DNA of 64,000 bases from Beroe forskalii (taxonomy: Eukaryota > Ctenophora > Nuda > Beroida > Beroidae): NCBI GenBank assembly GCA_011033025.1, contig WFMF01000214.1, forward strand, positions 225,801 to 289,800, read 5' to 3'. Positions 1-64,000 of the stretch are shown here, piece after piece (position 1 is the first letter of the stretch; each line of letters opens with the position of its first letter). Below the pieces are notes generated by a model. It worked only from the letters and a program-made list of their open reading frames with translations. It was not told the DNA's origin and searched no databases. Made by a program: the position numbers and the translations under genes.

Positions 1-188
1 ACGCCGCCCACACTAAACGCAATTGCAGCCCGAACTGTCACTGTTAAAATAATGCGGAATAGGTGGTGTTTTTTGTCATCGATTCTCATCGACAGCCTAG
101 CCGCTTCGCTCTTGTTCTGTACACAGTAGGTCAGATAATTGCGTTTGTGCTTCCTCATGTCAAGGGAAGCGCGCGTCCGCCGATTGCT

Positions 189-301
189 TCGACGGGCGAT
201 GTCCGTCCCTTTCTTCTGACTTGTTGTTGCCGAAGGCGCAAAGTGACGTCCAAATGTGGAGCGTTGCGCCGCGCGCGCGAGGGTAGGGTAACATCCTACG
301 A
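189..301 (+). mobile_element. Short GC-rich element, family R1, copy 1
   Basis: About 113 bp. It begins with tcgacgggcgatgtccgtcc and ends with ggtaacatcctacga. It is flanked by perfect 9-bp direct repeats, ccgattgct at 180-188 and 302-310, which I read as a target-site duplication. The same sequence recurs at 672-788, 62808-62924 and, reversed, at 370-426 and 63265-63389. The ends are only weakly inverted-repeat. A 9-bp duplication is typical of Mutator-like (MULE) elements, so a non-autonomous MULE-type MITE is the likeliest class. No coding capacity. Confidence 0.8.
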
Positions 302-308
302 CCGATTG

Positions 309-460
309 CTAAACACGTATATCCCTGTCTGTGTTGCGCGGCGCGCTTCCTCAGAAGCGCCGCGCGCGTTCGTAGGATGTTACCCTACCCTCGCGTCAGA
401 AGAAAGGGACGGACATCGCCCGTCGACGCGCGCGTACACACGCCTATGCGGGCTTAGGAA
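309..460. mobile_element. Foldback element R2, split by a nested R1 insertion
   Basis: The left half (aaacacgtatatccctgt, then a GC-rich stem) and right half (gtacacacgcctatgcgggc) match an R2 element seen intact at about 873-970 and again at 57.8-57.96 kb. The halves are separated by a reversed, internally deleted R1 copy. R2 has a strongly self-complementary GC-rich core. It is older than the R1 copy that interrupts it. Confidence 0.7.
370..426 (-). mobile_element. R1 element copy 2 (reversed, internally deleted, nested)
   Basis: 57 bp that keep both R1 ends (tcgtaggatgttaccctacc on one side, cggacatcgcccgtcga on the other) but lack the middle. Perfect 9-bp direct repeats cgcgcgcgt lie at 361-369 and 427-435. 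It therefore looks like a real insertion into the R2 stem rather than a rearrangement. Confidence 0.75.
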
Positions 461-671
461 GTCCGCCGACAACGCGGCGCTTCATTTCTTTTACATTTCA
501 GTGCTGACCGTGATCTGATGTCTTCACCTGGTCTTTTTTCCTTCTGAGGCACGGCGGATTACGCCGCGCTTGGACCTGGGACATGGGTGCTTTTTAAATT
601 TAAATAATATGCGTTATGTATTGTCGCGCCGCGCGCACTTTGCCTGGTGATACCACTACCAGGCTCGGCGG

Positions 672-788
672 TCGACGGGCGATGTCCGTCCCTTTCTTCT
701 GACTTGTTGTTGGACAAACAAGGCGCAAAGTGACGTCCAAATGTGGAACGTTGCGCCGCGCGCGCGAGGGTAGGGTAACATCCTACGA
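672..788 (+). mobile_element. R1 element copy 3
   Basis: Full-length 117-bp copy matching 189-301 almost throughout. Flanking 9-mers gctcggcgg (663-671) and gctcggggg (789-797) agree at 8 of 9 positions, again consistent with a 9-bp target duplication. Confidence 0.75.
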
Positions 789-872
789 GCTCGGGGGCTC
801 CATCATCGATAGACAACGCGCTCTTTAAATTGTCCATTGGCCCTTCCGAGCGTGGACCGAGCGACGCGACGC

Positions 873-971
873 GTTCCTAAGCCCGCATCGGCATAAGTGT
901 GTGTACGCGCCGCGCGCTTCCCTGGGGAAGCGCGCCGCGCGAGCCACACAGGGATATACGTGTTTAGCAAC
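873..971 (-). mobile_element. R2 foldback element, intact copy
   Basis: Runs from cctaagcccgcatcggcat to gggatatacgtgtttagc. The core pairs a run of alternating G and C around cttccctggggaag with its own complement, so single-stranded DNA or RNA would form a long hairpin. It matches the interrupted copy at 309-460 and the two partial copies at 57783-57962. Confidence 0.65.
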
Positions 972-1021
972 TATAAGCGCGCGCACTTAGGTCTTAGGTG
1001 TGACAAATGTTGACGATACCA

Positions 1022-1190
1022 GCGCGCGTACTTTTTCACTATATAATTATAAATTGTCAGACGTTGTCTGACCCCTTCGCCTTCGGTGGGCGCGCGCGCG
1101 AAGCGCGCGCGTCCGCCGAAAATTATAAAGAATCCGTGATGAAATTTCTTAAAGTCACGTATCACGTATTGTGAGAAAAATACGCGTACT
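1022..1190. mobile_element. Small TIR element (MITE-like)
   Basis: The ends are inverted versions of each other: gcgcgtactttttcac on the left and gtgagaaaaatacgcgtac on the right. The interior holds a second GC-rich hairpin (gcgcgcgcgaagcgcgcgcg). No ORF of note. Confidence 0.5.
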
Positions 1191-1229
1191 TTTCTTCGTT
1201 GAGACGAATCAGAATATCAATAACCAACT

Positions 1230-1515
1230 TTATTACTTTTAGGGCGCTTGGATTTGTCCAATTTTTCAGCACATTTTGGCCGGAAGACAGATATGGCTCT
1301 CACTCTCAGATCTTCATTTTACGTTCGGTAAGCTAAAGAATGGTACCAAGGAGTTCGTTTCGTCAATCGAATCAGAAAAACCAACTTTTGTTTTAAGTCG
1401 CTTGGATTTACCAATTTTTCCGAAATTTTCTATTTAATTTTAAATGGTGTTTTTAATTTTAGCACATTTTGGCCAGAAGACAGATACGAGTATGATTGCC
1501 AGAGCTTCATTTTAG
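1230..1515. repeat. Diverged tandem duplication of about 140 bp
   Basis: Two related blocks share gcttggattt, then agcacattttggcc and gaagacagata, then a gcttcatttt or tcttcatttt end. They are diverged and AT-rich, with no coding sign. Confidence 0.5.
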
Positions 1516-1917
1516 TGATTAACAAAGCAAAATGTTGAGGTTTTTTGATTTCATGAATTTCAAATATAGCAAAATTTTAAATTTAATTACATATTGACAT
1601 TGACATGCAATACAATTCAGATTCAATTGTAAATTATGGTACTGATAAATGTAAAGGTATTCATCATCATGTCATATTATTATTATTATCAATCATAGTC
1701 AAATTAACGCACAGGTGTGAGATTTGATCCACTATAATTATAACTAGGAGTAGGTATAACTATATGGAATTGGATGAAGTTAAAATCCAAACATGTTCCC
1801 TAATCTAAATCTAATCTCTATTATTCTTATCTGTATAATCAACTTCGAGGCTTTATAATTATATCAGGTCACGATAATCAGTATAACTATAACTGTGGTT
1901 TCCAGACACAGCTTATT

Positions 1918-2043
1918 ACGACGCGCTTGTGGGCTTTTGCGGCGATTGATAGCGCGCAAATGTGCTTTACAATGTTTAGCATAGAAAATTAAAGTGCATT
2001 TGCGCGCTGTAACGCGCCGCAAAAAAATACCCAAGCGCGTCGT
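1918..2043. mobile_element. Palindromic foldback element
   Basis: Left arm acgacgcgcttgtgggcttt and right arm (read backwards) acgacgcgcttgggtatttt are inverted repeats. The similarity continues inward through gcggcg, gcgcgcaaatg and cttta to a short AT-rich loop. The whole 126 bp folds on itself, as expected for a MITE. Confidence 0.65.
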
Positions 2044-3228
2044 TATAGTCTGGGCCTCAAAAAGTCGAGACCCCACGGTTAGTTACTTGATTTGCATTCC
2101 AAGTTTACCTGTCATTAACATTTAGTTTTACCATGAAATAAGCATCAGTCATCACCAACATAATCAACAGATCAAAGTAAGTCAAAGTGGTCATCACTAA
2201 TCTACAAACCATTACTATCAGTATCTTTAACCAAAATAATATAATATCAATAACAACACAAAACTACAACGCAGCTTGTATTTACAACTTAACATCCATA
2301 TGATAATGTACAGCATATTATATTCTAAGTTGACAGACCCAAAATAACAATAATTAAACTCGGTGTTCAATAAATAAAGAAAGTATTTAAAAACCCATTT
2401 TAAACAGCCGAGCAACATATTGGTAACTATTTCACGCTGCAGTAAAGCGAAAAATTATTTAAAACATCGTCAACTGATTTTCAATTGATTGCAATCAGTA
2501 AAGAGGGTTGCAAGCAATAATATGGACATAATAAAACATAATTACATGGTAGTAAATTGTCATTGTGTCAATTCAACAAACTAATTCATAAATATCAGCA
2601 ATATTATCATTTAATACAGGTTCCAAAAAGACGTGAATGAATGTCAGCTTATCACTATCAGTAATAATAAACAAAATTTTTATCAGTGAAACTGAAACTA
2701 CATATAAAACCAAGTAAAGTGCCAATGCCACTACATGCATGGCAGGAAATATCATTTTCGTAATAATTGAATCATTTAATGAGATATTCAGATATGCATA
2801 AACAAAATGATTAACTTAGTTGATAGCTCCATTATTCAGTTTATAACAAATTTTCAAAAGTTTGGAATCATCATTTTAAAGTTTTAACAATCAGTAATCA
2901 ATTTAAGATGAATGCGTAAATATGAATAAGTACAACTAAAATCATCAATGATAGATAGTGCTAAAATTTCAGTAATTAAAAGAAAATCATTTTTTGAGAA
3001 AAAACTTTTTCATCACAATAAGCGTTTTGAAACGATTAACGTTAATTTGAAGTCGTTATTATAGCCTAGGATTATGCCTAAAGTATGCACACATCTGATG
3101 GCATTTAACCATTTCAGTGACATTCAACTTCCAGTTCAAAAAACCAGGTAAAATAATCCCAGGGAAAACATCATGCAACCCAACTATTGTCCCACTCACC
3201 TTAACCCCATCTACAGTCCCCATAGTGA
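2044..3228. other. AT-rich intergenic DNA
   Basis: Strongly AT-rich with many poly-A/T runs. I see no conserved exon, RNA gene or clear repeat in it. Confidence 0.5.
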
Positions 3229-5125
3229 GCAGTGAGACATGTCCCACTCAGCCTGTAGTCCTGTGTCTAGTGAGCAGTGAGACATGTCCCACTCAGCCTG
3301 TAGTCCTGTGTCTAGTGAGCAGTGAGACATGTCCCACTCAGCCTGTAGTCCCTGTGTCTAGTGAGCAGTGAGACATGACATGTCCCACTCAGCCTGTAGT
3401 CCCCTGTGTCTAGTGAGCAGTGAGACATGTCCCACTCAGCCTGTATTCCCTGTGTCGAGTGAGCAGTGAGGCATGTCCCACTCAGCCTGTAGTCCCTGTG
3501 TCTAGTGAGCAGTGAGACATGTCCCACTCAGCCTGTAGTCCCTGTGTCTAGTGAGCAGTGAGACATGTCCCACTCAGCCTGTAGTCCTGTGTCTAGTGAG
3601 CAGTGAGACATGTCCCACTCAGCCTGTAGTCCTGTGTCTAGTGAGCAGTGAGACATGTCCCACTCAGCCTGTAGTCCTGTGTCTAGTGAGCAGTGAGACA
3701 TGTCCCACTCAGCCTGTAGTCCTGTGTCTAGTGAGCAGTGAGACATGTCCCACTCAGCCTGTAGTCCCTGTGTCTAGTGAGCAGTGAGACATGTCCCACT
3801 CAGCCTGTAGTCCTGTGTCTAGTGAGCAGTGAGACATGTCCCACTCAGCCTGTAGTCCCTGTGTCTAGTGAGCAGTGAGACATGTCCCACTCAGCCTGTA
3901 GTCCCTGTGTCTAGTGAGCAGTGAGACATGTCCCACTCAGCCTGTAGTCCCTGTGTCTAGTGAGCAGTGAGACATCAGCCCCACTCAGCCTGTAGTCCCT
4001 GTGTCTAGTGAGCAGTGAGACATGCCCCACTCAGCCTGAAGTCCCTGTGTCTAGTGAGCAGTGAGACATGTCCCACTCAGCCTGTAGTCCTGTGTCTAGT
4101 GAGCAGTGAGACATGTCCCACTCAGCCTGTAGTCCCTGTGTCTAGTGAGCAGTGAGACATGTCCCACTCAGCCTGTAGTCCTGTGTCTAGTGAGCAGTGA
4201 GACATGTCCCACTCAGCCTGTAGTCCCTGTGTCTAGTGAGCAGTGAGACATGTCCCAGCCTGTAGTCCCTGTGTCTAGTGAGCAGTGTGTCCCACTCAGC
4301 CTGTAGTCCTGTGTCTAGTGAGCAGTGAGACATGTCCACTCAGCCTGTAGTCCCTGTGTCTAGTGAGCAGTGAGACATGTCCCACTCAGCCTGTAGTCCC
4401 TGTGTCTAGTGAGCAGTGAGACATGTCCACTCAGCCTGTAGTCCTGTGTCTAGTGAGCAGTAAGACATGTCCCACTCAGCCTGTAGTCCCTGTGTCTAGT
4501 GAGCAGTGAGACATGTCCCACTCAGCCTGTAGTCCCTGTGTCTAGTGAGCAGTGAGACATGTAGTCCTTGTGTCTAGTCAGCCTGTAGTCCTGTGTCTAG
4601 TGAGCGGTGAGACATGTCCCACTCAGCCTGTAGTCCCTGTGTCTAGTGAGCAGTGAGACATGTCCCACTCAGCCTGTAGTCCCTGTGTCTAGTGAGCAGT
4701 GAGACATGTCCCACTCAGCCTGATGTGTGTCTAGTGAGCGTGAGACATGTCCTCAGCCTGTAGTCCCTGTGTCTAGTGAGCAGTGAGACATGCCCCACTC
4801 AGCCTGTAGTCCCTGAGAGCAGTGAGAAATGTCCCACTCAGCCTGTAGTCCCCAGTGAGCAGTGAGACATGTCCCACTCAGCCTGTAGTCCCTGTGTCTA
4901 GTGAGCAGTGAAACATGTCCCACTCAGCCTGTAGTCCTTGTGTCTAGAGAGCAGTGAGAAATGTCCCACTCAGCCTGTAGTCCCTGTGTCTAGTGAGCAG
5001 TGAGACATGTCCCACTCAGCCTATAATCCTGTGTCTAGTGAGCAGTGAGACATGTCCCACTCAGCCTGTAGTCCCTGTGTCTAGTGAGCAGTGAGACATG
5101 TCCCACTCAGCCTGTAGTCCCTCAT
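3229..5125. repeat. 45/46-bp minisatellite, about 40 copies
   Basis: The unit reads gtgtctagtgagcagtgaga, then catgtcccactcagcctgta, then gtccct or gtcct. Two length classes (45 and 46 bp) are interspersed and differ by one C in gtcc(c)tgtg. Degenerate units with internal deletions gather between about 4250 and 4860. Runs of 45-bp units stay in frame and create spurious ORFs on both strands. I see no evidence of coding. Confidence 0.95.
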
Positions 5126-5179
5126 GACTCAGTGAGCAGTATTTATGATGCCAAGTGTCCACTCAGCCATATCACGACA

Positions 5180-5232
5180 TGACGTCACTCAATGACGTCA
5201 CTGTAACGTTACTGATGTGTAATGTGACGTCA
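5180..5232. promoter_or_regulatory. Cluster of three TGACGTCA (CRE-type) palindromes
   Basis: Perfect 8-bp TGACGTCA sites lie at 5180-5187, 5193-5200 and 5225-5232, just beyond the minisatellite. This is the classic CREB/ATF binding sequence. No promoter or gene start could be assigned nearby, so function is inference. Confidence 0.4.
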
Positions 5233-5454
5233 CCGTTATCTCACTAACTCCTATGGCAATGTGCCAGCTTCCAAACATCGTTAGTTCGGTGGAGGACCCG
5301 TGTCTCAGACCAACGTTCAGTAGTCGTCACATTAGCACTGTGGGGCGTGGATTTGTTTAGTATGGGAGCTGAGGGGTAAGGGGGTTAAGACTGGGTGGAA
5401 GAGAAGAGTTTGCAGTTTTAGGCGGGCAGAATTGTTATTGGGGGTAATTATTGA

Positions 5455-6556
5455 GTTCGAACGACGGTAGGAAGTTCGAACTTTTCGAACTTCCGTCGTT
5501 TCGAAATTTTCCCGAAAGTTCGAATTTAGACTTGCTTTTCCACTCTTTACTCCTGGGAACCTGCCTTATATCTTTGATAGCGCTAGGTTAGCCATGCACC
5601 ATTGACCACATGATATATCCAGTGGGGTAGATCTGGTGATGGGGACACTAGAAGAGGGACACTACAAGTACAACATGCAAGAGCACTCTTCCAAGGAGCA
5701 CAGACAGCTTGGCCTTCTACCACCATCCGGGGCTGCTTCTTCCACTACCGGCAGGCAATCCTACGCCGCTTCTCTTCTGAGATTCCCTTCCAGAGCTGGA
5801 GGTTGCAGACTCCCCATCATTTGCTTTCCAGATCATCATTTCCTTTGCCTTGGACCTTGGGGACGATTTGATGGTGTTGGCTCCTGCACCTACTCTCCCT
5901 TCAGACCTGGAGGACTTCACTGAGTACTATGAGAGGACATGGATCGGCACCCTGGACGTCCTCCCTCTTCTCACCCTGGATGTGGAACCATCATGAGGCT
6001 GTCCTGCTGGTCTTCCTAGGAGCAGTAACCTGGCTGAGGCTCACTGGTCGATTGGTGGCTCCCCAACCCATCCATCTGGCACTTCCTGGACTGTCTCAAG
6101 CTGGAACAGGACATCACGGAGTGGAAGATGGTGAAGCAGATGAAGGAGTCCCTGAACCTCGCCAGGATGGACGATGCTCGCCTGCAAGCTCTCATCGAGG
6201 ACTACGACAATGTGGAGGACAAGCTGGACTTCCTGCAGAGAGTTGGAACTCTGATGTCTGTGTGAATAATATTTTAATATTCTTTGTTTGTTATTCTTAT
6301 GATAGAGTGCTGGGGATTTGAATATTTACTATTATATGGTACTATTATATTATGATATTAATACTTTATTTATGATTCACTTGTCTATTTGACTAATATA
6401 TCACCGATTCAAGAGCTGATGAGGTTTCCCTTGTAAAGCTTCAGCTAAAGGTAAAAGCTGATGAGCTTTCCTTGATAAAGCAGTAGCTATAAGTAAAAAC
6501 CTAAATGTATAAGAGCAATGAGCAATTGAACTTCCGTCGTTCGAACTTCTGTCATG
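5455..6556 (+). pseudogene. Dead MULE-type transposase with flanking inverted repeats
   Basis: Three frames must be stitched together to read one protein. About 5720-5860 gives GCFFHYRQAILRRF and FQSWRLQTP. About 5880-5990 gives DFTEYYERTWIG. About 6090-6265 gives KLEQDITEWKMVKQMKESL and ends in LDFLQRVGTLMSV and a stop. These resemble the C-terminal half of Mutator-like transposases, including the FFH core and the block before the C-terminus. Frameshifts and stops (TGA near 5870 and 5990) show it is dead. The N-terminal half is absent. Copies of a ttcgaacgacgg-aagttc sequence sit inverted at about 5455-5481 and 6530-6556 and may be the remains of the element's ends. Confidence 0.65.
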
Positions 6557-6597
6557 TTTGGCGACGGGCTCAGAACTGCTCATTTTGCCCGCATGAG

Positions 6598-6668
6598 ACT
6601 TCCGTCGGTTTGAGTTTGTCCCTTGGTCTCCGTCTCAAATCTCATGTTGGGTAAAAAGATCTCCCCAA
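6598..6668 (-). pseudogene. Decayed duplicate of a CaMKII-hub exon
   Basis: Read on the minus strand this closely matches the exon at 7495-7592: LPNMRFETETKGQ here against LPNMTCFEPETKGQ there. The AG of the 3' splice site has become GG (ttgggg against ttcagg), and the LVEG segment is lost. It is therefore a dead exon copy, about 0.9 kb downstream of the live one. Confidence 0.6.
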
Positions 6669-7139
6669 GTTGGAAAGTGGAGTAGTCTGAAATTGGTGGA
6701 TTCTATGATGTGTTTATGGGTCCATCAATATCTTGAATGTGTATAGTGTGTAATGTGTATTTATTCTTTTCTCGTACAGTACTTGACAAAACCGTACAGT
6801 GGGAATAATGCAGTCTTTACTCTTGTTTAGGAGATAGATCTAGTCAGTAAAGGTCACATTAAACGCCAATTAAATAATTAACAGACTAATCCAGATAATT
6901 ATAGATTTAGAGGTCTCATACAGAGTCAATTTGAGGTTTAATTTTCCCGAAAATTTATTTAGGCAATCCACGGAGTCATTGCATTATATCTTTGATAGCC
7001 CAAATGGCACTTTACCTATGATAAGCCCCTAATAAACCTAACATGATCAGCCACGCAGTTCTCTTACTTCTATATATGAGTGTCAACTTAAGTCGTCATT
7101 TCATACTTGGCGATGTGATTTAATTGTTGGTAGAATGTA

Positions 7140-7190
7140 CTATGTACTATGTACTATGTACTATGTACAATGTACATTGTACATAATAAT
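7140..7190. repeat. Short tandem and palindromic tract
   Basis: The 9-bp unit tgtactatg is repeated, then turns into an inverted version (tgtacaatgtacattgtaca). It lies just beyond the last recognised exon of the CaMKII-hub-like gene. Confidence 0.7.
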
Positions 7191-7211
7191 ATTGATAAGA
7201 GGTATCTATAC

Positions 7212-10200
7212 CTGTTGGTAGACTGAACGAGTCTGGTATAGCAGACCACAGCAGCGTCAGCTCCCAGCATTTGTACGTGAGGGGCTATCATTGTGCAGTT
7301 CACCTTCGGCCTGTCTCGCTCTGTGGACGTGATATCAACGCGTTATTTAGGAAAGTTCTTATCTAGTGCTAGAAATAATAGCAGTGGAATACTTTTTGTG
7401 GGTCTAGGACATAAATTATGCAAATTTTGAAAATCCATTTGGCTCAATAATTAGCACGTGACCTTTAAGCTAGACATATGATTGGCTTACTAACTTGTGT
7501 TCTCGAACATGTAGCTGTGGAAGGAAGTCCCCTCCACGAGCTGTCCCTTAGTCTCCGGCTCAAAGCACGTCATGTTGGGTAACACCATCTCCCTGAAACA
7601 AACAGGTGCTCATTATCCCTAATGAGGAGGTTTAGGCTTCATGCCCACACGGGAAATAGGCACTTTACGTTGAGTCACTGGCATAGCCTCAACTAATGAC
7701 AACGAATACGGAGTAAGTAGCCTATTTTTTGCGTGATCTCTGTGTTCAATGCTGAGTTGCAGCAGAATTAATGCTGGGCTCGCTGTTCGGATAAAAAGTT
7801 TACAAGATTTTGCAGCAGAATTAATGTTGGGTTCGCTGTTCGGATAAGTTTACAAGATTTGAGTGAACTCACTGGTAGGCGTCCAGGTCCCCCACGGAAA
7901 TGTAGTACAGAAGGGAATGCACTTTAGAAAGGACGTCCTTCTTAGCCAGCACCACGGCCTCTGAAGAGATCATTGAACGTTACATTTCCTTGGATATGGT
8001 TAGTTGGAATCGCAGAGTCAGTGGCACGAATATCGTATTTGGTAAAGAGTTAGTGAAAAGTTAATCGTCTAATTCCTTACCATCCACGTCATCAAATAGA
8101 GGAGGCTGGCTGATTTGCACCACCTGAACAAAGAGGAGGTTATGTGCTGGCAAACAAAATGTTGGAAATTATCACATCATCAGAGCACAAGTGATGTGAC
8201 CTCTGATTCTCAAGGCCCACCCATGATCCCATAGAGAACACAAAATATGATCAAAATATACTCAGTCAGTCAGTCATCTAAATCAACAGGTTAAGGAACA
8301 TATTATAGTCATAGCACACACATAGCAAACACAATACACATAGCGTTATAAATATCAGAAAACCCAAAACACAGAAAAAATGAATGAAATTGGAGATAAT
8401 CGTCAGAAAAGTTCGCAGACGAAAATTTTATATTGGATTGATTGATAAAATTAATTGAATTAACTTTTGCAGTAGCGAGCAATAACATCACCTGTTTCAT
8501 TTGAACGCTTTTACCCCCTTCCATAATTCTGCCTCAAGGAATTAAACAATAATCTGAATCAGTTGCTTGTATCCAAAGGTTGCATTCAGAGTCAAATAAT
8601 CCTGAATTTGCAAGAAAACAGGTAACACAAACGCTAGATAGCAGTGGAAAACAAGAAGCAGCCGGATCATCAATTAGCACACTGGTTTTATTCGTACGTG
8701 TAGTACACATAGCGAAAAAAAACATTTCTAGCTAACATATAGTGAAAGGTACATCATATAGTAGCATAGAAACACAAAGTACACTCGTTGCAAAGCACAA
8801 AAAGTATAGTAGCTGATGTTCCAAACACGAACACTAGGCGTATCGGAGTGATTGTTTTATCAGGGTTCAAAGTACTAAACTTCTGCCATCAAATCGCCTA
8901 CTTTTCACGAGGATCAAATTGACGTAGCATTAACAAACGAGTAGCGGAGAGACACGCAAAATATGGAAGCAGAAACAAGAGTAGCAAGTATAGTGGAGTG
9001 GTAGCACATATAATACACGTAACATAAATAAGAGTAGTAAGCACACAAGTAGCACACACAGGAGTGGTTGCAAATATACAGGAGTGGGAGCAAACACTGG
9101 AGTGGTAGCAAACACAGGAGTGGTAGCAAACACAGGAGTGGTAGCAAACACAGGAGTGGTAGCAAACACAGGGTGGTAGCACATACACCACCTTAGACTG
9201 AGAATTGCCGAACTGCTGTGAGAAGAAGTTCATGGCGCTTCTGGTAGTGGCGACCACGGCCGGCGGAGCCTGCTCCACTTCCTAAGACGGAATATTGAAG
9301 AAACGGGGAATTGGGTTGGGAGAATGAAGTTTGAGGGAAAAGGAACCAAATCGGGGAGGAAGTTTAAAGAAACGATGACTTGGATTGAAAAAAGTTGAAG
9401 TGGGCAAGAAATATGGAATTGGAAAAAATAGGGAATGAGGGTTGATAGAAAATAGGAATAGGGGGAAAGGAGAATGGAAATAATTGCTAAATTGAGTAAT
9501 TGTGGATAAATTTGGAAATGGAAGATTGCAGAAAACTGGAGAAGTCGCGGAATTGTAAAGGGCGGTGCAAAGGAACAGGGGGAATGACAAATAGTGACAA
9601 ATGAAATTGAAAGTCACTGAAAATTCTCACATCGTTTAAAATGAATAGTTTTATTAAAAAGAAAATTCATGAAGGGAGATGTCGTGGATTATTTAAGGAT
9701 GTGAATTAATTTGTCAACAATGTAGAAAGAGTGAAATCAAAGCGGTGGCTGGCCTTTCTAGGCAAATAAAGCCTAATAAAGCAATAACATTAATAAAATA
9801 TACTCCTTGCCCGACTATTTCATGTGTCAGATCCTCAGATTTGACTTAAATCAAAGTCATTCATCACAGTACACAGTAGCTAATTCAGATTGTAATTCTC
9901 AACAGGCCATGGGTTTGACTCATGTGAATACACGGGCATTACAGGGCAAGGAAAGGCGCATGATGCCACTGCGATCTATTAGTGAGGTCTGGTAACAAAC
10001 TCTGAGATAATGAATAGTATATATATATGAGCATATGTAATGATACTCTCTCGACTATCTGAGTGCAGCTCAGTATATTATACTTGACTGAAAACGGTAG
10101 GAAAACATCATGAGGGGAGAAAGCAACAACGGACCACCGAACACACACTCGAATAACTATGTAAGTATAACCAGTCATTAATCCCAGTTACTGCTAGCTC

Positions 10201-10355
10201 TAACCAGTGAAATGGACTGGAATACAGCTGCATATACTGGCTAGACGTTTGTCTCGCGAACATATTTTACATGTAATATATTAAAATGTTATATTTGAGT
10301 TCGGGGGGAAACCTACCTTGATGTCGGTAGATAACTGTCTGACCGCGGTCAACAT
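7212..10355 (-). CDS. Kinase-less CaMKII association (hub) domain protein, 3' end not found
   Basis: Six exons splice with GT/AG borders and matching phase: 10317-10355 (ATG), 9192-9281, 8081-8123, 7873-7960, 7495-7592 and 7212-7320. They encode about 155 residues. Residues 1-57 are a short unrelated leader (MLTAVRQLSTDIK, then a segment with FFSQQFGNSQSK). From about residue 58 the protein follows the CaMKII oligomerisation domain: an amphipathic helix ending in VGDLDAYQ, then TCFEPETKGQLVEGTSFH, SYMFEN and APHVQMLGADAAVVCYTRL. Known CaMKII has FEPEALGNLVEGMDFH and NPHVHVIGEDAACIAYIRL at these places. In CaMKII this domain builds the 12-14-mer ring. No kinase exon precedes the ATG here, so this looks like a hub-only protein. 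The final strands (the WH..DGKW..VHYH part) were not found, so the gene is incomplete as modelled or truncated. Some donors are weak (AAG|GTGGTG after exon 2). Confidence 0.78.
7660..7865. repeat. Short direct duplication in an intron
   Basis: The segment gcagcagaattaatgctggg, followed by ctcgctgttcggata, occurs twice within about 60 bp (about 7751-7800 and 7812-7860), both in the intron before the FEPE exon. Confidence 0.6.
9055..9180. repeat. 18-bp minisatellite in an intron
   Basis: Unit agtggtagcaaacacagg repeated about six times, immediately after the 5' splice site of the second exon of the hub-like gene. It produces ORFs in three frames on the minus strand that are artefacts of periodicity. 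Confidence 0.85.
9295..9620. other. Purine-rich strand-asymmetric tract
   Basis: Over about 320 bp the plus strand is dominated by A and G (runs such as ggggaaaggagaatggaaa). The minus strand is therefore a long pyrimidine tract ending at the 3' splice site at 9282. It is intronic, and its ORF is a composition artefact. Confidence 0.55.
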
Positions 10356-10736
10356 ACACAAAACTGTAAAATAGCTAATGCTCGTAAAGGAGGGAGGCTC
10401 GGCAAACCTCTAAACCAACTATACCCTTATACTCCATGACACCAACGACTACCCAAGCGAGCTCTCTCTCCCTTCCCCTCTTTCTCCTTTAACCATCATG
10501 TATAGAGTGCCTGGACCGGTATAATAGACTGGGAGAGGCTCGCGTCACTATCTGAGTCAAACACGGGTAATTGAAGCTAATTTACCGCCTGGTTTTGATG
10601 CCCGGACGTAGGTCATCCTCGGAGGACCTCTCGCTCTCTCCTTTCTTATACCACACACACTCACACAGATCGGATTTTAATGGCTACCGACATGGAGCTC
10701 CCCGTTATTTGGGAAGGCAATTTATAGGGTGATTGT

Positions 10737-10806
10737 CACGTGACGTGGCGCGCATCACGTGCACAAGTCACGTGACGTGGCGTGCATCACGTGTACATGT
10801 CACGTG
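10737..10806. promoter_or_regulatory. Tandem CACGTG cluster upstream of the hub-like gene
   Basis: Five CACGTG palindromes in 70 bp, arranged in a roughly 32-bp tandem repeat (tcacgtgacgtggcg, then gcatcacgtg). They lie about 400 bp upstream of the ATG at 10355 on the minus strand. CACGTG is the canonical E-box bound by bHLH-ZIP factors (USF, MYC/MAX, MITF classes). A promoter role is inference from position. Confidence 0.45.
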
Positions 10807-10899
10807 ATGTGGCGCGTCATACTCTCTTATTAACAAGGGGAGATAGAGGTCATGTGATTCGGAGAGTGCTTTACTCCGAATACAAATCAATAGTTACGA

Positions 10900-13800
10900 A
10901 TCTGTAGCTACCAACCCGAAATTAAAATCATTGGCATAAACCGATAATTACACGCGGAATTCCCTGGACTACAACACAAGGATCACAAGGAGTTCTCTCC
11001 CTTAGCTATTTCAAACATAAGATAAAAACTAGAATGTGTCCCAGATAAAGAAACTAAACAGTATAAACGAGGCCACATGGCAAAACTTCAATTTCAAAAC
11101 TCCTGTAGGAAATGAGGAGAATATGAAGACAAGAAAATTAATTGCACCGACTTCTTTCGAGAAATGAAGAGCATTTTTAAGAAATTGCATCCCGGTACAA
11201 TGGTAGAGGAGTGACCTGTTCTATAGTTGTAACCTCCGAACCAGTGTACGAGCATGATTTTGTGCGTGTGCAGTACGTACAATAAATCATAAAGCTTTGT
11301 TTTATTAATACAAAATCCAAAGATTAACGCAAATTCATGATAGATTAATGGTATATAGCACGCGGTAGCAAGTATAGTTCTCTTGACGTAACAGCACTTT
11401 CTGTGACACCGTAACATGCATCGTGTGAATATAGCATGCGTCGAGGACGACAAATAGGCAGTTTGATGGCGTCAGTTTCCCATTCTTAATCCTGATAATG
11501 ACGTCACTCTTAATTGCGTATTGCTCACTTCTAAATGGAGACAGAAAGTGGAGACAGAAAGTGGTTATCGTATGGATCGTCACGGATTATAACCGCCGAG
11601 GATGAATTACCTCCACAGCACTATACGGTGCAGGTCGCTATCAGTCATCGTGCAGAATAAGGCGTGGGATCAGCTATCCAATCAATATCCACCATTTAGT
11701 GATAAGGAGTGCAGGGCATCCAATCATTGCGCTCCATTGACTCGAAATAAAATCACAAAGAAAACGTAAACATTTGCTGAATTGACTTTATACGGTAAGA
11801 TTCTCCAAGATGCAGTGCATTATCATTATTATCAGTATTGCCACAAAATGATCATAATCTATTGAGAGGTAAACTCCTAAGTGATTTGAAACAATAGCAA
11901 CTTGAATTCACATGAATTCTACCCTTTTACTCTGTGCATTGGCTAAATTAATTAGAAAACAGTCATGCGTATCAATACAGATTTTGCAATTCTTCAGACA
12001 AAAACAATCATCCCTTAGGGGGAGCATGCAATATTTCAAATCATGAATTACTTTCACTGCTTCACTGATGCATAAAGAGAGGGTAAGAGAGAGAGTTAAT
12101 CGTGACGACAATCGAGGGAACAATAGAATTATGTTGATATAACGTTAAGCGTGAGCTGTCACACGGTGCAAAACTGAGAGCGAAAAGTCAGGACACCGAT
12201 ACAGTAGGACAACGATTTTTTCAAGACACCGATATTCAGGACTCTCGTCACGTTTAAGAAGCTGACTTTTTAGTACCCGCGCCTCTCTTAGATGGTGCTT
12301 TACACAAAGTTTTACATTCAACGATTAACGAGCGACTACAGTGCAACAGGTTTAAGTTTTAATAACGATGGCGAATGAACTTCGTACCAAGAGAACCATC
12401 TGTTGTTAGCAAGAGCCCATCACCCACTCTCCAAGACAAAAACTGTATCAAGTTTCATTTAAATTATCGTTTATGTTTCGAAACTTTGCGATAAACAATG
12501 TTCAGACCATGTGAGATAGAAAGTGAAATGCCGAGTTCCAAGAATTCCCCCTATCGCCTATTGTTTTAAAAAAGCATTGACATAGGGTTAGAAATGGACA
12601 AGGTCTGAAAGTGCGCCGAAAATTTGTGCATATTATCTCTAATGATGAACCTAGCCAGATATAGATATGCGCCTGGCCAGTGGGCGCCAGCTGGGTAATT
12701 TTTCTAGTCATACTCGGCCAAAAAAGGCCTGGGGTGTCACCCAAATAAACCCAATTAGCAGTTTTCGCCAAACTCCGTGTCTTATTAAGATGATGAATTA
12801 AACCAAATTAGTTACAGTCATGGCAACTGAGAAGAGCAAAGCAAAAAATAATTTCGGATAACGAAGGGTCAACACATGAGCCATGATTAAGCTTGCTACG
12901 AACCTTCCAAATGAGATGAAAGGTACCGCACCCCAATCACCAAATCATTTGACAATGAATTGTCATTAAAACATGTCATACGCTGCAAGTCGCAAAATAT
13001 ACAAGGCGCTGCTTAAATCGAATACCCACTAAGTTGTTATTATACTTAGGGAATTCAAAAAGTAATTGCAGTAATTATTCGATTAGCGTGGCAATTATTT
13101 AATTAAGTATCTAATGGCTGAGATAATACTTTAAAAAGCGTGAATTCACCTAAAAATTGAGGAAAATGATAAAATGGTTCGATCAAGAAGTATTCAATCA
13201 CCGGTAAAAAGCAGCAGAGGTTGGCACTCACAAAAACAACTGTCAGTAAATACAAACATTCAAGGACATTCAAATGTACATTCAAGGACAAATGATCAGG
13301 GCAATCATGTCCAACAATGACCTAGTTATACAGAAAATGTGGGTTAGGACGCTCTGTACATGCCTACACTAATTTATTAAACACAAGAAAAGAACGCGAG
13401 CTACCTACTTAAGGAGAATGAGGTCCTTTATTATACTTCCTTCAATTTTCGTCCAAGTACATAAACTGCGGGCTATTCAGAATTCTAATCATAAAAGTGA
13501 GTACGGTAAATTTATGTAAACTTCTCCACCAATTATGAAGGGAGTGCTCTGGAATATGAGCCAATCACGACCGGGGATCTTGCCGTGAAGTTGAAGTAAA
13601 AGAGAGAAGAAACAATTAAGGATCGGTGCAGTTCTCAATAAATGTATGCTCATAATTTATGAGTTTACTTAGCTATCACTAATATTGAACTGTACAAGGC
13701 ACTGCATGTTGAAAAGCAACTTGATTTTTTAATGCAGTTGAAATAAAAGTTAGAGAAAACAATCAGCAAAAACATATTTTATGCTTTTAAATACTGCGGA

Positions 13801-15330
13801 ATCAAAACATTCCCAATGAATTAGAAAAGTTTTTTCTTCATTATTGTTTACGAAAAAAGAAATAGGGTTTGACAGCAAATAAGGACCCCTACTTTGGTCA
13901 ATCAACATTCTACAACCTCAGTTTATTTTCCCGAAGGATGTATCTGGTTTAGACCCGCAGACGAAGGGCGAGAGTCTAACTCTAAACCAATATGGACTCG
14001 ATCAGTAAATAAACGATAAAAATTGTTTCAGCAACAATTTTCTAAAACACCTTTCACTTTGATAGCTATGCTGAGAACAGCATAGCCATGGGAGGCAGTT
14101 TGCACAGCGATCAAAGTGAGGAGGTATTGTTTAGTTGTTATAAATCATAATACTCTCGGGGTGTTACAATTGTTACATCTGATTGTTACACCCTGGAGCT
14201 TTAAACCAAATCACAGAGCGTACTGGGTAACGAATTTGTTACCTACTTGCATCATACAATAACCAGCTACCACTATCTTCTTGAAACCACAGCTAATAAT
14301 AGCTGAGCTAACATGCATGTTGGGTATGTGACCAAAGCGCAGACTAGTTACCAGGGATCCATATATTCATCTTGGAGGCGTGTACAACTCATTATATTAA
14401 AGTGATAACGAGCAAGACCTTGATACATGCGCAACTCTCATCACTGTAACCAGCGCTTTGTTCACTGATCATCAAGGCTTTAGTACTGAACAAAGTACTG
14501 ATTATAGTTCAGTAAATAATGAGCCTGGGGTACTGCAATAACGTTCACTTATATCGATCTTAAAAAGCCGCATTTTCTTTCGGGATCTAAAACTATTGAT
14601 CGTGATCACTGAACCGGAAAACATGGTATTATGCAAACAACCGACTGTAGTTGATAATTAACTGCTCATTATATATTATCATCAAATACTCGCTCATTTT
14701 ACGTAACCAGTGCTCTGTGCGCGCGGTGTTTTGCTGTTCTATGACCCGCTACCAACATACCCCGCGCAGGGGAAACATAGACGGCTCTACGTCTAAAACT
14801 CGTATTGTGAGACATGAAGATGACGTTATCAACTCACAATAACATTTGTACAGCGCACATACCCGAGTACTGGGCGTGTGTTCCGTAGTATTAGTTACGG
14901 AGTGAAGTGAGCAGAAAGCCGTGCTGTAAATCAGCCCTTTTATCTCATTATCTCAACCACTGAAGAAACACAGGCTCACCGGATAAAGTACAAGTGTTGC
15001 TAATATAGTGCGCACTTTCAGTGATTTGGTCAATGGTCCGTGGGGTTAGTAGCAATGAAGTGATGAGTCACCACTCACCAGTGGCGTTTAAAGTTAAAAC
15101 GATTTCAAAGTTATATCGGCGGGCATCACTGAATACTGAGAACTCTTGGAGATAGTAAGAGTTGAGATAAAATCCAAGTGCATACGAAATAGAGATGACA
15201 CAGGAGAGTTTCAAGAGAAGAGTAATTACAGAAACAGAGAGCTTCCAGAATTGGGTGATTGTTGTAGCTTCCAGAATTGGCTGATTACGAAATCACTACT
15301 CTGATAGCTGAGAAAAGACGAACACGGCAA
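10900..15330. other. AT-rich intergenic DNA without recognised genes
   Basis: No exon with convincing codon pattern and splice sites. Noted inside: an imperfect inverted repeat at about 14056-14120 (cactttgatagctatgct against agcatagcc and gatcaaagtg), and a diverged dispersed element at about 13925-14000 that resembles 60.70-60.78 kb (gatgtatct, acccgcag, gcgagagt and caatatggact in the same order). Confidence 0.5.
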
Positions 15331-15669
15331 TTATGATGTCAATTGTTGAAACATACACATTAGACACACCCTCTTAGACACACCCTCTTAGCTACCTACT
15401 TATACTAAAATATGCAAATGAAACATATGAAATTCATAAATTCACATGGCTACAAAACATTCTCGCAATCCCAAAACAACAGAGGTGACGAAGGAGAGGG
15501 CTTTCAAGAATTACGAGGATGAGACCCGACTTTAAGTGCCCGTGATAGCAACAATTCCCTCTTTGATCCAAGATGAAGTGGTCTTAAACCAACATTCATC
15601 TCATTCCCTAACAATAAAAGGGATGTAAAACTGGGGTGTAAAACTTTAGTTACCCCGACCCCACCCCAC

Positions 15670-15850
15670 CCACCCCATCATGACATCGCCACAAACAGCT
15701 CATATTTCTAAATATCTGACCTGCATCTTGACACTCATATCTTGATCTGGGGGCACCCACTCACCCCATCATGACATCGCTAAAAACAGACCAAATATCT
15801 AAATATCTGACCTGCATTTTGACACTCATATCCTGATCTGGGGGCACGTC
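15670..15850. repeat. Tandem duplication of about 100 bp
   Basis: Two copies of a block with ccccatcatgacatcgc, aaatatctgacctgcat and tgacactcatat, then gatctgggggcac. The same pair appears in the allelic copy at about 24590-24770. Confidence 0.75.
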
Positions 15851-16581
15851 TGCTACGGGAGGTTTGCTGTTGTTTGAGTTAGCGCTCGACTGAGACCGGA
15901 ATCCTGCGGATTGGGGGTTGGTTAGGGTGGGATTTGAGATAAAGAGACTGTTCAATTACTGAAAGGCACTGTCTCAGTCAAGGGAATAACAGGGCATAAC
16001 AGTGCGTAAGTTACCATTCAATTAACGGTCGGTTACCCGTAAGTTAACACTCACTCCAACAGCCAGTTAACAGTTGGTTTCCGTGTTAAATGACCGTTAA
16101 CTGGCCGTCCGTTCAGTGACCAGTTGATTGATAACAGCCCAAAGTTATTCAACCGAATTTTCAAATTGTCATTTTGATGAATTCAGGTTTAATATGAACT
16201 CGAATTTACTCTCTTGATATTTCATTCAAATGCTGCCAGGACGAAAATGCAAATTTTGATAAATTCAGTAATCATTGGAAGTAGGACTGATCGGTATGAT
16301 TGAGTAATTGGATATGGGAACGGACAATCTGGTGCAGCGCATAATTATCATTTTACTTTCGAAAGACACAGAGGAGCCATTAAATAGAATGTTCAATAAA
16401 TAAGGAAATATGACAAAACTATACTGATGATAGCATGATAACGTTTGAAAAAACAGGGTTACATACTTTCGAACATTTCGAACATAGGTCGGTTAGAAGT
16501 GCGTACACAAACCACACGTAGACACTGGAATAACAAGCAGGTAACACTCGCCATTAGCTCTCCTAATTCAACCCGCTCAGG

Positions 16582-16816
16582 TCACGTGACCGATTATACG
16601 CCACGCCACGGGGTGGTCACGTGACTATGACATACCGTCCACGTGACATTACGCGCCGCGCACGTCATTCCGGTCAACTAAGTTTAACAATAGATTTAAC
16701 GTAAGTCATTTGGTCTGCACGGGTGCTTGGATTCCGGGTCACGTGCGACGGAAATGAGAGTCACGTGACAAATATAATCACGTGATGCGCGCGCACGTGG
16801 AGCTATCAATCACGTG
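16582..16816. promoter_or_regulatory. CACGTG cluster, copy A
   Basis: Eight CACGTG sites in about 235 bp, with GC-rich surroundings (gcgccgcgcacgtc, gatgcgcgcgcacgtgg) inside AT-rich DNA. Conserved in the allelic copy at 25671-25912. No gene start was found beside it, so the regulatory role is only suggested. Confidence 0.4.
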
Positions 16817-17131
16817 ACCATGTTATCAAAACCATGAACTGGACTAACCTGTAAAATTCTTATTCGCTATGATCGCTGTCAGAACCGCCCCCTGCAAAAG
16901 GATTTCGGTTAGTTGTGACACACAGACAAAGAAACGAACAGGGGAAATGATATCAATTATGTAATGGAGGTTCGATAAGTGCCATAACATACATGCCAGA
17001 AGGGGAGGGAGGGGCAAGCCTCGGAGCCCTGATTGTATTGTAGTTCAGTAGTTGCCTTGTATATACACTAATTGGGTCATGCAAGAGATAGTAAAACGAC
17101 ATGCAATCTCGTCTTTATTATTTAGCGTCCT

Positions 17132-18722
17132 GGGGCTCTTCCATGAACACGTTTTTGTATTCTTAAGAACACTGTCACCTGATATTTTTGGGTAGTTACG
17201 AATACTCTCCAAAAATTTTGTCCATGAAACTCGGACCCTTGTTCGTAAGTGCATTGATTTACGAGTACTCTTGGACATTTACGAGTACTCCCTAGAACCC
17301 TTCGTAAGTGTGCGTGATTCACTGCTTTGGAGTCCGTGACCCCTCACGCAGTGTTCGTAAGTCAGAATTCACTCGTAAGTGTACTCGTAAAGTGTGCCAA
17401 GTTACGAAAAATCTTACGACCACTCGAGAGGGGTCTTACGAATACTCTTAGCTGCTCTCACTGAAATGAGCGTGTACCAACTCGTATATGACATTGAATA
17501 AATAAAGCTGAATTGTCGATTTTTTCGAATGGAAATAAATAAAAGCATCCTTTCAGACTGTTACACTCTTGTTTACATTCACTTGTCACTATCTAACGAA
17601 TCTTCAAGTTCACTGATAGTGATTCATTTTGAGTATTTGGTAGATGCTTTCTTCTCCTTCCAATAAATTTTCAGTACTTATCAATCGATGACGTAATACA
17701 AGATTGATCTATCGAGCCACCGATGATTATTCACACGTATTCCATTATTGTGAGGCAAAGTAAGTATGGAGATTGGAGAAGGGAATAAAACTCCTTAGTC
17801 CTAGAAATGTACAGCATCGATCAAGCAGAAAACGACTTTATTGATCGTCTACGTAGCACAATCAAGTTAAAGGAAGCATGAAATCAAATTAAACAAAAAG
17901 TTGTACCCACCGAATTCATAATTTGTGCTTTATACCAAATCATTAATGACAATTTACCATCTCATCATGATGTGTACATAAATACGATTCAGTACTAAAG
18001 ACTAGTGTCAAAAATGTCGGACGCACCTACTTCATATCCGTTTACTTTTAGGCCCTCGCCCTACGAGCTCGGGTTAAAACCGGATACATCCCTCTCGGGA
18101 AGTATCCCAAAATGGCCACGATAGGCCCGTGTCTATGTATTGCAATATGGCTATGAAAAAAACTCGATCAAATAGTCTGTAATTCAATTCAATTTAAAAG
18201 ATACGGTAAATGAGAAAAGAGAATCTGAAAAAGGTATATGGGTAAACGGGTAAAGGTATTAGGTAAATAAAGAGGGTAAATATGGTACACACAACACTGA
18301 AGAAAAAGAGAACTCAAAGCAGCTTGACGCGGTTCCAAACAGCAAATTATACACAAACGAACACTGAAATAGGTAATGAAATCGCTACACTCAATTCATA
18401 GTACGGAACACTGAAACATTGATACAACAACAAGTTTCCATATAAGGAATAATGAGGTGCCAAGGTACGAGAGGAGGCATCCCGCTCTCAAATCCGCGTG
18501 AGAAATACCTACACCCTATTGGTTGGTGTTCATTACACGTGACATTGTCACATGTTTAGAGAGTATTCGTAAATCAATGTTCGTGGACAGTGCGCGTGAT
18601 ATTTCAGGATCATTCAAACAGGGTCCGAGTGTTTCATGGACACTTTTGGAGAGTATTCGTAAATCTGGTACTATGTTCGTAGGAGTTACGAGTACTCTTA
18701 GGCGATTATTTCATGGAAGAGC
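17132..18722. mobile_element. 1.6-kb TIR element, present in only one allele copy
   Basis: Copy B has an uninterrupted site (tttagcgtcctgaggaagta, at about 26213-26232). Copy A has the same flanks split by 1.6 kb. The ends are inverted repeats: ggggctcttccatgaa at left and ttcatggaagagc at right. A tcct duplicate lies at 17128-17131 and 18723-18726. Subterminal regions also mirror each other: ttacgaatactctcc and gtccatgaaactcgg at left, gagagtattcgtaa and ccgagtgtttcatgg at right. Many ttcgtaag and acgagtactc motifs fill the ends. There is no transposase ORF, so it is non-autonomous. The true target duplication may be 3 or 4 bp. Confidence 0.8.
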
Positions 18723-19924
18723 TCCTGAGGAAGTATGTACTGTGCTTCATGGGTAAGGAGAGTACCATGCAATGACTGCAGATGTTTATATGAATTACAG
18801 GCTAAATTACTGCACCAGCCTGGCTGAGTCATGAGACCTGACTACTTCATGAGAGTTAGGGGATAAGAATAAAGTGTCCCTTACTCCAGGAAACGTCAAA
18901 TGATCATTGGAGACTGGTGTTGGAAGTGGTGCATTGACAATAGACACGATCTGGTGGCGAGATTAACGCCAATCATTAGCTCATGTAATCGTATATTTGT
19001 CAAATAAATTAAAATATATCGCGGACTCCTCCTTGACTCTTACAGAATTATTAGATGTACATGATATATTGTTTGTGGTCAATTATTAAATCGTTTAAGT
19101 GCGTCTAACTGGTTGCGGCGCGGAGCGTGCCCACTCAATGATCCGTAGAGCTCGATGTGATACGCACCCGCGCCCGAGCACCAGCTGCGTCATTAATACC
19201 GCAGTCTAAACCTTGATAATGACGTCACGCTGTTGCTGGAGTTATAGCGTATCCGGAGGTTTGACCTATTCTCAGAGATTAAAATCGGATAATTACCCAA
19301 TACCAGCCTTCTTTTCATGAGAATTTCCCATCAATTTCCTATGTCAACTTCCAGGCATTAGCCAGCAGTGAAATAATGTGATCGAACCAAATAGTTGCGA
19401 TTATAATAATTCCGCAGGTGGTGGTTAGCGTCAGTTGTCACAATGAAGCGGATAATGGACTTGGAAAGGCTGCCACCGAAATCTCCATTCAATTATTCGA
19501 ATTCTCTTGAAGTATTAAATTAAAAGCTAGATTAAATGCCTTAATGCCAACTTTTCCTCCACACACTCTTCCAATTACCATTCTCATTACATCTCCATAA
19601 TAAATGCCAGATGCCTTGATTCATGCCCCAAGGTAAGAACATACTTATCCTTATCCTGCTCAGATTCATCCTTATCCTGATACCTGATAACACGGCAGTT
19701 GGTATATTGGAGCAGGGAAACACTGTATATATTTGGACAATACGAATTTAAAGAGACCAACAACACCTAGTAACAGTCTGGAGATGTTACTGGTAACAGA
19801 CATGTCTCCAAAGCAACCGAGAGGAATCGGGGAAATAATAAACAAATACCAGCCCAAACCTGTATTCTGGGGGCCCCAATTTTTCATAACATCCAGCAAA
19901 AACCCAGCGCAAAATTTAAACAAT

Positions 19925-22900
19925 TAAAAGTCAATGACTTTCACCTGGGAAAAAAAAATTTGGATTCGATACCCAAAAGTTTTTTTTGACCTTTTAAAGG
20001 CATAAGATTCAAAATCTAAAAATTAAAGATAATTTTATCCCAACACAAAATTTTTTAGGGTTAACATTTTTTGGGATTCCCAAAAAAACCCTTTTATAAC
20101 GAAAAAGGGTTTAAAAATTTTTCGATTTTTCTAAATTTCTTACGTAATTTGTGATGTGTTTAAAGTAAGGCATACAAACAAGTGTTGAGGTGGAGAGGGT
20201 TTTTAATTACGATTGATTTTGATTTTCCATAGAAAATTTCCAAAATTTCCCTTGGTCATTAAAAATAGTAGAAAATTAGCTGAAAAAAATTACAAAAGCA
20301 ATGATGAAACCTCTTTTCAAAATTTGGGTTAGTGATCATCATTATTTCCACCCTTATGGGGTAAAAAATTCCCGGGGAAAAAAATAAAGGGGGTATTCAG
20401 AAAAATTGCCCAAAAACCCCCTTAATGATAAAACAAACCCCAAAGACCAATATATATTGCAACCAAGCTTCAAAAGTATATATTTTTCCCACCAAACGGC
20501 TAAATCATGCAATAATAAATCGATTTTCTAGTTAATAAATTACGACTAACCTGAACAGTATGCAATATAATTCACGAGAACGGTGACCCCGATTAAACGC
20601 AGGTTTCATATATTTGAGCGCAAAACGAATCTGCGGTGGTTACATTTTTAACGGAAAGACCCCCTATCCGAGCTACATTGGGCTTAATTACTGTTTAGTG
20701 TAGTAGGCGATGCCTTAACTCGGCAGCATTTCCTCCACCTGTGTTATCTCCCCCTTTTTTGCAGCATGGAAAGAAACTCCTCAAATGGGATGGAAATATT
20801 ATTCTCTTCAAATATAAATGGGTTTTTTATCTGTAATATCCCCCAAACAGCTTTCCCCGAGGGGGGGGATAACGACCATTAACTGGGTCAGCATGTGGTG
20901 GGTTTTCAGAGTTTGGGGATTTTTCTGGCCCCAAAAGGCCTGACCAGTGACCACACCCAAAAGACCAATGACCATTAAACTCAATGAGGCTTAGATCAAT
21001 GAAACATGGGCAGAATGCTATGCCCACAACCATTTTGATGTTGACTTCGAATTTCAAAAAATGATGCTGAATGTGGGAACAAGAATGCAATGCCGGGTAG
21101 AACGTGAGTAGACAATTAAAAAAGATTTAGAAAAGGGATTAAAGGGGTCGGGGTCCGAGGTAGACCCGGGTTTTTATTGCTTTTCATGGAGGTGAAACCA
21201 ACCACTAAGTCTTTACCCATCAAAATATTGGTCTTGGCCAATTTATGAATTTTTTAAATCCGGGTTTTCAAGGATATATTCAAAAAATTTGGAGAAAATA
21301 ATTTTCAAAGTTGATTTGGGGAAAAATTTTGAAGCTCGTGCGCCGCACTGTCATTAGAGGTTTAAAACCGGGTTTGAAATATTCCCTAATTCCCGGCCCA
21401 AGACCAAGAAAAAATATATTTAAATTTATAAAAAATTTAACAGGCGTTCTCGGGTTCCCCAACCGAAAAAAAACAAAAAGAAAAAAGAAAATTGGGGCCC
21501 CCGCCCTTAAGTTTTTAAACCCTGATTTTCCCCGCCCCTGAGTCCCTGGGGGGACATTCTAATTAAAAAGAGTATAGGCTAAAACCCTTTTTATTTTAGT
21601 GATTCTTTGTGTTCTCTGTCCGACCCCAGAGGTTCTTTTAATCCCACTAAATACTACCCGGGACGGAAACTCCAGGAAAAGTGAGGGCAGCCACCTGCAC
21701 AATATATATCGTTAATGTGAAGTGTCCGTATCACAGAAATGAAATTTTAACAGGGGTTATTAAAACCCCTCCGTTCCAGGTTGGGGAAAATTTCCTTTTG
21801 CCCAAAATTCCCATTTCAACCCCATAATGACCTCATTCCCATCCACCTAACACATGCCAAATGTTGACCGGGATTTAAGTGTGTTTCGAAATCCGGGGGG
21901 ATTGTTAAAGGGGGCCGCCTTTTCATTTTTTAAATACTTGGAGTCCCCACCACAATCTGACACCCACAGGACAAGGAAGAGAGGGTTTGGAAAGTTGGCA
22001 GTGGAAAAATTTCGTTATCAGGACAGAAATTTGCGAACCAATGCCCTCCAACCCCCTATCAACCCCATAGCGATACCAAAACACTAATCAATAAAAGGGG
22101 CCCTTTTTTAGCATTTTCCAAACCAATTTTTACATGGGCCAAGTCCAATTCAAGTTATTTAGCAGTTTTCCATAAGAATTGTTTTTTTACCTTACGTTTT
22201 AAAAACATTTTTTCCCGGCGTATGATGCCATTTTCATTTTCAACCTGAGCAATTTTGGGAAAACAAATTTTTTAAACTTTTTTTCAAATTTAAGGTTGGG
22301 GGTAAGAAACTCTGATGGGAAAGGAAAAAGAAAAGAAGTTCCAAAAACAGTCTCAATTTCTTTAAATTTTTTGTTTTTAAACAAAAAACTTGGTTTTTCA
22401 GATTAAATAACTTGGGGGATTTATTTACAATATTCAAAATTATAAGTGTTGTTGTGTTGTTATTAATAAAAACCAAATGAAATGGAAATCCCAGGAGAAT
22501 TGTTCCAATATACGATTAATTCTTGCTTTGTTTTTTTAAAACAACCAAATAAAAAAGGAAACCCCCGGGGAATTCTTCCCGTACTCTGCCCAATAAATTT
22601 TTTAAAAAAAGTTGTTTGTAAAATTCCCCGCTAGTGTTGTTGTATGTTTTAATCTTATTTTTTGGGGATTACTAAAACTCTCTTTTACTTCTAACAGTTT
22701 TTAACTTTAATTTAAAAATAATCGTCCCCAAATTTTACGTAATTAGTAATTAAATATTACAACAGCAGAGGCAAGGGCCCCTTTTATATTGTTAAGGAAA
22801 ATTACGACACTATTAGGGGTATCAAACTATTCCGTTTGTTTTAGGTAGTCTGTTGGATGAGTTCCCGTAACCCACTGGTTAAACGAACAGAGTAGCATAA

Positions 22901-23879
22901 GACAAGCTTAAGTCTTGGGAAAAAGGGTGAAAGAATTTTGATTATCAACCAAAATTATGCTTCCCCCTTTCCTTTTTTCTTTTCATTAAAAAATCAAGAC
23001 GCCTTATCTTTTTGGCCTGTTGGCCCGGGAAATGCTGGGGTGAGCGGATCGCTCAATATACCAAAGAACCTCCCTTACCTTCCCCTTTCCAAAAATTTTT
23101 AACCATTTACCTCGACTGAACTAAATACTAGATGCTTTGCCCAAAAAACCAAAATTTTAGGGGATTTCAACCCAGAACTTTTTCCCCCCAAGTCCGTTGT
23201 AAAATTTCCAAAAACCCCAACGGTGGAATGGCCGATAAAGGTCAAAAAACAACCTCCAAAAAAACCAAAATAATAAAATTGGGGCTCTGGGCTTTGGGGG
23301 ATTCCCCTTTTATCCGGTTTAAATTTTAAATTCAAAATGGGTAATTAGACTACTTTAATATTTAAACATAATTTTTTGGGGTTTTTGGAACATAATAAAG
23401 GGAAAAATCCATGCAAATACTAAACATGGGGACCTCAATTTTGGGTTATTTTTAAAAAAATCAAAAAAACCCAAAAAAAGGGAAAATGGGTTTAAAAATT
23501 GTAATAGGAAATAAACAATTCCTTTAAGAACCGGGAAGTATTCAAAAGTGAAACGGGATACCAAAAGTACTTTTAACATAATTCCCAAAAACTTTTATTT
23601 CATTATATTTGACTCTTGGGAGGCAATTTTTTAAAAAATTAAATATGGCGTGTATTTTGAAGAAGCTGAGGAGTAGGTTGAGACAAATTGGGTGGGGTCA
23701 CTGAGGAAATTATTCGATTTAATCTCCCCAAAAATCGACAAAATGAATTGCCCATATTTAAACAAAATTCCCCAAGATTCAGCCCGCAAAACCGTATAAT
23801 ATTGGCGCAAAGGTTAATACACCCCGAAAGGTCGTATGGCCCCGGAAAGCTTAACCCAACTGTTTGGGGCAGGCACTGA
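19925..23879. other. Low-quality consensus region
   Basis: Aligned with 27430-31713 the bases are corrupted throughout: runs of A, T, C or G replace mixed sequence, and CG is depleted. No ORF here should be used. The clean version of the same DNA is the downstream copy. Confidence 0.8.
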
Positions 23880-24147
23880 AGACCCGTGATTATGCCAATT
23901 TAAATTTTCCCTTAAAATCTTTTTTACCAAAGGAGGGGGGCAAAAGGGGAAAAAATGCCAAAAGTAAAGGAAGGAAAAATGTAAAATTTATTGCAGGGGA
24001 GTATGCATGCGCGCATGCATAAATTATATGTTGTGTTATTTTAAAGGTGTAAAGTAAAAATTTAAAATGTGTATGTAGTGTATATGTATGTGTGTTGTTT
24101 GTATTGTATGGGGGGTAGTATTTTGTATGTTTTTTTGTTTTATGTAA

Positions 24148-24247
24148 NNNNNNNNNNNNNNNNNNNNNNNNNNNNNNNNNNNNNNNNNNNNNNNNNNNNN
24201 NNNNNNNNNNNNNNNNNNNNNNNNNNNNNNNNNNNNNNNNNNNNNNN
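24148..24247. other. Assembly gap of 100 N
   Basis: Exactly 100 N, the usual size for a gap of unknown length. Translations that cross it are meaningless. The sequence resumes at a point already seen at 15331. Confidence 1.
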
Positions 24248-24822
24248 GGCAATTATGATGTCAATTGTTGAAACATACACATTAGACACCCTCTTAGACA
24301 CACCTCTTCATTAGCTACTTATACTAAAATATGCAAATGAAACATATGAAATTCATAAATTCAAATGGCTACAAAACATTCTCGCAATCCCAAAACAACA
24401 GAGTTGACGAAGGTAGAGGGCTTTCAAGAATTACGAGGATGAGACCCAACTATATAAGTGCCCGTGATACCAACTATTCCCTCTTTGATCCAAGATGAAG
24501 TGGTCTTGAACCAACATTCATCTCATTCCCTAACAATAAAAGGGATGTAAAACTGGGGTGTAAAACTTTAGGTACCCCGTACCCCACCCACCCCACCTAA
24601 CATCGCCACAAGGAGCTCGTATATCTAAATATCTGACCTGCATCTTGACACTCATATCTTGATCTGGGGGCACCCACTCACCCCATCATGACATCACTAC
24701 AAACAGCTTATAAATCTAAAATATCTGACCTGCATTTTGACACTCATATCCTGATCTGGGGGCACGTCTGCTACGGGAGGTTTGCTGTTGTTTGAGTTAG
24801 CGCTCGACTGAGACCGGAATCC

Positions 24823-24970
24823 TGTGGGGTGGGGTAAAGTTAGGGTGGGATTTGAGATAAAGAGATTGTTCATGCGGAGTGGGTTTAGTTAGGGTGGGAT
24901 TTGAGATAAAGAGAGTGTTCATGCGGAATGGGTTTAGTTAGGGTGGGATTGGAGATTAAGAGATTGCTCA
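24823..24970. repeat. Length-variable tandem repeat (VNTR)
   Basis: Three units built on gtttagttagggtgggattt and gagataaagag, ending in ttcatgcgga. Copy A has a single unit at about 15910-15955, so unit number differs between the two alleles. Confidence 0.7.
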
Positions 24971-25670
24971 TTATGATGAGTACTGTTTCAGTCAATGGAA
25001 CACTGATTCGGTCATGCAAGAGATAGTGAAACGAAACCAATCTCATCTTCATAATTTAACGTTCGTCAGTTACCAGTGCGTACGTTACCATTCAATTAAC
25101 GGTTTGTTACCCGTCAGTTAACACTCACTCTTACAGCCAGTTAACAGTTGGTTTCCGTGTTAAATGACCGTTAACTGGCCGTCCGTTCAGTGACCAGTTG
25201 ATTGATAACAGCCCAAAGTTATTCAACCGAATTTTCAAATTGTCATTTCGATGAATTCAGGTTTAATATGGACTCAAATTTACTCTCTTGATATTTCATT
25301 CAAATGCTGCCAGGACGAAAATGCAAATTTTGATAAATTCAGTAATCATTGGAAGTAGGACTGATCGGTATGATTGAGTAATTGGATATGGGAACGGACA
25401 ATCTGGTGCAGCGCATAATTATCATTTTACTTTCGAAAGACACACGGGGAGCCATTAAATAGAATGTTCAATAAATTAGGAAATATGACAAAACTATACT
25501 GATGATAGCATGATAAAGTCATTATAACGTTTGAAAAAACAGGGTTACATACTTTCGAACATTTCGAACATAGGTCGGTTAGAAGTGCGTACACAAACCA
25601 CACGTAGACACTGGAATAACAAGCAGGTAACACTCGCCATTAGCTCTCCTAATTCAACCCGCTCAGAGCA

Positions 25671-25912
25671 CGTGACCGATTATACGCCACGCCACGGGGT
25701 GGTCACGTGACTATGACATACCGCCCACGTGACATTACGCGCCGCGCACGTCATTCCGGTCAACTAAGTTTAACAATAGATTTAACGTAAGTCATTTGGT
25801 CTGCACGGGTGCTTGGATTCCGGGTCACGTGCAACGGAAATGACAGTCACGTGACAAATATAATCACGTGATGCGCGCGCACGTGGAGCTATTGATCACG
25901 TGACCATTTTAT
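25671..25912. promoter_or_regulatory. CACGTG cluster, copy B
   Basis: The allelic counterpart of 16582-16816. The CACGTG sites are almost all retained although single bases nearby differ (for example gctattgatcacgtgacc against gctatcaatcacgtgacc). Confidence 0.4.
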
Positions 25913-28900
25913 CAAAACCATGAACTGGACTAACCTGTAAAATTCTTATTCGCTATGATCGCTGTCAGAACCGCCCCCTGCAAAAGGATTTCGGTTAGTT
26001 GTGACACACAGACAAAGAAACGAACAGGGGAAATGATACCAATTATATAATGGAGGTTCGATAAGTGCCATAACATACAGGCCAGAAGGGGAGGGACTAG
26101 GGAGGGGCAAGCTTAGGAGCCCTGATTGTATTGTAGTTCAGTAGTTGCCTTGTATATACACTAATTGGGTCATGCAAGAGATAGTAAAACGACATGCAAT
26201 CTCGTCTTTATTATTTAGCGTCCTGAGGAAGTATATACTGTGCTTCATGGATAAAGGAGAGTACCATGCAATGACTGATGTTTATATGAATTACAGGCTA
26301 AATTACTGCACCAGCCTGGCTGAGTCATGAGACCTGACTGCTTCATGAGAGTCAGGGGATTAGAATAAAGTGTCCCTAACTCCAGGAAACGTCAAATGGT
26401 CACTGGAGATTGGTGGTGGAAGTGGTTCTTTAACAATAGACACGATCTGGTGGCGAGATTAACGCCAATCATTAGCTCATGTAATCGTATATTTGTCAAA
26501 TAAATTAAATATATCGCGGACCTACTTGACTCTTACAGAATTATTATTAATAGATGTACATGATATATTGTTTGTGGTCAATTATTAAATCGTTTAAGTG
26601 CGTCTAACTGGTTGCAGCGCAGAGCGTGCCCAGCCCACTCAATGATCCGTAGAGCTCGATGTGATACGCACCCGTGCCCGAGCAAATGCTGAGTCACTAA
26701 TACTTCATTCTAAACCCTGATAATGACGTCACGCTGTTGCTTGAGTTATAGCGTGCTATGCTTCAGTGTATCCGGAGGTTTGAGCTATTCTCAGGGATTA
26801 AAATCGGATAATTACCCAATACCAGCCTTCCTTTCATGAGAATTTCCCATCAATTTCCCATGTCAACTTCTAGGCATTAGTCAGCGGTGAAATAATGTGA
26901 TCGAACCAAATAGTTGCGATTATAATAATTCTGCAGTTGGCACTTGGTGGTTATAGCGTCAGTTGTCACAATGAATCGGATAATGGACTTGGAAAGGCTG
27001 CCACCGAAATCTCCATTCGATTATTCGAATTCTCTAAAGTATCAACTTTAAAGCTAGATTAAATGCCAACTTTTCCTCCACACACTATTCCAATTACCAT
27101 TCTCAGTATATCTTCATAATACATGCCAGATGCCAAATACCTTGATTCATGCCCCACGGTAAGAACATACTTATCCTTATCCTGCTCAGATTTATCCTTA
27201 TCCTGATACCCGATAACACGGCAGTTGGTATATAGGAGCAGGGAAACACTGTATATATTTGGACAATACGAATTTAAAGAGACCAACAACACCTAGTAAC
27301 AGTCTGAGATAATTGGTAAATAACGACATGTCTCCGTGCTAAACGGAGAGAGGAATCGGGAAACACAACAAATACCCAGCCTCTGACATCCCCACTCTAA
27401 GAATCGCAATTTTCATAACATCCATCAATAAATCAGCGACAATTCAAGGCCAAGGTGACTTCCATTAACAGTATAAAATTTGATTCGAGACACCAAACAG
27501 TTATTTGACCTCTTAAGGCATAAGATTCAGAAATCGCGAAATTAAAGATAATTTATCGCAACACAATGAAATTATTTATGCATAACACTTTTGCGCGCAT
27601 TACGCAAAAAAAGCTTTCGCCATAACTTGCAAAATGGTTAAAATTTTCGATTTTTCTAAATTTCTTTCGTAATTCGTGAATGTGTGATTAGTAAGGCATA
27701 CAAACGATGCTTGAGTGTGCGAGATGGTTTTAGTACGATTGATATTTGAGTCATCAGGATTGAGGAATTCTCAGAATTCTCAAGCAGCTAATGGTCATTA
27801 CAAATAGTAGAGAGATTAGCTGAGAAAATTACTAGGGCAATGATGCAGAACATTTCTCTTTTCGAAATTGATTAGTGATCATCATTATTTCAGCCTATGG
27901 CGGTCAAAAATTCGCAGGACAAAATGAAGGGGTATTCAGAGAATTGACCAAAACCCGCTCAGTCGATACAATGAAAGCACTCCCGAGCACACCAATATAT
28001 ATTGTAACCAAGCTACCAAAGTATATAATTTCACCAAAACGAGTGAAATCATGCAATAATAAATCGATTTTCTAGTTATCAAATTACGACTAACCTGAAC
28101 AGTATACGTGTAATATAATTCACGAGAACGGTGATCCCGATTAAACGCAGGTTTACATATATATTGAGCGCGTAAAACGAATCTGCGGTGGTTATATATT
28201 GGCTGTTTACGGTATAAGTACCTCCTATCCGAGCTACATTGGGCTTAATTACTCGTTTATGTGTGTAGTGAGGCGATGCCTTAACTCGGCAGCAGTTCCT
28301 CCACCTGTGGTATCTCCCCTTTACAGCATGCTGAGAGAGTACTCCTTCCCTCAAATGGGAGGAGATAGAGCAGGGATGGAAATATTACTCTCTCTAATAT
28401 ACAATGGGTATTTATCTGTAATATAGTTTCATGATACAGCATTGCTCAAGGGCCGGGATAACGACCATTAACTGGGTCAGCATGTGGTGGGTTTTCAGAG
28501 TTTTGTGCGACTTTCTGGCGCCAAGGCCTGACCAGTGACCACACCCAAAGGACCAATGACCATTAAATTGAGACTCAATGAGGCTTAGGTCAATGAAACA
28601 TGGGCAAAATACCATGCTATGCCCAGAGCCGATTTGATGTCGACTTCATGTAATTTCGATACAATGATGCGGAATGTGAACACAATGCAATGCTGAATGA
28701 AAATGATATAGACACTATGGAAAACGGTTTGTAATGATTTGGAGACAAGGACGTTAAAGGGCTCAGGGGTCCGAGGTAGATTCCCGGATTTTCTATTGTT
28801 TCTCATAGAGGTGAAAGCCAGCTACCAGTAGGTCTTTACCGCATCAAAAATATCATTCTTGGCCGAATTTATGAACTTTCTAAATCGCGATTTCAAGCGA

Positions 28901-29208
28901 TATATTCGAAACTGCAGGAGAAATAATTTTCAAAGTTGATTTTCGGCAAATAGCATTTGAAGCTCGTGCGCGTACTGTCATTACAGGCGAAATCGTGATT
29001 TGAAATATTCATAATTCTGGCCAGGGACAATATATTTCGATGTGATAAAAACGTACTGGTAGCAGGCGTTCTCGGTTTCCAACCAGAAACAACAAAAACC
29101 TAAAATAGACCTTGGACCCCCCGGCCCGCTTAAGATTATTTACCATGATTTCCTGCCCCCCTGAGACCCTGGGGCACGATTATAATGCAATAGAGTATCG
29201 GCTACCTT

Positions 29209-29328
29209 GTTGATGGTGCGGTGATTCTCCATGGTGTTCTCTAGTCCGACTATAGACAGAGGTTCTCTAATCCTACTAAATACTACTCCGGCACGAGCTC
29301 GAGCAAATGTGAGGCCAGCCACCTTGAT
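29209..29328 (-). CDS. Possible internal exon, unrecognised
   Basis: On the minus strand an AG (after gtatcaag) opens a frame reading AGLTFARARAGVVFSRIREP, then LSIVGLENTMENHRTINK, which ends at AAG|GTAGCC. The residue mix is gene-like, but I do not recognise the family. The allelic copy at about 21590-21700 is corrupted and cannot confirm it. No neighbouring exon with matching phase was found. Confidence 0.3.
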
Positions 29329-30995
29329 ACACCGTATATATCGTTATTAATGAAGTGTCCGTATCACATGATGAAATGTCACAATCCGCCAGCAGGATTA
29401 TTATACGCTCCGTTCGAAGATTAGACGATTCCGTGTGTCATAAATTCATCATTTTAAGTTGTGATAATGACGTCATTCCCATCCTCCTAATAAATGCCAA
29501 ATGTTGACCGGGATTTAAGTGTGTTTACGAGGGAAGTCCGGGTGATTGTTAAGGGGCGGCTGCCTTCTCATTAATTAAATACTCGGATTGACGTCCCTAC
29601 CACGTGTCTGACACCTCACAGAGTGACAAGGAAAGAGAGGCGTGAGGAAAGTGGGCAGTGGAAAGTGGCGTCATTATCAGGGGTTAGAATAGTGAACTAA
29701 CGCCATCTAACCCACTATCACCCGCCCGCGATACGTAATCACTAATCAATAAGGGACCCTATTTAGCATTTCCAATCCAATCTTACATGCGTCACAAGTC
29801 CATAATTCATGTGATTGTCATGATGCATATGAATTGATTTATATATGCCCATGAATTTGTCACATTTGACACATCGCTCGAGCGTATGATGCCATGTTCA
29901 TTATTACAGCTCTTGAGCACTGTGGAAAGCGATTCTTATCATCTTCATTATCAGCACTTGAAGGTGGGGCTACGAAACTCTGATGAAACGTGGAAAACGA
30001 AAGAAGTCTTCATCCAAGGGCCTCAAATTATGGAAATATAATAACCGTGGTAGTCGTTGGGAAATTATTGAGATGAATCCTTCGAAGAGTCAAACATATT
30101 ACCATGATCATCGTTTGAAGTGGATTGGAGAATCATTCACTGTATTCTGATGTAATGTGTTGCTAATAACAACCATAAAACATGGTTTCGAATAGATAAA
30201 GACGGAAATCCCAGGAGAATTGTTCAAATGTTTTTAACTTAGATAACGTGGTATCGAATAGATGGGAATCCACGCTGAATTATCTACAGCATTCTGAGTT
30301 GCTTGTGTTGTTAATAACAACCAAATAAAATGGAAATCCCATGAGAATTCTTTGCAGTACTTTGTCTAATGCGTTGTTAAAATAGTTGTTTGTGAATCCT
30401 CACTAGTGTTGTTGTATGTGTTAATCTCTTTGATTTCGTGAGGATTACTGGAAGCCCCGCAAGGTACTTCTCGTAGTTAATTTATTGCCTGCAAGTTATA
30501 TAATAATCATCTGCAGATGGCACACTAATTAGTAATTAATGATTCACAACAGCCGTGGCACGCCCTTTGATATTGTTAATTGTACCCATATTGCTATACG
30601 ACACTATTCAGTGATATTAAACTATTCAGCGTTTGTTCAGGTAGTCTGTTGGATAAGTTCAGTAATCTGAATTTCTGGGTTATAACGAACAGAGTAGCAT
30701 AACAGAGTAGCATAACATAGCATGGAAACGTGATGAAAGAGACTATGATTCTCATCCATATTGTGCTTCCCCCTTGAAACACCCTTCCTTGTCTATCACT
30801 AAAAAGTCAAGAGCAACCGTATGTTTACGTCATGTGAAGAACCACAAAATTCTGGTGTGAGCGGATCGCTCAATTTACCAAAGAACCTTCCTTACCTTAC
30901 TCCCCTGCGTCAATCATCCATTTACCTCAGACTGTACTACAATAAACCCATAATTATGGGAGATTTCCTACTTTCCTAGAACTCAAGAAACTTAC

Positions 30996-31100
30996 CAAGT
31001 CCGTTGTAGCCATCACAAAGCACGCAGCGGTGGAATGGTCGATAGAAGGTCAAGAAACAACGATCACAACAACCAAGTAGCCATAAAATGGTGGCCGACT
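30996..31100 (-). CDS. Possible exon with a ZZ-like zinc finger
   Basis: 105 bp on the minus strand between a CAG acceptor and a CTTG|GTAAGT donor, phase 1 on both sides. It encodes a segment with CCDRCFLTFYRPFHRCVLCD. The C-x2-C, ten residues, C-x2-C spacing is that of ZZ-type zinc fingers, but the next expected cysteine is a leucine. The counterpart in copy A (about 23175-23275) is corrupted. A larger minus-strand gene may run through copy B. Partner exons could not be joined. Confidence 0.4.
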
Positions 31101-31716
31101 CTGACTTAGGAGATTCCTATTATATACGCAGGTTAATTATACTTCAAATTATGGGTAATTAGACTACTTCTAATATTTAAAACGGTAATATTGCAGATTA
31201 TGTGTAACATAATAACGGAAAGATCCATGCAACATCATAAACATGGCGACTCTCAATTTGGATTAATGAAGAGAAGAATCGTACAAACTACAAAGGAACA
31301 TGATTTCAAAGTTGTAATAGGGAAATGAAACAATTCGCTCACGGAAGACCGGAAGTATTCAAAAGTGAAACGGCATACCAAAAAGTGGCCCTACTGGAAC
31401 GATAATTCCAACAAACTTTTTATTGCCTATTATATTGTGACTCTTGGCAGGCAATTTGTAAAATGTACTATGCAGCGTGTATATTTGAAGAGCTGAGGAG
31501 TAGGTTGAGACGAATTGATGAAATAGTCACTGAGAGTTATTCAAAAGATGAATCTCATAATATCGACAAAATGATGATTGTCTATGCATACTCAAGAATC
31601 AAGGCCAACAGACCAGCACAATCCGTATAATATTAGTACGCAGCGCTTAGAGTACACTTTAAGAAAGGCTCGTATGAAAGCCCAGGAAAGCTTAACTAAC
31701 TGTTGTGAGTCAGAGC

Positions 31717-31770
31717 ACATACATACATACATACATACATACAAACATACATACATACATACATACATAC
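31717..31770. repeat. (CATA)n microsatellite
   Basis: Tetranucleotide acat/cata repeated about 13 times with one aaac interruption. It lies where homology between the two allele copies ends. Confidence 0.95.
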
Positions 31771-31779
31771 TAGTACGTT

Positions 31780-34400
31780 TTGGAACTAACTGCAAGACAG
31801 TGCTCGACAAGTTTCCGAGGAAACGAGGAGCGAAATACAAAGTACCAAGTAAAACGATCGGGTTCCAACTCAAAGTTTCATGTACTTACGTACAATCTTC
31901 AGGGATGTTCCCAACTGGGCAATAATTACGGAAATGACATAATGGTATTACTCCTTTATAAAATCACACCAAACCCAATTTCTCATAAAAACTAAAATCT
32001 AAGACATGGGAAGTATTTTGGAACGAATTATGGCAGTTGCTGTGTCGTAAATTTAATTAACTTAAAACGGTCGTTCAATTTATAAAATTATTTGTCAGAT
32101 TAAAATCAATGAAAATACCAAAACACTGCTTCTCAAGCTGAAAATGACGACAATACGTAGTACCTATAATAATGCGTCTGCGATCGTCGATGTCATAATT
32201 TCTACTGTGAGGGCCAGCTAAGCTGGCGCCGTCACATGATACGTCTAGCATCTTAGCGTTTTTCCATGAGAGAATGTCATTGTCGGAGTTATATATAGTG
32301 TGTACCTTGTGATCTTCGTATTCACTGTCAGCATTAAACACCGTGCTTCACTTACTCACTAAGGCGCTTTAGGTACTTCGGTAGGTAGTAGCAGCTTTTA
32401 CCTATGTAAGTATGTACCAGCTGAAGTAGTAAGTGTGCAAATAATTAAGTGCAGGAGGTAAATACTGTAATGTGCTCATCGGTCGAAAGTAATGGCCTCC
32501 CTTGTTTCCCCCTCTAGACGTTAACGTCTAAAAGAAGGTCAAGGGACATGGCTCCATTATCGTATTTAGTCCCCAATTTGAATGGTTGTTCCTATAAGAA
32601 AACTTTCAGCACATGAACATAGGGCAACATTCTGCTATTTCTGCCGTGGTGCTTACTAAGTTCCTACGTGTTTCTTTCGATCCAAGAGCCCACAAACGCC
32701 TTATGGGCATCAGGAGCTGTTTCAAAGCATATATCGTCAGCATGGGTTACCCATAGGATGCGAGTTTGAAAGCAATAATTATTGCTATTTAATGCTGCCA
32801 ACTTTAGTTGAGTTACTTCCTACTCCAATGGATAAACAAACTGATCTGCATATTCACTGTCCTACATTCATACATTCATAGTCCTGAATAAGCTGCTGTT
32901 CACCTCAATAATATGCTGTGGAATTAACTGCGGTAAAGCTGTGACTTCAAAATATGAATTCAATTGAATTTTTGGTACCGCTGTTCACCAAACACAATTC
33001 GCCGAAGTTCGCTTACTTCCGCTACGAATTCTTTGAACTCCGGATATGAATTCATAAGTAGACCATAAAATGGAGTTCACCTAATTCATTCAGCGAGAAT
33101 TCATGATGCAAATGAACCGTTGATCAAGTTCACCTGTATTTAATGTGAAGAAGCGTTCCTATGAATTCATTGCACCTCGCCACAAACTTATATGATATTT
33201 TCCCCAAAACCGAAAAGGATTTGGTTGTATTTGTCCGCGACGGTTTTTCAAGCGTTCTTTACTTTACAACCCGTGAGAAAGAACGCGGCGGTTAAACTAA
33301 AAACTGCGGCGTTAGGATGATAAGCCTGTTAATTGTGAGGTGAACATCAATCAAAATTCGACATTAATAATCGACATTAATCTTCGCCATTGTCGACTGT
33401 GGCGAAAATTTCAATTCTATTAATATTATTGACCCTTTGCCAATTCGTGGTGGATTTCAGTGAATCCAGTCAGTTTCTAATAAACTGGTAAACTAATTCA
33501 CTTGAGTTTATTTGAATTCATTGAGCCTCAGCTCATTTTGGAATGATACCTTTAAATGGAGTCATGAGACAGTACATTACTATTTTTAGCTAGAATACCA
33601 GAGCAAGGTAGCAGTCCTCAGTTTAAATTATTCAATTTAATCCTTACAATATATAGGAAAAGTTATGGAAGATGAATAGATGATAGTTGAGCTTGTTTGT
33701 TTTGTTTGAAAACCCACGGTGGGGCACCCATAAGGGCTTTGAAAGTAAATATAATCAGGACAATAAAAATCATTAAAAAACCACATTGACATTGAGATGG
33801 CTGTAAGCCATGTGTTCGCAGTACAGTGCGGCCTGATTGCCACAGTTCAAAGCTTATTCACACATCAAATCAGCACTCTGAAAATCTGAAAGTAAAACAC
33901 ACTCAAACATTAAAATGGGGGATGGGGACTTGGCGGAGGGTTGAGCTTGTAAACATGTTTAAACCTATGCACAATCTAAAGTTTGTGAACCTCAATCAAT
34001 AGCCTTTTACTTGCTATTTACACTGCTTTATTATTAAAACATGTTTTTAACTGAACCTTCGGATATGGAACGAAATCATGACTTCGTAGATACTTAACAA
34101 AAGAAAAGATAATACAAGAAAAGAAACAAATGATTACGACACAACACGAAGCAACAAATAATCGTACTCATCGTACATTATTAAAGCACTGAAAATAAGT
34201 TACAAACAGAGAAACTAAGAAATGACACTACTCTACTATAGTGATAGAGTTACAACTGATTTGCAAAGTGAAACAAAAGTGAGACTTAGAAAAGTGAGGC
34301 ACACAAACACGCCTTTGATTTTTTTCGCGTTACTCCAGCATAATTTACTAGTGGCTGGACAGTGTACATTTAGGTAATTGTAGCCTCATATATATCTGAG
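31780..34400. other. AT-rich DNA without recognised genes
   Basis: Contains repeated gaattcat words at about 32950-33180 and 33440-33535, with no clear tandem unit. A segment at about 33593-33620 (agaataccag, then caaggtagcagtcctc) recurs at 57401-57430, marking a dispersed repeat. An 88-codon minus-strand ORF at 32075-32341 has no recognisable family. Confidence 0.45.
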
Positions 34401-34713
34401 ATGCAGGAGGAGCGCCACTAAAATTAGCTCCCCACTTAACAACAACATAATACGCCAGCGAGCAGTGTGTCTGGAGCTATATATTTTATTGGAGGTTTAA
34501 TCAAACGTCTGGGAAGCTGGTGGAGTGGTTGTGAGCAGCTGTTGACTGATCAGCAGTCACCCCTCACCGGCCAGACACGGTGTTCACGTGACCGAGCCGC
34601 CGTCCCCCATTGGCTACTCCCTCATTTTACCAGACAATGTCTGGCGGGCTGAATATATATATATATACGTATTATGAGAGCTACTCTATAATTTGCTAAT
34701 TAGGATTCCTGAA

Positions 34714-34890
34714 GATGACGAAGCTACGTGAGAGTAGTAGTAGCGAGAGAATATATATATCAAGGAGCTGCAGCTACTGGACAGAGCAGAAGCAGGAGGA
34801 GCTGCTCTTTGAGATCAGTGCCATGAGGAAAAGGGAGGCTATAATTATCTGGTGTACCCATTGTTGTAGAGATGGAGCTGTCAAGAGATG
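34714..34890 (+). CDS. Possible small ORF or first exon, unrecognised
   Basis: A 58-codon frame starting ATGACGAAGCTACGTGAG (MTKLRESSSSERIY) and ending VKR-stop. It is preceded about 55 bp upstream by a long alternating TA run that could act as a TATA region. The composition is more coding-like than the surroundings. No domain is seen, and it could equally be chance. Confidence 0.2.
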
Positions 34891-35150
34891 AGACACAGGG
34901 GGAGAGAGCTGCAGTTAATATAAGGGGGTGTTAAATCACTACAATGTGAGTTCAACTCACTTATCACATGGAAAAGAGCACCACATTATATATATATTTT
35001 GAAATGGTACATTCCTCGAAATTACAATAATTTGTGGTGTGTGTGTTACCAGACATGATGTAATATATTTGTGTACCATTATATGTGCCATAACAATGGG
35101 CAACACGGTCGGACGTGCCACTTAATGTCATTGTCTTGCCAGACATAAAG

Positions 35151-35302
35151 GTGCGCGACTAGAGAGAGACTTTTGCAATTCGCCACGCGCAGCGTGGTGA
35201 ATTACAATTAGCGCGAACGCAGTGAGTGTCTAATTGCTCATATAGTACGAACGCCAGTGAGTGCTATATGTGAAGATCAAAAGTCTCTCTCTTGGCGCGT
35301 GG
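35151..35302. mobile_element. TIR element with two internal hairpins
   Basis: The ends are inverted repeats: gcgcgactagagagagactt at left, aagtctctctcttggcgcgt at right. Inside are three smaller foldbacks: cacgcgcagcgtg; caatta...taattg around gcgaacgcagtgagtg; and catatag...ctatatg around cgaacgccagtgagtg. The repeated internal motif gcgaacgc(c)agtgagtg suggests tandem duplication of a hairpin. Confidence 0.65.
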
Positions 35303-35954
35303 TTATATAGTATATACACGGCCGATTCGAAGTAAGTTTAATTTGGACAGATTTAGACCCTAGCAGGACACCTTATGAATTATTCATATTAGTCTTCACA
35401 TTTGTGCATTGACTCAAGCATTTTGAAGCTTTTTTGAAGAGGCAGCAATCAGCATAAGAACATAGATTCCATCAAAACGTTCATTTCCATAAACTTTTGC
35501 GAAATCAATGGTACAAACAAATCGAAAAGATACAATCACGAAGTGGATATTAAAGACACACACATTCTCACATTCTCAAGAATCCATTCACATTTGAATG
35601 ATCATTGTACGAGTACAACATAATTGGTAATGTGTAAATCATCAGCAACAGACCAATACATCGGAATGTGAACACTGAAGGACCGACCAAACAAAGTGTA
35701 CAATATCAAAATTGAGAACGAAAGAACTAGGTACCACTCATGGTGTACATCGACATTTGCAATTGCAATTACTCTCAAAAATGTATAGCAGCCACATTCC
35801 ATTCTATACCTGTGTTACGAGCAGACGTCACGTGACATACTTGTCTAACATATAACGGTTTGCAAATGTACACAGTAATTACAATGTGTTGTGTTGATTG
35901 GTATTTGGTGTTCGTTTTTGTGCATGTGTACATTTGCTAAATACAGTAAACGGG

Positions 35955-36060
35955 TCAGGTAAAACAGGGTAAATAAAGGTAAATAAACACTAAACAGGGT
36001 AAATAAACAGGGTAAATAAAAAGGGTAAATAAACAGGGTAAATAAACAGTGTAAGCATGT
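35955..36060. repeat. 14-bp minisatellite
   Basis: Unit aacagggtaaataa repeated about six times with small variants. Confidence 0.8.
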
Positions 36061-36105
36061 TTAATTAAGTTTTGTAACATTCGGTAACTCAGCGTGTCAG
36101 AATCC

Positions 36106-36263
36106 GAATATAAATCTAGAGATGGACTTTCGAAAACTACTGATGGAGTTTTGAAATCTACTGATGGAGTTTCTAGAGAGAGACTTTCGCGCGTGTTTAT
36201 ATAACTCCATCTCTGGTTTCGTAACTCCATCAGTGATGGTTATACGTATACAGCACGCGCGAA
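36106..36263. repeat. Foldback with actccatc motifs
   Basis: Inverted arms ttcgcgcgtg (about 36187) and cacgcgcgaa (about 36254) enclose complementary copies of gatggagttt and aactccatc. Its agagagagacttt start resembles the end of the 35.15-kb element. Confidence 0.5.
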
Positions 36264-37420
36264 AACAACAAGGAGGGATAAAATGTAAAACCCTTGATAT
36301 GAGTCCATCTGAGACGGTTTGTGAATGTTTGAGAGGTCTGAGAATTATCTAATATCGCTAATATCTGGTGATTATAAGAATTAAGATCATACTAGCTCGA
36401 TATTTAGAATATAATGATCTGACAATTTGTTGTGTAGGGATTTTTGAAACTCAGAAGTCCCTGAAAGACGGGAAATAGGTCTCCAGAACACAAAATGGAA
36501 AGAGCTCAGGCCCAAGATTTGTGCAGTTGTGCTCAGCTATACCCTGATTATTTTCTAAATAAATTATACAACACAATTTGCCCAATGGGTTGCCTTGCTG
36601 CAGCATTGTACTTAAAATCGTAAAATTATAGCTGATCAAAACAACAATAAATTACTAATTTTTATGTCTAATGATTCTCGCTTGAAGTTATAGATTTTCA
36701 TCAAAGATTTCATTGAGAAACCAATGTAATTCAAATAAATCACTATCGTAAACAAACTTCATTCTAAAAATATCGGGCGAATGAATAATCTCATCCAGAA
36801 TACGCGATAACGTAAAAGAAGATTTACAGGTCAGAATATTTCTTAGAATTATAAGTTCAGCAGCAGAAAATGACAGATTTATTTACAAAACTTAATGTCA
36901 GCTAAGCATCCTATCATCAAAAATTTTTAAAGTATTTGTAAAATTCGACAGGTATCCCTTTTCGCAAAAATTTTCGATTGGATTATTCTTGACATCAAAA
37001 TAGTATGGTGGTTTTTATGCTACATAATCCTGTAATCCAATCATTATCATCGGATGAATATGAACCTTCTCTTCATTTTTAACTCGAAGCGAATACTGAG
37101 CGGTCATATTAAAGCTGCTCTACATTGGAAGTTCGAACATAGAAATCAATAAGATTCAATAGCTAAAACCATTCAAGCAAAATACATCGGGTGAAATATT
37201 ATACAAATACGATAACGACTTGATGATCTTGCAGCATTCTGACTTGAAATCAGCTATCAGCTCGTAATCTATATCAGCTAAAATCAGGCAATCAGTATAC
37301 ATGTATACAGTATATTTACTCATTCTATGAGCTTATGAGATAAGGGTTCTGATAACATAAGCAAATCACATCTGAATTTGCAGATAAAGCTGCCCACGAT
37401 TCACTATACATGCTGCCCGA
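36264..37420. other. AT-rich intergenic DNA
   Basis: I see nothing coding or repetitive of note apart from a short duplication just beyond it. At 37440-37512 a block of about 47 bp (tcttctccaggggcc, then tcgtataaat) is repeated twice, right after the stop codon of the EF-hand gene. Confidence 0.45.
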
Positions 37421-37514
37421 GAATAAAAGTAATGATGAATCTTCTCCAGGGGCCCTGTTTTTTCGTATAAATATATCTTCTCCAGGGGCCGTGTTTTGTC
37501 GTATAAATCTATCT

Positions 37515-39297
37515 TTAAACCGGTCTGCAAGTCATTCCCACGAACTCAATGTAGTTTATCTTGCCGTCCCCGTTGAGGTCTGCCTCTTTGATCAGCTCGT
37601 CAGCCTCCTTATCAGTCAGAGGGTCTCCTATCGCAGTCAGCACCTTGATGAGGAACGGACATTTAACCCCAAAACATTATATCTCACGACACTTAATAAC
37701 CATACGATATTTCAACTGCAACTATAGGCAAAAGTTAGGGTCTGAGTTCGGGTTAGGGTTCTAAGGGTTAGGGCTATAGTCAAGGGTTTCGGTTAGGGTT
37801 ATGGTTAGTAGGGTCTGCTGAGAGAGATGCTGTGATGAAAAATATTTGGGGCTATAAGTGGGATTCCCACCTTGATCAGCTCCGCTGTGTCGATCTGTCC
37901 GTCCTTGTTCTCGTCAAAGACTTCAAATGCTTCCTTCAATATACATAAAGGCGTGGTTTTAGAACGCTGGTAGGCTATCCTGATCCTTCAAGATATTCTA
38001 ATACGCAAAATCCTTTGATATAATATTCTTATATTATAAATCCTGAGGATCTAGCCATTCTCATTGTTTTTCAAGATAAGATCCTGTGCAGTGTGTGATA
38101 CTGTTTTTCTGTTTGCTTATTGGAAAACCATGCTGGTGACAGCAGTCAGATTGTCGCCTGAGTCACAGTTAGGCGTTATGCTGCTTACTCTCATAGGTCA
38201 GTAGCCTCGTAAGGACATAAGGACATATGATATCAACTAAAATAGACGTTTTTGTTTGGATCGCTATCATGGAAAATTTTTATCATTTTATGCTTTTGAT
38301 CTAAAACATGAATTTAATATTTAGGAAAACCGATATGTCAGAGATATGGCAAATGGCTCTGTAAACATAATTTTCTAATTTCTAATGGGGCAGTTATGCA
38401 GTTGGCAATACATTTAATGACGGGATTATTCAGCAAACAAATTGTCTTATCATTTAGCCTCAATGTACGATAGATCAAAAAGTGGACAGAATGGTTCCAC
38501 AAATCCATCAATCCAATGGACAGGAATAGGGATTCATTTAGGCACTCTGACGAAAATTAACATGACAGTACTCACTTAATTCCTGATCCAGGAATCCGTG
38601 TTTGTTGCGGTGCTCTGCTATGATCTCACTGAAAATTATATAAGTCAATAAGTCATTATAAGTGCCTAGTATCAACTGAGTAAGTTGTAGAATTAGAACA
38701 CTGTTGCATCTGAATGAATATGAATTCTGACCAACTAAGACTCTTTTACTTTTGTGCATTTGGCCATTTGAATTTTTGCATTTAAAAAATTGTTACCGTA
38801 AGCAAAAACTTTAATATTAGAAATCTAGGATCCTTACCAGAACTCTATGAACGATATGGATGACTTGTCCATGTTGACCAGCTCGGCTAGGATGTTATTC
38901 AGCTCCGTCTCAGTAGGGACACCTCCTGCCACTCTCATTGCTGATCCCACCTGATCCAACTTCAGCTGACCACCCTCTGAGGGATTACATTTTACTGAAA
39001 ATACGAATATAGTGAATACAGTAGCCATTAAACCAACTCTGAAGTCTATATGTCTATAATCACATGCTAATATGTTTCTATAATAAAACTCAAAAAACTC
39101 AAAATATTTCGAAATAATATAAGTGCATGCTGCACCATTTTTGACAACTAACTTCCTTTGGAGAAGACTCCAAAGACTTTCTTCAGTTCTGCCACCTGAT
39201 CCGGAGACAGGGGTAGATCGCCTGCTATCTGGTTATTAGCTGAGGATGACTTCGACTTCTTCTTCCCCTTGCCTTTTCCGCCCTTCTTAGGCGGCAT
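37515..39297 (-). CDS. EF-hand protein of the calmodulin / myosin light chain class
   Basis: Five exons, 180 codons: 39153-39297 (ATG), 38838-38994, 38576-38628, 37871-37929 and 37515-37643 (TAA). Residues 1-20 are a lysine-rich head ([14 protein letters not shown] then serines). Four EF-hand positions follow. The first (around residue 46, [18 protein letters not shown]) and second ([12 protein letters not shown]) have lost loop residues and are probably unable to bind calcium. The third ([12 protein letters not shown]) and fourth ([12 protein letters not shown]) are canonical 12-residue loops. Overall length and two dead plus two live hands suit calmodulin-like, light-chain or outer-dynein-arm-associated proteins. 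I cannot decide between them. The exon 4 acceptor is chosen by phase and is the weakest point: GAAG|CATTTG keeps frame, whereas GAAG four bases earlier would give the more usual KEAFEVF. Confidence 0.85.
37735..37815. repeat. Interstitial telomere-like tract
   Basis: Degenerate ttaggg units (gggttagggtt, aagggttaggg, ggttagggttatgg) inside the last intron of the EF-hand gene. Related cccta units occur reversed at 52.71-52.78 kb inside a mobile element. Confidence 0.7.
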
Positions 39298-41300
39298 TCT
39301 TCACCTGAGCCTACCAATCTATTGAGCTTTGGAAGCGCCGTGTTCGCTCAAATTCTTCCGTTTATGTCACAAGAATAAGGTCCTGCCTATAAAGGAAAAT
39401 AGAATGGAATAAAGGAATGAAATTAGGGTCAATTTATAGAAACTGGATCAGGAAAGATAGTATGACATTAAATACTTATTAATCTGAATAAGTAGTTGCG
39501 ATGTAAGATCATAACCAGCGTCCATCAGATCGAACTGAAGCAACAGAACGGTTATCATATCCACAAAAAATGAACAATCCCTCCCCTGATAGAAAAGTTC
39601 AGTACGAGCTTTGCTCCACAACGTTCGTAATTAATTTTCTCAAGGGGGGTTTGTGCTTGTGAAGCTTTGTGAGAAGCTGCCACAGTCCACCTCATTTCAC
39701 GGTCTTGACTGAGGTCCGAGGAAGCATAGAAAGATGAGTCATCTGCAAATAGGCCGGTAAAGAGCTTCAACGATTGTTGTGGCTTTGTAAAAGCTATAGT
39801 ATTTACCATTGACAAGCAAGGAAAATTACCGCACGAATAAGAGTTTTACAAAGTAGGTACACAACAAATATGATGATAACAGATAAAAAGTAGGTATGAT
39901 TATAACTGAATGCTTGGCACAATTTGGGACAACGATCATGAGAACAAGTGGCTGAAGCACTTATCTAATTCTATCTATCTATGAATACCCTTGCTAAACA
40001 TCCTGCAGCTATAAGAAAACAAAACATATCCGCATAAACATTGTAAACATCACCGAGTTTTTTAAAGATTATGCGAGCATGTAAGTGGACCGATGTGGCG
40101 CTATATACGCCTGTAAAAGCTTGGCATTGAGTAATTAGCATTGAGTCTAAATGGTTGCTATTGGGCTCGGAAAGAAGATCAAAGTGTACAAAGAACTACA
40201 GATCACCAACCCACGGCAGAGGTTCTATAACTCCTGCAGTCTAATTAATAGCTACGCCACGATCAGAACAAGTTAATGTTCGTATACCTTCACTCCCTCT
40301 TTGGCATATCCTCTTACGCTCTTATCGTATTACGTTCTGTGGTTCCACGCAGGGACTCCGCATTCTCAGACATCAGTGAAATGTGCTAAGAATACCGGGG
40401 AAGAATCATAGAACTAATCAAAATTTCTGATGATTTAGAAAATGATCTTACATGAATTGAATATACATATATTTTGTAATATTTAATTTAAGTAAGTAGT
40501 TGGGATGCTACAATTAGAGCAATGTAAAATGAGAAGAGGAATTTGAGTCCCATACTTTGGTTCCATGACAACAGCGTTTCTATTTACTGAAAGTGAAATT
40601 CTACCCTAACTCGATACTGTAAATCAATTGCATACCATTATCTGGAAGTGGAAGTCCATAGCCTGGTGTTCAGGCTAGGATAATGATTCAGGCTGGATTG
40701 CTTCTTGATCCAGATTCATAAGTCCATTTCCAATTAGACTTTTCGACTGCTGCATCCAATTAGTGGCACCAATGCATCAGCTTCTATAATAGATGATCCT
40801 ATTTATTTTAAACTGCGCTTGTTTGGTTGACATCTGCGCTAGTTTGGTAAATGAAACAAATCAGAAAATTTAAGTTGGTACTCTCCTGAAATTGAAAATA
40901 ATTATTCGTAGCTAACGATATCTCAGTTAAGGCACGTAAACTGTTATATTTGGTAATTAAGTAATTATGTTGGTAATTATATCCGTGTATCCTTTGATAC
41001 TTTAATGTGAGACGTGGTTATTGACCTGACCTACAACTTTATTCCACACTCAAGGCTTCAAGGAAACTTTCATAGGCACCTGGCACAGTGACATAAGCTT
41101 GGGACCCTTCACTTTCAATGTGTACATATTCAAATTGATTGCGTGAAAAAGTATTTTTGACTTATTTAGTTATTAAATAAGACCGATACCTTTACTCTGT
41201 ACATCTATAGTTTTATTCTTTTTATAAACACTCGCCTTTCCGCACATTAGTCATGTGTATGTCACTGTTCTTCTGATCCTGTAAATACAGAAATACCACT
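39298..41300. other. Intergenic DNA upstream of the EF-hand gene
   Basis: AT-rich. The first few hundred bases above 39297 are the likely promoter side of the EF-hand gene, but I see no clear TATA box. No exon or repeat stands out up to 41.3 kb. Confidence 0.4.
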
Positions 41301-41310
41301 CTCCACTCAC

Positions 41311-41459
41311 CTTTCACTGGAGCATCTGATCTGGTCGGGGGTGGAGTCCAGGTGAGGTAGCTGAACCTCTCACTCCTCCATCTGGCACCCAGGAGACCAC
41401 TGAACGCTACCCCTCCAACCACCTCACCTCCCCATGTGGCGTTGCACTCCGAGCCTTCG
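41311..41459 (-). CDS. Candidate internal exon, unrecognised
   Basis: 149 bp from ttccAG to AAAG|GTGAGT on the minus strand, 49 codons, including ECNATWGGEVVGGVAFSGLL, then RWRSERFSYLTWTPPPTRSD. The codon pattern and both splice sites look real. It lies downstream of the stop codon at 41710, so it belongs to another gene or to an alternative 3' end. It opens with one codon-completing base and ends with one spare base, so neighbours must exist, but I could not find them. Confidence 0.5.
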
Positions 41460-41709
41460 CTGGAATGAGGTGCGTTACTAAGTAGTTATCAGATGTTAGA
41501 GCTTTTAAGAGGAATTTGAGAAACTGATGTTACAACTTTACGAGAGGAATAGACCGACTAAGAATGTATGAACGAATGCTGGTCCTATTGGTTTTTGAGG
41601 GAAATCGAAAAGGCTCCAGTTTTTCGATTTTTGGAGTCGTATTTCCGATAAAAATGCAGAGGAGAAAGTTTCTGTTTGATTAATAACCCTTCAGAGAAAT
41701 TCTATCAAA

Positions 41710-42328
41710 TTACTTGGCGAAGTTGATGTTGAATGTCTCTTCTCCGTTGAGGTACAGGGTGAAACTGGTAGGACTTTTCTCGATCTTCCAGTCTCTGCTG
41801 AAGTAGAGGTCTGCCAGTTGCTTGGACTCGCTGAACTTGGCTTTGTGCCATGTGCCACACTTGTGGATATAAACTCCTGAAGAAGAAAATAAGGACATGT
41901 GGGCAATTCTCATTATAAACATCATGGCCGAAAGCGCTGAAATAAAAGGGAAATTGTTGAGGTGTTGGTATCGAACACAGAAAACAAGCAACACGTCAGA
42001 CAAAAAACATAGCAAATCATAGCTTATAACAGTTAAAATTCGATAATACTAGAGTGATGCATTTATAATACAAATTCAAAAGTACAAAGCTCTGCAACTC
42101 TCCCAGCATCCTCTGGCAGACCCGTACCTATAGTGACATCCCACACAAACCAGCCGATGTGGGTCCGGCTCCTGTCGTAGAAGTTAACGTATCTGGTGGT
42201 GTCGGAACTACCGGAGTACGAAACGTACACGGGGTTGCTCTCCAAGTTGACTCGTTCGATGCACCTGGCTCCCTGACACTTGTCACAGCTCGTGTAGCAA
42301 TTCAGCTGGATATCCTGCCACACCCCTT
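41710..42328 (-). CDS. Last two exons of an unrecognised, probably secreted protein
   Basis: Exons 42128-42328 and 41710-41876 join in phase (G|GA) and end in TAA. The first encodes WQDIQLNCYTSCDKCQGARC, then NPVYVSYSGSSDTTRYVNFY and GWFVWDVTI. The second encodes YIHKCGTWHKAKFSESKQ and SFTLYLNGEETFNINFAK-stop. The paired cysteines early on and a run of alternating hydrophobic residues suggest a disulphide-bonded beta-rich domain. I do not recognise the family. Upstream exons are missing: the region above 42.33 kb is a palindrome followed by a large foldback element. Confidence 0.65.
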
Positions 42329-42385
42329 CTGAAAGTGAGAAAGGGTTGAACAGGCAACTGTCGTTGGTAGCTTTTTATTAGTAAG

Positions 42386-42436
42386 CGATAATTATCGCAA
42401 AAAAGCGGTAATTACCGCTTTTTGCGATAATTATCG
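42386..42436. repeat. Near-perfect 51-bp palindrome
   Basis: cgataattatcgcaaaaaag, then cggtaattaccg, then ctttttgcgataattatcg. The arms differ by one A/T. Each arm also contains smaller palindromes (cgataattatcg, cggtaattaccg). It lies about 60 bp upstream of the exon at 42328. Confidence 0.9.
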
Positions 42437-42494
42437 GCAATTACAGTTGCCGAACAGTATGTAGCATCATCGGTTGTCAAGAGACGCCCAGAGT

Positions 42495-43987
42495 GGGCAT
42501 AGATCCGTTTGCCACTTTGTCCAGGCGCCAGTCTAATGCAGGTCTAGCGCCGGTTTAATGCAGGTCTAACGCCAGTCTAGTGCAGGTCTAATGCAGGTTT
42601 GGCGCCGGTTTTGTGCAGGTTTAGCGCCGGTTTAGCGCGGTGCCAGCACGCCAGTCTAATGCAGGTCCTGTGCCACTCTAATGCAGGTCTAGCGCCGGTT
42701 TGGTGCAGGTCCAGCCGGTTGAGCGCGGGTACAGCGCTGGTGCAATGCAGGTCTAGCGCCGGTTTAATGCAGGTCTTGTGCCACTCTAATGCAGGGTCTA
42801 GTGCCCGGTTTGGTGCAAGTCCAGCGCTGGTTTAGCGTGGGTGCAGCGCTGGTCCAATGCACCTCGGATGCTATCTCAATATTACTTATGCATTTCATAC
42901 AGATTTGGCGCCGATTAAATTATGCAGGTTTGACGTCTTTTCATGAATGTTTGGCGCTGTTTTAATGCAGGTGCAACGCCATTCCAATGCGGGTTTGGCG
43001 CTGGTTTCATGCAGGTTTAGCATGTTCAATTCTATGCCCCATGACTCTTCATAATAATAACAGATAATGGTTACCGGTGGTAACTAACGTACTTCATCAT
43101 TGTTACCGGTGGTAACTAACATACGTTACCATGGTTACCGATGGTAACTTACGTACATAACCATGGTTATCTGTGTAACTCATAACTGACGAACGTTACC
43201 ATGGTTGCCGGTGGTTGCCTAACGTACGTTACCATGGTTACCGACCTGGTAACTAACGTGGGTTACCATAGTTACCGATGGTTGCTAACGTACGTAACCA
43301 TGGTTACCGGTGGTAACTTAGGTGGAGTTACCATGGTTACCGATGGTAACTAACGTGGGTTATCATGGTAAACGGTGGTCACTGGTCACTAACGTAGTAA
43401 CGTATGTTACTATGGTTTACCGATAAGGGCAACGGACGTTACCATGGTTACCGGTGGTAACTTAGGTGGGTTACCATGGTTACCGATGGTAACTAACGTG
43501 GGTTATCGCATGGTAAACCGGTGGTCACTGGTCACTAACGTAAGTGTACTATGGTTACCGATAGGAGCTAACGGACGTTACCATGGTTACCGGTGGTCCC
43601 CTAACGGACGTTACCATGGCTAACGGTGGTAACTAACCTGCATTGGAATGGCATTGCAACTGCATTAAAAACACGCCAAACAGAAACGACGTCAAACCTG
43701 CATGTTTAATCGGCGCCAAATCTGTTTAATTAATAACGGTAACGCTGGACCTTTCAGATTAAACCGGCACCAGAGACCTGCATTACTGGCGCTGGACCTG
43801 CATGGCACCTGCGCTTCGCGCTAGACCTGCATTAGAGCGGCAATAGGACCTGCAAGACAGACTGGCGCTGGCACCGCGCTAAATGTCTCAAAACCGGGGT
43901 GCCAAACCGCGTAGACCTCCGACTGGCGTTCCCGCATTAAACCGGCGCTAGACCTGCATAACTGGCGTCAACCGTGGATCTATGCCC
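42495..43987. mobile_element. 1.5-kb foldback element built from two satellite families
   Basis: Three zones. About 42530-43020: 20-22-bp units of gcaggtctagcgccggttta type. About 43062-43640: roughly 33-bp units of gttaccatggttaccgatgg and taactaacgtacgt type, each itself nearly palindromic. About 43640-43970: the first family reversed (aaaccggcgctagacctgca). The outer limits are gggcatagatcc (42495-42506) and ggatctatgccc (43976-43987), an exact inverted pair. The whole can fold into one long hairpin. No coding capacity. Confidence 0.75.
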
Positions 43988-44168
43988 GACATAGGACTTT
44001 TCTCGCTTTTGAAGTAGAAATTACGATTTCAACCTTTAAATCAAAGTCATACCTGATGGGAATGGGAGGGCTGTGGTCGGAAGAGTTAAGGGAAACAAAC
44101 CGCGCGTTAACTGCGAAATTATCATTGAAAATAACAAAATCCCTGGCATGTCACAATACATGCTGCTC

Positions 44169-44738
44169 CCGATTGCAGCTAGACAAGATGAAATTCTATC
44201 GTTAACATAGCAACTTTAAAACCGGAAACAGTGACGGCTATTTGAATGTCTTCCTGGACTGTTTTGACGTTCGAAACTTTAAAATGAGTATGTCGTGTCT
44301 ACGACTGTGTGTTAGTGCTCTGGTGTAAACATTTAATTCTGAGAACTTACAAACTTTGAGGTCTGAGCTGTAAGTATCTAAATCTTAGACGATCTTCCTA
44401 CTTCAAGTCTTGATATTACGAGCTCATGCTCTATTATATAGACTAAAATATAGTCTAGCAATTGTCACGCAACAACTAGCAAGTTAGCAAGGAAGAATTT
44501 TGAAAATTAGCAAACCTTGCTATCTTTTAATAACGTTATATCCCAGGGAAGATTTAATTTTCAGACGACTAATTCACAAATTATTTCCGTCATTTGCCGT
44601 TCTTGAATTATGGTAAGGCTCTAACAGTATGGGTATGTCTTACTGAAGCTTACTTGGTTATTTATTGCCCTCAAATGTCTGAATAATGTGAAAGTAAATC
44701 TTCTAAAGTCGGCATCCGCGGCGGTTTCAATAGAATCA
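44169..44738 (+). repeat. 570-bp direct repeat, left copy
   Basis: From ccgattgcagctagacaag to ggcggtttcaatagaatca. Nearly identical to 48490-49057, 3.7 kb downstream in the same orientation. It contains ctattatatagactaaaata and a run of gcaa-type words. It could be LTR-like or one half of a segmental duplication. It does not have the TG...CA ends expected of an LTR. Confidence 0.9.
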
Positions 44739-44815
44739 AAATTATCTTGAAAGCCCAACAGCTACTTTCGACCACAATATGTGACGACATATGAGCTCAA
44801 CAACTTATTACCTCC

Positions 44816-45552
44816 TATGAACCCAATAGCTCCTTCTGAGCCCAACAACCCAATAGCTCCAGGTGAGCCCAACAACCCAATAGCTCCAGGTGAGCCCAAC
44901 AACCCAATAGCTCCAGGTGAGCCCAACAACCCAATAGCTCCTTGTATTCAACAACCCAATAGCTCCATGCGAGCCCAACAACCCAATAGCTCCAAGTGAG
45001 CCCAACAGCCCAATAGCTCCAGGTGAGCCCAACAACCCAATAGCTCCTTGTGAGCCCAACAACCCAATAGCTCCATGTGAGCCCAACAACCCAATAGCTC
45101 CTTGTGAGCCCAACAACCCAATAGCTCCATGTGAGCCCAACAACCCAAAAGCTCCATGTGAGCCCAACAACTCAATAGCTCCATGTGAGCCCAAAAACTC
45201 AATAGCTCCTTGTGTGCCCTATAACCCAATAGCTCCATGTGAGCCCAACAACCCAATAGCTCCAGATGAGCCCAACAACCCAATAGCTCCAGGTGAGCCC
45301 AACAACCCAATAGCTCCTTGTGAGCCCAACAACCCAATAGCTCCATGCAAGCCCAACAACCCAAAAGCTCCAGGTGAGCCCAACAACCCAATAGCTCCAG
45401 GTGAGCCCAACAACCAAATAGCTCCTTGTGAGCCCAACAACCCAATAGCTCCATGTGAGCCCAACAACCCAATAGCTCCTTGTGAGCCCAACAACCCAAT
45501 AGCTCATTGTCAGCCCAACAACTCAATAGCTCCATTTGAACCCAACAACCCA
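44816..45552. repeat. 27-bp minisatellite, about 27 copies
   Basis: Unit gagcccaacaacccaatagc, then tccaggt with variants tccatgt and tccttgt. Because 27 is divisible by 3, long ORFs appear in several frames on both strands: plus EPNNPIAPG repeats; minus GCWAHKELL and SHGAIGLLG repeats. I treat all of them as artefacts. Confidence 0.95.
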
Positions 45553-45554
45553 AC

Positions 45555-46321
45555 GGGGGAGGGCCGGGAGCTAAATGGCTGGACCACATGCCTATTTTGG
45601 TACCTAACTGGTTAGCCAAAATTTTGACCCACCCACCCACAGTTAGGTTCTTACCTAAGTGGTTGGGCAAATCGACGATAACCACCCACCCAATTAATGT
45701 TGATTTCCATAATGTTATATAATAATGGACAATTGAATCCCATAAATTATCGAGACTTAATTTCCTATGTATTAAATATGTGCATTTTTCTCCGATCTCA
45801 TAATTATCATTGCACATCATATTTTAAAGCTCCAAAACAACTTTCTGTTAAATATAGAACGAAAATGACACAGAATCATTATTAAGAATGAACGGTACCC
45901 TATTAATTTATTTCACTATCATTTCGAGCGCCTATGCCATCAACGTTATTGCGAGATTGATAAGGTCATATGATGTTGATTATTGAGTTATGTGTGAGTG
46001 ATAAATATGGTATAATACAGTATATATAGAATTAAGAATATACGAAAAAAATAAGCACAAAATTAAATTTAGCATACCACTTTCTTTTTATCATGCGTTT
46101 TCTGGTAGAATGAATCAATTTGGTTTCAATTTCTGATTGAAATGGTAATTTCAATAATAATTAGGTCTTTAGGTAGCAAAATCTAACTGGTCAGATGGTT
46201 TGGTGGACCTTTTGTAGAAATTTTACACCAGTTAGGGTCCAGACCCTAACTGGTTGAGCCTGCTGGGTCACCCACCCCTTAACTGGCATGTGGTCCAACC
46301 AATTAGCTCTCGGCCCCCCCC
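45555..46321. mobile_element. TIR element sitting in the 27-bp minisatellite
   Basis: Left end gggggagggccgggagctaa, then tggctggaccacatgcc. The right end read backwards is gggggggccgagagctaatt, then ggttggaccacatgcc. Minisatellite units flank both sides. Subterminal repeats of the type ctaactggtt with acccaccc occur at both ends. The 500-bp centre is AT-rich and non-coding. Confidence 0.65.
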
Positions 46322-46900
46322 GAACCCAATAGCTCCATGTGAGCCCTTCAACCCAATAGGTCCTTGTGAGGCGTGAGCCCACATTCCAAACTCAATAGCT
46401 CCAGGTAAGCTCAACAACCAATTAGCTCCAAGTGAGCCCAACAACACAAAAGCTCTATGTTCGCTAAACAACTCAACTGCTCGATCTAACCCCAATAACT
46501 ACATTTGAACAAAATTACAAAAGAGCCCCATCTGAGCTCAACTGCCCAAGAGCTTCGTGTGATTTACAACTACCCTACACCCCTCAAACTCATCAATTTA
46601 CAAAAATGCTTCCAGTTTTTATCGATACAGATCACCATGGTCATTGGCTATTGGCAACACCCCACTCTCTTTTGGAAGTGTGGTGGTGGAGAATGGTATA
46701 TCCTCTCCCCAAGAGCCATGACTTGGGAGCCCAACAACCCAATAGCTCCTTGTGAGCCCAACAACCTAATAGCTCCATCAAACCAAACAGCTTCATATCT
46801 GGATTTAGCCCAACAACCCAACAGCTCCATGTGAGCCAAATAGTTCCATGTGAGCCCAACAACCAAATAGCTCCATGCATCTCCCCAACAAACCAATAAC
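46322..46900. repeat. Degenerate continuation of the 27-bp minisatellite
   Basis: Scattered, diverged units (gagcccaacaaccaaatagctcc) interrupted by unrelated DNA. A block at about 46600-46735 (ttggcaacac, then tggtggagaatgg) is repeated in diverged form at about 46920-47050. Confidence 0.7.
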
Positions 46901-48488
46901 TCCTCACTATAAAAATAGTACAAAACTGCTGCCAGTTATAATCTACCTATTTTAGGTCAAAGTTTTTTGGCAACACTCTACTTTCTTTTTTCGAAGTGGG
47001 GTGGTGGAGAATAACAGAGTTGTTCTCTGCCCCAAGACCAAGTGCTTTGCTCCAAAAACCAGCTGTTTCCAGTGAACATGAACAATTTGTACTGAAAAAC
47101 GCAACATTGTTACACCATATGACATTAACATGATAATGTCGCACATTAAACAAAAAAACAGAAAAAATGCATGCACCAAAGTTTGCTTCCAACCTAGTAC
47201 AAATTTTGAAAAATGGCATATAAATTTACCAAATTTAACAATTTACCAAATCAACATTAATACTATAACCACTTTGTCAATGAAAAATGACGACAAACTT
47301 TATTGATATAACAAAAAATCATTGCACACCAACTTCTTTACACTGGAACGTTTTAAAACTAATCATTCCCCTGAAACCAGTGGATAATAAGAATTCAGTT
47401 ATTAGAAACGTATAAATACACCAACACTCATAGATGAAACACAAATATTGTTTGTCCCAGCATTTAAGTCAATCAAAAAACCATTCTTATAGATAGTAGA
47501 CATAAATATTGCGATGAAACCTACTTGAGAGTTCATCAATAAAACACAAAAAGCTTGCCATACACACCAAAAAAGATATGAAAAAGGACTTTGATAGGAC
47601 CTCATCACATGCAGTAATAACAACATGGATAACTATCACTTGAAGATTTCATAAGCTAAACATCAAATGCAATTAAGCACCCTACCGTCAATGTAATCGG
47701 CAAGTACAAATCATAAATTAACTGAGAAAAAAGCAAGGTAACTCATAATATGGGTTACAGTATACATCAGCTTAAAAACATCAGCTTCAAAATATGGAAG
47801 TACTGATCATGGAAAATCCCTCCTTCATTAGGTAAACAATGGATCATCGAAAATGAAACAAGAAAGAACTAAATTATATAACCATCAAAATTATGTGGAA
47901 AGTAAGCAAAAAATCTAAGTACGTTGATGCCAAAGATAGTCGACCAGAGAACACTGCTCAGAGACGCTTTAGTAATAACATAGTAAACTGCCTCATTCTT
48001 GAGCCTGAACAAAACACACTTTTTTCGATTTCAAAAAAGAGCCTCAAGAACAGGAGCTTCACTTGCAGGAATACACAAACAACAAACCAAGAAATATAAA
48101 CAAACCAAAAAGGGGGGATTCAATCTGGCCCAATAATGAGAAACATGACTCAGGACATTCTTTTCCCATTACTTGTCCAAGAAATAAAGAAGAATGGGAG
48201 GAGAAGATTTGGTTGCTTCATCGCCTCAAAAAGAAGCAAACCGTATGTTTTCGGCTCAAGTTGAACAGACAGATAACTGCTTGAGGGCCATTGGGGTCTA
48301 TTACCCAATTGGAGAATATAGTTAAGCGAACAATTTTCTGTATAGATATCTGTCCTCTACTATATAGACTATTAGTTATGCCAACATATCAGCCAAACCG
48401 CGACCGTTGCCTCTCAGACTATGAGGGGCCATGTCGTATGGCACAGCGCCTCCGCGGAAGCGCATTTTACCTACCTACCTACCTACCT
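46900..48488. other. Non-coding DNA between the repeats
   Basis: AT-rich, many A runs, no convincing exon. It ends in a short (ctac)n tetranucleotide tract at about 48468-48488, right at the border of the second 570-bp repeat. Confidence 0.45.
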
Positions 48489-48489
48489 G

Positions 48490-49057
48490 CCGATTGCAGC
48501 TAGACAAGATGAAATTCTATCGTTAACATATCAACTTTAAAACCGGAAACAGTGACGGCTATTTGAATGTCTTCCTGGACTGTTTTGACGTTCGAAACTT
48601 TAAAATGAGTATGTCGTCTACGACTGTGTGTTAGTGCTCTGGTGTAAACATCTAATTCTAAGAACTTACAAACTTTGAGGTCTGAGCTCTAAGTATCTAA
48701 ATCTTAGACGATCTTCCTACTTCAAGTCTTGATATTACGAGCTCATGCTCTATTATATAGACTAAAATATAGTCTAGCAATTGTCACGCAACAACTAGCA
48801 AGTTAGCAAGGAAGAATTTTGAAAATTAGCAAACCTTGCTATCTTTTAATAACGTTATATCCCAGGGAAGATTTAATTTTCAGACGACTAATTCACAAAT
48901 TTTTTCCGTCATTTGCCGTTCTTGAATTATGGTTAGGCTTTAACAGTATGGGTATGTCTTACTGAAGCTTACTTGGTTATTTATTGCCCTCAAATGTCTG
49001 AATAATGTGAAAGTAAATCTTCTAAAGTCGGCATCCGCGGCGGTTTCAATAGAATCA
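48490..49057 (+). repeat. 570-bp direct repeat, right copy
   Basis: Matches 44169-44738 with only a handful of differences, for example cgtctacgac against cgtgtctacgac and ttttttcc against ttatttcc. The low divergence means a recent duplication or insertion event. Confidence 0.9.
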
Positions 49058-50146
49058 GTAACAGACATGATATAGGTATGTATAAATTATTGACCGACGT
49101 CGGACCCCTATCCAGTATATACCGACTCCTAAGAAAGTGAACTCTATTAACTTTTTCTTGATACTGCAACTGCTATATATTTGGATATATTTTGTTGCAT
49201 GACTGCTTAAAATGAGCGGTTTTTAAGCAAATCTTGTTAGAATACTTTTGTCCCCTATAGTGGTTGTAGTATTAGTACGTAATACGGTTCGTAATAATGC
49301 CCCCCCCCCCTTGGGGCTCGAAATTATAACTCACCGTATTACTACACTTATACAATATCAGCCCAGCATAAAACTAAAACTTCATTCTTAACGCGTTTAT
49401 GCAATGAAATAGTGTAATTGCTTGACTAACACACTAACCTGATGGATACTCAACTTTACAGCACTGAACTTGTATCAGGTTTGGTACGTTTCTGTAGTTT
49501 CGGTACGATTACTCGGCTCCGGCTCTCTGCTGAGTCGGCAAAACGTTTCACATTGTACTAGGATTGTGCAAAAAACGTCTTGTAATCGGACTAAAACTAT
49601 TATTATTAATTATTGTTCGCTTCATTGGAAAATTGAAAAATCGCTCGAAATGTACCGTTTTGATGGCTGGCCAGTCCAGTAATTTCATTATTGCCAACTT
49701 GCACTGAGAAAATTTACTTCGCTCCCGAGGCAAGCTAATTTCCAACTTAGATTGATTCACGAAAAAACTGAATATTTGAACTTTATGTTGCCTGGGTCAA
49801 ATAAAAAAAAGGTTTGATTTGTGACATATGAAAGAAAAAGGTTAATAAAGCAATGGAGGCAATGGTATTGCCTTTAAATAAGGCCACCCATACACAAATA
49901 GATGCCAAAAAGACCCTGAAATCTACGGCTTAGAATACTGAAATAGTAAAATAGCGTTGCCCCCAAGCTAATCAAATGTTTCTTATAGGAATGTAATCCA
50001 GGTGAAGCGCATTTTGGATGATTATCTCAGTAAATGTTTGGAATCATTATACTCCTGATCCAGAATCATGTTCTATGCGATGCTAGTCTGCCTTATCCTT
50101 TGAGGTTAAAATTACATGAAGGTGAGGAAATTTTGCTATTTTCTAG
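49058..50146. other. Intergenic DNA
   Basis: AT-rich. A C10 homopolymer at about 49301-49310 is a possible sequencing weak spot. No exon could be supported until about 50.15 kb. Confidence 0.4.
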
Positions 50147-53100
50147 GAGTCAAGTTCAGTGACCTTGAATGTTTGCAGTTTCGTTGCCTCGTTAGCTGCA
50201 AATATGCAGTCAACAACATGAAGTTGAGGTTGGACAGGATCAGGTTAACTTACGACCTAGTAAACTGCATACTTGCATACAAGAGGTCTATTTATGGAGG
50301 TTGGAATTTGGGGATTATTTTAAAAAATCTCCATATTTTCAACCTACCAAAATTTCCCCGCCACAATTTAATTCCCCGTTTTAATTCAACTCGTTTTCGA
50401 AATTTCCTGAACTACTTAAGTACTAATACAGTACAATTTCGAATCAGAGATAAGTTTTCGGAGAATACCGATAATTTAGTAAAAGTGAAATTATCAAAAA
50501 CAATTAAAATTCAAAAATTTAGAACAGTAAATTCTCAAAATCTGCGTTCTCATATCAGTTTTTATAACATTGTGTTTCGTTATAAGTAGGGTATCTATTT
50601 TATTTATACAGATGGATCTTGCTCTGGGAACCCAATTTAATTTGGTGGGCGAAATTTGTATTGTGGATTTTTGAAAAAAATCCCAATATTTTCAACCTAT
50701 ACTACCAAAATTTCAAACACCCAAATTTTAACTCACATAAATAGACCAAGTAAGGTGGGTTCTTGTGTTCAACAAATGAGAATTAATCTGAAACTTCTGT
50801 GTCTCGTAGGGTCGAACATAAACATATCACGGAGGCCTTTGGGAAGTTTCTGTCCAAAAAGCAATAAGGCATTTTGAAAAAAAACGTAATATAATGAAAG
50901 CTTTTTTTCTACTAAAATTATTAATCCATGCCTAATGAAGTTATGATTTTCATAAAAGATAATATTCTAATATTCTATTTTTCAGACATCGTTGATTGTC
51001 ATATTTGGAAGCAAAAATATGAGCCAATTGATCAACCTTTTCAAAGGGATGATCTTGGTGTAGAAGAATTGATCTCTTGGTGTGTGACAGAGAGCGAGTG
51101 TCGAGCAGTAACCTGTGAAGTTACTGATGTCTTAGTTGGCTGTGATGCCTGGCCATGGTTATCTAGTGATACACAGGGTGTGTCCGCTGATGATTTGACT
51201 TTGTCAACCAACCACTTTACCTACAATGTTAGCTGTCATTACGAACACTCAAAAGGTAAGACGGTTCCTCTATTAAGCATTCTGGGGTTGTGTTGAGAAA
51301 CACACTTTGTATATACCAACATTTGACACAATAGCTGTTCGGATTGAACGGAACCTCTCAGCTTTAGTTCCTTGTTTAACATGCCGTTCAGCAAGGACAT
51401 CCACTGTTTTCGAACAACCATAGTAACAAATGTTGGATTTATACCTCAAGGATAATAATATAAGTATTATTATTCTTGACCATTTGATGAATCATAGATG
51501 AATGGTTATAACTTATGAATTATCTATGCATCAAGCAGCACTGTTCTCGTGGTTAACTCATAGATTAGAATTGTAAACTCTGAACAGTTCTGTTATGTAC
51601 AATCTTACTACTTATAATTCTTCCTCATATATAAATAAATAATTGTGAACGGTGGCCGTAGGCCACGGGGTCTGCTAGTATAATATAATTATTTGATCAT
51701 GAAGTAGATCAAAGAATGGCCTTTAGATCTATTATGAAGTATTATGAAGACTTTCTCACATTCATTTTTGAATTGATGATGACTAAAACTCTGCTGTTTT
51801 TTTTTAATTATTTCTCCAAAATGCTACCGAAGTACCTAGAGTTTATGGTGGAGTTGATCATGATGAGACGGCATGATTCACTAATTTTTCTCATTTTTCG
51901 TCGAATTACATTAAATACCAATCACAAAATATTTATGTCGGACAATAATTCTGGGGATTGTAATTTTGAGGTTTTCACGAGATGTTAAAAAATGGCGCTT
52001 TTTCTGGAGTGTACTACCCCTTTATTAAGAAGAATAAGGTTAAGAGAGAAAAGCCATGGCATTTTAGTTACTCGAATATTTACTCATATGTTAAACACAA
52101 TTTTCTTAATTTTCAGAAATCCGGCAAAGTTGCTTATTTTATTTTGGAGATTTTGTCGACAAGAGACTTGTCACGACAACTTCATCAACATCAATAACTG
52201 ATTGCTTTGACCAGTGCCGTAACCAAAAAAACCTGGGCAATACATGTTCAGCTTTCTCTTTGAATTGGAAGGAGTCCCTATGCTTGATGTTTAAAAAACA
52301 CGCATTCGACTCAGAAACTTATTTTGACACGAAGTACGTGTCTGCGTACAGGAAATGTGGTCGTACACCTAAAAATTGTGAGTACTTTAGACTTTTTGGA
52401 CTTCGGTTTTTATTCACACTCAAATGGTATAATTAATATTCCCCTCCTAATAGAAACAACAGCAACTAGACAACAAACTAGTGAAATTTTTGTTAATTTC
52501 TTAATCTTATTATTTATTCATGCCTATAATTCATTTGTGGGTACTTTTCGATGTGAAACCGATGTAAAAAACACTTTCATACTGACGATACTGGATGCCC
52601 TGGCTAGATCTGTGAGAAAGGAAATGTAGTATTTTCGTTCAGGGGACTATTGGGCGACATCTCATCTCACGACATCTCATCTCAGGACACTTCATCTCCG
52701 TGTCCTGACCCTAACCATAACCCTTACCCTAACCCTGACCCAAACCCAAACCCTAACCCTAACCCCAACCCTAACCTTTGCGTAGAGCTGACATATTGCG
52801 AGATGAAGTGTCCTGAGATGAAATGTCCGTTCCCCCAGGGGACTATTGCATGGACAGACAGGTGACGAGCAGTGCCCCCTCCAGCTCATCCTACCTCGGT
52901 TATAGTGTCGGGGGACAATACGATTTCAATATCTGCATAGAAATGTGCACTATTCCGGATGAAAACTTTTTCAGGTAGAAAGCTTATTGGTAATACATAA
53001 TTTTATGTTTATATTCTTAAAAGTCAAAAAAAAACCTGTATAGGTATCAAATCTCGACTTTTTCTTTTGTTCCTAGTTTGTTCAGAATTTAGGATTTAGG

Positions 53101-56100
53101 CACTTGACAGTCAGACACTAAAACAGATGGTGAAACGATGGCAGAACTTGGTTTTGCTGCCATCAAATAGTGGAATGGCCCCATCCTGAGTTCACTAGAA
53201 ATTAAAAATGATGCAATCCTACAAACGTATAAAATATGGTTAACAAACTATGGGGATGTCATCAACGTGCTTTATCTCACCTTTATCCCACCTTTATCTC
53301 ACCTTTATCTCACCTTTATCTCACCTACGCAGGCTGAACAACGGAATATGTTCGTACATGACCCTCATTGAAGGAACTTGCCACTTCTACACCCAGGAGG
53401 TTGTGAAGCAGCCTTATACGCCTGCCATCACTATCAACGTAGCTTGTGCATTCCGTGAGTCCGAACTTCCACACTTCCAGAATATTAATTATATTGCCAA
53501 TTGTCTGCGAAATCAGTACCTACAAATTGACAGCTATGGATCTATAAGTTTTATACTTATCGGACGCAGATCGCTGTGAATTCCGTGTACTACTTCAGAC
53601 ATGGATTGCCCGCGAAGTGTCCAGTACGGGCTCCTCAACCAGCCTCTCACAGTGGAGTGCACCTCACATCCGGTCGAGTTCGAGGCTGAGCACGAGGGTT
53701 TTGTGTGGCGAGTAGATGGCACGGTGGTCAGCAGTCTCTCCCAGGATTACACCCTAGAGTACCTGCCTTTCGTCAACGGTACCAAACTTACACTCACCAT
53801 CAAAAGCCTAACGAGCTATCAGGTACAATTATTACTGCCGGACAAATTGCTGAATTATTTAAGGAGCAAGTTTAAAACGTTGAATAAGTAAATATTACGA
53901 TAAACTTTAAAATCATGTTACGACTTCTAAAATATTGCATTGTTTTGAACGGATCAATGATTAAATTTTGCAATCATATCGATTTTTCTCCATTACAGAG
54001 CCGGTAACAAAGTCCGGTTTATTAGCTGGGTGCAGTAAAATCCCTTTTCACAGACATCGGTTGATCTGAGCTTCGTGTACTCGTATCCACCTGATGACTA
54101 CAACGACATTGAGCTGACGCATCGTGTGTTTGTAGAGGGGACAGAGATTCCAGGTATACGGCAGCTTTGTATTGCTGTTCTCAATTCATATAAATTATAA
54201 CTTATTTTGTGGTAGTATAGTTAGTACTACAGTTCAAGTTCATCCACTGAGCGAACTTCACATCTTCATGCTCTCATGTATCATAAAACACTTCACCCAA
54301 AGCTTATCCCCTGGGCTATTTCCCTGAGATTTGTCGATGATTCCCTGAAAGCCTGAAATCACATAGACGCAGCTTCACGTAACCCCATTCCCCAATCCCC
54401 TATAATCCTACAGATCGTGAGACCGACCACAACGAGATAACGGAGTATGTGAGTGTCAGCTCCATGAGCGCAGCAGCTTTCTTCAGAGAGCAATACTCAA
54501 ACTTCGAGCTCACCAAAGAACTGGCGCTCGATGGCAATAGTTCTACCTGTGCCCATTCCGTCAACACGGCACCTGATCAGGGGTTCCTGCGAGTTCAGTT
54601 CGAAGAAGCTTTCTTCGTTTACAGTGTCAAGTTATACCAGATATTCTACCTTGGGTGGCCAGGAGATAAGAATTGGCACAGTGGTGATTGCTGGGAAGAC
54701 ACGTCAAGTTACGAGGTACACTTTCATGCTAATTTAGTTGATTGATTGATTGTCGATAGTTCAGTTTCAATACTTCAATATGGCCATAACTTTATTAAAT
54801 AGCCTTTAGAATCCGTGATTTATTGTCATGCTGCTTTAAAGCAAGTCGAAGCAACTGCTACAGATTTCTTTACCTTGACGATGCAAAGGGCAACTAAAAA
54901 ATGGACGTTGGTTAACAATTGATCAACATTTTTCAAAAAAAATTTGAGCTGTCAACGAGGAGATAGAGTACGTGGAAATCACTGATTCCGACTGTGATCC
55001 TTGCTTAACCCTAGAAAATGCTATAATGTACCAGAATGTATGTAAGTATGTAGCAATGAACACTCAAATACCACCTGTTTCCAGAGCTGCATCACTGAAG
55101 AGCTGAAAGTCACGGTAAAAGTGGAGAACTGTGACACAGAAGGGATCTGTGTCGATGTCAAGGAGTGTGGAGAGATAGCGTACAGCACCGGAATGCAATG
55201 GGTAAATATGTGAATTGTGGATCGAAACACGTAAAAACGCGGGAAAATCTGTTATTGCTAGTTTGAAGACGTTTTTTCTGTCAAAAGCATCAATTTTCAT
55301 ATTTACCGTGACATTCCATGGCGCGCGCGCGCACACACAGGCGGAACGATACCGAATGCATATTATTATTGTGGTCGGCCTCCTTGACGAGTGATGACCA
55401 GCCTCTCGACCTCCTGACACGCCTTCCTTGACGAGTCAAGGAAGGCGAGTCAAGGAAGGCGTGGCAGGAGGTCGAGAGGCTGGTCATCACTCGTCAAGGA
55501 GGCCGACCACAATTTGTAATATGTATTTTGGGGTAGGAGGCTCCTACCCCAAACACGACTTCCTTGACGAGTGATGATCAGCCCCTCCTTCTACCACACC
55601 TTCCTTGACGAGTGATGACCAACCCCTCCTACTCCTAGCAAACCTTCCTTGACGAGTGATGAACAGTCCCTCCTACCCCTAGAACTCCTTCATTGACGAG
55701 TGATGGGCAATGACCAATCTCTCCTAAAACGTCTCCTCTGACCTTCAGACTAACAATTTTAAAAAGTTTCGGGTCTGTCAGAAGGATTTAGCCAAATTCT
55801 CTGTCCCATGAGTTAGGCTGCTGTGAAATAAATAACATGTCTGAAGATCAGACCTGGAACACCACAAGGAGCCGTCAAGGGCACAGTTGCAAAGTAATTG
55901 AGGTGTAGTTGTTAAATTTTATGAGGTACCGCTGATAACGAGGCCACAAATTACATAAAAAAACACTCTTATCAGAAATACTCACATCCCAAACATACTG
56001 ACATTTACCTTCATTCTTATGTCGGTATGTTTCAGGAGGATCAGCTTTACGAGACAGTGTGCGAGGCTGAAGGAAACTCTGTGATAGTTGTAGGGCAGGC

Positions 56101-58736
56101 AGGGAAACCTCTGACTATCTGCGAGCTTCAGGTCTTCGGTTATCGTGAGTCCAGGGTATTATTAAAGCCTTTCGTTTGACATCGGTCCAATAACTACTTG
56201 GATACGAGACGCGCCTACCAATTGCTGTATTTTTATCTACAAACCACAGTTCAGAAGTGCTGCAATCTGTTCAATGATCAATTCATGATGCTTTTGTAGT
56301 TAGTTGGCAGAAATGCAGTATTCAACGATATCCCCCAAGTTCACCCCTCCCCCTTCTGCAGCCTGCAGGAATGTGCCGCTGACCATAACCTCGTCTACCA
56401 CACCCGTCTTTGACCCCCCTCTCTCTCCCTGCAGCCCAGGAATGTGCCCCCGATCACTACCTCGTCTACCACACCCGTCTTTGACCCCCCTCTCTCTCTT
56501 CAGCCCAGGAATGTGCCGCTGACCATTACCTCGTCTTCCCCACCCGCCTTTGACCCTCTCTCTCTCTTCAGCCCAGGAATGTGCCCCCGATCACTACCTC
56601 GTCTTCCCCACCCGTCTTTGACCCCCCTCTCTCACTTCAGCCCAGGAATTTGCCCCCGATCACTACCTCGTCTTCCCCACCCGTCTTTGACCCCCCTCTC
56701 TCTCTTCAGCCCAGGAATGTGCCGCTGACCACTACCTCGTCTTTCCCACCCGTCTCTGTGCCCCCTGTAGTGCGGGGTATGTCAGTCAGGTGTACTCGTG
56801 TAGTGAAGGGATAGACTGCAATACTGACACTGGCTACTCCTCTCACATCTACAAGTGCAGTACCACCGCTGATATTGAGTGGGGTGAGTAGCTTTGCGAA
56901 CATTGTCATCTATTTCGTTATTACGAACTTATTTACGAAACCGTCCGGCACCGGTTTACTTGGGTATATTATGTTTGTCTGACACCAGTTTACTTAAGTA
57001 CTTAGACATATTTTGGTTGACCGACAGTTGATACCAGTTTATTTAGATTCAGACATATTCTGTTTGTTTGGCTCCAGTTTACTCAGAAATAATCTGTATG
57101 TCTGACACCATTAAATGTTGCAATATTAATCGACAGATCATAATTTCTGAAGTTTTTGGAAGATTCTGAGCAATTTGCTGACTGCTGGTGTCCTCTAATC
57201 TAGTTACAAAGTCTAATTCGCAGAGAACTGTATGATTACCGTCACTTAGAGAGTTAGAGGATTATTGAAACACTTTCCACGAACAATGTGGTTGGATGTT
57301 ACACTTGCTGCACACTGCACACGTACAATGATACGGTAGCTCTTGAGTTGGTCATGGCGTGAAAAGTGATGGTTGCTAGCAACAAGAGGCGTAATTTTAG
57401 GTAGAATACCAGTGCAAGGTAGCAGTCCTCTGACCGCCCCTCGGCAGCAGTCCATGTTCATAAATAGAGGCCATATAATAGGCCGAAAGCGACACAGGCG
57501 GCTGCCTCCCCTTTTGGACAGACAACGTGAAAATTTGGTTAAGATGAGAGCTTGGATCCTAGCAAAATAAAATTTTGACAAGTTTTAAATGTAACCCGCC
57601 ACTTCCTCTACAAAAATCTAGCTACGCCCCTGACTGATACCGCCCGGAAGATTGCATTATTCTGTCAACCTTTGCATTGTATTTGTATAAAAACCCATTA
57701 AAGGTCTTTAATTGCCCTTCCAAGCTGTATTTTCAGTAAGCTTAAAAAGCCGAAAAAAATGACATTTGATAAAGCACAAAGATGCAAGGTTTGATTGCTT
57801 AACACGTATATCACTGTGTTGCTAAACACGTATATCCCTGTGTGGCTCGCGCAGCGCTTCCCCAGGGAAGCGCGCGGCGCGTACACTTAACACTCACCTA
57901 TGCGGGCTTAGGAAATCACTGTGTGGCTCGCGCGGCGCGTACACACCTATGCGGGCTTAGGAAAAGGTTTGAGTGTATCAATTATTCAGATCGACCTCGA
58001 CTTTCGGTCGCATTTCGAACTCATAGGAGCGCGGCGTATCGTGCGCAGCTCACTGGCTGTTGATGGCACACAGTGAGCCGCACTCGTAGAAGTTCGACAC
58101 GTCCCTGTTATTAAGTTATTATTCGATTAATTAATAATTACTTAATCCAAATGACGTCAAGGATCTTAATTTTTCAAGCGTAATCTATGTTTGGTCATTA
58201 TAATCCCTACCGTTTAATCGCAGTTTCTATATAGTTACGGTTTGAAATAAATCAGGAGCGTGCAGCAGTTCAACTTCACTTAACGTGAGTACACACGGCC
58301 TCTGGGTGTTAGGCTAGCCCTCAGAGAATCTTAGAATAATGTTATCACCCACGCCACCAAAAGACTTACCTTCAAATGAAAACATGCATATTACATCAGT
58401 TAGATTTTGCATGGCGTTGAATAATGCCACTTGAACTGTTTGGATTTCCCTTGGATTTCCCTTGGATTTCCCTTGGATTTCCCCTATCTTACGGGAGAGA
58501 GCGTTTCAACTCTCAGCATTTCAAAATTAAACATTCTCTGTGAATTAAGGCAGTCTTACCGTCTCAATTTTCTGTTATGGTGAATTGGTGAATATTCATT
58601 GTTTTTGATGCTAGTAGCTTTTGAATTTGCGCATTCATAGTAAAATCTGAAAAATCCCATCCCTCAAAATATGACTTAGCGAAAGATGTTAATTATCTCT
58701 TTTGTCTTAGATGGAGGCGTAGTCTATCTTCCCTGA
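50147..58736 (+). CDS. Secreted multidomain protein: PAN-like, Ig and discoidin/fucolectin-like domains
   Basis: Ten firm exons join in phase: 50986-51255, 52117-52377, 52839-52974, 53333-53454, 53599-53822, 54054-54153, 54414-54715, 55085-55201, 56036-56144 and 56710-56883. Exons 1-4 are cysteine-rich and PAN/apple-like (EELISWCVTESECRAVTCEV; TDCFDQCRNQ, then NTCSAFSLNWKESLCLMF). Exon 5 is an immunoglobulin-like domain (PLTVECTS, GFVWRVDG, GTKLTLTIKSL). Exons 7-9 look like one fucolectin / F5-8C-type fold (ELALDGNSSTCAHS, VYSVKLYQ, ending PLTICELQVFGY). Exon 10 is cysteine-rich (RLCAPCSAGYVSQVYSC). Candidate outer exons, less sure, are 50147-50299 (phase fits, weak donor) and 58711-58736 (strong acceptor, reads DGGVVYLP-stop). 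The signal peptide exon was not found. About 615 residues without the N-terminus. A secreted or surface recognition/adhesion role is inferred from the domains. Three of its 3' splice sites are built from or disturbed by repeats (see findings). Confidence 0.82.
51602..51678 (+). mobile_element. Helitron-like 3' end or mini-element
   Basis: A short hairpin (gtggccgtaggccac) is followed after eight bases by CTAG and a T, the layout of Helitron 3' ends (hairpin, then CTRR, inserted before T). A possible 5' end, a|TCTTACTACTTATAA, lies 77 bp upstream. It is in the intron between exons 1 and 2 of the multidomain gene. Confidence 0.45.
52653..52835. mobile_element. 183-bp element carrying telomere-like repeats, inserted at a 3' splice site
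   Basis: Flanked by perfect 13-bp direct repeats, caggggactattg, at 52640-52652 and 52836-52848. The ends are partly inverted: gacatctcatctcaggacac at left; gtgtcctgagatgaaatgtc at right. The centre (about 52705-52780) is a degenerate (ccctaa)n tract. The duplicated 13-mer contains the AG and first bases of exon 3 of the multidomain gene. Confidence 0.8.
53278..53330. repeat. 12-bp tandem repeat forming a pyrimidine tract
   Basis: Unit acctttatctc repeated four to five times, ending directly in tacgcag, the 3' splice site of the exon at 53333. The pyrimidine tract of this intron is therefore a microsatellite. Confidence 0.8.
55371..55510. repeat. Long near-perfect palindrome in an intron
   Basis: Arms of about 65 bp: gtggtcggcctccttgacga, then gtgatgaccagcctctcgac, is answered by gtcgagaggctggtcatcac and tcgtcaaggaggccgaccac. 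The centre repeats ggaaggcgagtcaaggaagg. It lies between the exons at 55201 and 56036. An intron transcript would form a long hairpin. Confidence 0.9.
55550..55725. repeat. Tandem repeat related to the palindrome arm
   Basis: Three to four units of about 45-50 bp containing ccttccttgacgagtgatga and cccctcctac. They derive from the same sequence as the adjacent palindrome arm. Confidence 0.75.
56362..56755 (+). repeat. Minisatellite made of a duplicated 3' splice site and exon start
   Basis: Units start at 56362, 56435, 56504, 56572, 56641 and 56710 (periods 73, 69, 68, 69, 69). Each unit has cccaggaatgtgcc, then cactacctcgtct, then acccgtctttgacccccctc and tctctcttcag. Each therefore ends in a full pyrimidine tract plus AG and begins with the first 45 bases of the last exon. 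In the first five units the frame hits TGA (cgtctt-tga). Only the sixth (cgtctctgtgcc) stays open into the real exon. Confidence 0.92.
56941..57115 (-). repeat. Diverged 34-bp repeat, reversed
   Basis: Four to five diverged units of gtctgacaccagtttact and agacatattctgttt type. They are the reverse of the terminal minisatellite at 63494-64000. Confidence 0.75.
57783..57962 (+). mobile_element. Two partial R2 foldback copies in tandem
   Basis: aacacgtatatccctgtgtg, then gctcgcgcagcgcttcccca and cacctatgcgggcttagga, followed directly by a second shortened copy (tgtggctcgcgcggcgcgta, then cacctatgcgggcttagg). Matches 309-460 and 873-971. Confidence 0.7.
58439..58486. repeat. 12-bp tandem repeat
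   Basis: ttggatttccct repeated four times. Confidence 0.85.
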
Positions 58737-58985
58737 CGACAAAGAAACGTTCTAAACTTTACAACACCACTCTATGAAATCAAATTCAAGAATTATGCTT
58801 ATGTGGTGCAATTATGATGAGACTTGTCAGTTTCTTCTAAATGATCTCTGGACGTGTGGATCATCGCCAGTCTCATTTGGGTTTCAAGAAGTCTTCCCTC
58901 AGGACAAAGAACCGTGGCTTTTCCTGTTTAAAAAGCCAATTCTCATAAGAAATGCTAATCCTCATAAAAATGCTAATTGGTTGCA

Positions 58986-59028
58986 TGACGTCATCAGTTC
59001 ACTACTGGAGACCCAATTCATGACGTCA
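58986..59028. promoter_or_regulatory. Two TGACGTCA sites upstream of the secreted-protein gene
   Basis: Perfect CRE-type palindromes at 58986-58993 and 59021-59028, about 260-300 bp before the ATG at 59287. A promoter role is plausible by position. There is no other proof. Confidence 0.4.
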
Positions 59029-59286
59029 CTGCACCTGAACTCCCCTAGTTTACATCTGCTACTTCACAGCTCCCTACCCTAGTGGCGGCTTCCTCATTAT
59101 GTTACTAATTGCAGTCATCATGCAGCTAATTGCTCTCAAAGTGCCAAAAATTGCGCGTATTGTTGCATGAATGCATGACCGTCCAATGTTGCTATGAAAT
59201 ATACCGTGCTTCACTACGGAGGCTCAATTTCGACCAAGCTACTGAAGAATTCGTTTGAACCTGTTGAAAGCTTCTGATATCGTAAA

Positions 59287-60567
59287 ATGAAGACTGCTTT
59301 TGTCTTATTGGTGATAGTGCCCTGTTGTTTAATTACACTGAGTCATTCGGAACCTGTTAGAGGTGAAAAAATCCTGTCGGACATTGCAGTTGAAGTTACC
59401 GGAGGATTGGGACCAAGGGATGGTTACTCTTCAGCTGCATACTGTCCTGCTGACTACGTTACAATCAAATGTAAAATGATAAAGGAGAGTAGCGGTTTAA
59501 ACTCTGACGGATGTAATATAAATGATAGAAGGTGCTTGGCAGTCGTAGGAACTTCTGATAATCATGGTCTTTGGGTATGTTATTTCGGCACTTCCATACT
59601 GCAGTATGTAGATAAAAATACTAAGTTTACCTAGTCCCTCCCAATTACAAACATGAAAGCATGAACAGGATGCTTTCATAATTCATACACGGGTACAGTT
59701 GAAGGACTGGCTAAGATCATTTTCACTTTACTTCTCTTTCATTGTTCATCAGACACATTTCCATCCGTGTTTAGCGGAAATTATTCCTTCAGGCTCAATC
59801 TGTTTGCTTCAAAAAATCAGAAAGTACCTTCGTGGCTAGACATCTAAAAGAATCCGGTGAAGCGCCCACCGATATCAAGATACAATGCACGGGTGATGAA
59901 GTGATGGTGACATGTGTAGCATACTCAGATACCACATTAGAGCGTAGTGTAGGAAACGTCAATAGGAATGATGCACAGGTCTCTATTGACAGTGGGACTA
60001 ACTCCTGCTGGATTCGGTGCAAATACCGAGATTGTACCTTGTCCGCAATGTGTCTGTCTACAAAAATAAAAAGTAAGAATTAGGAAATATTCTATTTTCT
60101 CTTTCAACTCTAACAATCTAACACAGTTTCTTGGCTCGCTAAGCCCTACACGCAAGGAGAAGTTGTGAGAAAAATACTATGCATTTTAAAAAGTTAAAAC
60201 TGCATATGAGAGGTAAAATAAGGACATTTCCATTAACAATTTCCAACTCGATACACAGTATTTTTCTCACAACCTCTAAACACTTGAATAAACAGATAAG
60301 AACACCTGCTACGAGTTCACCTCTGACGACATGCAGAAACTTCGGAACGGTCTTACAGAAAAGGAAGTTTGTGAAAGCCGGCACCCCTGGAACGAGTTCA
60401 AGGCGGATTTGCACTGGAATCTGGAGTGCATAGGCTGCTCCTGCTGCACTTTCTCAGAACCGAGTAAAGGACAATTTATTGTTCTGATTTGTGATAAACA
60501 CAAAATTGTGAAATACATGGACAATTACGGTATTCGGTCATTTGGCCTAACTGGACATTTGGCGTAA
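59287..60567 (+). CDS. Secreted cysteine-rich protein, three exons
   Basis: Exons 59287-59574, 59793-60072 and 60296-60567 splice in phase to 279 residues. Residues 1-21 (MKTAFVLLVIVPCCLITLSH and one more) are a typical signal peptide. The mature part has many cysteines: YCPADYVTIKCKM, then DGCNINDRRCLAVV; QCTGDEVMVTCVAY, then SCWIRCKYRDCTLSAMC; and in exon 3 NTCYEFTSDD, CIGCSCCTFSE. The C-x-G/A-[DE]-[YE]-V-x-[VI]-x-C pattern occurs twice, as if an internal module were duplicated. It faintly recalls the V-domain modules of PCSK9, but that is a weak resemblance. Family not recognised. The last ten residues (SFGLTGHLA region) and the TAA are encoded by the arm of a MITE. Confidence 0.82.
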
Positions 60568-60654
60568 CACTGGTTAGGGTCAGGGGAGAGAGATAAATTC
60601 AAAATTGTGCGACTTTTAGGCGTTAGGCCAAATGTCCAGTTAGGACAAATGACC
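60536..60654. mobile_element. MITE supplying the end of the coding region
   Basis: Inverted arms of about 34 bp: ggtcatttggcctaactgga, then catttggc, at left; gccaaatgtccagttaggac, then aaatgacc, at right. They enclose a short spacer with a ttagggtcagg stretch. The left arm holds the final codons and the stop of the secreted-protein gene. Confidence 0.8.
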
Positions 60655-60679
60655 TAGAACCCTATCAGGTTCTAGGTGC

Positions 60680-60785
60680 CTATCGGGTCCATATTGCGAC
60701 ACTTCCCAAGGTGCAGCCCCAGGGATGTATCTCGTGTTCACCCGCAGCCCAAATTGGGCGAGAGTACCAATATGGACTGATCAGG
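60680..60785. mobile_element. Small element with inverted gtccatattg / caatatggac ends
   Basis: tatcgggtccatattg at left and ccaatatggactgatca at right are inverted. The interior carries gatgtatct and acccgcag words seen also at about 13935-14000. Confidence 0.5.
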
Positions 60786-61074
60786 CAATTTTTCATGTAT
60801 TATAGACACCGATGAAAACTTCGGAGGGTTCTATAAATATACTAAAACTACAATTGACACTTGTAAGTGTAACCCCAATAGTTGTGTGTGAGAGGTAGAT
60901 CTTAGTATGATGTGGTCGTGAGTTGAATGAAACTGTAATTTCTATATTATCATATTGATAACATCGATAATGGGACTATGGGACATGGCACATAAAACCT
61001 GAGAAAACCTGAGAAATTGATAAATTATTCAGATGTAAATTATCACTTTCCATTAACTCAGATATCGCATTATT

Positions 61075-62471
61075 GGCCCGTATGCACAAATAAAGGGAAT
61101 CCCTCTTTTTTAAGGGAAAGCCTTAAATATAAGGCTTTCCCTCGAAAAATAACCTTTTCCCTTGAAACTGGTGGCAAACCCTGAAGAATGTAGGTTGTGT
61201 TAACTCATCATTTTGGTTTTCCGGCACTGAGGCACCCATGCTTGTGTGAAAAAAGCTATCTGGGGCACAGAAATCTGCTCACGGTTCCAGGGTATAGCTC
61301 TTGGTAGAGATGTGGTGAAAAGTGGCTTATTTTGAGAAATTGCTTTAAAATGAGGAATCCTTAAAATAAAAAGGAAACACATAAAATGAGAGGAAATGCT
61401 CACCAAAAGCACGTCTTTTGAGGGATTCCCTCATGCTTTCCCTTAAGATTTACCATATATTTCAGGTTAAGAGGGTAACTTAGGGGTGTGATAGGCTTAC
61501 TTAGGAGTGTGATAGGCTTACTTAGGAGTGTGATAGGCATACTTAGGAGTGTGATAGGCTTACTTAGGAGTGTGATAGGCTTACTTAGGAGTGTGATAGG
61601 CTTACTTAGGGGTGTGATAGGCATACTTAGGAGTGTGATAGGCTTACTTAGGGTGTGAGAGGCTTACTTAAGAGTGTGATAGGCTTACTTAGGAGTGTGA
61701 TAGGCTTGCTTAGGAGTGTGATAGGCATACTTAGGAGTGTGATAGGCTTACTTAGGAGTGTGAGAGGCTTACTTAAGAGTGTGATAGGCTTACTTAGGGT
61801 GTGATAGAAGCACTTAGGAGTGTGAGAGGCTTACTTAGGGTGTGATGGGCTTGCTTAGGGTTTGATGAAACACTCATAACCCACTATCCACTCATAACCC
61901 ACCCCTATCCACTCCTGTACCTTTCCACTCATAGCCACCCTATCCACTCATAACCCACCCTATCCACTCATAACCCACCCTATCCTCATAACACACCCCT
62001 ATCCACCATAACCCACCCTTTCACTCATAACCCACCCCTATCCACTCATAACCCACCCACTCATAACCCACCCTTTCCACTCATAACCCACCCTATCCAC
62101 TCATAACCCACCCTATCCACTCATAACCCACCCCTATCCACTCATAACCCCACCCTATCCACTCATAACCCACCCCTATCCACTCATAACCCACCCCTAT
62201 CCACTCTAACCCACTATCCACTCATAACCCACCCCTATCCACTCATAACCCACCCCTATCCACTCATAACCACCTATCCACTCATAACCCACCCCTATCC
62301 ACTCATAACCCCTATCCACTCATAACCCACCCCTATCCGCATAACCCACCCTATGCTCCTCAAGCGACCTTTTCCCTATCTTTTTGAGCAATTCCCTTAT
62401 TTTTAAGCATTATCACAACTTTTGGACCTTTTCCCATTTTTAAGGGAATCCCTCATTTGTGCATACGGCCC
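61075..62471. mobile_element. 1.4-kb TIR element filled with two minisatellites
   Basis: Ends: ggcccgtatgcacaaat at left; attt-gtgcatacggccc at right, which is the same word reversed with one mismatch. Inward, gggaatccct words and cttttccc words are also mirrored. The body is two adjacent arrays: about 61455-61865 (21-bp unit ttaggagtgtgataggctta) and about 61870-62350 (21-22-bp unit cactcataacccacccctat). No ORF beyond repeat artefacts. Confidence 0.75.
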
Positions 62472-62807
62472 ACTATCCCATTATATGCATTCCCAGAAAG
62501 CCAAAATAACACTGGATGTTAGAATTAGGGTGACAGTTTTATCCTATCATATGAGCACGCTTTAAATTCGCGCGGCGACGCAGCGTACAGACATGTTATT
62601 TGTAATTGTATGTCTATATGCCGCCAAATTTTAAGCCGCGTACTCAAAAGTCGCGTTAACTGCATAGCAGTTCGAACTGCCACTTTGACTATCAAGAAGG
62701 AAAAGATTGATGATCATCGTGTCGGCAGAGTCAACGGCTGGATGGGGGAGTGGTAATGGAAACGAAGCGTGATGCTCCAGGCAAGGGATCGAAGCGCCAC
62801 AGTTGGA

Positions 62808-62924
62808 TCGACGGGCGATGTCCGTCCCTTTCTTCTGACTTGTTGTTGGACGCCGAAGGCGCAAAGTGACGTCCAAATGTGGAACGTTGCGCCGCGCGCG
62901 CGAGGGTAGGGTAACATCCTACGA
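62808..62924 (+). mobile_element. R1 element copy 4
   Basis: 117 bp, close to identical to 672-788. Flanked by perfect 9-bp repeats cagttggat at 62800-62808 and 62925-62933; the first base of the element is shared with the duplication. Confidence 0.8.
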
Positions 62925-63264
62925 CAGTTGGATATCGCGGTCCAGTGATCTTATTGCTTATCTCATGTCAAAGACAGAATGAGATCCTCTGGAAAACGAC
63001 AACTGAGCGGATCACAGTGAGATATGAACTGGTGAAGTCTCACTCGTCATCGAATAGTTGAAGAAGAAAAGACAGAAGAAGGGTCACGTTTGTTTTTGTC
63101 CCTCCTAATACCTACTGCGTTTAAATTCGTTTCTGTGCGTTTGTTTCAATAAGAGGCACATAGAAATGCGTTTATTGTGTGAGTGAGGCGTCCATTTCTA
63201 CTAGCAATGAACGCAAGGATAGAGAATATACACGATGCGCAAATTGAATTTGCGTTTAATATCT

Positions 63265-63389
63265 TCGTAGGATGTTACCCTACCCTACCCCGCGCGCGCA
63301 ACGTTCTACATTTGGAGTTGGACGGTCACATTTGCGCTCTCGCTTGATAGCCATACAGTCAAAAGAAATAGACGGGCAACGTCCGTCGA
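63265..63389 (-). mobile_element. R1 element copy 5, diverged
   Basis: Reversed copy with tcgtaggatgttaccctacc at one end and gacgggcaacgtccgtcga at the other, more substitutions inside. Flanking 9-mers ttaatatct (63256-63264) and ttaatctct (63390-63398) agree at 8 of 9 positions, as expected for an older insertion. Confidence 0.65.
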
Positions 63390-63493
63390 TTAATCTCTAA
63401 GAATTCGTTCATTTTCTTTAGAATCGTACCTATTATATTGTGTACTTTTTATTTTTGTACCGTTGCGACCACCTTGTTGAAAAGGGGCCTTTT

Positions 63494-64000
63494 AAGTAAA
63501 CGGTGTCAGACAAACAGATTATGTCTCATTAAGCTGGTGTCAGTCAAACAAGAATATGTCTAGGCACCAAACTGGTGTCAGTCAAACAGAATATGTCTGA
63601 GTAAACTGGTGTCAGACAAACAGAATATGTCAGAGTAAACTGGTGTCAGACAAACAGAATATGTCAGAGTCAACTGGTGCCAAACAAACAGAATATGTCA
63701 GAGTAAACTGACGTCAGACAAACAGAATATGTCAGAGTAAACTGGTGTCAGTCAAACAGAATATGTCTGAGTAAACTGGTGTCAGTCATTCAGACATTCA
63801 GACAAACAGATCATGTCAGAAGTAAACTGGTGTCATGTCAAACAGTCAAGTCAAACAGAGAATGTGTCTGAGTAAACTGGTGTCAGTCATTGACATTCAA
63901 GAATATGTCAAACTGGTGTCAGTCAAACAGAATATGTCTGAGTAAACTGGTGTCAGTCATTCAAATTCAGACAAACAGAAATGTCAAATAAACTTTTGGG
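63494..64000. repeat. 34-bp minisatellite running off the window
   Basis: Unit gtaaactggtgtcagacaaa, then cagaatatgtctga, about 14 copies. Some units have an inserted cattcagacattcag. A reversed, older version lies at 56941-57115 in the multidomain gene. Confidence 0.9.

Follow-up and report, generated by a model that had tools for sequence, protein, structure and literature searches.

In the DNA analysed here (the window), which makes up the final 64 kb of contig C264 in an assembly of 216 Mb (from an animal, to judge by the homeobox and mitochondrial genes), the 3′ splice site ahead of one exon has been multiplied in tandem together with the start of that exon. The resulting array of acceptors occurs in two copies, which differ in length, share their ends, and carry middle units of their own, and arrays of like anatomy are found in unrelated genes. 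The array is probably a tolerated and mostly silent “mirage”, i.e., a by-product of minisatellite turnover in which the last acceptor is the one used, and it is as parts of this reading that we infer both the neutrality of the array and the order of its mutations.

The host gene and its exons

The array lies in intron 4 and at the start of exon 5 of a predicted gene, the features of which are collected in Table 1. With their borders read from the sequence, exon 4 (donor 56144|GTGAGT) and exon 5 join in frame. The host gene is read by eye as F-type-lectin-like. In Pfam searches, five exons tested singly gave weak matches only, the best of which (E = 0.095) was below the cut-off, and the joined exons of the window gave no match. 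The joined exons of contig C2, described below, matched F5_F8_type_C_2 with an E-value of 0.0032, which is below the cut-off of the family.

Table 1. Predicted exons and tandem repeats of the host gene, in positions of the window
Feature	Position	Strand	Description
11-bp x5.2 array CTTTATCTCAC	53270..53326	+	Tandem Repeats Finder; branch-site-like motif repeated
Exon 3, predicted	55085..55201	+	Open frame, AG/GT borders; ends ...QW, phase 0
Exon 4, predicted	56036..56144	+	Donor C|GTGAGT at 56144, phase 1
Unit 1, 73 bp	56362..56434	+	Behind acceptor 56361; two extra bases shift the exon frame
Unit 2, 69 bp	56435..56503	+	Behind acceptor 56434; stop after 16 residues
Unit 3, 68 bp	56504..56571	+	Behind acceptor 56503; stop after 16 residues
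Unit 4, 69 bp	56572..56640	+	Behind acceptor 56571; stop after 16 residues
Unit 5, 69 bp	56641..56709	+	Behind acceptor 56640; stop after 16 residues; ends with the last acceptor, 56709
Exon 5 proper, 174 nt	56710..56883	+	Phase 1-1; cysteine-rich module; donor G|GTGAGT

The CTTTATCTCAC array ends just 5′ of a possible acceptor, predicted by eye, which ends at 53332. It lies outside the focal array, to which it is possibly related. In intron 3, at 55377-55512 of the window, a long inverted repeat, also recognised by eye, surrounds a TTCCTTGACGAGT minisatellite. Farther downstream, the region at 58960-60100 of the window, which includes a signal-peptide-like open frame, belongs to a repeated family, whose relatives on contig C255 have 76-90% identity.

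Anatomy of the acceptor array

The array was reported by Tandem Repeats Finder at 56366-56766, with a period of 69, 5.8 copies and a score of 602, and a second repeat search found six copies. When cut at the acceptors, the interval 56362-56709 between exons 4 and 5 consists of five tandem units (73, 69, 68, 69 and 69 bp) that span the intron-exon boundary, each of them beginning with ~45 exon-5-like bases, which are followed by CTTTGACCCCCCTCTCTCTCTTCAG or a near variant. Six acceptor AGs end at 56361, 56434, 56503, 56571, 56640 and 56709. Ahead of each AG there is a tract with 15-16 pyrimidines per 17, and a yUnAy motif is present at all six, with its A placed 19-22 nt from the AG. Given the presence of branch motif, tract and AG at all six acceptors, the multiplied segment comprises an entire 3′ splice site along with the start of the exon, as an earlier note on this DNA had proposed. 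AG, tract and yUnAy are likewise found at 11/11 acceptors when the second copy, described below, is included. That note had counted six units of 68-73 bp, of which five stand, the sixth being exon 5 itself, with no tract and AG of the unit type after it. The acceptors that it listed, from 56434 to 56709, are all five real, and the first of the six, at 56361, has to be added to them.

The predicted products differ among the acceptors. Splicing from the donor at 56144 to 56434, 56503, 56571 or 56640 would yield 16 residues and then a stop, while splicing to 56361 would yield a shifted tail of 53 residues in which the exon-frame TGA is not reached, as the two extra bases of unit 1 shift the frame. 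The earlier expectation that the first five units run into this TGA is therefore correct for four of them. Only the last of the six acceptors, 56709, leaves exon 5 open through its donor in the window copy, which agrees with what had been claimed. The exon-frame TGA sits within the branch-site motif itself, CTTTGAC. From the first acceptor to the last, the length of the exon to 56883 would be 522, 449, 380, 312, 243 and 174 nt. An extra AG is also found 5 or 7 bases further in every unit (56368, 56439, 56508, 56576, 56645 and 56714), and each of these six sites would produce a tail in a shifted frame, between 4 and 50 residues long.

A second copy of the array

A search with 79 bases gave matches on C264 and C2 only, and a second copy of the array was located in the same assembly at C2:424710-425157, with five acceptors at 424710, 424776, 424845, 424913 and 424983. 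The earlier note had suggested that the locus may vary in length between individuals. The number of units does differ, with six acceptors in the window against five on C2, between two copies in one assembly, which may be alleles or paralogues.

Between the two copies, all 109 bases of exon 4 and all 174 bases of exon 5 are identical. The arrays align with 246 matching columns, 27 mismatches and 75 gaps; for the non-coding segment 56884-59277, the corresponding numbers are 2,117 matches and 97 mismatches (2,214 aligned columns), together with 480 gap columns. At the substitution rate of the latter segment, the chance of finding 283 identical bases is, by our own arithmetic, ~3 in a million, and given this improbability, exons 4 and 5 have been either conserved or recently exchanged. 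In the downstream open frame at 59287-59631, however, 12 mismatches and 5 gap columns separate the window from C2.

The homology with C2 extends, with gaps, from window position 55541 to the end of the contig. The left side of the C2 copy is occupied by a 5.4-kb minisatellite of 16-bp units, beside which the homology with the window stops, and the upstream exons of the window gene were not found in the ~24 kb of C2 upstream of the second copy. For two other segments of the window, 54400-55220 and 39000-41500, no second full copy was found in the assembly. The C2 copy may be an allele with a structural difference, a paralogue, or the outcome of a misjoin at the minisatellite.

Among the C2 units, units 3 and 4 read TCA and the other units TGA. 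Acceptor 424845 would give an open product of 107 residues, compared with 61 from the last acceptor (+46), and acceptor 424913 would lead to a stop after 29 residues. The early stop is therefore not retained in all of the upstream units, as 424845 is open.

History of the array

The first units of both copies have CATAACC in common, and their last units (window unit 6 and C2 unit 5) are identical across the 45 bases compared. The middle units, on the other hand, are copy-specific, with CCCGAT in window units 2, 4 and 5, and GTACC in C2 units 2, 3 and 4. The array has, in other words, a homogenised middle between ends that are not homogenised, and these shared ends and copy-specific middles suggest that it is older than the split of the copies and that its middle has since been turned over.

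The origin of the stop may be approached in a similar manner. TTCAC is found at the first acceptor of both copies and at two later acceptors of C2, and TTGAC elsewhere, so that the TGA looks derived by one change. By eye, the junction sequences fit the exon sequence CGTCT joined to the intron sequence TTCACCCC. The simplest order of events would thus be the CGTCT-TTCACCCC join, followed by a single C-to-G change in the branch motif that also created the TGA.

Over nine units, the codons that differ from exon 5 comprise 15 nonsynonymous and 10 synonymous changes, which is what one would expect of untranslated sequence. A search for dispersed copies of the unit placed an exact 35-base piece at two positions of the genome, both inside this array. 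The constancy of the AG at 11/11 acceptors was also considered as a sign of selection for decoys, which was set aside because the divergence is low.

Arrays at other splice sites

Acceptor arrays are also present at two of the five myosin loci examined, which are myosin-head loci picked by family and not by their arrays (27 of the 78 matches were examined, and two that are cut by the ends of the C225 locus were left out). One of these arrays, at a myosin-head exon at C225:1033074-1033348, has a period of 34 bp, 8.1 copies, and CTAAC or TTAAC as branch-site motifs. The other, at a myosin-head exon at C29:5470-7603, is made of 32 units of 69 bp, which hold the first ~38 bases of the exon. The units of both contain a branch-site motif, a tract, an AG and the start of the exon, and their presence at 2/27 myosin acceptor edges indicates that acceptor arrays are not peculiar to one gene.

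Further arrays were found in a gene of modules on C2, which was studied because it adjoins the second copy. At 434430-434766, this gene has a 31-bp acceptor array with nine TTTCAG sites, only the last of which opens the exon, and at 439100-440097 a pyrimidine-rich 1-kb array ends a few bases 5′ of a predicted acceptor. The gene also carries further arrays at or near donors. An 18-bp array, TCTGTGGGCAAGGTGAGG, of ~156 units starts at a predicted exon end (C2:441083-443882) and contains 143 donor-like GGTGAG or GGTAAG sites, with the frame remaining open for ~90 residues beyond the exon. A 50-bp x2 and a 20-bp x23 array start at another predicted exon end (C2:435676-436181), where the units show a 20-base GT...AG pattern.

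The hypothesis that splice sites are hot spots for such arrays was examined in two ways. In the myosins, whose exon edges are the ends of profile matches and not proven borders, local duplication was counted at 2/27 acceptor edges, 0/27 donor edges, 0/27 exon middles and 25/200 intron interiors. The corresponding counts in the C2 gene were 0/14, 2/14, 0/14 and 17/40, which is an undercount, as the 31-bp acceptor array escaped a counting window that was fixed at 40 bases. In the placement test, arrays lay within 20 bases of 3/54 of these myosin edges, compared with 1.53 expected (P = 0.18), and of 4/28 edges in the C2 gene, compared with 1.13 expected (P = 0.018), the latter being again an undercount, since the merging of overlapping arrays lost the 50-bp x2 array at 435676-435773. 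Introns duplicate freely and exons do not, and the edges do not exceed the introns, so that splice sites are not clearly special; the hot-spot hypothesis was rejected on this basis. The P-value of the C2 gene is a hint at more than chance, although the edges do not exceed the intron interiors in the duplication count.

Origin of the array and alternative readings

The array was probably born through the tandem duplication of ~69 bp straddling the junction of intron 4 and exon 5, a segment that would have comprised ~24 intron bases, with the branch site, the pyrimidine tract and the AG, and ~45 exon bases. Growth, shrinkage and the homogenisation of the middle would have followed, with both ends staying in place. 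Such an array would have arisen because the introns here are rich in arrays of this kind, and not because splice sites attract them, and it would be tolerated because an intact acceptor is retained on the copy that adjoins the body of exon 5.

The likeliest splice would run from 56144 to 56709, through exon definition toward the donor after 56883. Exon definition favours the last and shortest exon, of 174 nt, and disfavours the exons of 243-522 nt that begin at the upstream acceptors. These acceptors would be silent, or would have a low level of use, with the removal of their products by nonsense-mediated decay, of which the upstream-spliced mRNAs should be targets, given that the stop lies far ahead of the next junction. 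As each unit has a branch-site motif of its own, what is selected would be an entire 3′ splice site, rather than one of several AGs that share a branch site.

A number of points run counter to the mirage reading. A selected function would equally keep AG, tract and yUnAy at 11/11 acceptors, and a nearest-site rule would favour the first acceptor, which is closest to the donor. The human boundary repeats and the potato duplication discussed below, which are reported to have altered introns or transcripts, would also speak against silence.

One alternative is that the units are on their way to becoming part of the gene, either as units without the TGA that turn coding through upstream acceptors or by splicing from an exonic donor inside one unit to an acceptor further along the array, which would give birth to an intron. 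This is rather unlikely, even though the TCA of C2 units 3 and 4 and the longer product of 424845 are what exon growth predicts, and new introns have been described at such boundary repeats in the potato RdRp (PMC4974935) and in human segmental-duplication genes (PMC2812944). All of the exon-frame units stop in the window copy, the neighbouring acceptor 424913 of C2 soon reaches a stop as well, and TCA may be simply ancestral; as for intron birth, the GT sites recognised by eye in the exonic portion of the units (GTCTTC and GTCTTT) are poor donors.

Another alternative is a splicing rheostat, in which the upstream acceptors compete, most of them leading to an early stop and decay, so that the number of units sets the full-length fraction. 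The full set of signals at all six acceptors, the four acceptors whose products end after 16 residues, well ahead of the next junction, and the different lengths of the array in the two copies are all consistent with tuning of this kind, as is the alternative splicing reported from human exon-intron boundary repeats (PMC2812944). The stop, however, is not retained in the C2 copy, the units drift at the protein level, the upstream acceptors create long exons that exon definition disfavours, and regular splicing is reported for the amphioxus mirages (PMC3087553, PMC3902484), all of which make such a rheostat improbable. It is very unlikely that the gene copy is broken or non-expressed and its acceptors devoid of splicing meaning, a reading suggested by the missing upstream exons and the 5.4-kb minisatellite on C2 and by the lack of a Pfam match above cut-off in these exons, since exons 4 and 5 are identical at 283/283 bases next to diverged non-coding sequence, and the frames of the window copy are open with proper borders.

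If the mirage reading is extended beyond this gene, a bolder proposal may be put forward, which is conceivable but doubtful: in a lineage far from lancelets, probably of ctenophores, ordinary genes such as the lectin-like one and the myosins would carry minisatellites at their splice junctions so often that the spliceosome must routinely choose the terminal copy of long arrays, among as many as ~32 acceptors or ~140 donor-like sites, with rapid change at the level of alleles and the occasional recruitment of units into coding sequence.

Comparison with known systems

The mirages published under that name and considered here come from cephalochordates, and the host of the present array does not look like a cephalochordate in its cox1 code and homeodomains. 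On its mitochondrial contig (C1134, 13,339 bp), cox1 is T-rich and strongly diverged; TGA is read there as tryptophan, and AGA stands at the arginines of PRINNLSFW and LLFDR. In amphioxus mitochondria, AGA is not known to code for arginine. Among the 30 homeodomain matches read by eye, out of 104, none was Hox-like. The best guess for the host would be a ctenophore, as ctenophores have fast-evolving mitochondria with code 4 and are not known to have Hox genes. A search for the GFP family found no member, but it found none in the control genomes either and so says little about the host. The host is taken here as a circumstance and not as the defining mechanism, and, except for its host and for its splicing, which is predicted, the array would count as a mirage.

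The amphioxus cases are minisatellite-like duplications across an intron/exon boundary in the globins BflGb6 and BflGb9 and in Adh3 (PMC3087553), with PGBD5, Adh and TnC as further examples (PMC3902484). For Adh3, somatic instability is reported (PMC3087553). The BflGb6 mirage has the same layout as the array described here, i.e., the 3′ end of an intron plus the 5′ part of an exon, and is known from haplotypes with 6 and 3 units (PMC3087553). Many of the amphioxus units likewise contain AG/GT signals, with a middle that is homogenised and ends that are not, and RT-PCR suggests that these genes are spliced regularly (PMC3087553, PMC3902484). On the other hand, the units measure 69 bp here and 150-160 bp in the amphioxus globins, and, unlike in the amphioxus mirages, donor and acceptor arrays recur here along one gene. 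Boundary arrays have been known as a curiosity that few have studied, with the best descriptions from lancelets, and they are found here in several genes of what looks like a different animal group. Their repeated occurrence in an animal other than a lancelet would mean that high minisatellite turnover produces them as a general rule.

In human segmental-duplication genes, variable minisatellites are described at exon-intron boundaries, where they may form novel introns and alternative transcripts (PMC2812944). The position of these repeats at the boundaries of paralogous genes is the same as here, with internal tandem repeats that have an average unit of 30 bp repeated 4 times. RNA supports modifications of exons and introns in 53 and 27 of the human cases, respectively (PMC2812944), whereas the splicing of the present array is predicted from its sequence. 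In the potato RdRp, a single tandem duplication across an intron-exon boundary led to a new intron, and the duplicated segment is of the same kind as here, an intron end plus an exon start, in which a branch site and a tract accompany the 3′ splice site (PMC4974935). One duplication gave a new intron there, while five units stand ahead of the exon here, in an arrangement read from the DNA. Such arrays would offer a natural source for the study of the beginnings of new exon sequence and of introns.

Finally, several AGs compete for one exon at NAGNAG and other tandem acceptors as well, where the choice depends on the AG-to-AG and branch-site distances (PMC2875228). The AGs of NAGNAG acceptors are a few bases apart, whereas those of the present array are 68-73 bp apart, each with its own branch-site motif and tract. 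Natural arrays of near-identical, complete acceptors would provide a ready test of how a splice site is chosen among sites of almost equal sequence strength that differ in position only.
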